From Candidatus Paceibacterota bacterium (GTDB lineage Bacteria > Patescibacteriota > Minisyncoccia > Minisyncoccales > GCA-002788555), in the NCBI GenBank assembly GCA_028716825.1, contig JAQUPA010000005.1, forward strand, positions 1-36,082: a DNA stretch of 36,082 nucleotides. The letters run 5' to 3'. Below, in pieces: positions 1 to 36,082 of the stretch (position 1 is its first letter; each line of letters starts with the position of its first letter). The notes beneath the pieces were generated by a model, which saw only the letters and a list, made by a program, of their open reading frames with translations, did no database searches and was not told where the DNA came from. The translations under genes and the position numbers were made by a program.

Positions 1-897
1 ATTGAAAAAGCGGGAGACGTAATTCCCAGAGTTGTTAAGATGTTGTTAAATCTTCGTCCGAAAGACGCAAAGAAAATTATATTCCCAAAGAAATGCCCGA
101 TTTGCAATTCAAAAGTTGTAAGACTCCGGGGCGAAGTTGCTCATTATTGTCAAAATAAAAAATGTGGAGCAATAAGAAGAAGTCATCTTTATTATTTTGT
201 TTCAAAAAAAGCATTTGATATTGAGGGTTTGGGCCCCAAAATTCTTGATAAGTTAATGGACGAGGGTTTAATTTCTGATTCTCCAGACCTTTTTTTATTA
301 AAAGAGGGTGATCTTGAACCGCTTGAAAGATTTGCAGAAAAAGCAGCAAGTAATATCGTTAGTGCTATTTCCAATTCAAAAAAAATTACAATTTCGCGTC
401 TTTTAATCGCTTGTGGTATAAAGTATATAGGCGAAGAAACAGCCGAGCTTTTAGCAGAAGAATTTGCTGGAGAAATTAAAAATATTAATAGCTTCATTAA
501 TCTATTTCAGAAAATGTCACTTGAGGATTTAGAATTCATTGATGGAATTGGTTCTAAAGTTGCTTTGAGTATTAAAAATTGGTTTAAAAAGGAAGAGAAT
601 GTCAAATTTTTAAATAATCTTAATAAAGTCGGGGTTACTTTAGAACCTAGAGAAGGAACGAAATTGGGAGATAAATTGAAAGAAAAATTATTTATCTTTA
701 CGGGAGATTTAGATTCTATGCCTCGGGATAAGGCGAAAGAAAGAGTAAAGTTATTTTCAGGAAAAGTTACAAATAGTGTTTCAAAAAATACAACCTATAT
801 TGTAGTTGGTAAAAACCCAGGATCAAAACTTGAAAAAGCAAAAAAATTAGGAATAAAAATTTTAAACGAGAAAAAATTTTTAGAAATGATAAAATAA
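1..897 (+). CDS. ligA: NAD-dependent DNA ligase LigA, C-terminal part (5' end outside window)
   Basis: LigA seals nicks in replication and repair using NAD+. The window enters the gene in frame: codons 1-13 read IEKAGDVIPRVVK, the conserved end of the OB-fold, so the ATG at 40 is internal and not the start. The 298 visible residues hold a four-Cys zinc finger (C32, C35, C50, C55 of the fragment), a helix-hairpin-helix region (about 60-210) and a C-terminal BRCT domain (about 225-298) containing IFTGDL and TYIVVGKNPGSK. The adenylation domain lies upstream of the window. The gene ends in TAA, and a 34-codon ORF follows 4 nt later. Family assignment is secure from the domain order. Confidence 0.96.
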   Translation: MEKAGDVIPRVVKMLLNLRPKDAKKIIFPKKCPICNSKVVRLRGEVAHYCQNKKCGAIRRSHLYYFVSKKAFDIEGLGPKILDKLMDEGLISDSPDLFLLKEGDLEPLERFAEKAASNIVSAISNSKKITISRLLIACGIKYIGEETAELLAEEFAGEIKNINSFINLFQKMSLEDLEFIDGIGSKVALSIKNWFKKEENVKFLNNLNKVGVTLEPREGTKLGDKLKEKLFIFTGDLDSMPRDKAKERVKLFSGKVTNSVSKNTTYIVVGKNPGSKLEKAKKLGIKILNEKKFLEMIK

Positions 898-901
898 ACA
901 A

Positions 902-1006
902 ATGCTAACTCCAGCAACGAGAGTCGTAAAAAAAATTAACATTCTCCTCGGGTGGCTTTTATTTTTATTGATAGTTTTTACTGTTTTCTTTTTGATATTT
1001 TTCTAA
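902..1006 (+). CDS. Tiny single-pass membrane protein (34 aa), hypothetical
   Basis: A 34-codon ORF lies between ligA and rodA, starting 4 nt after the ligA stop and ending 6 nt before the rodA start. It begins MLTPATRVVKKINILLG and continues as about 18 almost purely hydrophobic residues (LLFLLIVFTVFF) to the C-terminus, giving one predicted transmembrane helix with a basic N-terminal face. I recognise no family. The tight packing and clean hydrophobic profile favour a real small membrane protein. The length is short enough that chance is possible, and no Shine-Dalgarno is visible. Co-transcription with rodA is inferred from spacing. Confidence 0.45.
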   Translation: MLTPATRVVKKINILLGWLLFLLIVFTVFFLIFF

Positions 1007-1012
1007 TTTAAA

Positions 1013-2152
1013 ATGACTAAGTTAATTTATTCAAAAAAATTAAAAAAATTTGATTGGTTTCTGCTTATTCTTGTAGTTGTACTTTCTCTAATAGGAATTT
1101 TGATTTTTTATAGCCTTGGCCTTGCTAATGGGGATTTCTCTTTTTTTTCAAAACAAATAATTTTTTTAATAATTGGTATTTTATTTGTTTTATTTCTACC
1201 AATTTTGGATTTTAGAGCAGTAAAAGAAAGCTCTCTTTTTACTTTCTTTCTTTACGCTGTATCTATCTTGCTTTTGATTGGTCTTTTCTTTTTTGGTAAA
1301 GAAATAAGAGGCGTTAGGGCCTGGTATGCTTTTGGTAATTTTACTCTTGAGCCGGTAGAATTTATAAAAATAGTTTTTATTTTACTTTTTGCAAAGTATT
1401 TTTCTTCTCGCCACATTGAAATGTACCATAAAGAACATATTGTATTATCTGCTGCTTATGCTTTCCTGCCAGCTGCTCTGGTATTTTTGCAGCCCGATTT
1501 TGGATCGGCTGCAATTCTTTTGATGATTTGGTTTGGAATGATGCTTGTGTCTGGTATTAAACGAAAGCACCTTTTTGCAATTTTAGCCATTGGAATTATC
1601 GCTGCCCTTATTTTTTGGAATTTTATTTTAGCAGTGGAGCAAAAAGAAAGAATTTCGACTTTTCTTGAGCCATATATTAATCCTCAAGGAACCTATCTTG
1701 ATCCAGAAGGAAGCGGTTATCATATTTATCAATCAACTATTGCTGTTGGAAGTGGTGGATTTTTTGGTAAGGGATTTTCTGAACCCTATACACAGGCAAA
1801 ACTTGGTTTTTTACCAGAAGCTGAGACAGATTTTATCTTTGCCACGACCTGTGAGATGTTTGGAATTTTGGGTATTTTTATAATATTTTTATTGTATTTT
1901 TTAATATTTTGGAGACTTTTTAAAATAGCGAAAGAATCAAAAGATAATTTTTCAAGACTTGTAGTTTCTGGTTTTATGATATTACTCGGCGCTGGCGCTT
2001 TTGTGAATATTGCAATGAATGTTGGCCTTTTGCCAATTACTGGAGTTCCGTTGCCGTTTTTAAGCTATGGTGGCTCCAGTATTATTTCTTTATTTATCGG
2101 AATTGGTATAATAGAGAGCATAAAAGTGCATAGCGAGAAATATGCATTATAA
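1013..2152 (+). CDS. rodA: RodA, SEDS-family peptidoglycan polymerase
   Basis: RodA is a SEDS glycosyltransferase that polymerises lipid II into glycan strands for lateral wall growth, working with a class B PBP and MreBCD. This 379-aa protein has about ten hydrophobic segments. Its conserved extracellular block includes GSGGFFGKG and LPEAETDFIF. D273 in that block matches the essential Asp of the family, and PLPFLSYGGSS near the C-terminus is the other SEDS signature. Length is normal for RodA (about 370). The stop overlaps the next gene, a wall hydrolase, by 11 bp, which suggests synthesis and cleavage are co-expressed. FtsW is the alternative, but the length and EIRGVRAWY pattern favour RodA. 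Confidence 0.93.
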   Translation: MTKLIYSKKLKKFDWFLLILVVVLSLIGILIFYSLGLANGDFSFFSKQIIFLIIGILFVLFLPILDFRAVKESSLFTFFLYAVSILLLIGLFFFGKEIRGVRAWYAFGNFTLEPVEFIKIVFILLFAKYFSSRHIEMYHKEHIVLSAAYAFLPAALVFLQPDFGSAAILLMIWFGMMLVSGIKRKHLFAILAIGIIAALIFWNFILAVEQKERISTFLEPYINPQGTYLDPEGSGYHIYQSTIAVGSGGFFGKGFSEPYTQAKLGFLPEAETDFIFATTCEMFGILGIFIIFLLYFLIFWRLFKIAKESKDNFSRLVVSGFMILLGAGAFVNIAMNVGLLPITGVPLPFLSYGGSSIISLFIGIGIIESIKVHSEKYAL

Positions 2153-3455
2153 AAAGCTTTTAATATTATTTTTCCTATTTATTTTAACCCTTTCTTTTAA
2201 AGGGACTGTTTTTTCTGCGAAAATAAATTGTCAAACATATAAAAATACCTGTCCTGACGAAAGTTTAATTCCTCAGATTAAAAAAAGTTGCGGAAGTAGT
2301 ATTTTAGATTCGGTTTATGCAACATGCGCTAAAGAAAAATCAGAGATTGAGAAGGAGAAGAAGGATGTTGATTTGTATTTATCAAACTTAAATTATGAGA
2401 TTAAAGACATTAATGCTGAGATTATAAATGCCGAGTCAAGCTTGGATGATATCGATAAGGCGCTTTCTAAAATAAATAAAGCGCTTAACCAACAAAAAGG
2501 TACTTTATCTGTAGCTCTTCGTCAGATTTATGAGTATGATACTAATTCTTACATTGAAATTTTTCTTGGCAATAAAAGTTTGGCCGAATTTAGTAATAAA
2601 ATAGCAGAGGTTGAGGATATTCAAAAACGCCTTGGTTATTCAGTTCGAGGGGTTAGGGAATTAAAAGAAAAACTTGAGAAAAAAAAAGCAGAACGATTTA
2701 AATATAGACAAGTCCAGGAAATATCAAGGCAGAACTTAGCAATTAAAAGAGATCAACAGCAGTATTTACTTTCTCAATTAAAATCAGAGATAAAAGAGTT
2801 GAAAGCAGCAATGGGAAAGATTCAGAGTTATTTAACTTTTTGGAGTACGGGGGATTTAAGTTGGTCTGGGATATTTACGACAGTAAATACTGCATCTAAA
2901 CTAACAAAAGTGAGACCAGCTTTACTTTTAGGAACTTTAAGAGCTGAAAGTGTTTATGGTAATTATCTTAGTAGTTGTCCTGGTGGTTATAAGAAGTGCA
3001 TGAATGCAACAGAAAAAAATTATTTTGAAGAAATTACTAAACGTCTTTGTAATGCATATGGTTCTACAGGAAAGTTTAATTATTGCAAACCAGAAATTTT
3101 ACCAGTTTCATATGGTGCAGCAATGGGGTTTGCTCAATTTATTCCTTCAACATGGGAATTAGATATATATAAATGTCAGAGTAGTGTGAAATCTACATTT
3201 CCTGGTAAAGTACCGAATCCTTATATGTTTAACCATGCCATGGTTGCGATGGCTAGTTATCTTGGTAATGCCGGAGCAAGAAATAGTAAAAATGAAAGAG
3301 GAGCTATTCGTGCGTACAATAAGGACTCTAAATATATCGAAAATGTTTTAGAGTATACTCGACAATGGCAATCTTTAATAGATGTTTGTGGATTAGATTT
3401 AAATTGTCCTAAGATGAGAGAAAAACTAGAGGGGAGTGGAATACCATTAAGATAA
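2142..3455 (+). CDS. Secreted coiled-coil protein with lytic transglycosylase (MltB/SLT-like) domain
   Basis: A 437-aa exported protein. Residues 1-25 form a signal peptide (basic start, then a hydrophobic run ending FSA). Residues about 55-225 are a Lys/Glu-rich coiled coil resembling those of EnvC/CwlO-type wall hydrolases. Residues about 245-420 resemble the MltB/SLT lytic transglycosylase fold. The candidate catalytic Glu is E269 in LGTLRAESVYG, followed by AAMGFAQFIPSTW and a late NPYMFNHAMVAMASYL block, both typical of the family. Transglycosylases cleave glycan strands to 1,6-anhydroMurNAc. It overlaps the end of rodA, so the pair probably forms a wall-growth unit. The exact subfamily is uncertain. 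Confidence 0.8.
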   Translation: MHYKKLLILFFLFILTLSFKGTVFSAKINCQTYKNTCPDESLIPQIKKSCGSSILDSVYATCAKEKSEIEKEKKDVDLYLSNLNYEIKDINAEIINAESSLDDIDKALSKINKALNQQKGTLSVALRQIYEYDTNSYIEIFLGNKSLAEFSNKIAEVEDIQKRLGYSVRGVRELKEKLEKKKAERFKYRQVQEISRQNLAIKRDQQQYLLSQLKSEIKELKAAMGKIQSYLTFWSTGDLSWSGIFTTVNTASKLTKVRPALLLGTLRAESVYGNYLSSCPGGYKKCMNATEKNYFEEITKRLCNAYGSTGKFNYCKPEILPVSYGAAMGFAQFIPSTWELDIYKCQSSVKSTFPGKVPNPYMFNHAMVAMASYLGNAGARNSKNERGAIRAYNKDSKYIENVLEYTRQWQSLIDVCGLDLNCPKMREKLEGSGIPLR

Positions 3456-3470
3456 AATTTATTCAAATGA

Positions 3471-3496
3471 AAAACCGCCTTCCTTGGCGATTTTTT
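3471..3496. terminator. Bidirectional terminator between convergent genes
   Basis: An A-tract, a CGCC (3476-3479) / GGCG (3486-3489) stem with a 6-nt loop, then a T-tract. Flanking A and T runs on both sides let it work for the transglycosylase gene on + and prfA on -. The stem is short. Confidence 0.6.
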
Positions 3497-4532
3497 ATTC
3501 TAAATTTTCTTTTAGAGATTTTATTAATTCTTCTAAATTTCCCTGGAAAATATTTTCAATATGTCCCCAGGATTTCTTAATTCTATGGTCTGTAATTCTA
3601 TCCTGGGGGAAATTATACGTACGTATTTTTTCAGCCCTCATTCTCCTTTTAACTTTACTTTTTTTCTCTTTATCCATTTCTTCTTCTTCTTTTTCTTTTT
3701 CAAGGTCATATAGTCTTATTCGCAAGACCGACATTGCGTTTTCTCTGTTTGCAACCTGAGTTCTTGCACTTTGCGAAGTTGCCATAATTCCTGTTGGAAT
3801 ATGACTAATCCTTACAGCGCTTTCTCTACGATTTACATATTGTCCTCCGGGACCCGACGCGCGGTATACATCCACCCTTATGTCCTGGGGGTTAATTTCA
3901 ATATCTTTTTCTTTTGGTTTTGGAAGTACTATAACACTTACAGTTGAGGTATGAATTCTCCCTGACTTTTCTGTTTCTGGTATCCTCTGAACCCTATGAA
4001 CTCCGCTTTCATATTTTAAGTTACCCTCGACTTCATTTCCTTTTATATCAAAAGATATTTCTTTAAATCCGCCAAGATCTGTTAAATGGCAGGCAAGAAC
4101 ATTCAAGCTCCATCCCATTTTTTGGGCATATCTTTGATACATTTCAAAGAGGGTTTTTCCGAAAAGAGCAGCTTCTTCGCCACCGGCCCCAGCCCTTATT
4201 TCAATTAAAACTTCATTACTTAGTTCTTCTTTTGGGTTAGTTTCTTTTTCTATTTCTTCTTCCAGTTTTTTATTTTTTCCTTCAAGAACTTTTATTTCCT
4301 CATTTGCTAATTTTTTTAATTCTTCATCTTCTTCTTTTTCTAGAATTTCTTTGTTTTCTTTAAGCGCTTTTTTGTTTTTTTCTAATTCTTCTATTTTTGA
4401 TATGCTATTTTGCAACAAAGCGAGTCTTTTTGAAATTTTACCATATTCTTTTCTATCTAAAGAAAGCTCAGGATTGCTGAGCTTTCTTTGCAGTTCTTTA
4501 TATTCTTCTTTTAATTTTTTATCATCAATCAT
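3495..4532 (-). CDS. prfA: Peptide chain release factor 1
   Basis: RF1 recognises UAA and UAG in the ribosomal A site and triggers peptidyl-tRNA hydrolysis. The 345-aa protein has an N-terminal coiled coil (about 1-100), the [14 protein letters not shown] block, and P185-E186-T187, which fits the PxT recognition motif of RF1 rather than the SPF motif of RF2. The catalytic GGQ is at 229-231 within [16 protein letters not shown]. Length is slightly short of the usual 355-360. The start overlaps the rpmE stop as ATGA (4529-4532), so the two are translationally coupled, an arrangement also common in other bacteria. Its terminator lies at 3471-3496. Confidence 0.96.
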
Positions 4533-4756
4533 CTTTTCTTCTTTTGGAGATCTTTTGTTTTTTCTAATCTTTTCTTGAATTTCTCTACCTGTCCTGCGGT
4601 ATCAACAATTTTTGATTTTCCGGTGTAGAAAGGATGACATTTTGAGCAGATTTCAACTTCCATTTCTTTTTTTGTTGCGGGAATATTAAAAACAGCTCCA
4701 CAGGCGCAACGGGTTACAGAGTCTTTATAATATTTTGGATGAATGTCTTTTTTCAT
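4529..4756 (-). CDS. rpmE: 50S ribosomal protein L31
   Basis: L31 bridges the large and small ribosomal subunits near the central protuberance. The 75-aa sequence has the zinc-binding C+ form: C17, C19, C37 and C40, with [11 protein letters not shown] characteristic of the family. It is the promoter-proximal gene of the rpmE-prfA pair. Its stop codon is TGA, direct evidence that UGA is a stop here and that this is not a Gracilibacteria/SR1-type code. Such a zinc form often serves as a zinc reserve in bacteria; whether a zinc-free paralogue exists elsewhere is not visible. Confidence 0.96.
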
Positions 4757-4789
4757 TTTTAGTTAAATTTACAATAGTTAAAATATCAT

Positions 4790-4795
4790 ATTATA
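4790..4795 (-). promoter_or_regulatory. Probable -10 box for rpmE-prfA
   Basis: On the minus strand this reads TATAAT, a perfect -10, about 34 nt upstream of the rpmE start. The matching -35 at 17-18 nt is weak. An alternative reading uses TTGATT just upstream with a poorer -10 (TATTTT). Confidence 0.4.
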
Positions 4796-4824
4796 CGTTT
4801 GAAATCAAGGGAAAACAGAATCTT

Positions 4825-4905
4825 GAATAATGAATTCTGAATTCCGAGTTATGCTTTATAATTCCGATACATTTTGAAAACTGCTTTATTCGTAATTCAT
4901 TATTC
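4825..4905. repeat. Inverted repeat in the rpmE-rpsB divergent spacer
   Basis: The 244-bp spacer between divergent rpmE and rpsB holds no gene. It contains a perfect 12-bp inverted repeat, GAATAATGAATT (4825-4836) and AATTCATTATTC (4894-4905). Smaller direct repeats lie inside and beside it: AATTCCGA occurs twice (about 4840-4867) and ATTCGTAATTCA twice (4889-4914). It resembles degenerate repetitive DNA rather than coding sequence. Confidence 0.5.
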
Positions 4906-4923
4906 GTAATTCAGCTTTATATT

Positions 4924-4952
4924 TTGACATTTTTTGCTTCTTTTGCTAATAT
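4924..4952 (+). promoter_or_regulatory. Promoter for rpsB-tsf
   Basis: A perfect TTGACA (-35, 4924-4929), a 17-nt spacer, then TAATAT (4947-4952) preceded by TGC, an extended -10. Transcription would start near 4959. A short hairpin ACTTG-CAA-CAAGT (4961-4973) followed by a T-run lies in the leader and could act in attenuation. A strong Shine-Dalgarno GGAGGT (4987-4992) precedes the rpsB ATG by 8 nt, unusual for this window, where most genes lack one. Confidence 0.7.
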
Positions 4953-5000
4953 TATTTTTGACTTGCAACAAGTTGTTTTTAATTACGGAGGTCTATTTTT

Positions 5001-5735
5001 ATGATTGAAAAAAAAGCAAAAGAAAAAAAAGAAACAAAAAGCGTGCCCAAGGAAGAAGAGGTAGCTGTTTTTGATAAAAGCACAAAAGCAATGTTTGAGA
5101 AGGGTTTGCATTTTGGACATTCACATTCAAAAAAACATCCTAAAATGGAGCCATTTATTTACGGAATGAGAAATAACATTGATATTATAGATCTTTCTGA
5201 GGCTCAAAAGTGCTTTAAAAAAACGTTAGATTTTCTTAAAGAGAAGAAAAAAGAAAAAGCTCTGATATTTTTTGTCGGCACAAAAGTTTCTGCCAGGAAA
5301 TTAATTAAGGAAAAAGCAGAAAAACTTGGCATACCTTATGTTATAGAAAGGTGGCTTGGCGGGACCTTAACAAACTTTGAAGTTATTAAAAAAAGAATTG
5401 ACTTTCTGAAAGATATGGAAGAGAAAAGAAAGAAAGGAGAATTTGAGAAATATACAAAAAAAGAAAGACTAAGGATCGATCAACAAATCGAGAAGATCGA
5501 TAAAAGGGCAGGCGGTTTAAGGAAATTAAACAGACTGCCAGACCTTTTATTTGTTATAGACGTTAAGAAGGAAAAAATAGCGATAGAAGAAGCAAAAAAG
5601 AAAAATATTAACGTTGTTGGTATTTGTGATACCGACGGAGATCCCACAATGGTTGATTATTTTATCCCCGCGAATGATGAGGGTATTGCTTCTTTAAAGT
5701 ATATTTTGGGAAAGATTGAAAAAGTGCTATCATAA
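5001..5735 (+). CDS. rpsB: 30S ribosomal protein S2
   Basis: S2 binds late in 30S assembly near the S1 site. The 244-aa product has the family blocks LHFGHSHSKKHPKMEPFIYG, VGTKVSARKLI, RWLGGTLTNFEVI, and LPDLLFVIDVKKEKIAIEEA followed by GICDTDGDPTMVDYFIPAND. A charged N-terminal tail of about 28 residues (Lys/Glu-rich) precedes the usual start of homology. The Shine-Dalgarno and promoter immediately upstream support this start. It is followed by tsf, the near-universal rpsB-tsf pair. Confidence 0.97.
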   Translation: MIEKKAKEKKETKSVPKEEEVAVFDKSTKAMFEKGLHFGHSHSKKHPKMEPFIYGMRNNIDIIDLSEAQKCFKKTLDFLKEKKKEKALIFFVGTKVSARKLIKEKAEKLGIPYVIERWLGGTLTNFEVIKKRIDFLKDMEEKRKKGEFEKYTKKERLRIDQQIEKIDKRAGGLRKLNRLPDLLFVIDVKKEKIAIEEAKKKNINVVGICDTDGDPTMVDYFIPANDEGIASLKYILGKIEKVLS

Positions 5736-5762
5736 ATATTGTTTAATAAATTAATAAAGCAT

Positions 5763-6215
5763 ATGAAAATATCCATTGAAGATGTAAAGAAACTCCGCAA
5801 CGAAACTAATATTTCAGTTGCTGAGTGTAAAAAAGCCCTCGAAGAAGCAAAGGGTGATTTTAAAAAGGCCTTGGGAATTCTTAAAAAGAAAGGGGCTGAG
5901 ATTTTAGAAAAAAAGAAGATGCGAGAGACCAAAGAGGGACTTGTAGGCGCTTATTTACATCAAAACGGAAAAATAGGTTCTTTAGTTAAGGTTTCTTGTG
6001 AGAGCGATTTTGTTGCGCGAAATGAAATTTTTAAGAATTTCGTTCATGAAGTTGCTATGCAAATTGCTGCCATGGATCCAAAAGATGTAAAAGAACTCGA
6101 ATCTCAGTTATTTATTAAAGACGTTAAAAGAACTATTAAGGATTTAACCGAAGAAGTTATTTCAAAAGTTGGAGAGAATGTCAAAATAGAAGAATTTAAA
6201 AGGATAGAAGTATAA
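5763..6215 (+). CDS. tsf: Elongation factor Ts, short form
   Basis: EF-Ts is the nucleotide exchange factor for EF-Tu. I chose the ATG at 5763 (MKISIEDVKKLRNE) because homology begins there; a TTG at 5739 would add eight residues with no family match. The 150-aa product has the N-terminal UBA-like domain (NISVAECKKALEEAKGDF, about 15-40) that contacts EF-Tu and one core subdomain (SCESDFVARNEIFKNFVHEV, about 78-100). The second core subdomain present in E. coli EF-Ts (283 aa) is missing, as in the short Thermus-type protein. No Shine-Dalgarno is visible; it probably follows rpsB on the same transcript. Confidence 0.93.
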   Translation: MKISIEDVKKLRNETNISVAECKKALEEAKGDFKKALGILKKKGAEILEKKKMRETKEGLVGAYLHQNGKIGSLVKVSCESDFVARNEIFKNFVHEVAMQIAAMDPKDVKELESQLFIKDVKRTIKDLTEEVISKVGENVKIEEFKRIEV

Positions 6216-6235
6216 TCTTTCCCATTTTAAAAAAT

Positions 6236-6604
6236 ATGTCCTCCATTGCTATTTGTCAAATTATTTTTGGATTTTCAATTTTTGGACTACTATTTATTTT
6301 TTCTCGTAATTTGCCCCTTATTCCAGATTACGAGGTAAAATATGTTCCAAAAGAGAAAAGAGTTTCTTTTAGGCTTAGAAGAAATGTTACAGAAGGTAAG
6401 ATTAAAACTAGCCACAAAGCTCATAAATTCCAAGAAAAAATAACTAGTCGTTTGAGGGTTGTTGTTTTAAAAATAGACAACTATCTATCTTCAAGGTTGC
6501 AAAAAGTTAGAGAAAGGAGATTCCACTTGGAAAATATTTACTTCAAAAAGCATAAGATAGAAAAGAAGACAAAAGATAAAAAAGAAGATAAAAAAGGGGT
6601 ATAA
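6236..6604 (+). CDS. Small single-pass membrane protein, hypothetical
   Basis: A 122-aa protein with one N-terminal hydrophobic segment (about 5-23, ICQIIFGFSIFGLLFIF) followed by a strongly basic, Lys/Arg-rich cytoplasmic-type tail that ends in a KKxKDKKEDKK run. I recognise no domain. It lies 20 nt after tsf and 14 nt before lepA, so it belongs to the same translation-gene run, but a terminator overlaps its 3' end. The basic tail could bind RNA, ribosomes or membrane lipids; this is only inference from composition. Confidence 0.6.
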   Translation: MSSIAICQIIFGFSIFGLLFIFSRNLPLIPDYEVKYVPKEKRVSFRLRRNVTEGKIKTSHKAHKFQEKITSRLRVVVLKIDNYLSSRLQKVRERRFHLENIYFKKHKIEKKTKDKKEDKKGV

Positions 6605-6614
6605 GCCCCTTTTT
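6591..6614 (+). terminator. Intrinsic terminator overlapping the stop codon of the preceding ORF
   Basis: A 9-bp stem AAAAAGGGG (6591-6599) / CCCCTTTTT (6606-6614) with a 6-nt loop that contains the TAA stop of the upstream ORF. The T-tract is part of the stem, so it could act in both directions. It sits only 4 nt before the lepA ATG, so lepA is either read through or transcribed from within this region. Confidence 0.6.
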
Positions 6615-6618
6615 AACT

Positions 6619-8427
6619 ATGGAACAGAAATTAATTCGCAATTTTTGTATTATAAGCCATATTGACCATGGAAAATCAACTTTAGCTGATAGGTTTTTAG
6701 AATTAACAGAGACAATTCCAAAAAGCAAAATGGAAGAGCAGTATCTTGATCGTATGAGCCTTGAAAGAGAACATGGCATTACAATTAAAATGCATCCTTG
6801 TAGAATGGTTTATCCTTTTGAAGAAGAGGAATACATTTTAAATTTAATTGATACACCCGGCCACGTTGATTTTTCTTATGAAGTTTCTCGTGCTTTAGCG
6901 GCAGTTGAGGGAGCGATTTTGTTAGTTGACGCTTCAAAAGGGATTCAAGCTCAAACTATTGCAAATCTTGAGCTTGCCAAAAAAGAAGGACTTTCTATTA
7001 TTCCAGCAATTAACAAAATAGACCTTGCTCATTCCCAGGTTGAGAAAAATAAAAGAGAATTGGCCAATCTTTTAAAAATAAAGGAGGAAGATATTTTGAA
7101 AATATCAGCGAAGGATGGGACCAATGTCGAAGAATTACTCAAAGTTGTTATAGAAAAAGTTCCACCTCCAAAAATTCCAGAAAATCAGGGAACTCGAGCT
7201 CTTATTTTTGATTCAAAATATGATTCTTTTCAGGGCGTGGTTGCTTTTGTTAGGGTAGTTGAGGGAGAGATCAAAAAAAGAGATGAGTTTATACTTCTGC
7301 AGAAGAAAAAAGAGGGCGAAGTGAAAGAAATTGGCTATTTTGTTCCAGATCTTTCTCCAAAAGAAAATCTTTCTACGGGCATGATAGGATATGTAAAAAC
7401 TGGAATGAAAAATCCAGAAGACGTCAGGATAGGGGACACGATTTTTATAAAAGAAAAAAAACAAAAGGCAGAAGAGAAGAAAGTTTTACCACTTGCAGGA
7501 TATAAAGAACCCGAGACAATGATATTTAGTTCTATTTTTCCAAAAGAGCCTACAACTTTTGCTGAAATCAAAGAAGCCATAGAAGAGCTTCATCTTTCTG
7601 ATCCATCTTTTTCTTTCGAAGAAGAAAGAAAAAAAATGATTGGCATTGGTTTCCGTTGCGGTTTTTTAGGAATTTTACATTTTGAAATAATTCTTGAAAG
7701 ATTAAAAAAAGACTATAAGTTAAATATAGTCGTTGTAAGGCCAACAGTTCCTTTCAGGATTGTTTTAAAAAATGGCGAGGAAGAGAACATTTCTTCTGCG
7801 GAAGATTTTCCTGAGCCAAGTTTTATAGAAAAGATAGAAGAACCTTGGGTAAAGCTTGAAATTATAACTCCTAAAGATTATTTTAATGATATTTTACAGC
7901 TATTTCGTCCCTTTAAAATAAATTTTATTTCAAGTGAAAATTTTGGTGAGGAAAAGTTAAAAATTAATTGTGGAATGCCTTTTCGTAAATTAATTGAAAA
8001 TTTTTACGATAAGTTAAAAAGTATTTCTCAGGGCTTTGCTTCTATGAGTTTTGATTTTCTTTGCTGGAAGGAAGCAGAACTTTTAAAGATGGATATATTG
8101 GTTTTGAAAGAAAAGGAACCATCTCTTTCAAAAATTGTAGAAAAATCAGAATTAGAAAAAGAAGCAAGAGAAACAGTAGAGAAAATAAAGAAGATTTTTC
8201 CTTCGCAGCTTTTTTCAGTCCCGATTCAGGCAGCAGTAGGGGGTAAGATTATTGCAAGAGAAACTGTTAAAGCAAAAAGGAAAGATGTAACAGCTTCGCT
8301 TTACGGAGGAGATGTCACAAGAAAAAAGAAGTTATTAAAAAAACAAAAAAAGGGTAAAGAAAAACTTGCCCTAAAGGCAAAAATTTCTGTCCCAAGCGAG
8401 GTTGTGATAAAATTATTAAAAGAATAA
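6619..8427 (+). CDS. lepA: Elongation factor 4 (LepA)
   Basis: LepA is a ribosome-bound translational GTPase linked to back-translocation and 30S biogenesis. The 602-aa length is normal. GTPase motifs are clear: G1 SHIDHGKST (13-21), G2 in REHGITIK, G3 DTPGHVDFSYEVSR, G4 NKID and G5 SAKDGT. The C-terminal LepA-specific region includes IGFRCGFLGILHFEII, YKEPETMIFSSIFP and the end block VKAKRKDVTASLYGGDVTRK. It starts 4 nt after a hairpin terminator and is followed 9 nt later by a glycosyltransferase. Confidence 0.98.
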   Translation: MEQKLIRNFCIISHIDHGKSTLADRFLELTETIPKSKMEEQYLDRMSLEREHGITIKMHPCRMVYPFEEEEYILNLIDTPGHVDFSYEVSRALAAVEGAILLVDASKGIQAQTIANLELAKKEGLSIIPAINKIDLAHSQVEKNKRELANLLKIKEEDILKISAKDGTNVEELLKVVIEKVPPPKIPENQGTRALIFDSKYDSFQGVVAFVRVVEGEIKKRDEFILLQKKKEGEVKEIGYFVPDLSPKENLSTGMIGYVKTGMKNPEDVRIGDTIFIKEKKQKAEEKKVLPLAGYKEPETMIFSSIFPKEPTTFAEIKEAIEELHLSDPSFSFEEERKKMIGIGFRCGFLGILHFEIILERLKKDYKLNIVVVRPTVPFRIVLKNGEEENISSAEDFPEPSFIEKIEEPWVKLEIITPKDYFNDILQLFRPFKINFISSENFGEEKLKINCGMPFRKLIENFYDKLKSISQGFASMSFDFLCWKEAELLKMDILVLKEKEPSLSKIVEKSELEKEARETVEKIKKIFPSQLFSVPIQAAVGGKIIARETVKAKRKDVTASLYGGDVTRKKKLLKKQKKGKEKLALKAKISVPSEVVIKLLKE

Positions 8428-8436
8428 AAAGATATT

Positions 8437-9591
8437 ATGAAAATTTGTATAGCTTCAGATGCATATTATCCTTATCCTTCGGGTGTTTCAGAATATACTT
8501 ATTATGTTGCAAAATATTTAAGAGAGTTTGGACATGAGGTCAAAATTTTAACTACGAATTATCCAAATGAAAAAGGTATTGTAGATAAAGACACAGAAAA
8601 AGATGTAAAAAGAATTGGCAGAGTTTTTTTTCTGCCAGCAAACAAATCTTACGCAACTCCGACAATTGGATTTAGAGTAAAAAGAATAGTCAGAGATTTT
8701 ATACGAAGAGAAAATTTTGACCTCCTTCATCTTCATACGCCCATGCTTCCCCCTGGTATTTCTTTTTATGCCCTTCGTGCTTCAAATACTGCAAATGTTG
8801 CTGTTTTTCATTCAACAACATTCAAATTTTGGAAAAGAGGGACATTCCTATATCAGAAATTTTTTAATAAATACAGGAAAAAATTAAATGGTCTAGTTGC
8901 TATATCTCCAAGCGCAAGGGATAGTGTTTCTTCTTATATTCCAGGGGATTATAAAATAATTCCCTGCGGAGTAGATAAAGAAAAATTTAACCCAAACGCA
9001 AAACCAAGAGAAGAGTTCTCAGATAAAAGACCCAAAATTCTTTATTTTGGAAGGTTAGACAGGAGAAAGGGCTTGCCCGAGCTTTTGAAAGTAATTCCTT
9101 TAATAAAAGAAGAAGTGCCAGATATTTTACTTATTGTTGCAGGCAGGGGGCGTCTTGAAAAAAAATGCAGAAAGATTGTCAGGGACCTTAATATTTCAAA
9201 ATCAGTTGTTTTTAAGGGATTTATTCCAGAAAAAGAAGTTCCATCTTATTATGCCTCTTGTGATGTTTATTGCTCGCCGGCCCTGGGAGGTGAATCATTT
9301 GGAATTGTGCTTGTTGAAGCCATGGCTTGCCAAAAAGCCGTTGCCGCTTCTCAAATTATAGGGTATGATTATGTTTTAAGAGACGGTTATAACGGATTAT
9401 TTTTTGACCCAAGAAGTCCTAAGGATATTGCGAAAAAACTTATAAGGCTCTTAAAAGACAAAGATTTAAGAGATAAGTTAGCGAGGAACAGTAAAGATTT
9501 TGTTAAGGACTATTCCTGGGAAAGAGTTGCAAAAAACATAGAAAATTATTATCTTGATATTGTAAAAAAGAGAAGAAAATTGCAATACTAA
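8437..9591 (+). CDS. GT4-family (GT-B fold) glycosyltransferase
   Basis: A 384-aa cytoplasmic or membrane-associated glycosyltransferase, probably retaining, using a nucleotide sugar. The N-terminal donor/acceptor domain begins MKICIASDAYYPYPSGVSEY, the pattern of PimA/GT4 enzymes. The C-terminal domain holds LYFGRLDRRKGLPELL and the E-x7-E motif (E286 and E294 in GGESFGIVLVEAMAC). Acceptor and sugar cannot be told from sequence; GT4 members of this kind often mannosylate lipids or build surface glycans. It follows lepA by 9 nt, probably by chance compaction. A long inverted repeat at its 3' end looks like its terminator. Confidence 0.85.
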   Translation: MKICIASDAYYPYPSGVSEYTYYVAKYLREFGHEVKILTTNYPNEKGIVDKDTEKDVKRIGRVFFLPANKSYATPTIGFRVKRIVRDFIRRENFDLLHLHTPMLPPGISFYALRASNTANVAVFHSTTFKFWKRGTFLYQKFFNKYRKKLNGLVAISPSARDSVSSYIPGDYKIIPCGVDKEKFNPNAKPREEFSDKRPKILYFGRLDRRKGLPELLKVIPLIKEEVPDILLIVAGRGRLEKKCRKIVRDLNISKSVVFKGFIPEKEVPSYYASCDVYCSPALGGESFGIVLVEAMACQKAVAASQIIGYDYVLRDGYNGLFFDPRSPKDIAKKLIRLLKDKDLRDKLARNSKDFVKDYSWERVAKNIENYYLDIVKKRRKLQY

Positions 9592-9624
9592 TTCTTCAGG
9601 GGCCTTTTCTTTTTTACAATTTTT
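9559..9624 (+). terminator. Long-stem terminator at the end of the glycosyltransferase gene
   Basis: The 17-nt arm at 9559-9575 (inside the coding end) pairs with 9604-9620, with one mismatch and a 28-nt loop, followed by TTTT. The right arm overlaps the ftsH -35 box, so the terminator and the next promoter share sequence. Confidence 0.5.
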
Positions 9625-9641
9625 GGTAGACTGGTTATATT
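9613..9641 (+). promoter_or_regulatory. Promoter for ftsH
   Basis: TTTACA (9613-9618, 5 of 6), a 17-nt spacer, and TATATT (9636-9641, 5 of 6). Transcription would start near 9648. A weak AGGA (9659-9662) precedes the ATG. Confidence 0.6.
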
Positions 9642-9672
9642 ATTTAGCCCTATATTCTAGGAAATTATTTAT

Positions 9673-11526
9673 ATGAAAGAGAAAAAGAATAATAAGATTT
9701 GGAAAAATATAATATATGTATTTTTGGGATTGCTTTTATTGGCAGCGCTTTTTTCTCTGTTTAATTTTTCAAAAAAAGTAGAAGAAGTTGGCGTAAATGC
9801 GCTTGCAGGACAAATTGAAAAAGGAGAGGTAAAAAAAATGGAGGTTGTGGGAGATAGAGTAAATATAGAATTAAAAGATGGCAAGAAAGAATTCGCAATC
9901 AGAGACACAAGCGCCCCCATGGAAGAAGTTTTAAAGAACTACGGAGTAGATAATATAGAACTTAAAGGAATTGAGATAGTTTATCGTTCCCAAGGAGATA
10001 GCAATACTTGGCTTTTTGTTATAATTTCAATTGTGCCTTTTATATTGATTATTTTCTTTTTTTGGTGGATGTTTAGGCAAGGACAGCAAGGAGCAACTCA
10101 AGCATTTTCTTTCGGAAGATCAAAAGCAAGAGAATACGGCGGTAGCGGAAAAATAAGAGAAAGAGTTACTTTCCGTGATGTAGCTGATCTTGAGGAAGCA
10201 AAACAAGAGCTTCAGGAAATTGTTGAATTTTTAAAAACCCCAAAGAAATTTTTAGACATGGGTGCAAGAATTCCAAGAGGAGTTTTGTTGGTTGGCCCTC
10301 CGGGATGTGGAAAAACACTACTTGCAAGAGCAGTTGCTGCAGAAGCTGGTGTTCCTTTCTTTTCAATCTCCGGATCTGAATTTGTTGAAATGTTTGTCGG
10401 CGTTGGAGCATCCCGAGTGAGAGATCTTTTTGCAAACGCCAGAAAGAATCAGCCCTCGATTATTTTCGTAGACGAATTAGATGCTGTTGGAAGGCATAGG
10501 GGTGCCGGGCTTGGCGGAGGACATGATGAAAGAGAACAAACGTTAAATCAAATTTTAGTTGAAATGGATGGTTTTGAAAGAGAGGCAACTTGCATTGTAA
10601 TGGCAGCAACCAATAGGCCAGATATTTTAGATCCCGCACTTTTACGGCCGGGAAGATTTGATCGTCATGTAATTTTGGACGAGCCAGATATTAAAGGAAG
10701 ACAAGAGATTTTAAAGATTCACACAAAAGATAAACCTTTGGAAAAGAATATTGATTTAAGGGAAATCGCAGAAAGAACTTCTGGTTTTTCAGGAGCTGAT
10801 ATTGCAAATTTGGTAAACGAAGCTGCGATTTTAGCTGCGAGAAAAAATAAAAAAGAAATTAATCAAGAAGATTTAAGAGAATCAATTGAAAAAGTTCTTT
10901 TGGGCCCCGAAAGGAAAAGCCATATTCTTTCAGAGAAGGAAAAAGAAATTGCAGCCTTCCACGAAGCAGGACATGCTCTTGTTTCTGCTTTTATGCCAGA
11001 CTCAGAGCCAGTCCATAAAATTTCTATTGTATCTCGTGGTATGGCAGCGGGTTACACCCTTAAGTTACCAAGCAGAGATAAATATTTAAAGACAAAAACA
11101 GAATTTGTTTCAGAATTAGCAACTTTACTTGGGGGATATGAGACAGAAAAGATGATTTTTAACGAAATCACCACGGGAGCTTCAAACGACCTTCGAAAAT
11201 CCACCGACCTTGCAAGAAAATTAGTTATGGAGTATGGTATGTCTCGTCTGGGCCCTGTGACTTTTGGTAAGAAAGAAAGCATGGTTTTTTTAGGAAAAGA
11301 GATTACAGAACAAAGAAATTTTTCAGAAGAAGTGGCAGAAAAAATTGACAAAGAAGTAGAAAGGCTTATAAATGAAGCAGAAAAAGATGCTAGTAGAGTT
11401 CTTGCTGAGAGAAAGCATCTTCTTGAAAAGATTGCAAAAAGATTAATAAAAGAAGAAACAATTGAAAGGAAGGAATTTGAAGAAATAATTGGCATAAATA
11501 TTCAACCCGCCAAAAAACAAAAGTAA
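9673..11526 (+). CDS. ftsH: ATP-dependent zinc metalloprotease FtsH
   Basis: FtsH is a membrane-anchored hexameric AAA+ protease that degrades misfolded membrane and regulatory proteins. The 617-aa protein has two transmembrane helices (about 12-31 and 115-134) flanking an extracytoplasmic region. The AAA+ module has Walker A GPPGCGKT (208-215), Walker [12 protein letters not shown] and the second region of homology [20 protein letters not shown]. The protease domain has HEAGH (430-434) plus the downstream [16 protein letters not shown] block carrying the third zinc ligand. It has its own promoter and is followed by two tRNA genes. It is one of five protein quality-control loci in this window. 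Confidence 0.98.
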
Positions 11527-11536
11527 ATCTTCATGG

Positions 11537-11609
11537 GCGCGTGTAGCTCAGTGGTTAGAGCACGTGACTTATAATCACGGGGTCGATGGTTCAAATCCAT
11601 CCACGCGCA
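11537..11609 (+). tRNA. tRNA-Ile (anticodon UAU)
   Basis: A complete cloverleaf of 73 nt. Acceptor GCGCGTG pairs with CACGCGC, the D arm is TAGCTCAGTGGTTAGAGC, and the anticodon stem CGTGA/TCACG encloses loop CTTATAA with anticodon TAT at 11570-11572. The T arm is GATGG-TTCAAAT-CCATC and the discriminator is A. CCA is not encoded (ACC then T follows). Most bacteria read AUA with a CAU anticodon modified to lysidine, so a plain UAU isoleucine tRNA is uncommon. Confidence 0.93.
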
Positions 11610-11670
11610 CCTCGTGTATTTTAAAAAATAAATCCAGAGTAGACTATGCTTATTGATTTGGATTGTAAGA

Positions 11671-11744
11671 GGGCAGTTAGCTCAGTTGGTTAGAGCGCAT
11701 GGTCGACATCCATGAGGTCATAGGTTCGAATCCTATACTGCCCA
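11671..11744 (+). tRNA. tRNA-Val (anticodon GAC)
   Basis: A 74-nt cloverleaf with acceptor GGGCAGT/ACTGCCC, T arm ATAGG-TTCGAAT-CCTAT and discriminator A, without encoded CCA. The anticodon stem CATGG/CCATG encloses loop TCGACAT, so the anticodon is GAC (11705-11707). Position 33 is C instead of the near-universal U. Confidence 0.9.
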
Positions 11745-11779
11745 CCGAAAGGTACAAATTAATTTTATTTAAAGATAGA

Positions 11780-11802
11780 GAGTAAAAGCATTAATTTTAC
11801 TC
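11780..11802 (+). promoter_or_regulatory. Hairpin in the rplS leader
   Basis: GAGTAAAA (11780-11787) pairs perfectly with TTTTACTC (11795-11802) around a 7-nt loop, ending 10 nt before the rplS ATG. It would occlude or set the spacing of the ribosome entry site, since no Shine-Dalgarno is visible. A role in autoregulation is only inference. Confidence 0.35.
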
Positions 11803-11812
11803 CTATAAAATT

Positions 11813-12286
11813 ATGGCAGAAATAAATGTTTTAAAATTAGGAGGGATAAAAGAAAATTTACCCGAAATGAGAGCGGGGGACACTGTTAGAGTTTCGGAAA
11901 AAATTTTAGAGAAGAGCAAGAAAAAATCTCAGGTTTTTGAGGGTATTTTGATTTCAAAAAAACATGGCAAAGGCATAAATGCTACTTTCACCCTAAGAGC
12001 TAATGTTGGTGGAGTAGGTGTTGAGAAAACATATCCTTGGCATTCTCCGTTAATTGAAAAAATACAAGTAATAAAGAAGGGAAAAGCAAGAAGGGCAAAG
12101 CTTTATTATCTAAGAGAAAAAGCAGAGAAGAAGATTAGAAGAAAATTGAAATCAAAAAGAGTTCAAGTAGTAGAAGAAGTCTATAAAGAGAAAACCAAAG
12201 AAGTAGAAAAAAAAGAAGCTAATAAAAAAGAGATTCCCAGGGAAATAAAAAGCAAAGAGGAGAAGGAAAAACCAGAAAAAAAATAG
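11813..12286 (+). CDS. rplS: 50S ribosomal protein L19 with charged C-terminal tail
   Basis: L19 sits at the 30S-50S interface and contacts bridge B8. The 157-aa product has the family core: MRAGDTVRVSEKI, VFEGILISKKHGKGINATFT, GVGVEKTYPWHSPLIEKI, then the terminal RRAKLYYLRE block ending near residue 105. The remaining 45-50 residues are an almost purely Lys/Glu tail (EKTKEVEKKEANKKE and similar), longer than the usual 115-120-aa protein. The tail looks disordered or helical and has no recognisable domain. A tRNA-Leu gene starts 4 nt after the stop and may share the transcript. Confidence 0.95.
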   Translation: MAEINVLKLGGIKENLPEMRAGDTVRVSEKILEKSKKKSQVFEGILISKKHGKGINATFTLRANVGGVGVEKTYPWHSPLIEKIQVIKKGKARRAKLYYLREKAEKKIRRKLKSKRVQVVEEVYKEKTKEVEKKEANKKEIPREIKSKEEKEKPEKK

Positions 12287-12290
12287 AAAA

Positions 12291-12374
12291 GCCCAGGTGG
12301 CGGAATTGGTATACGCGGCAGCTTGAGGAGCTGTGCTCTTTTTGGGCATGCGGGTTCGACTCCCGCCCTGGGCA
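12291..12374 (+). tRNA. tRNA-Leu (anticodon GAG)
   Basis: An 84-nt class II tRNA with acceptor GCCCAGG/CCTGGGC, anticodon loop TTGAGGA with anticodon GAG at 12325-12327, long variable arm, T arm GCGGG-TTCGACT-CCCGC and discriminator A. CCA is not encoded. An apparent longer start for the next gene at 12323 falls inside this tRNA and is not real. Confidence 0.95.
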
Positions 12375-12385
12375 TATTTACTCTT

Positions 12386-12907
12386 ATGATTTTAAAAATC
12401 GGACATCGTGGGGCTTGTGGTTATGAACCAGAAAATACTCTACGTTCTTTTGAAAAAGCCCTCCAACTCGGGGTTGATATGATAGAATTAGACGTGCGTA
12501 TTTGTAAAAGTGGCGACTTGGTTGTTATACATGATGATAAGCTTGAAAGAACTACAAACGGAGAGGGTAGAGTTTCGGAAAAGTGGCTCTATGACTTACG
12601 AAAATTAGATGCCGGCAAAGGCGAGAAAATTCCTCTTCTTGAAGAAGTACTGGATTTAATTTCCGGAAAAGCAAAAGTAAATATTGAGCTTAAAGAGGAA
12701 AACATTGCAAATTATGTATTTGAAATAATCGAAAAATACATAAAAGGCGATAAATGGTCTCAAGATGATTTTTTGATATCTTCTTTTCATCTTCCAGCAC
12801 TACAGGAATTCGATAATTTAAATCCCGATATAAAAACAGGTCTTTTAACCTTTTTTTGCCGAAGAATCTTAAAAAAATTGTCAGAAAAGTTAATATTCAT
12901 TCTGTAA
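12386..12907 (+). CDS. Glycerophosphodiester phosphodiesterase, N-terminal part (frame broken near 12857)
   Basis: GDPD enzymes hydrolyse glycerophosphodiesters to glycerol-3-phosphate and an alcohol. The start is the ATG at 12386 (MILKIGHRGACGYEPENT). Catalytic and metal residues are present: H7-R8, E34 and D36 in MIELDVR, H49 in VVIHDD, and IELKE. The reading frame is intact to about residue 157 (TGLLTFF) and then runs into unrelated residues and a stop at 12905-12907. The true C-terminal part continues in the -1 frame from about 12856. One extra T in the T7 run at 12851-12857 would restore a single protein of about 226 aa. It could be a pseudogene, a sequencing or assembly indel, or a slippage site. 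Confidence 0.8.
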   Translation: MILKIGHRGACGYEPENTLRSFEKALQLGVDMIELDVRICKSGDLVVIHDDKLERTTNGEGRVSEKWLYDLRKLDAGKGEKIPLLEEVLDLISGKAKVNIELKEENIANYVFEIIEKYIKGDKWSQDDFLISSFHLPALQEFDNLNPDIKTGLLTFFCRRILKKLSEKLIFIL

Positions 12908-13065
12908 ATCCTTCAGCTACTTTGATAAATAAAAATTTTATTGGTGATATGAAAAAGAAAAACACGAAAGTATTTGTTTGGACGGTAAACAATCCTGAAG
13001 ATATTCAAAAAATGAAATTGGCAGGAGTAGATGGTATAATATCTGATTATCCAGATAGAATATAA
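12856..13065 (+). pseudogene. Glycerophosphodiester phosphodiesterase, C-terminal part in a shifted frame
   Basis: This frame encodes the missing end of the GDPD barrel: SVNPSATLINKNFI, then KVFVWTVNNPEDIQKM and AGVDGIISDYPDRI, the family's canonical final strands. It has no start codon of its own beyond a TTG at 12856 and no Shine-Dalgarno, so it is best read as the second half of the gene that starts at 12386, displaced by one nucleotide. Conservation up to the last residue suggests the frameshift is very recent or artefactual. Confidence 0.75.
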
Positions 13066-13095
13066 TTTTTTATATTTAAGAATTCAGAAAAGTTT

Positions 13096-13581
13096 ATGAT
13101 TTTTAAAAAACATTCTCTTAAGACAGGCATTAGTTTCGGCTTGACTTCGGCGGTAATTACTACCCTTGGCTTGATGGTGGGATTAAATTCAAGCACTCGT
13201 TCAAAACTTGCTGTTATTGGTGGTATTTTGATCATTGCAATTGCTGATGCTTTTTCAGATGCCCTTGGGATTCACGTTTCAGAGGAATCAGAAAACAAAC
13301 ATACGAAAAGAGAAATTTGGGAGTCAACAATTTGTACTTTTTTAGCAAAATTTTTATTTGCCTTGACATTTATTATCCCAGTATTAACATTTGAATTACA
13401 GAAAGCGGTAATTATAAGTATTTTTTGGGGCCTGTTTTTGATCGCATTAGTTAGTTTTTATATTGCAAAAGATCAAAAAAAGAGACCATTTAAAATCGTT
13501 CTTGAGCATCTTTTAACAACAATAGTGGTGATATTATTTTCACACTATGTCGGTCTTTGGATATCTTCGGTTTTTATGTAA
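13096..13581 (+). CDS. VIT1/CCC1-like integral membrane protein
   Basis: A 161-aa protein with about four to five transmembrane segments. The opening LKTGISFGLTSAVITTLGLMVGL and the following LAVIGGILIIAIADAFSDALGIH match the first two helices of the VIT/CCC1 family, whose members move iron or manganese across membranes. A polar segment (SEESENKHTKREIW) separates the two halves, where full-length members carry a metal-binding cytoplasmic domain. Here it is much shorter than usual (family members about 230 aa). The substrate is therefore uncertain. tRNA-Val starts 2 nt after the stop. Confidence 0.65.
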   Translation: MIFKKHSLKTGISFGLTSAVITTLGLMVGLNSSTRSKLAVIGGILIIAIADAFSDALGIHVSEESENKHTKREIWESTICTFLAKFLFALTFIIPVLTFELQKAVIISIFWGLFLIALVSFYIAKDQKKRPFKIVLEHLLTTIVVILFSHYVGLWISSVFM

Positions 13582-13583
13582 AT

Positions 13584-13657
13584 GGGCGGCTAGCTCAGCT
13601 GGTTAGAGCGTCTGACTTACATTCAGAAGGTCGAGGGTTCGAGTCCTTCGCCGCCCA
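13584..13657 (+). tRNA. tRNA-Val (anticodon UAC)
   Basis: 74 nt with acceptor GGGCGGC/GCCGCCC, anticodon stem TCTGA/TCAGA, loop CTTACAT, anticodon TAC at 13618-13620, T arm GAGGG-TTCGAGT-CCTTC (one G-T pair) and discriminator A. It has normal U33, unlike the GAC isoacceptor at 11671. CCA is not encoded. Confidence 0.95.
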
Positions 13658-13698
13658 AACGTTGTAAAAATTTATAATTTTGATATAAATTGTTTTAT

Positions 13699-13771
13699 GC
13701 TGCAGTAGCCAAGGCGGTCACGGCACATGTCTGAAAAACATGGGATCTCGGTTCGATTCCGAGCTGCAGCA
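13699..13771 (+). tRNA. tRNA-Phe (anticodon GAA)
   Basis: 73 nt with acceptor GCTGCAG/CTGCAGC, anticodon stem CATGT/ACATG, loop CTGAAAA, anticodon GAA at 13733-13735, T arm CTCGG-TTCGATT-CCGAG and discriminator A. CCA is not encoded. Confidence 0.95.
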
Positions 13772-13842
13772 CAAAAAACGAATGGCATAGGACGAATAGC
13801 TTATAATAAAATTGTTATTAGTTTTATGCTATTTGTAAACAA

Positions 13843-13914
13843 GCGGGTGTCGTATAGTGGCTATTACGCTACCTTGCCAAGGTAGTAACGGCGGTTCAAT
13901 TCCGCTCACCCGCT
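13843..13914 (+). tRNA. tRNA-Gly (anticodon GCC)
   Basis: 72 nt with acceptor GCGGGTG/CACCCGC, anticodon stem CTACC/GGTAG, loop TTGCCAA, anticodon GCC at 13876-13878, T arm GGCGG-TTCAATT-CCGCT and discriminator U, usual for tRNA-Gly. CCA is not encoded. Confidence 0.95.
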
Positions 13915-13926
13915 CAATGATTCGCA

Positions 13927-13971
13927 AAATTAAAATTAGCAGTCTCAGCACTTGACTGCTAATTTTAATTT
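13927..13971 (+). promoter_or_regulatory. CIRCE operator (HrcA binding site), variant, within an 18-bp-arm palindrome
   Basis: TTAGCAGTC (13936-13944), 9 nt, GACTGCTAA (13954-13962). This matches the CIRCE consensus TTAGCACTC-N9-GAGTGCTAA except for one position in each arm, changed symmetrically so that the palindrome is kept. The arms extend outward as perfect AT-rich complements to 13927 and 13971, giving 18-bp arms. It lies 35 nt upstream of hrcA, the gene for its known repressor, and overlaps the -35 box of the probable promoter. Confidence 0.9.
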
Positions 13972-13979
13972 GCTAAAAT
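13952..13979 (+). promoter_or_regulatory. Promoter of the hrcA-grpE-dnaK-dnaJ operon
   Basis: TTGACT (13952-13957, 5 of 6), a 16-nt spacer, and TAAAAT (13974-13979, 5 of 6) with an extended TGC at 13971-13973. The -35 lies in the right arm of the CIRCE palindrome, so bound HrcA would block RNA polymerase. Transcription would start near 13986, leaving a leader of about 20 nt. Confidence 0.65.
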
Positions 13980-14005
13980 AGTTAATTGGGTAAGATTTTA
14001 AAAAA

Positions 14006-14722
14006 ATGAAAAAAAGGCAAGAAAAACTTCTTAAGCTGATAGTAAAAGAATATGTTAAGACAGCAGATCCGATTAGCTCACAGTATTTATTAGAAAAATA
14101 CAATTTAGATATTTGTTCAGCAACCATAAGGCTGGATATGGCGGAGTTAACGGAAAGTGGGTATCTTTTAAAGCCTCATACTTCTTCTGGTAGAATTCCT
14201 ACAGAAAAAGCATATAGATTTTTTATAAGAAAGATATCAGAACCAAAGCTTTCTCAAAACACCGAAAAGAAAATCGAGAAGATTTTTGAAAAGAAAGAAA
14301 AGGAAAATGTAACTCATGACCTTGGAAGATTTCTTTCTAGCACTTCAAAAAATGTAAGTCTTTTATTTTTTGGAGAAGAAGCGACATGGCAAGGGCTTTC
14401 ACTTTTGTTTTCTCAGCCAGAGTTTTATGATCTTCATGAAGTTTTAGATTTTACAAGAGCTTTTGAAGACATTTTTGAATCTTTAAGAATGGGCGTTGAG
14501 ATGGGTTTTGATGATTTTTTTGAGGACGATGAAGAAGAAGATCACGACGTAAAAGTATTTATTGGCAGAAATAATCCATTTGTAAGAAGTGATGATTTAA
14601 GTTTAGTTTTTTCTAATTGGGACGAGGGATCAATAGGGATTTTAGGTCCCACAAGAATGGATTATTTAAGAAACATTGCATTAATTAAAAAAGCAAAAGA
14701 CCTTCTTAATAGAAGTTTTTAA
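14006..14722 (+). CDS. hrcA: Heat-inducible transcription repressor HrcA, short form
   Basis: HrcA binds CIRCE and represses chaperone genes until heat stress titrates it. The 238-aa protein keeps the N-terminal winged helix (about 1-75), with TADPISSQYLLEKY, SATIRLDMAELTESGYLLKPHTSSGRIPTEKAYRFF, the most conserved part of the family. The C-terminal region is about 100 residues shorter than the usual 340. It carries an acidic stretch (DDFFEDDEEEDHD, about 169-181) before a final GSIGILGPTRMDYLRNIALI block typical of the HrcA C-terminus. It is the first gene of hrcA-grpE-dnaK-dnaJ, directly downstream of a CIRCE site, so it is autoregulated. Confidence 0.95.
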   Translation: MKKRQEKLLKLIVKEYVKTADPISSQYLLEKYNLDICSATIRLDMAELTESGYLLKPHTSSGRIPTEKAYRFFIRKISEPKLSQNTEKKIEKIFEKKEKENVTHDLGRFLSSTSKNVSLLFFGEEATWQGLSLLFSQPEFYDLHEVLDFTRAFEDIFESLRMGVEMGFDDFFEDDEEEDHDVKVFIGRNNPFVRSDDLSLVFSNWDEGSIGILGPTRMDYLRNIALIKKAKDLLNRSF

Positions 14723-14735
14723 CAGATTTTTTAAT

Positions 14736-15278
14736 ATGAAAAAAGAAAAGAAAAAAAAAGATGAAAAGATAGAATATGTTGAAAATTTAGACGAAGAAGC
14801 TGGAAATATAGATATTAAAAAAAAGATAAAGAAAATTAAGAGTCAGCTAAAACAATGCCAAAAGGAAAAAGAGGGATATCTTAAAGGATGGCAGAAAGAA
14901 AGAGCAGAATTTATAAATTACAGAAAAGCAGAGGAAAAATCTTTAGAGCATAAGGAAGGCGCATTAAAAATTGAAATTATAAGTGAAATTTTACCAATTC
15001 TAGATAACCTTGAAAGAGCAGAAAAGGATATGCCAAAAGATTTAAAAAATAATAACTGGGTCAAAGGAATGATGAATATTAAAGAGCAAATGAAAAACTT
15101 TTTAAAAAGAGAAGGGGTTGAGGAAATGAAAGAAGAAAAAATATTTAATCCTGAGATTCATGAAGCAGTAGCAGTGGGTAAGGGCGAAGAAGATGAAATT
15201 TTAGAAATTTTCCAAAAAGGATATTTTTTAAACGGTAGGGTCTTAAGACCCGCTAAAGTAAAGGTTGCTCAAAAATAA
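14736..15278 (+). CDS. grpE: Nucleotide exchange factor GrpE
   Basis: GrpE dimerises and releases ADP from DnaK. The 180-aa product begins with a charged disordered region and a long coiled coil (about 30-75, with YLKGWQKERAEFINYRKAEE, the family's conserved stretch). It then has the four-helix bundle (IISEILPILDNLERA) and a C-terminal beta-wing domain (GVEEMKEEKIFNPEIHEAVA; QKGYFLNGRVLRPAKVKVAQ). Start at the ATG 13 nt after hrcA. All residues expected for function are present. Confidence 0.96.
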   Translation: MKKEKKKKDEKIEYVENLDEEAGNIDIKKKIKKIKSQLKQCQKEKEGYLKGWQKERAEFINYRKAEEKSLEHKEGALKIEIISEILPILDNLERAEKDMPKDLKNNNWVKGMMNIKEQMKNFLKREGVEEMKEEKIFNPEIHEAVAVGKGEEDEILEIFQKGYFLNGRVLRPAKVKVAQK

Positions 15279-15284
15279 TTATGG

Positions 15285-15315
15285 AGCTAACGCATTAAAT
15301 TTTTATCGCGTTGCT
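15285..15315 (+). promoter_or_regulatory. Possible leader hairpin between grpE and dnaK
   Basis: AGC-T-AACGC (15285-15293) pairs with GCGTT-GCT (15308-15315), with one bulged T and a 14-nt loop, just before the dnaK ATG at 15326. It could tune dnaK translation or mRNA stability. No T-run follows, so it is not a terminator. Confidence 0.3.
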
Positions 15316-15325
15316 CAACAAATTT

Positions 15326-17215
15326 ATGGCAAAAATATTAGGAATAGACCTTGGTACAACTTTTTCAGCAATGGCTGTTGTTGAGGGAGGAAAACCAAAA
15401 ATTATAGAAAACTCAGAGGGTGAACGAACTACAGCCTCTGTTGTTTCTTTTTCAAAAAGCGGAGAAAGGTTAGCTGGAGTTTTAGCAAGACGTCAAGCTA
15501 TAACAAACCCTCAAAATACAATTTATTCTGTAAAACGTCTTATCGGACGCAAGTTTTCTGATGAGCGGGTTCAGAAAGATAAAAAACTTTTATCTTATGA
15601 GATAAAAGAATCTTCAGATGGAGGAATAGAGGTTAAGATGGGAGATAAGTGGTATAAAGCTCAAGAAATATCAGCAATGATTTTACAAAAGCTTAAGGCG
15701 GACGCAGAAGCAAAACTTGGAGAGAAAATAGAAGAAGCTGTGATTACTTGCCCTGCGTACTTCGATGATTCACAAAGAAAAGCAACGAAAGATGCAGGCG
15801 AGATAGCAGGTTTTAAGGTAAAGAGAGTAATTAACGAGCCAACAGCAGCTGCTTTAGCTTATGGACTTGAGAAAAAAAAGGATGAAAAAATCGTAGTTTA
15901 TGATTTCGGGGGCGGAACTTTTGATGTTTCAGTATTAGATGTTGCCGGAGACACAATCGAAGTTAAGTCAACCGGTGGGAATACTCATCTTGGCGGAGAT
16001 GATTTTGATCAGAAAATCATGGATTGGGTCGTAGAAAGTTTTAAAAAGGATGAGAATATTGATCTTGCAGGTGATCCTTTGGCACTCCAGAGGATAAAAG
16101 AAGCAAGCGAAAAAGTAAAAAAGGAACTCTCTACCACAATGCAAGCCGAAATTAATTTGCCATTTATAACTTCCGACAGTTCTGGTCCAAAGCATCTATC
16201 CTATAGTTTATCTCGTTCAAAATTAGAAGATTTAGTCGCAGAATATATTAATGAGTCAATGAAGCATGTTCAGGAAGTAATAAAAGATGCGGATTATCAG
16301 ATTTCTGACATAGACGAAATTATTCTTGTTGGTGGTCAGACAAGAATGCCAAAAATCCAAGAAGAAGTAAAAAAGCTTTTTGGAAAGGAAGCAAATAAAG
16401 AGATTAACCCAGACGAAGTTGTCGCAATTGGAGCTGCGGTCCAGGGTGGTATTATGTCGGGGGACATGAAAGAAGTATTACTTTTGGACGTAACACCACT
16501 TTCCTTAGGGATAGAAACATTAGGGAGCGTAAATACGGTTTTAATCCCCAAAAATACTACAATTCCGACAGAAAAAAAACAGGTTTTTTCAACCGCTGCC
16601 GACAATCAAACTTCTGTTGAGATAAATGTTTTACAGGGAGAAAGACCAATAGCAGGAGATTGTAAGAGCTTAGGAAGATTTATTTTGGACGGTATTCCGC
16701 CCTCTCCAAGGGGAATGCCCCAGATTGAAGTCAGCTTCGATATTGATGCAAATGGTATTTTAAATGTTTCTGCAAAGGATAAAGCAACTGGCAAAGAACA
16801 ATCAATAAGAATTGAAGCGCAGTCCGGACTTTCAGAAGAGGAAATAGAAAAATTAAAGAAAGACGCTGAAGCACATAAAGAGGAAGATGAGAAAAAAAGA
16901 AAAGAGATAGAAGAGAAAAATAAAGCAGAAGCATTAATTTTTACGGCAGAAAAAACTTTAAAAGATATGGGAGATAAAATTCAAAAAGATGTTAAGAAAG
17001 AGGTTGAAGATAAAATCACTGGATTAAAGAAAGCAATGGAAGAGAACAAAACAGAAGATATTCAGCAAAAATCAAAAGAACTTTCAGAAACGCTTCAAAA
17101 AATAGGATCTCAAATGTATCAGCAACAGCAACAGGAGCAGCAAAAAGGAAACCAAGAAGAAAAGAAAGAAGACAAAGACAAGGATGTTGGCGAGGGAGAT
17201 TATAAAAAGAAATAA
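15326..17215 (+). CDS. dnaK: Chaperone protein DnaK (Hsp70)
   Basis: DnaK is the ATP-driven Hsp70 that binds unfolded segments. I start it at ATG 15326 ([20 protein letters not shown]); the upstream in-frame TTG adds five unmatched residues. At 629 aa it is full length. The nucleotide-binding domain has [44 protein letters not shown] and [13 protein letters not shown]. The substrate-binding domain has [16 protein letters not shown] and [12 protein letters not shown], and the lid is a Lys/Glu-rich helical bundle ending in a Gln-rich, then charged, tail. It lies third in the CIRCE-controlled operon. Confidence 0.98.
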
Positions 17216-17270
17216 CCCTCATTAAAAATATCATTGTTTATAATGCAAGAAATAGCAATATTAAAATAAA

Positions 17271-18356
17271 ATGGCAAAAGATTACTATCAAGTTTTAGGA
17301 GTATCCAGTGGCGCTTCGCAAGAAGAAATAAAAAAAGCCTTTCATAAATTAGCTCATGAGCATCATCCAGATAAGGGGGGAGATTCGACAAAATTTAAAG
17401 AGATTAATGAAGCATACCAGGTTTTAGGAAATAAAGAGAAAAGAGCGCAGTACGATCAGTTTGGAAGTACGTTTGACCAGGCGGGATTTCAGGGAGGACA
17501 AAATCCTTTTTCCCAAGCCGGATTTGATTTTAATAATTTCGGTGGAAATTTTGATAATTCAATTTTTGAAGATATCTTTGAGGGATTTTTTGGCGGAGCT
17601 TCTCCTTTTTCTTCAAGAAAAAGAGAAAGAAAAGAAAAAGATATTGCAGTTGACGTTAAAATTACCTTAGAGGAGGTTTTAAACGGAGTAGAAAAAGAAA
17701 TTAATCTTGCAAAAAATGTAGAATGTGAGCGTTGTAAGGGAAGCGGGGCTGAACTAAAGACAGAAATGAAAAGATGCCCTTCGTGTGGAGGCCAGGGTAC
17801 AGTCAAAGAAGTAAAAAGAACGATTCTCGGAACATTTGCAAAAACAAGTACTTGTCCTCAGTGTTTTGGCAAGGGCGAAATTCCAGAAAAGAAATGTCAA
17901 AAATGTGGTGGAGAGGGCAGGTTAAGAGAAACAGAAAAAATTTTAGTTTCAATTCCTGCTGGGGTTTCTGACGGAGAAACGCTAAAAATAGAAGGCAAGG
18001 GTGAAGCAGGCGGGAGAATGGCAAAATCAGGGGATCTTTATGTAAGATTCTACGTTGCAGAACATTCCAAGTTTAAAAGAAGAGGAGATGATATTTATTA
18101 TGAACTTGATGCTAGTTTTTCAGAGGCCTCTCTTGGAATAAAAAAAGATGTACCTACTTTAGCAGGAGAGATTGAACTTAAGGTTCCTGCTGGAACTCAA
18201 AATGGAAAATTGTTAAGATTAAAAGGTATGGGCATCCCACATCTTCATGGAAGAGGAAAAGGCGATATGTATGTTAAAATAAATGTTAAAACCCCTTCAA
18301 AATTGACAAGAAAACAAAAAAAGATTATAGAAGATTTGAAAAAAGAAGGACTTTAA
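17271..18356 (+). CDS. dnaJ: Chaperone protein DnaJ (Hsp40, type I)
   Basis: DnaJ delivers clients to DnaK and stimulates its ATPase. The 361-aa protein has an N-terminal J domain with HPD at 32-34, then a Gly/Phe-rich linker (about 72-115). Four CxxCxGxG zinc repeats follow (CERCKGSG from C152, then CPSCGGQG, CPQCFGKG and CQKCGGEG from C209), then the two C-terminal beta-barrel substrate-binding domains. All type I features are present. It follows dnaK by 55 nt and ends the hrcA-grpE-dnaK-dnaJ run. Confidence 0.98.
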   Translation: MAKDYYQVLGVSSGASQEEIKKAFHKLAHEHHPDKGGDSTKFKEINEAYQVLGNKEKRAQYDQFGSTFDQAGFQGGQNPFSQAGFDFNNFGGNFDNSIFEDIFEGFFGGASPFSSRKRERKEKDIAVDVKITLEEVLNGVEKEINLAKNVECERCKGSGAELKTEMKRCPSCGGQGTVKEVKRTILGTFAKTSTCPQCFGKGEIPEKKCQKCGGEGRLRETEKILVSIPAGVSDGETLKIEGKGEAGGRMAKSGDLYVRFYVAEHSKFKRRGDDIYYELDASFSEASLGIKKDVPTLAGEIELKVPAGTQNGKLLRLKGMGIPHLHGRGKGDMYVKINVKTPSKLTRKQKKIIEDLKKEGL

Positions 18357-18376
18357 ATTAATACGGAGGCGTGGCT

Positions 18377-18406
18377 TCGGCCCAAGGCCGACCAGCCTAG
18401 GGCTGG
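18377..18406. repeat. Two abutting GC-rich hairpins
   Basis: TCGGCC-CAA-GGCCGA (18377-18391) is followed without a gap by CCAGCC-TAG-GGCTGG (18392-18406). Each is a perfect 6-bp stem with a 3-nt loop. The stretch is far more GC-rich than its surroundings and sits 18 nt before the GIY-YIG gene. No T-run follows on either strand, so it is not an ordinary terminator. Confidence 0.7.
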
Positions 18407-18424
18407 GAGTAGATAGAAATTATT

Positions 18425-18673
18425 ATGTTTTATGTATATATCTTAAAGAGTTCCAGAAATGGTAAACTATATAAGGGAGTTACTGATGATTTAAAAAGAA
18501 GGATAAAAGAGCATAATTTGGGAAATTCAGTTTTTACAAAAAACAATGGTCCGTGGCATCTTATATATTACGAAGCGTTTATTTCAAAAAAAGATGCGAA
18601 AAGAGAAGAGTTGTTTTTAAAATCAGGCAGAGGAAAAGAGAGAATAAGATATTTATTACAAGATATAAAATAA
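18425..18673 (+). CDS. Small GIY-YIG domain protein (UPF0213-like)
   Basis: An 82-aa stand-alone GIY-YIG domain. The two motif strands read YVYILKS (3-9) and LYKGVT (15-20), so the classic GIY and YIG appear as VYI and YKG. Other family positions are visible: R26 in LKRRIKEH, H30, and E50 in YYEAF, then KKDAKREELFLKSGRGKERI. Such proteins are structure-related to UvrC and homing nucleases, but their cellular role is mostly unknown. It lies between dnaJ and tRNA-Ser, right after tandem GC hairpins. That context could mean a mobile origin or simple co-location; nothing in the sequence decides. Confidence 0.85.
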   Translation: MFYVYILKSSRNGKLYKGVTDDLKRRIKEHNLGNSVFTKNNGPWHLIYYEAFISKKDAKREELFLKSGRGKERIRYLLQDIK

Positions 18674-18677
18674 ACAA

Positions 18678-18765
18678 GGAAGGGTGGCTGAGTGGTTTAA
18701 AGCAACGGGTTGCTAACCCGTGCCGCTTAAACAGCGGCTCGTGGGTTCAAATCCCACCCCTTCCG
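18678..18765 (+). tRNA. tRNA-Ser (anticodon GCU)
   Basis: An 88-nt class II tRNA with acceptor GGAAGGG/CCCTTCC, anticodon stem ACGGG/CCCGT, anticodon GCT at 18712-18714, long variable arm GCCGCT/AGCGGC, T arm GTGGG-TTCAAAT-CCCAC and discriminator G. CCA is not encoded. It begins 4 nt after the GIY-YIG stop. Confidence 0.95.
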
Positions 18766-18806
18766 CTTTAGTGAGCTTTACGGGACATTTCATTTTTAAG
18801 ATTTTT

Positions 18807-18893
18807 GGAGGGGTGCCAGAGCGGCCGAATGGGATGGTCTTGAAAACCATTGTGGCAGCAATGTCACCGGGGGTTCGAATCCCTCCCCCTCCG
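18807..18893 (+). tRNA. tRNA-Ser (anticodon UGA)
   Basis: An 87-nt class II tRNA with acceptor GGAGGGG/CCCCTCC, anticodon stem ATGGT/ACCAT, loop CTTGAAA with anticodon TGA, T arm GGGGG-TTCGAAT-CCCTC and discriminator G. CCA is not encoded. Its last 12 nt plus the next base are repeated exactly at 18987-18999. Confidence 0.95.
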
Positions 18894-18999
18894 CCATCCT
18901 TCGCTAAAGCTACGGAATGGCTATTTTGTAGATTTGGCGAGGATTTTTGGGAGTAAATTGGTATTCCGAAATCTTGATGAAGGATACCTCCCCCTCCGC
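18882..18999. mobile_element. MITE-like mini-element inserted at the 3' end of tRNA-Ser(UGA)
   Basis: A 90-bp core (18896-18985) is bounded by imperfect 23-bp terminal inverted repeats (18896-18918 and 18963-18985, 16 of 23 matching). Outer boxes ATCCTTC/GAAGGAT and inner boxes CGGAAT/ATTCCG are exact. The core is flanked by 13-bp direct repeats CCTCCCCCTCCGC (18882-18894, the end of the tRNA gene, and 18987-18999), with exactly one base between repeat and core on each side. It contains no ORF. The structure fits insertion with target duplication or site-specific integration that preserved the tRNA. Confidence 0.6.
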
Positions 19000-19014
19000 A
19001 GATTTTTCAAAAAC

Positions 19015-20169
19015 ATGCAGAACAAAAAATTTATAGTTATATTAATAATATTGTCGTTGGTTTTTGGTTTTAGTGGAGCTATATTAGGTATAAAACTTTA
19101 TCCATCAATTTTTCCTACGACTCAAAATATCGAAACAACAACAGCTAAAGTTTCAACAAGTGAAGAGAAAGCAGTTATAAATACCGTAAAGAAAGTATCT
19201 CCCGCAGTGGTTAGTGTAATTTTAACAAAAGATGTTCCGGTCTTTGAAGAATATTGGTCCTCTCCTTATCAGTTTCTTCCAGAATACAGACAGAAAGGAA
19301 CTAAAGAGCAGCAAGTTGGAGGAGGGACTGGATTTATTATTTCATCCGATGGCATGATTTTAACTAATAAACATGTAGTTTCAACAGAAGGAGTTGATTA
19401 CACAGTTGTTTTATCCGACGGGAAGAAATATTCAGCAGAGATTTTAGCAAGAGATCCTTCGCAAGATATCGCAGTTTTAAAAATAAAAGCCAAAAATCTT
19501 ACAACAGTAAAGCTGGGAGATTCAGATAAAATTCAGGTTGGGCAGAGTGTAATTGCAATCGGATACGCCCTTGGAGAATTTCAAAATACTGTTTCGGTTG
19601 GAGTGGTGTCTGGAATAGGAAGAACTATTACAGCAGGAAATTTAACTTCAGCCCAAACAGAAGAATTGCAGGAACTTATTCAGACAGATGCTGCAATTAA
19701 TTCAGGAAATTCGGGAGGGCCGCTTTTAAATCTATCAGGCGAGGTTATTGGAATAAACACTGCTATGGCCTCGGGCGCTGAGAATATTGGTTTTTCAATA
19801 CCAATAAATAGCATTAAAAATGCCATTAGCGAGGTAGAGAAAACAGGAAAGATATCTTATCCATTTTTGGGAGTAAACCACACAATTATAAATGACACAA
19901 TAAAAAAAGAGCAAAATTTATCAGTAAATTACGGAGCATTAGTTATAAAGGATAATAATGGAATCGCTGTGGTATCTGGGAGTGCCGCAGAAAAAGCAGG
20001 GCTTCGAGAAAACGATATTATTTTAGAAATCAATGGAAAAAAAATAACAGAAAAAAATACATTAAGTAAAGTTATTCTTTCTTATAAAGTTGGCGATAAA
20101 ATTAAATTAAAAGTTTTAAGAAACGGGAAACAAATCTTTCTTGGAGTTACACTTCAAGAAAAACAATAA
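19015..20169 (+). CDS. HtrA/DegP-family serine protease with PDZ domain
   Basis: An extracytoplasmic quality-control protease. I chose ATG 19015 (MQNKKFIVILIILSL); the open frame reaches back into tRNA-Ser, which cannot be coding. The 384-aa protein has an N-terminal membrane anchor or signal (about 5-28). The trypsin-like domain has catalytic H120 (TNKHVVS), D151 (SQDIAVLKI) and S233 (NSGNSGGPLL). One C-terminal PDZ domain (about 300-382) includes SAAEKAGLRENDIILEINGK. One PDZ is the DegS/HtrA-like layout, not the two of DegP. It is followed by clpB after a 97-bp spacer. Confidence 0.95.
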   Translation: MQNKKFIVILIILSLVFGFSGAILGIKLYPSIFPTTQNIETTTAKVSTSEEKAVINTVKKVSPAVVSVILTKDVPVFEEYWSSPYQFLPEYRQKGTKEQQVGGGTGFIISSDGMILTNKHVVSTEGVDYTVVLSDGKKYSAEILARDPSQDIAVLKIKAKNLTTVKLGDSDKIQVGQSVIAIGYALGEFQNTVSVGVVSGIGRTITAGNLTSAQTEELQELIQTDAAINSGNSGGPLLNLSGEVIGINTAMASGAENIGFSIPINSIKNAISEVEKTGKISYPFLGVNHTIINDTIKKEQNLSVNYGALVIKDNNGIAVVSGSAAEKAGLRENDIILEINGKKITEKNTLSKVILSYKVGDKIKLKVLRNGKQIFLGVTLQEKQ

Positions 20170-20175
20170 TTTGTA

Positions 20176-20204
20176 ATCCGCCTACGTTAAAACTTCGGCG
20201 GGAT
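20176..20204. repeat. Short dispersed repeat between htrA and clpB
   Basis: A 29-bp imperfect palindrome with CCGCC (20178-20182) and GGCGG (20197-20201) arms. Its central part, CGTTAAAACTTCGG, matches 11 of 14 positions of the left end of the element beside tRNA-Ser (CGCTAAAGCTACGG). It may be a solo or degenerate copy of the same repeat family, or a weak htrA terminator. Confidence 0.4.
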
Positions 20205-20226
20205 GCAAGAATTTATAATTTACTTC

Positions 20227-20245
20227 AATTTTATTTAATAAAATT
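20227..20245. promoter_or_regulatory. Perfect AT-rich palindrome upstream of clpB
   Basis: AATTTTAT-TTA-ATAAAATT, with 8-bp arms and a 3-nt centre, 22 nt before the clpB ATG. It may be an operator for a heat-shock regulator, but AT-rich palindromes arise easily here. It does not resemble CIRCE. Confidence 0.25.
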
Positions 20246-20266
20246 AAACTAAAATAATTATCTAAC

Positions 20267-22933
20267 ATGGACGGTCAAAATTTTACAATTAAAGCGCAGG
20301 AAGCAATTCAGAGAGCCCAGGAGATAGCAAGTGGAAAGCAACATCAACAGATAGATGTTTTGCATTTATTTGCGGCTTTGTTAGAGGATGAAAAAGGGTT
20401 TGTAAATGTAATTTTAAGAAGGCTTGGTAAGGACGTTTCTCAAATAAAGTCCAAAACAGATGATTTTTTACTTGCTTTGCCAAGAGTTTTTGGGCAGTCT
20501 TCTTTGGGGCAAGTTTATCTGACTCAAGATTTTGCAAGAGTTATGGATAGAGCAAAGAGTGAGGCAAAAGAAATGGGAGACGAATTTATTTCGGTTGAAC
20601 ATTTGTTTTTGGGTATTATTGGAAGTAGCAGCAGGGTGAAAGAAATTCTTGTAGATGTAAGTCACGATGATGTTTTGAAGGTAATTAAAGATATAAGAGG
20701 TGGACAAAAAGTTACTGATCAGACGCCAGAGGCAAAGTATCAGGTAATTGATAAATTCTCAAGAAATCTTACCAAAGAAGCCCGTGAAAAAAAATTAGAT
20801 CCTGTTATTGGCAGGGAAGAAGAAATAAGGAGAGTAATCCAGGTTATCTCAAGACGAACAAAAAATAACCCTGTTTTAATTGGAGAGGCAGGAGTTGGTA
20901 AGACCGCAATTGTTGAGGGATTGGCACAACGTATCGCTTTTGGAGACGTACCAGAGAGTCTCAAAGACAAAGAAATCATCTCTCTTGATCTTGGATCGAT
21001 GATAGCGGGAACGAAATATAGGGGTGAATTTGAAGACAGACTTAAGGCATTCCTTAAGGCAATAAATAGACGCAAAGGAAAATATATTTTATCAATTGAT
21101 GAGCTTCATACTTTAGTTGGCGCAGGTGCGGCCGAAGGCGCTATTGATGCTTCTAATCTTTTAAAGCCTGCGTTAGCCAGGGGAGAGCTTCGTGCAATTG
21201 GTGCAACTACTCTTAAGGAATATCAAAAATATATTGAAAAGGACCCAGCGCTTGAGAGAAGATTTCAGCCAGTTTATGTTAAAGAACCAACAATTGAAGA
21301 CACTTTAGCCATACTAAGGGGCATTAAGGAAAAATATGAGTTACATCATGGTATTAAGATAAAAGATTCTGCCCTTGTAACAGCTGTTAGTCTATCAAAA
21401 CGTTATATTTCAGACAGGTTTTTGCCAGACAAAGCAGTTGACTTAATGGATGAAGCAGCTTCAGCTCTGCGTCTTGAAGTTGAATCAGAGCCGACAGAAT
21501 TAGATAATATTAAAAGGGAGATGATGAAGTTGCAAGTCGAAAAAGAGGCCCTAAAGAAAGAAAAAACTTCAAAAATAAGATTAAAAGAAGTAGAAAAGAA
21601 ATTAGCGGATTTTCAGGAGGCAAGAGATAAAATTGAAATTCAGTGGAGAAAAGAAAAATCAATTATTGAAAATATAAAGTTAACAAAAAAGAAATTAGAA
21701 AAATTAAGAGAAGAAGCAGAAGTTGCAGAAAAAAAAGGAGAGTTACAAGAAATTGCAGAATTAAGATATGATCAAATTCCAAAAACAGAAAGAAAATTTC
21801 AGAAATTAGAAAGAGATCTTAAAAAATTCCAGGGTAAAAAGAGAGTTTTAAAGCAGGAAGTAACCGAAGAAGATATCGCAAGAATTGTCTCTCGTTGGAC
21901 AGGAATTCCAGTCGAGCGAATGCTTGAGTCAGAAAGTAAGAAACTTGTCAGGATGGAAAATGAACTTCATAAAAGAATTGTCGATCAAGAAGAAGCAGTA
22001 AAAGCAGTCTCAAACGCTATTCGTCGTTCTCGTGCCGGAGTTGCCGAAGAAAAAAAACCAACAGGCGTATTTTTATTCCTTGGCCCAACTGGAGTTGGAA
22101 AAACAGAACTTGCTCGTGCATTAGCTGAATTTCTTTTTGATGATGAAAATGCAATGGTCAGAGTTGATATGTCAGAATATACGGAAAAACACACTGTAGC
22201 GAAATTTATTGGTTCACCTCCAGGATATGTTGGTCATGAAGAGGGAGGACAGCTTACAGAAAAAATTAGAAGAAGACCGTATAGTGTTATTCTTTTTGAT
22301 GAGATTGAAAAAGCGCACCCTGAAGTTTTCAATATTTTACTTCAAGTTTTTGACGAGGGCAGGTTGACAGATGCCAAGGGTCGGGTGGTTAATTTTAAAA
22401 ATACGATTATTATAATGACTTCAAATATTGGATCTGAAGAGATTGCCCAGACTAAAGATATAGGTTTTGAAGAAGAAAAAAAGAAGGCAAAAGATATAAA
22501 AGAACAATCAAGGAAAAGATTAAGATTAAAGATAGAAGAAAAACTAAGAGATTATTTCAAGCCAGAGTTTTTAAATAGGTTGGACGAGGTCATTATCTTT
22601 AATTATCTGACCCAAAAAGATCTTGAGAAAATAGTTTCTTTGCAAGTTAAAGAATTAGCAAAAAGAGTTGAAGAAAAGGGGATTAAAATTATAGTATCAA
22701 AAGAAGCTAAAAAAATACTCGTAAAAGAGGGTTTTGATGAGAATTTTGGTGCAAGGCCGCTCAAAAGAACAATCCAAAATCTTATTATGAATCCTTTAGC
22801 GCAAATGATTATAGAAGGAAAGGTAAAAGAGGGGGGTAAGGTAAAGATAGACGTCAAAGACGGCTTAATAGAGATTTTAACCGCAGTAAAAAGAGCCAAG
22901 AAACCAAGAAAAAGAGAAATGGCAAGGGTTTAA
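20267..22933 (+). CDS. clpB: ATP-dependent disaggregase ClpB
   Basis: ClpB is a hexameric AAA+ machine that, with DnaK/DnaJ/GrpE, extracts proteins from aggregates. The 888-aa protein has a Clp-N domain (about 1-145), AAA1 with Walker A GEAGVGKT (206-213), and the ClpB-type coiled-coil M domain (about 400-530, rich in Lys/Glu). AAA2 follows with Walker A GPTGVGKT (606-613), the pore region [15 protein letters not shown] and [16 protein letters not shown]. The M domain separates it from ClpC/ClpA only by length, so ClpC is the main alternative; the C-terminus lacks a recognisable ClpP-binding loop. Its partners dnaK-dnaJ-grpE are nearby, but no CIRCE is seen upstream. Confidence 0.9.
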
Positions 22934-22940
22934 TATTCTT

Positions 22941-24200
22941 ATGCGATATATTGCAGATTTTCACATTCATTCAAAATACTCAAGAGCCACATCTCAAAAA
23001 ACCGATCTTGAAAATCTTGAAAAGTGGGCAAAGACAAAAGGCATTTCTATCTTAGGAACTGGCGATTTTACGCATCCAGAGTGGCTTCGAGAAATAAAAG
23101 AAAAATTAGAGCCCGTTGAAGAAGGACTTTTTAAATTAAAAGGAAGTGATGGAAAAGTGAAATTTATTTTAACGACAGAACTGAGCTGTATTTATACAAA
23201 AAATGACAAGGTTAGGAAAATTCACATAATGATTTTTTCTCCTTCTATTAAAGCAATTGAAAGAATTAACACCCAGCTTTCATGGACTTCAAATCTAAAG
23301 TCCGATGGCAGACCAATTTTAGGAATGGATGCAAAGGATCTTGCAAAACTTGTTTTTAATTCTTCCCCCGAATGCTTAATTGTTCCGGCCCACATTTGGA
23401 CTCCTTGGTTTTCTTTATTCGGTTCGCGTTCTGGTTTTGATACTATTGAAGAATGTTTTGAGGATTTAGCTCCTAATATTTTTGCCTTAGAGACTGGACT
23501 TTCTTCGGATCCGGAGATGAATTGGCGACTGTCCGCGCTTGATAAATATACTTTAATTTCAAATTCTGATAGCCATTCACCGCAAAAACTTGGCAGAGAA
23601 GCTAACATTTTTGAGGGAGAAAATATTAACTATCAGATTATAGCAGATGGAATTAAAAAAGGAGGCAAAGAAAAAAGCCAATTTAACTTAATAAAAACCA
23701 TTGAATTTTTTCCAGAAGAGGGGAAATACCATTTTGACGGTCATAGAAATTGTGAGGTGCGTTTATCCCCGGAAGAAAGAAAAAGTCATGGTGGAATTTG
23801 TCCCGTGTGCAGAAGGCCTTTAACTGTTGGTGTTCTATCCCGGGTTGATGAATTAGCAGATAGGGAATTAGGTTATAAGCCCAAAACAGCAGTCCCTTTT
23901 GTTAAAATTGTTCCTTTACCAGAGATAATTGCAGAAGTCTTTGGTAAAAGTTCTGCAAATTCAAAGTTTGTTGACAACGAATATCAGTCATTAATTAGTA
24001 ATTTTGGCAGTGAGTTTGATATTTTACTTGATGTTTCAATTGAAGAAATCAAAAAAATCTCACCTGAAATTGCAGAAGGGATTGAAATTGTAAGAAATCA
24101 AAATATTAAGATCTTACCAGGATATGATGGGGAATTTGGCAAAGTAAGCCTTTTTGAAGCAGAAGAAGAAAAAAAAGCCGCTCAAAACACCTTATTTTAA
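22941..24200 (+). CDS. Endonuclease Q-like PHP-domain DNA repair nuclease
   Basis: EndoQ, first described in Thermococcales, nicks DNA 5' of deaminated bases (uracil, hypoxanthine) and AP sites. This 419-aa protein has the same length and architecture. A PHP domain carries metal ligands H8 and H10 (DFHIHSKYSRATS), D42, E80, H95, H151 (AHIWTPWFS) and D210-H212 (SNSDSHSPQKLGREAN). A zinc module follows (H268, C271, CPVC at 287-290), then a helical C-terminal domain with LADRELG. It ends in a possible clamp-binding tail (KKAAQNTLF). The gene is 7 nt after clpB and ends before a terminator. The assignment rests on the whole-length pattern; other PHP phosphoesterases lack the zinc module. Confidence 0.85.
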   Translation: MRYIADFHIHSKYSRATSQKTDLENLEKWAKTKGISILGTGDFTHPEWLREIKEKLEPVEEGLFKLKGSDGKVKFILTTELSCIYTKNDKVRKIHIMIFSPSIKAIERINTQLSWTSNLKSDGRPILGMDAKDLAKLVFNSSPECLIVPAHIWTPWFSLFGSRSGFDTIEECFEDLAPNIFALETGLSSDPEMNWRLSALDKYTLISNSDSHSPQKLGREANIFEGENINYQIIADGIKKGGKEKSQFNLIKTIEFFPEEGKYHFDGHRNCEVRLSPEERKSHGGICPVCRRPLTVGVLSRVDELADRELGYKPKTAVPFVKIVPLPEIIAEVFGKSSANSKFVDNEYQSLISNFGSEFDILLDVSIEEIKKISPEIAEGIEIVRNQNIKILPGYDGEFGKVSLFEAEEEKKAAQNTLF

Positions 24201-24230
24201 AATTTTAAATTAATTATTTAAAAGATATTT

Positions 24231-24258
24231 AAAACCCGATGATGGGTTTTTTATTTTT
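24231..24258 (+). terminator. Intrinsic terminator after the EndoQ gene
   Basis: AAAACCC (24231-24237) and GGGTTTT (24244-24250) form a 7-bp stem with a 6-nt loop, followed by a T-rich tract. It ends the clpB-EndoQ unit and lies about 30 nt before the metG ATG. Confidence 0.75.
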
Positions 24259-24269
24259 GGGAAAAATGA

Positions 24270-24275
24270 TAAAAT
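24270..24275 (+). promoter_or_regulatory. Possible -10 box for metG
   Basis: TAAAAT preceded by TGA, 11 nt before the metG ATG. Transcription would start about 5 nt before the ATG, implying a nearly leaderless mRNA. The -35 region overlaps the terminator's T-tract and is weak. Confidence 0.3.
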
Positions 24276-24286
24276 TTAGAATTAAT

Positions 24287-25672
24287 ATGAAAAAGAAATT
24301 CTACATAACAACAAGTATTGCCTATACAAATGCTCCTCCGCACATTGGTTTTGCATTAGAGGCAATTCAGGCAGATGTTTTGGCAAGATATCATCGTTTA
24401 TTAGGAGATAACGTTTTCTTTTTAACAGGCACTGACGAGCACGGCTCTAAAATTGAAAGAGCTGCCAAGGAAGCCGGCAAGACACCCGAGCAATTTACAA
24501 ATGAAATTTCAGAAAAATTTCAAAATCTTAAAGACGCCTTAAATATTTCAAATAATGATTTTATAAGAACAACTGACAGAAAAAGACACTGGCCAACAGT
24601 TGAAAGAGTCTGGAAGCAATTATTAGGGAAAGGAGATATTTATAAAAAAAAGTATAAAGGACTTTATTGTGTAGGATGTGAAGCGTTTGTAAAAGAAAAA
24701 GACTTAGTTGATGGGAAATGTCCGAATCACCAAAAAGAGCCAGAAATAATTGAAGAAGAAAATTATTTCTTTCGTCTTTCAGAATATTCAAAGCAAGTTA
24801 AAGAAGAAATAGAAAAGGGTGATATAAAAATTATTCCAGAAACAAGGGAAAATGAAATCTTAAGCTTCATCGATCAGGGCATTGAAGATATTAGTGTTTC
24901 ACGTTCAAAAGAGAAATTAAAATGGGGTATCCCTGTTCCTGGAGATCCTGACCAGATAATTTATGTTTGGTTTGAAGCATTATTAAATTATCTTTATCCA
25001 AAAGATCGTTGGCCGGCAGATGTTCATTGTGTTGGAAAAGATATTTTTAGATTTCATGCCTTAATGTGGCCGGCAATGTTGATTGCCTTGGATTTACCAA
25101 GACCAAAAAATATACTGGTCCATGGATTTATTAATGTTAATGGACAGAAAATGTCAAAGAGTCTGGGAAATATTGTAGATCCTTTCGAGTTAGTTTCTAA
25201 ATATGGTACTGATGCTGTTCGTTATTTTCTCTTGCGTGAGATTCCATCAACTGAAGATGGTGATTTTACTTACGAGAAGTTTGAAGAAAGATATAATTCT
25301 GATCTTGCGAGGGGCCTTGGGAACTTAGTTGCAAGGGTTTTAAAATTAACAGATGGCGACAATAAACCAAGGATAAAAAATGATGGACTTAAAAGAAAAA
25401 TTGAGGAAATAGAAAAAAATTATAAGAATTCTTTGGAAAATTTCAGATTTAATGATGCTTTGGCAGAAATTTGGGAACTAATCAGTGTTTGCGATAAATA
25501 TATTGAACAAAAAAAACCCTGGGAGACAAAAGACAAAGAGGTTATTTGTGACCTTTTATATGCTATTTCAAAAATTTCAGAATTTTTACAACCATTTTTA
25601 CCAAAAACTTCAGAAAAGATATTGGACCAATTAAAAGAAAAAAGAGGAAAATCTCTTTTTCTGAGAATTTAG
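24287..25672 (+). CDS. metG: Methionyl-tRNA synthetase
   Basis: MetRS charges initiator and elongator tRNA-Met. I chose ATG 24287 (MKKKFYITTSIAYTNAPPHI); the upstream open frame covers a terminator and promoter. The 461-aa protein has a HIGH-type motif reading HIGF (19-22), FFLTGTDEHGSKI, and a single zinc knuckle CVGC...CPNH in which the last ligand appears to be His. It also has YVWFEALLNYL, HALMWPAMLIAL and KMSKS (288-292). The C-terminal tRNA-anticodon domain includes ARGLGNLVARVLKL and PWETK. There is no C-terminal EMAP/dimerisation domain. It is commonly neighboured by tatD in bacteria; here a foreign-looking gene separates them. Confidence 0.97.
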   Translation: MKKKFYITTSIAYTNAPPHIGFALEAIQADVLARYHRLLGDNVFFLTGTDEHGSKIERAAKEAGKTPEQFTNEISEKFQNLKDALNISNNDFIRTTDRKRHWPTVERVWKQLLGKGDIYKKKYKGLYCVGCEAFVKEKDLVDGKCPNHQKEPEIIEEENYFFRLSEYSKQVKEEIEKGDIKIIPETRENEILSFIDQGIEDISVSRSKEKLKWGIPVPGDPDQIIYVWFEALLNYLYPKDRWPADVHCVGKDIFRFHALMWPAMLIALDLPRPKNILVHGFINVNGQKMSKSLGNIVDPFELVSKYGTDAVRYFLLREIPSTEDGDFTYEKFEERYNSDLARGLGNLVARVLKLTDGDNKPRIKNDGLKRKIEEIEKNYKNSLENFRFNDALAEIWELISVCDKYIEQKKPWETKDKEVICDLLYAISKISEFLQPFLPKTSEKILDQLKEKRGKSLFLRI

Positions 25673-25684
25673 TTTTTAAACTAA

Positions 25685-25720
25685 GAAAAGTCATTTATTA
25701 ATATTAGAGTGGCTTTTTTA
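25685..25720 (+). terminator. Probable metG terminator
   Basis: AAAAGTCA and TGGCTTTT pair over 8 bp (one G-T) around a roughly 18-nt AT-rich loop and end in a T-run. It separates metG from the next transcription unit. Confidence 0.5.
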
Positions 25721-25726
25721 ATGATA

Positions 25727-25755
25727 TTGACTAAATGCTATTTTTCAATTATAAA
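25727..25755 (+). promoter_or_regulatory. Promoter for the GH52-like gene
   Basis: TTGACT (25727-25732, 5 of 6), a 17-nt spacer, and TATAAA (25750-25755, 5 of 6). The leader would be about 85 nt. A TTGACA at 25783 lacks a matching -10. A GGAG (25835-25838) sits 8 nt before the ATG at 25847 and decides the start. Confidence 0.65.
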
Positions 25756-25846
25756 ATTAATAGGGAGTTTGAGGATAGCTCTTTGACATATAAATCGGAT
25801 AAGGTTAAGGAAAAAAATAAAACTAAAAAAGATTGGAGTGTTTGAA

Positions 25847-28477
25847 ATGAAAAGAATGTTTGGTTTTTTGTGGAGAGCGAGAGGAAATATACTTTACTTC
25901 GCACTTATAGGCATTTTAATCATTTCTTTGATTGCTGTTTTTGTTCCTAAAGCGCAGGCGAGCGGATGGCTCCACTATGAGAAAGGGCAAACGCGGACAG
26001 GTTTTGTACTTGCTCGTCCCGGTAGCGGATTTGACTGTAATGCACATTTTGACCTTGGCAGGTTCAAATACTACACCAGCTGCATGGGGATAACGAGAGA
26101 TGGACCGCCCACTTCAATAATCTGTGGCACGCGTCTTGATTCTGATGGTTCAATTCAACGTTTTGATCCTTCAGACCAAGAATGGACTCCATACTGGGAT
26201 AATACCCAAATTGAGGTGATGCCTGACAGGCGTCGGCTTTATGGAGCTCATTGTAGGCCAGGAACAAATGACGTTCAGGTCTACACATCAGTGGCGACGA
26301 TTAGCCCGTTTGCTGGTTTTTCTAAGGATATAAATAATCCTAATATGAAAATCAGCCTTGCGCCGTTTTTCTACAAAGAAGTAGCGCTTTACAACAATAC
26401 CGGCGTATATCAAAGCGGAAAAATGTTCTTTAGCATTGATTACGCTACTGGCTATGCTCAAAACGGGAATACAAAGACAATCTACTATCAGGTTCCTAGT
26501 GACAATGGCGGATTGCGGGCGCTTGCGATTCAAGATCCTTCAGCAACCTGGGGATATGGAGATGGCATTTTTGATTACTTTGCTGCGACTAGTTCTTTGC
26601 CAAATTGCCACGTTGGTAGCAGTATTTGGAATGCCGGCGGATTTTCGGTTCCTTTCGGACTTCGTCCAGGAGAGGAAAAGATAATTCGTTTGGTATATGC
26701 CGGGTACAATGGCGGAGACGTAATGCAGGATGTTTCTCGTGGTGGCTGGATGAGGTTCCTTTATGGGAAACTTTTTCCTGCTGGCTCAAACCAGGCGGGC
26801 GTGAATCAGGTGATTGATTATGCTTTTTCAAACAAAGACGAAATCATGGCTAAAACCAACGCCTTTGCTGCAAAATATATGACAGGCAATTCCATGCTGG
26901 ACTTTATAATCTCCATGGCCATCCAGAATTATCTTGCCAATGGGTGGATGGTTTATGACCCTCGTAATGGCAATGTATATTACTATGTTAGCGAGGGAGG
27001 CGACTGCCAATTTTTGAGTACAATAGACGTTGGCCACGATACGGCGGTCTTTGAAGTTCAGGAAGGAATTGAGGCTCTTCGAAAACAGCTCGAAGAGTGG
27101 GAAGCTTATGTGCTTTCCGATCAATACGGCATTTACTTGCAGCATGACATGGGAGTTGAAACTCAGGTTATTCCGGGCCAAGTCTACCCGTTCAATATGG
27201 GAGTGGAGGAGATTCTTAATAGGAACCTTCTTTTGCACTTTTATTGGAAGAAGAGCGGGGATATTGCTTTTATGCAGCAAAAGTTGGCTCGGACATGGGA
27301 ATTCATTTCGTCGCTGAAGGCTCGGTCCGCTGGAAGTGGAATAGTTCACTATAACGCATACAAAACGACATTTGACTATGAAGCAGCGAGCGGAGGAACA
27401 TGTTCTTTGGGGGAGGCCTCAGAGAATACATACATTGCTGTCAAGCAATTTGCCAATTATATTGCTTGTGCGGAGATGTTCCTCGCCGTGGGAGACTCTC
27501 AAAAAGCGGATGTTTGTTACCAAGAGGCAAACAAAATTAAAGAAACCCTAAAGGGAGCCTATCGGCGATTCGGATATTTACCGGTGAGTCTTTCTTATGC
27601 TCTTCCGGACTGGTCGGACCAGAGCGTTGTGATCTTTGATGGATTATTAACGCTGTTCCTCACCGACAGTTACGACCCCAATGGCAATGGAACGGGTGAT
27701 GCCCTTATAAGGGATTTGCTCGTTAATGTTGCTCCGTCCCATTACTATGCTTTGAATGTGTGTAGAAGGGCTTACGGTTATAGTGTTACCTCTTCGGCAG
27801 ACGAGACTTGGCTCTCAAAGTGTTCTTTTAACGCCACTACGATTTCGGGATTTTTTGAAATCTTGGGATTTTATGGTTATGAAGGGCACAATGAAGTATT
27901 ATCAGATGCCGCCTCGCTTTTGCAAAATAGCGAGCTGGGATTTGTTGATTGTTGGAATGTTGATGCTGGAGCAGCGCTTAATCTTACCCTATATCCTCGA
28001 GGAGCTTGTATAGTTGGACTCTCGGAAGGATATTCAAATATGGTCAAGCTTTTGTATCGGCGCTGGCTGGGGCGTGAACCGGATCCTGGTGGATATGATG
28101 CTCACCTGAACGCTTTGCGGACGGGAGCAATGAATCCTACCCAGGTGACAAACAGTGTTCGTTATTCGTATGAATACTGTGATCGATACGTCAGTTATGT
28201 GTTTGTGACCATGTTTGGCTATGATCAGGATGTTCAAGGGCATAACGCTTACGTAAATGCTATGTTGTGTAGAGTTATGTCAGAGACTGATATCTACTGG
28301 GAGTTTTACCGAGCATCGATAATCTGGAAAGTCTATAAAGAACTACTTTATAGGGCTCCTGATGATGATGGTCTTTCTACTTTTACGAACGCCATGAAAG
28401 CTGGAATGACCGAACAGCAGGTTCGGGAATCTATAATGAGTTCGGATGAGTACAAAAGGCTCCATCCTAATGGATAA
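25847..28477 (+). CDS. Secreted GH52-like glycoside hydrolase with C-terminal DUF4214 repeats
   Basis: An 876-aa exported protein. Residues 1-38 form a long signal peptide ending VPKAQA. Residues about 40-260 are a beta-rich region. Residues about 300-700 look like an (alpha/alpha)6 barrel with the pattern of GH52 beta-xylosidases: SEGGD followed by FLSTIDV (around E383) and TTFDYEAASGGTCSLGEASE (D510) followed by NTYIAVKQFANYIACAEMFL. E383 and D510 are my candidates for catalytic residues. Residues about 725-873 hold three DUF4214-like units (LLYRRWLGREPDPGGYDAHL, FVTMFGYDQDVQGHNAYV, LLYRAPDDDGLSTFTNAM), often linked to surface matrices. GC is visibly higher than in both neighbours, and the gene has its own promoter, Shine-Dalgarno and terminator, all suggesting recent transfer. 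A related barrel family such as GH116 is the main alternative. Confidence 0.65.
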   Translation: MKRMFGFLWRARGNILYFALIGILIISLIAVFVPKAQASGWLHYEKGQTRTGFVLARPGSGFDCNAHFDLGRFKYYTSCMGITRDGPPTSIICGTRLDSDGSIQRFDPSDQEWTPYWDNTQIEVMPDRRRLYGAHCRPGTNDVQVYTSVATISPFAGFSKDINNPNMKISLAPFFYKEVALYNNTGVYQSGKMFFSIDYATGYAQNGNTKTIYYQVPSDNGGLRALAIQDPSATWGYGDGIFDYFAATSSLPNCHVGSSIWNAGGFSVPFGLRPGEEKIIRLVYAGYNGGDVMQDVSRGGWMRFLYGKLFPAGSNQAGVNQVIDYAFSNKDEIMAKTNAFAAKYMTGNSMLDFIISMAIQNYLANGWMVYDPRNGNVYYYVSEGGDCQFLSTIDVGHDTAVFEVQEGIEALRKQLEEWEAYVLSDQYGIYLQHDMGVETQVIPGQVYPFNMGVEEILNRNLLLHFYWKKSGDIAFMQQKLARTWEFISSLKARSAGSGIVHYNAYKTTFDYEAASGGTCSLGEASENTYIAVKQFANYIACAEMFLAVGDSQKADVCYQEANKIKETLKGAYRRFGYLPVSLSYALPDWSDQSVVIFDGLLTLFLTDSYDPNGNGTGDALIRDLLVNVAPSHYYALNVCRRAYGYSVTSSADETWLSKCSFNATTISGFFEILGFYGYEGHNEVLSDAASLLQNSELGFVDCWNVDAGAALNLTLYPRGACIVGLSEGYSNMVKLLYRRWLGREPDPGGYDAHLNALRTGAMNPTQVTNSVRYSYEYCDRYVSYVFVTMFGYDQDVQGHNAYVNAMLCRVMSETDIYWEFYRASIIWKVYKELLYRAPDDDGLSTFTNAMKAGMTEQQVRESIMSSDEYKRLHPNG

Positions 28478-28511
28478 TAGTTCTCAAAATCGTTCTTTAT
28501 GAGTATCGATC

Positions 28512-28549
28512 AGCCGTCTCGTCTTGTATACGAGCGGCTTTTATTTTAT
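28512..28549 (+). terminator. Strong intrinsic terminator after the GH52-like gene
   Basis: AGCCG-T-CTCGT (28512-28522), a 7-nt loop, then ACGAG-CGGCT (28530-28539): ten base pairs with one bulge, running into TTTTATTTTATTT. It is much more GC-rich than other terminators in the window, like the gene it follows. Confidence 0.85.
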
Positions 28550-28575
28550 TTAAAATTTTGATAGATTTATTACAT

Positions 28576-29412
28576 ATGTTAATAGATACACACGCACATC
28601 TTAATTTTGTTTCTTACGATGAAGATAGGGACGGAGTGATAAAAAAATCATTAGAGAACGATATCTGGATGATTAATGTTGGCACAAACTATCTAACTTC
28701 AAAAAAAGCGGTTGAGATAGCAAATAAAAATGAAGAAGGTGTTTTTGCTTCCGTAGGTCTTCATCCAATAAATTTAGAAACAGGATTGATTAAGATATAT
28801 CGTGATAAAAACGAAATAAATGACGATTTTTCTTTTGAAAAAGAATTTGATTATCAAAAATACGGAGAGCTAATTTTAAAAAGTCAGAAAAAAGTAGTTG
28901 CTGTTGGAGAAATTGGTTTTGATTACTGGTCAAAACCAAAGACAAAGAAAAAAATGAATGAGTTTAGAGAACAGCAAATAAAACTTTTCAGGAAGGAGGT
29001 TAGTCTTGCAAGGGAATTTGAGTTACCCTTGATTTTGCATTGTCGTCTCGGATATGAAGATTTAATTGAAGAACTTTCAAGAATAAAACATAAATTCGGC
29101 GGAGTTTTGCATTGTTTTTGCGGAAACTGGAAAGAAGCTGAAGCATTTCTTGAAATGGGTTATTATATTGGTTTTAATGGTATAATTTTTAAATTAAAAC
29201 TTGACGATATTATTAAAAAAACGCCATTGGAAAGAATGTTAGTTGAAACTGATTGTCCCTTTTTGACCCCACCAAAAATTAAAAAGGAAAGGAATGAGCC
29301 AGTTAATATAAAATATATCGTAGAAAAGATTGCAAAAGTTAAAAATGTCAAAAATGCAGAGATAGAAAGGATTACAACCGAAAATGCAAATAAATTATTT
29401 AATCTTTTGTAA
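28576..29412 (+). CDS. tatD: TatD-family metal-dependent DNase
   Basis: TatD proteins are TIM-barrel metal-dependent hydrolases with 3'-5' exonuclease activity on DNA. I chose ATG 28576 (MLIDTHAHLNF); an earlier in-frame TTG adds only six unmatched residues. The 278-aa product has HAH near the N-terminus, VGLHP, VGEIGFDYW, LILHCR, HCFCGNWKEAEAFLEMGYYIG and VETDCPFLTPP, all standard metal-site motifs. It normally neighbours metG; in this genome it lies beyond the GH52-like gene. Confidence 0.95.
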   Translation: MLIDTHAHLNFVSYDEDRDGVIKKSLENDIWMINVGTNYLTSKKAVEIANKNEEGVFASVGLHPINLETGLIKIYRDKNEINDDFSFEKEFDYQKYGELILKSQKKVVAVGEIGFDYWSKPKTKKKMNEFREQQIKLFRKEVSLAREFELPLILHCRLGYEDLIEELSRIKHKFGGVLHCFCGNWKEAEAFLEMGYYIGFNGIIFKLKLDDIIKKTPLERMLVETDCPFLTPPKIKKERNEPVNIKYIVEKIAKVKNVKNAEIERITTENANKLFNLL

Positions 29413-29441
29413 AAGAAACTTTTTTGATAAAATATAAAAAC

Positions 29442-31178
29442 ATGCGAAAGATATTTTTTAGATATTTTTTATCATTATTAATTGCGGCTTTATTTTTTAT
29501 GCCGTTTTTTGTTTTTGCAGAAAATATCAACTCTTTTAATCAGAAAATTCAAATTAAAGAGAATTCTGATATAGCAGTTGAAGAGACCATAATTTATAAT
29601 TTTGACGCTCAAATGCGCCATGGAATCTATAGATATATTCCTTATAAATATAAAACCGATAAAGGAACCATAAAACTAGATATAAAAATAAGGAAAGTTA
29701 TTGATGAGAAGGGGAAGGTGTATAAATATGAGACAGGAAGCGAAGGTAATAATGTTTATGTAAAAATTGGGGATCCTAACAGCACAGTTACCGGAGTTAA
29801 AACTTACAAAATTACATATAATATTTCTGGTGCGGTTAATTTTTTTGAAGAACACGATGAACTTTATTGGAATGTCACGGGGGACGAATGGAAAATTCCA
29901 ATAAATTTAGCAAGCGCAAGCGTAACTTTACCAAAAGAGATAAAAGAAGAAAATTGGAAGCTTGCTTGCTTCACCGGTAAATATGGTTCAAAAGAATCAG
30001 CATGTGAGAAAAAAATTGTTTCAGGAAAAGAAGTGATATTTAAGACAAAAAGAATTCTTAATACTTATGAAGGATTAACTATAGTTGTTGGTTGGCCAAA
30101 AAACATTACAAAAGAACCAACAGTATTACAAAAACTCGGGAAATTTCTAGCTAATAATTTTTTAATTTTCTTGCCTTTTGTTGTTTTTCCTTGGTTTTTC
30201 TTTTTATGGCGCAAGAAAGGAAAAGATCCAGAAGGTAGGGGAACAATTATCGCAGAGTATGAGCCGCCAAAAGGAGTAGGACCCGTTGAGGCAGAAGCAG
30301 TTGTAAAAGAAGGAGTGGAAAATAAGGGCATTACAGCTACAATCATTGACCTTGCAAGAAAAGGATCTTTTAAAATTAAAGAAGTTGAAAATAAAAAGTT
30401 AGGGGTTTTTAAATCAAAAGATTGGGAATTAATAAAACAAGATAATTTTTCAGAAGAGAAATTATCAATTTACGAGAAAGATCTTGTAAATGGTTTATTT
30501 GGTGGTTCCGGGAGCATCAGTTTATCTGATCTTAAAAAAAGTACAAGTTTACCTACAAAGATTCAAGATTTTAAAAGTATGGTGATGGACTCAGTGGTTA
30601 AGAAGGGTTATTTTTCTGAAAAACCATCAAAGGCCATATCAAAAGCGATTTTTAAAGGGATGTTTTTAATAGGTGTTTTTGTCGCCCCAATGATTATTTT
30701 GGCACGCACAACAGGATTAAATATTATAAGCATAATTGTCTCTGGCTTAATTGTTGTTCTTTTCGGACGGGCTATGCCAAAGCTTACAAAAGAAGGTAGA
30801 GAGGTTAAAGACAAATTACTTGGCTTTAAAGAGTTTTTATCAGTTGTTGAGAAAGATAGGGCAAAATTTCATTTCTCGCCCGAAGCCAATCCTGAAAAAT
30901 TTGCAGATTATTTACCCTATGCTATTGTTTTTGGGGTTGAGAAAGAATGGGCAAAACTTTTTGAAGGTATTGAAATTCCAAAACCCGAATGGTATGAGGG
31001 AACTTGGGTTGGAGGTTATACCGCCTTTGCAATGGCAAATAGTATTTCCAGTTTCGACTCCGGTTTTTCTTCTTCAATGAGAGGAGCGAGCGCTGCAGCT
31101 TCTGGGAGTTCTGGATTCAGCGGCGGCGGCGGATTTTCTGGCGGAGGATTTGGTGGCGGCGGTGGCGGAAGCTGGTAA
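29442..31178 (+). CDS. DUF2207 membrane protein with Gly-rich C-terminus
   Basis: A 578-aa membrane protein of unknown biochemical role. Start at ATG 29442 (MRKIFFRYFLSLL); a signal peptide ends near FVFA (about 26). The extracytoplasmic DUF2207 domain (about 27-220) includes EETIIYNFDAQMRHGIYRYI and VNFFEEHDELYWNVTGDEW, both diagnostic. One transmembrane helix follows (about 230-255), then EYEPPKGVGPVEAEAVV and a cytoplasmic region, two more helices (about 395-440), and a Gly/Ser-rich tail ending GGGGGGSW. DUF2207 proteins often occur with LemA, and a LemA gene lies 4 kb away on the other strand. Confidence 0.85.
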   Translation: MRKIFFRYFLSLLIAALFFMPFFVFAENINSFNQKIQIKENSDIAVEETIIYNFDAQMRHGIYRYIPYKYKTDKGTIKLDIKIRKVIDEKGKVYKYETGSEGNNVYVKIGDPNSTVTGVKTYKITYNISGAVNFFEEHDELYWNVTGDEWKIPINLASASVTLPKEIKEENWKLACFTGKYGSKESACEKKIVSGKEVIFKTKRILNTYEGLTIVVGWPKNITKEPTVLQKLGKFLANNFLIFLPFVVFPWFFFLWRKKGKDPEGRGTIIAEYEPPKGVGPVEAEAVVKEGVENKGITATIIDLARKGSFKIKEVENKKLGVFKSKDWELIKQDNFSEEKLSIYEKDLVNGLFGGSGSISLSDLKKSTSLPTKIQDFKSMVMDSVVKKGYFSEKPSKAISKAIFKGMFLIGVFVAPMIILARTTGLNIISIIVSGLIVVLFGRAMPKLTKEGREVKDKLLGFKEFLSVVEKDRAKFHFSPEANPEKFADYLPYAIVFGVEKEWAKLFEGIEIPKPEWYEGTWVGGYTAFAMANSISSFDSGFSSSMRGASAAASGSSGFSGGGGFSGGGFGGGGGGSW

Positions 31179-31203
31179 AAAAACTAACAGCAAACGACTA
31201 ATA

Positions 31204-31233
31204 ACAAAAAAACAAAAAAACAAAAAAACAAAA
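31204..31233. repeat. Short A7C tandem tract
   Basis: About four imperfect units of an 8-nt A-run plus C between the DUF2207 and PD-(D/E)XK-like genes. It is low complexity and was probably generated by slippage; no gene or hairpin is present in the 68-bp spacer. Confidence 0.6.
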
Positions 31234-31246
31234 AATAAAAAACATT

Positions 31247-31750
31247 ATGGATCCACAAAGTATTCTGAAAGGGAAAATAGCAGAGGATTTAATGAGGGAA
31301 TTACTTGAGAAAAACCAAGTGCATGTTTATTTAACTAGCCAGAAATCTCTTTTACAGGAGCTGGAGCAGACAGAGGCTTCTTTCAAGTGGGAGAGTAAAA
31401 CTGGTAAAAAACTATCTTCGATACCCGATTTTTTAGTATTTACTAAAAAGGCAAAAGCATTTTTTGTTGAAGTTAAGTTTAGAAGCGATCCAGAATCGCT
31501 TGAGGAAGTTTTGTTAATTGAAAAAGAATATCTTGAGAAGTATTGGGAAGCAAAAATAGTAATCGTAACTTCTAAAGAAAAACCTTATTTTAGAATAGTC
31601 TCGCCTCCTTATTTTTCAAAAGAAAAAAAGGAAGGATGGCCAATACCAGTTTTAAATTGGCTTCCTTTAGAAGACGATCCAGATCTTGGAATAGATCCAA
31701 AGACAATAAAAGAGTTTAATAAGTTAGTTAAGCAATACTACGAAAAATAA
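31247..31750 (+). CDS. Small PD-(D/E)XK nuclease-fold protein, hypothetical
   Basis: A 167-aa protein with a visible PD-(D/E)XK active-site pattern: E13 in ILKGKIAEDLMRELL, P60-D61 in SSIPDFLVF and E75-V-K77 in AFFVEVKFR. Spacing fits the restriction-endonuclease-like fold of Holliday resolvases and Type II/IV enzymes. There is no DNA-binding or helicase domain, signal peptide or membrane segment. The C-terminal part (PPYFSKEKKEGWPIPVLNWL) is unfamiliar. It ends 1 nt before the stop of the convergent Nif3-like gene, with no visible terminator between them. A methylase, a helicase or a toxin-antitoxin partner is not adjacent, so whether it acts in repair, defence or RNA processing cannot be told. 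Confidence 0.7.
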   Translation: MDPQSILKGKIAEDLMRELLEKNQVHVYLTSQKSLLQELEQTEASFKWESKTGKKLSSIPDFLVFTKKAKAFFVEVKFRSDPESLEEVLLIEKEYLEKYWEAKIVIVTSKEKPYFRIVSPPYFSKEKKEGWPIPVLNWLPLEDDPDLGIDPKTIKEFNKLVKQYYEK

Positions 31751-31751
31751 G

Positions 31752-32693
31752 TTAATTTCTAGATATCCTTATTAGGCCAGAAGAGGGAATAATTTTTATT
31801 CTTCGTTTTTCTAATTTATCTAAGAAAAGATTAACTCCTAAAGAATCAGAGGACATGTGTCCCGCAATTAAAACATTTAGATAATTTTTTTCAGCTTCTT
31901 TGCGGTGTTCTTCTGAAGCATGCATTCCAATAACTGTTCCAACGCCGGCTTTTGCCAACCATTCGTATATTTTTGGATTACCCTCTGTGCCTCCTGTAAT
32001 TTCTGTTAAAGCAATTTTTCCACAGTAATTTTCTTTTTTTCCAGCAAATAAAGTTGGTCCTTGTTTTTGCTCTTTTGCCCTTTGATATTCTGGGATTTTT
32101 TCGAATTCTTCCATCAGCTCTTCTACTCTTTCAAATTTCTTTCTTTCCATTTTTTCTCTTAAAAAATTTGCAGCTAAATTATCACAGACAGTATGTGCGC
32201 ACATTAAATTAACTCCCAATATTTTTGCTGCATCCCCAACTCTCTGTGTGTTTCGCGGTGAAAGACTCCTAAAAACCTCAGAAGTTCTTGGTTCAAGAAG
32301 TTTTTCCGCTACGTTTATAGGAATGCCGTATTCAGAAAGAACATCGGCTTGTAGTTCCATAACCTCAGAAAGTCCGGCAAGAGCATTTCCTAAAGGATGA
32401 TGAGAAATTACAAGGTCTGCTTTAATCTCTTTAGCTAATAACAAGTCAGCGACTTCAATATCAATACCAACAAGAATTTTTTTTATTTCTTTATCTTTTG
32501 ATGTGTTCAAAATTCTTGTGTCAGAGTATGGATTTTCTAAGCTTTCTTTATCAAAATATTTTTTATCTTTTTCTTCTAACTTTTTGAATTTATTTTTTCT
32601 TGTTTCTAAAATTTTTTTGATTTTTTCTTTCTTACGAAAGTCAGCTTCTGTGCCCAATTTTACTGCCAAGTTATATATTTCTTTTATTTTCAT
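31752..32693 (-). CDS. Nif3-like dinuclear metal protein
   Basis: A 313-aa member of the Nif3/DUF34 family, conserved in nearly all life but of uncertain function (proposed GTP cyclohydrolase-like or metal-related roles). Family signals are present: ILVGIDIEVADLLLA, DLVISHHPLG with H98-H99, AHTVCDN with H167 and D171, and IAGHMSSDSLGVN with H279 and D283. These are candidate ligands for two metals. About 65 N-terminal residues, Lys/Glu-rich, replace the short canonical N-terminus. It is the last gene of the minus-strand run, 7 nt after the nucleotidyltransferase gene. Confidence 0.8.
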   Translation of the reverse strand: MKIKEIYNLAVKLGTEADFRKKEKIKKILETRKNKFKKLEEKDKKYFDKESLENPYSDTRILNTSKDKEIKKILVGIDIEVADLLLAKEIKADLVISHHPLGNALAGLSEVMELQADVLSEYGIPINVAEKLLEPRTSEVFRSLSPRNTQRVGDAAKILGVNLMCAHTVCDNLAANFLREKMERKKFERVEELMEEFEKIPEYQRAKEQKQGPTLFAGKKENYCGKIALTEITGGTEGNPKIYEWLAKAGVGTVIGMHASEEHRKEAEKNYLNVLIAGHMSSDSLGVNLFLDKLEKRRIKIIPSSGLIRISRN

Positions 32694-32700
32694 GTAATTT

Positions 32701-34140
32701 TTATTTTATATTAATTTTTGAGACTATTTTTTCTATTTCACTATAAGATAGGGGATTTTCTGGTAATTTTACTTCCCAATCTTCCTTACTATCCCTTGAA
32801 ATTTTTGTTTTCATTCTTATTATTTCGCCATCCTTTATCTTTATATCAGTAATTATCTCGTCTTTCAATGTTTTTATTTCATCTTTTTCCTGAATATAAT
32901 ATAAAAGCATATTTTTACCTTTTACTTTTTTTATTTTACTATTTATGACAATTGAATTTTGAAGGTTGGCGCTTTTAATTTCTGAATTTAAAATCACAGA
33001 GTTTTTGGTAATGCCTTTGGTTTTTGAATTTACAAAAAGAGAATTATTTTTAAAATACTTTTCAACACCGAAAAATAATCTTGCCACTTTTCCTTCTTTT
33101 GATTTTTCTATTATTTTTAAAATATTTTTATAATAGCAAGAAATATTTCCATAATCCCAAAAAATCGTATTCTTTCCTAAGTCTTTTGCAGAAATTATAT
33201 TTTTATTTCCTGTATTTAAAATAAATCTTTTTTTAAAATTATTAATCCTTTCCCAATAATTTTTACCTTCTTTTGGTTTTTCTATTGTTATTGGCATCCA
33301 CAAACCCGGATCGGTGTCAATTTTTTTATTTTTATTTTCAAGATCTTTTGAAAATTCTTGAAGTAGTGACTTAAGAAATTCTAAGTTTATCGAAAAGCAG
33401 CCAGCGCTTTTTAAAAAACCTATTTTCCCATTTTTCTCTTTTAGAGTTCCTTTCCTTTTTATTTTTATTATTTCTTGCCATGATAATTTATCACGCTGTA
33501 ATGCATTTTCTTTTTGCGGGATTAAAATTCCATACATTTTCCAATTTTCTTCCCATATTTTTTTTGAAAGTTTAATTCTTTGTTTCACGCCAAAAATTTC
33601 AACAGGGGATTTAGTTTCAATTTTTGATATTCTTGAAGGAATTATTATTTGATCTCCCCAAAAGACACACAATCTGCCTTCTCTGCTTTTTGCAAAAATC
33701 TGAGTCGAATAGATTACAGCCTCAAGTAAGGATATAAGGTTGTTTTTGTTTCCAACTTTAATTGGTTTTGGTAATTTTATAGCGGGCTTATTGTTCTTTT
33801 CTGTTCCGGAAAGCGGTGCCATTCTTTTTCCTTTTCCTGCTGTATGATACATTGCCACAGTTTTTCCTTTTCTTAATTCCTTTTCTATATTTAGTTTACT
33901 TTTTATAAATTTTATCGCGTTTAAAGTACCTAATAATTGTCCTGCGCCATCTTCATCTTTCCATTTTTCTTCAATACATATTATTTTTGTTTTCTTGGGC
34001 AAAATTTCTTTTCTAGTATAACGCAATCTCCTTTCCCAATATTTCGAGTTATTATTAGAAGAAACAATAATTACAATATCAAATCCCTGATTATTCTTCG
34101 CACCGTCTTTTATTTTTTTTATATTTTCTCTTTGACCCAT
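32701..34140 (-). CDS. Nucleotidyltransferase-like protein with C-terminal beta-helix, hypothetical
   Basis: A 479-aa protein I do not recognise at family level. It shows a sugar-nucleotidyltransferase-like signature, HTAGKGKRMAPLSG (99-112) followed by NNKPAIKLP (K118), and a later CVFWGDQIII resembling the metal-binding Asp region of that fold. The N-terminal 20-95 (GFDIVIIVSSNN..., WKDEDGAGQLLGTLNAI) may be an extra Rossmann-type part. The C-terminal third has hexapeptide-like turns (NSVILNSEIKSANLQNSIVI) typical of a left-handed beta-helix, as in GlmU-type enzymes. It probably activates a sugar phosphate, but substrate and pathway are unknown. Flanked by a 48-aa ORF and the Nif3-like gene in one compact minus-strand run. 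Confidence 0.55.
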   Translation of the reverse strand: MGQRENIKKIKDGAKNNQGFDIVIIVSSNNNSKYWERRLRYTRKEILPKKTKIICIEEKWKDEDGAGQLLGTLNAIKFIKSKLNIEKELRKGKTVAMYHTAGKGKRMAPLSGTEKNNKPAIKLPKPIKVGNKNNLISLLEAVIYSTQIFAKSREGRLCVFWGDQIIIPSRISKIETKSPVEIFGVKQRIKLSKKIWEENWKMYGILIPQKENALQRDKLSWQEIIKIKRKGTLKEKNGKIGFLKSAGCFSINLEFLKSLLQEFSKDLENKNKKIDTDPGLWMPITIEKPKEGKNYWERINNFKKRFILNTGNKNIISAKDLGKNTIFWDYGNISCYYKNILKIIEKSKEGKVARLFFGVEKYFKNNSLFVNSKTKGITKNSVILNSEIKSANLQNSIVINSKIKKVKGKNMLLYYIQEKDEIKTLKDEIITDIKIKDGEIIRMKTKISRDSKEDWEVKLPENPLSYSEIEKIVSKINIK

Positions 34141-34145
34141 AATAT

Positions 34146-34292
34146 TTATTTCTTGTTCTTGTAAAATTTTTCTGTTAATTCTTCTATTTTTTTATTTTGA
34201 TCTTCTATATTTAAAATTTCCCGGCGGATCCGGGATTTTCCTTTTCTAATATATTTTCTTATTGATTTTGGCAATTGTTTTTTATTTTTCAT
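34146..34292 (-). CDS. Small basic coiled-coil protein (48 aa), hypothetical
   Basis: A 48-codon ORF fills the gap between htpX (stop 2 nt away) and the nucleotidyltransferase gene (start 5 nt away). It begins MKNKKQLPKSIRKYIRKGKS, then has IRREILNIEDQNKKIEELTEKF with heptad-like spacing, and ends in a Lys-rich tail, TAA stop. The basic first half and the helical second half suggest a small nucleic-acid- or ribosome-binding protein, but no family is recognised. The precise fit between two genes argues that it is real and co-transcribed. Confidence 0.6.
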   Translation of the reverse strand: MKNKKQLPKSIRKYIRKGKSRIRREILNIEDQNKKIEELTEKFYKNKK

Positions 34293-34294
34293 AT

Positions 34295-35200
34295 TTATTC
34301 TACTTTCATGTCACGTAGTGCTTTAATCCTTTCTCCGATTGGTGGGTGGGTCATAAATAATTTCGATATCCAGCTTTTCTTTTGTTTTCCACGAAAAGGA
34401 TTTGCAATAAAAAGATGCGCATTAGAATTACTTGCTCCTCTTAATGGTGTTTCGTCTTCTGAAATTTTCTCAAGCGCGCTTGCTAAGCCTTCGGGATATC
34501 TTGTAAGGAGTGCTCCAGTTGAGTCAGCTAAAAATTCTCGTTTTCTTGAAATTGAAAGTTGAATTAAGGTTGCTGCGATTGGTGCTAAAATGGCAGCTAT
34601 TAGTCCAAGAGCCATTAAAATAAGCCCAAATTCTCCAGAATCGTTATTTCTTCTTCCTCCTCCAAAAAAACTTATTCTTAAAAAAAGATTTGAAAGAAGC
34701 GCTATAACCCCAACAAGAATTACAACTACGGCTTGAAGTAACATATCTTTATTTCCTACATGCGATAATTCATGAGCAATTACGCCTTCAATTTCACTTC
34801 TTTCCAATTTTTCAAGAAGTCCTCTTGTTACGACAATTACAGCATGGTCTTTATCTCGCCCTGTTGCAAAAGCGTTTGGTTGAGCTTCTTCGATAATGTA
34901 TATCTTTGGTACTGGCAATCCCGCTGTAATGCATAAATTCTCAACAATTCTATATATTTCTTTTTCGTTTTCTTTTGTGACGGGGATTGCTCTTGTTGTT
35001 TTTAAAATAATTTTATCTGAATACCAATAAGAGATAAAGCTTTGGACTATGCTAAAAACAACAGCTATAACTAAGATAAAATAGTTATCCAGGGCATAAC
35101 TTAAAATCCAACCTATTAAGATTACGAAAATTAAAAAAAAAGTCATTAACAGGAAGGTTTTTCTAATATTTGATTCTGCGTGCGTGTATAATGTTGCCAT
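34295..35200 (-). CDS. htpX: HtpX-family membrane zinc metalloprotease (M48)
   Basis: HtpX degrades misfolded membrane proteins and overlaps FtsH in function. The 301-aa protein has two N-terminal transmembrane helices (about 15-35 and 38-58), the zinc motif HELSH in EGVIAHELSHVGNKD, two more helices (about 155-175 and 195-220), then REFLADSTGALLTRYPEGL with the third zinc ligand. It ends THPPIGERIKALRDM, also typical. Start MATLYTHAESN. It follows lemA with a GC-rich hairpin between them, and precedes a 48-aa ORF by 2 nt. Confidence 0.95.
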   Translation of the reverse strand: MATLYTHAESNIRKTFLLMTFFLIFVILIGWILSYALDNYFILVIAVVFSIVQSFISYWYSDKIILKTTRAIPVTKENEKEIYRIVENLCITAGLPVPKIYIIEEAQPNAFATGRDKDHAVIVVTRGLLEKLERSEIEGVIAHELSHVGNKDMLLQAVVVILVGVIALLSNLFLRISFFGGGRRNNDSGEFGLILMALGLIAAILAPIAATLIQLSISRKREFLADSTGALLTRYPEGLASALEKISEDETPLRGASNSNAHLFIANPFRGKQKKSWISKLFMTHPPIGERIKALRDMKVE

Positions 35201-35219
35201 GCTATTGAAATTTAAAAAC

Positions 35220-35237
35220 TTTCTAAATTTTTAGAAA
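35220..35237. promoter_or_regulatory. AT-rich palindrome upstream of htpX
   Basis: TTTCTAAA-TT-TTTAGAAA, a perfect palindrome of 8-bp arms 20 nt upstream of the htpX start (minus strand). It could be an operator or part of the promoter. No convincing -35/-10 pair is visible. Confidence 0.25.
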
Positions 35238-35265
35238 TTTACTTTTGACTTTAAAACGGAGATAA

Positions 35266-35297
35266 CCCCGCGACGGCATTGCCACCGCGGGGCTTTT
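35266..35297. terminator. GC-rich hairpin between lemA and htpX
   Basis: CCCCGCG (35266-35272) pairs with CGCGGGG (35286-35292), with an inner GGC-ATT-GCC stem. It is by far the most stable hairpin in the spacer. A TTTT run follows it only on the + strand; on the minus strand, in the direction of lemA, only a weak T-rich stretch follows. It may partly terminate lemA or protect an mRNA end. Confidence 0.5.
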
Positions 35298-35306
35298 AAT
35301 AAAGAC

Positions 35307-35861
35307 TTAAAATTTAACTTCTGGATTTTCCTTTTCTCCCGGTTCTTCAATTTCAAAAAGTTCCATTTGTTTGAATCTGAAAATCGAAGCAATAATGTTT
35401 GCAGGAAAGCTTTCTATTTTAATATTCAAGTCCCTGACGTTTCCGTTATAAAATCTTCTTGCGGCCTGGATTTTATCTTCTGTATCTCTTAAGTCTCTTT
35501 GGAGTTCAAGAAAATTTTGTGACGCTTTAAGGTCCGGGTAATTTTCAGCAACCGCAAAAAGGCTTTTTAAAGTCCCGGATAACATATTTTCTGCTTCTCC
35601 TTGTTCTTTGGGATTTTTTGCGTTTATCGCATTTGCTCTTGCTTCTGTTACTTTTTCAAAAAGTTCTTTTTCGTGGCTTGCATACCCTTTTACTGTCTCT
35701 ACCAAGTTTGGTATTAAATCATGTCTTCTTTTAAGTTGAACATCAATATCTGACCATGCTTCTTTTGCTCTGTTTTTTAGTCTAACCAAACTATTATACA
35801 TTCCAGCGATAACTGCTATAAGCAAAAATACTATTATTCCTACAATTATTAACCAAGTCAT
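35307..35861 (-). CDS. lemA: LemA family membrane protein
   Basis: LemA proteins are small membrane-anchored helical proteins of uncertain role. The 184-aa product has one N-terminal transmembrane helix (about 3-21), then [57 protein letters not shown] and [20 protein letters not shown], the family's conserved helical blocks. The extended helix bundle is complete. It precedes htpX on the minus strand, a known neighbour pair. A DUF2207 gene, another frequent partner, is nearby on the + strand. rtcB ends 30 nt upstream. Confidence 0.95.
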
Positions 35862-35891
35862 AATAATTATAATTTTATTTATTTACGACCT

Positions 35892-36082
35892 TTATTCTCC
35901 CTTAATTACTGCCAGGGGTTTAAGTTTAGCTACTTTTTTTGATAAACCCGCATTCTGTACTATATTTATCACATTATCGATGTTTTTGTAAGCCCCTGGT
36001 GCTTCCTCAACGAGCCCGCGAGGCGACGAAAACCTTACAAAAATTCCTTTATTTGTCATTTCTTCTAATATTTTTTTTGTTG
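35892..36082 (-). CDS. rtcB: RtcB RNA ligase, C-terminal end (5' part outside window)
   Basis: The minus strand is open from the window edge to a TAA at 35892-35894. The 63 visible residues include VRFSSPRGLVEEAPGAYKNI, then NVINIVQNAGLSKKVAKLKP and LAVIKGE as the end, which is the characteristic C-terminus of RtcB. RtcB ligates 2',3'-cyclic phosphate and 5'-OH RNA ends using GTP and Mn2+, in RNA repair or tRNA splicing. The active-site His and most metal ligands are upstream of the window, so integrity cannot be judged. It lies 30 nt before lemA in the same direction. Confidence 0.88.
   Translation of the reverse strand, partial: TKKILEEMTNKGIFVRFSSPRGLVEEAPGAYKNIDNVINIVQNAGLSKKVAKLKPLAVIKGE

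Follow-up and report, generated by a model that had tools for sequence, protein, structure and literature searches.

Among described enzymes, the closest counterparts of the protein considered here are the GH52 enzymes, which are beta-xylosidases of about 700 residues. To our knowledge, no known GH52 enzyme carries a signal peptide or a DUF4214 tail. In the GH52 enzyme 4c1o the catalytic nucleophile is E357 (PMC6887791). A second point of reference is GH116, the GBA2-type family of clan GH-O, of which TxGH116 uses D452 and R792 as sugar ligands, with R792 binding the 4-OH and Arg786 holding the 6-OH of the sugar (PMC10167657). In this clan, nucleophile and acid/base are expected to lie about 8 A apart (PMC10167657). 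The third is DUF4214, which in segmented filamentous bacteria has been described as a likely anchor to the cell surface (PMC12780176).

The stretch analysed here (the window, 36,082 nucleotides) is one contig of a Candidatus Paceibacterota genome of 647,599 bases in 34 contigs, with a completeness of 98%. Its small size, its gene content and its relatives are in keeping with Patescibacteria. Between metG and tatD it holds a single plus-strand ORF (Table 1), which with fair probability represents an imported single-gene unit for an exported, surface-held GH52-like beta-glycosidase, likely pentoside-cleaving and with E383 as its nucleophile. A horizontally acquired transcription unit of one gene would have entered between metG and tatD; a Sec signal would take the glycosidase, of clan GH-O type, out of the cell, where three C-terminal DUF4214-type repeats would probably hold it at the surface while the two-domain core would cleave beta-linked sugars, most likely pentosides such as xylose, off outside glycans via E383. 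If true, an exported, DUF4214-tailed GH52 relative in a 0.65 Mb genome shows how reduced bacteria can gain an enzyme acting outside the cell by import of a single gene, and clan GH-O acquires a far-removed member that allows a direct test of where the acid/base residue sits.

Table 1 Features of the gene, its product and its flanks (positions in the window), with examples of GC-rich genes of the host genome (G000, by contig and position)
Feature	Position	Strand	Evidence or remark
metG, upstream flank	24239-25672	+	TIGR00398
metG intrinsic terminator, upstream boundary	25684-25719	+	RNA fold -10.6 kcal/mol, z -3.2
Sigma-70-type promoter, TTGACT - 17 nt - TATAAA	25727-25755	+	predicted from sequence; 10 of 12 consensus bases
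boxA-like CTCTTTGACA in leader	25778-25787	+	weak, uncertain
Weak Shine-Dalgarno GGAG	25835-25838	+	sequence; 8 nt before ATG
Whole gene	25847-28477	+	876 aa, GC 44.7%
Signal peptide, residues 1-38	25847-25960	+	predicted from sequence; likely cut between AQA and SG
GH52-like core	26336-28006	+	residues 164-720 by HMM; phmmer 3e-10; HMM 90.7 bits
E383, catalytic nucleophile by alignment (= E357 of 4c1o)	26993-26995	+	invariant in 28-row and 60-row alignments
D510 and E512, only nearby acidic acid/base candidates	27374-27382	+	T[YF]D motif at 508; alignments
G517, aligned with GH52 acid/base Asp517	27395-27397	+	MAFFT and GH52 HMM
R718 of YPRG, motif-aligned with R792 of TxGH116	27998-28000	+	invariant
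DUF4214 repeat 1	28040-28180	+	27.4 bits, above cut-off
Degenerate DUF4214 repeat 2	28181-28324	+	aligns with repeats 1 and 3 and with those of G118; Pfam silent
DUF4214 repeat 3	28331-28462	+	27.9 bits, above cut-off
Intrinsic terminator of the gene, GC-rich	28512-28539	+	RNA fold -14 kcal/mol, z -2.5; T-rich tail after it
tatD, downstream flank	28558-29412	+	PF01026, TIGR00010
GC-rich gene examples	G000:C1:60919, C2:3410, C2:4255, C3:40628, C4:3756, C4:5192, C7:9677, C15:14026; window 25847-28477

In base composition the gene stands clearly apart from the 27 other genes of the window, both in GC (0.447 vs. a mean of 0.332, sd 0.024; z 4.7) and in GC3 (0.425 vs. 0.244, sd 0.022; z 8.2), and its codon use also differs, with a CAI-like score of 0.514 vs. 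0.678 (sd 0.031; z -5.3) when the codon use of the window serves as reference. Abrupt GC steps around positions 25900 and 28500 mark the edges of the GC-rich stretch. The gene is a GC3 outlier genome-wide as well (the 414 genes with 200 aa or more have a mean of 0.245, sd 0.066), ranking only about 16th by GC3 and thus not unique. While the codons of the signal peptide are nearer to the host composition (GC3 0.34), GC3 is alike in the sandwich, barrel and DUF4214 parts (0.41-0.44), so that the gene body looks as if it was imported as one piece. These differences in composition and codon use had been proposed in an earlier note on this DNA, along with a promoter, a Shine-Dalgarno sequence and a GC-rich terminator belonging to the gene itself; promoter and terminator were recovered, and the Shine-Dalgarno sequence is present but only weak. 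The promoter was missed by a consensus scanner because the scanner demands a T at the last position. An in-frame GTG nine bases 5' of the ATG is a possible alternative start, and the leader between promoter and Shine-Dalgarno is AT-rich. Its boxA-like element occurs five times in the genome, both strands counted; as a common mark of GC-rich genes such an element was set aside as weak (4 of 25 leaders vs. 5 of 187 others). By its predicted signals the gene is a monocistronic unit.

A second line of evidence comes from the metG-tatD junction. In 22 of 29 relatives both genes lie on the same contig at most 2.4 kb apart (21 on a cautious count, the metG match in one relative, G015, being weak), and none of the 22 carries the gene between them. 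In most of these genomes metG and tatD touch or are less than 200 nt apart. In about nine relatives the gap measures 0.5-2.4 kb, and the long ORFs found there differ from our gene; by eye they include a glutamate 5-kinase-like (G005), a tgt-like (G011) and an adenylyltransferase-like ORF (G001). From this proximity and these other gap genes, it follows that metG-tatD is the ancestral order and that insertions are tolerated at the junction. That the two genes are normally neighbours and were separated by an insertion had been anticipated correctly, and neither a composition equal to that of the neighbours nor presence of the gene at this place in all relatives was found. The word cassette used for it earlier can be kept as a descriptive term only, as no shared junction sequence was found and some relatives hold other, ordinary genes there. 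Neither terminal repeats nor an integrase were seen at the locus, and there is no tRNA gene at the junction.

The gene was also missing from all 99 other genomes in the sample of relatives, from 383 genomes of the class (profile search) and from 379 genomes of the phylum, samples that overlap in part. The sole weak match in the phylum (genome G118, E 3e-4) proved to be a different, unrelated protein of 270 aa. No close relative that could identify a donor was found in GTDB contigs (motif scan), IMG/VR, phages or plasmids, nor by scanning viral and genome contigs for exact peptides or by alignment-based viral scans. Foreign composition, absence from relatives and a conserved junction together make horizontal acquisition a well-supported conclusion from the sequence. 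An old resident gene that all sampled relatives have lost, its odd composition having other causes, is very improbable: small genomes readily lose genes, but loss would be required throughout the sampled order, class and phylum, and the composition is foreign. Just as improbable is an assembly chimera or bin contamination. The assembly does consist of 34 contigs with an estimated contamination of 1.8%, but the gene sits well within one contig of 36 kb and is flanked by metG and tatD of the same phylum, two false joins would be needed, both exactly in intergenic stretches, and other GC-rich genes are placed likewise elsewhere in the genome. An enzyme of this kind had been called unexpected for a reduced genome, which overstates the case given that Patescibacteria encode numerous glycoside hydrolases (2024 review, PMC11665869); still, sampling of the order, class and phylum turned up no GH52 relative.

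The earlier assignment of a GH52-like two-domain fold is borne out at the level of sequence. A phmmer search against the PDB returned three GH52 beta-xylosidase sequences (E 3e-10 to 3e-8), and an HMM built from sampled GH52s, with the query protein left out, matched the core with E 5e-30, shuffled decoys scoring below 0 bits. No GH52 model was reported by Pfam or NCBIfam, and Pfam gave DUF4214 only. A GH52-motif scan of GTDB contigs yielded 304 GH52-type loci, mainly from Bacillota, Verrucomicrobiota, Lentisphaerota and Fibrobacterota; since the scan requires GH52 motifs, more divergent kin would be missed. The best 80 of the 304, which were kept for comparison, are all distant, with 21-30% identity in the best segments and about 19-25% when alignments are taken as a whole. 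A tree that includes 75 sampled GH52s, drawn without a GH116 outgroup and rooted at the midpoint for display, puts the protein outside all of them on a saturated branch of about 10, a length that makes its placement uncertain.

The predicted structure agrees with this picture. AlphaFold returned a beta-sandwich and an alpha-barrel (mean pLDDT 58-68; pTM 0.64 at full length and 0.78 when only residues 40-742 are modelled), the layout being a sandwich, which may start near residue 78, followed by an (alpha/alpha)6 barrel. Foldseek placed GH52 first (E 2e-28, TM 0.76 to 4c1o), GH116 second (E 5e-18, TM 0.63) and the exo-arabinanase ExoMA2 third. As the input alignments for AlphaFold were GH52s, this agreement is partly circular, and independent evidence comes from the sequence tests. 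In the model the protein shares its fold with the GH52 beta-xylosidases 4c1o, 4rhh and 8qme from Geobacillus and Parageobacillus, and it has the same nucleophile Glu and many invariant core residues in common with them, but it is only about 20-25% identical overall. The protein is most likely GH52-like, of clan GH-O type. GH52 membership is not claimed because the column of the acid/base Asp holds a Gly and the corresponding loop is poorly modelled.

Both ends of the protein set it apart from the sampled GH52s. The N-terminus, MKRMFGFLWRARGNILYFALIGILIISLIAVFVPKAQA followed by SG, has the form of a classical signal, and the secretion signal proposed earlier is upheld by its maximum 15-residue hydropathy of 3.17, compared to no more than 1.65 in the N-terminal region of the sampled GH52s, none of which has an equivalent hydrophobic stretch. 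The AlphaFold model forms a helix at residues 15-32. The protein would therefore seem to be exported. At the other end, 161 residues follow the YPRG motif, compared to a median of 15 and a maximum of 36 in the sampled GH52s. PF13946 (DUF4214) matched here with a total of 49.6 bits, the Pfam cut-off being 23.2. Three DUF4214-like repeats had been counted in the earlier note; two of these were recognized by Pfam, while the middle one is a degenerate copy, identified by alignment only, that retains the D..G core. No other DUF4214 was found in the genome. Another Patescibacterium (G118, 2 Mb, same phylum) has 19 DUF4214 matches, and several of its large exported-looking proteins (700-1190 aa) end in four copies, at C48:2500-12500 (three in a row) and at C40:128000-132500. 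Our protein resembles these and the surface proteins of segmented filamentous bacteria in having a C-terminal repeat run on an exported protein; it differs from them in having three repeats, one of them degenerate, instead of four and in the fused GH52-like core. By analogy with the G118 tails and with DUF4214 anchoring in segmented filamentous bacteria, the tail probably attaches the protein to the cell surface.

Within the active site, the proposal of E383 as nucleophile is supported by its alignment with E357 of 4c1o. D394, D398, H433, D434, E454, N458, E512, K658 and R718 are likewise invariant in the alignments with sampled GH52s. D394, 11 residues after E383, corresponds by spacing to D452 of TxGH116. 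The acid/base residue is a different matter. D510, suggested earlier for this role, belongs to the only T-[YF]-D motif of the protein (T508-F509-D510), which is like TYD517 of GH52 and TYD593 of TxGH116, but MAFFT and the query-free GH52 HMM both put G517 in the Asp column, and D510 can be equated with the GH52 Asp only if, compared with GH52, seven residues are deleted before it and five inserted behind it. At E512 the sampled GH52s have an invariant Glu. In the first AlphaFold model the acid/base loop is unreliable (pLDDT below 50). D510 is thus a motif-based candidate only.

These features could also suggest a surface-displayed pseudoenzyme, in which the GH52-like core binds glycans that it no longer cleaves and mediates adhesion to a partner cell. 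The Asp to Gly change, a one-residue insertion beside the nucleophile relative to GH52 (alignment and HMM), the very long branch and the use of DUF4214 modules as parts of surface proteins elsewhere all fit this possibility, but it is rather unlikely, as E383 and nine or more further polar residues of the core are invariant and D510 and E512 stand nearby as acid/base candidates.

With respect to the substrate, the preferred reading of a pentoside-cleaving enzyme can be weighed against an active non-pentosidase, i.e. a GH116-like beta-glucosidase or an exo-enzyme of the D-arabinan type. After GH52, the folds most similar to the model are GH116 and ExoMA2, and the TFD motif resembles that of TxGH116. 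Sequence similarity to GH116 is nevertheless undetectable: no GH116 chain in the PDB matched at E <=10, and Pfam DUF608 has no match in the genome. Arg786 of TxGH116 is without a counterpart, the position being N712 in our protein and Gly in GH52, and the lack of this 6-OH-binding residue suits a pentoside substrate. A non-pentosidase is therefore distinctly unlikely. DUF608 matches elsewhere in the phylum were weak and partial, and probably belong to other barrel enzymes. As no xylulokinase-type FGGY kinase was found in the genome, released xylose would be without a standard route, and its use by the host along that route is doubtful. Alternatively, the enzyme could serve in loosening a polysaccharide of a partner cell or of the environment.

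The gene is one of a larger group in its genome. The 34 contigs together hold 18 genes with 150 aa or more, a few of which may be spurious ORFs, that have a GC3 of at least 0.40 (mean about 0.245), among them purB, purH, a purC-purE fusion, purL, ThiF and ThrRS-like genes. Of these, 15 are isolated compared to 81 of 466 other genes, and nine have a strong Shine-Dalgarno sequence compared to five of the 466. Our gene shares isolation, promoter and terminator with this set, but not the strong Shine-Dalgarno. Since the latter occurs in half of the GC-rich genes and in about 1% of the others, the host genome is well suited to a study of how genes retain their own expression signals after import. 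Of 59 relatives only 7 have purH, with identities of 33-46%. No common insertion or recombination site was found in the flanks of the GC-rich genes, which share only short, mostly promoter-like matches of 12-18 nt; the exceptions are adjacent genes, whose flanks overlap, and a duplicated leader on contig C7. This lack of a common insertion sequence looks like repeated import rather than a cassette system, possibly through natural competence, which is known in the phylum Patescibacteria (PMC11665869). A bolder and tentative version of the preferred reading, which we regard as possible but doubtful, would make the protein the founder of a separate family of clan GH-O, exported and held at the surface by DUF4214 repeats, whose acid/base has moved to D510 or E512; the protein would trim partner-cell glycans for an epibiotic Patescibacterium and would have arrived with a wave of solitary GC-rich genes.

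Some further observations concern the GC-rich genes and the window. Two tandem GC-rich ThrRS-like genes (G000:C4:3756-6625), the first with a class II core and an anticodon domain by Pfam, are identical over their last ~130 residues and differ in the rest, as if by recent gene conversion. On contig C7 (G000:C7:23660-25353), two neighbouring GC-rich genes differ while their leaders, consisting of promoter and hairpin, are near-duplicates (88-91% identical). Parts of one purL overlap with slight differences at two contig ends (G000:C15:2-1984 and C3:42401-44692), which would reflect either variation between strains or a repeat where the contigs break. In the window, a small protein with weak similarity to TnsA-like/VRR-NUC endonucleases (31247-31750) adjoins a NIF3-like gene, and eight tRNA genes lie in small groups among protein genes (11537-13915 and 18678-18896). 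The last of these, a tRNA-Ser (18807-18896), overlaps the start of an HtrA-like ORF listed from a TTG at 18850, and this start is therefore probably wrong.
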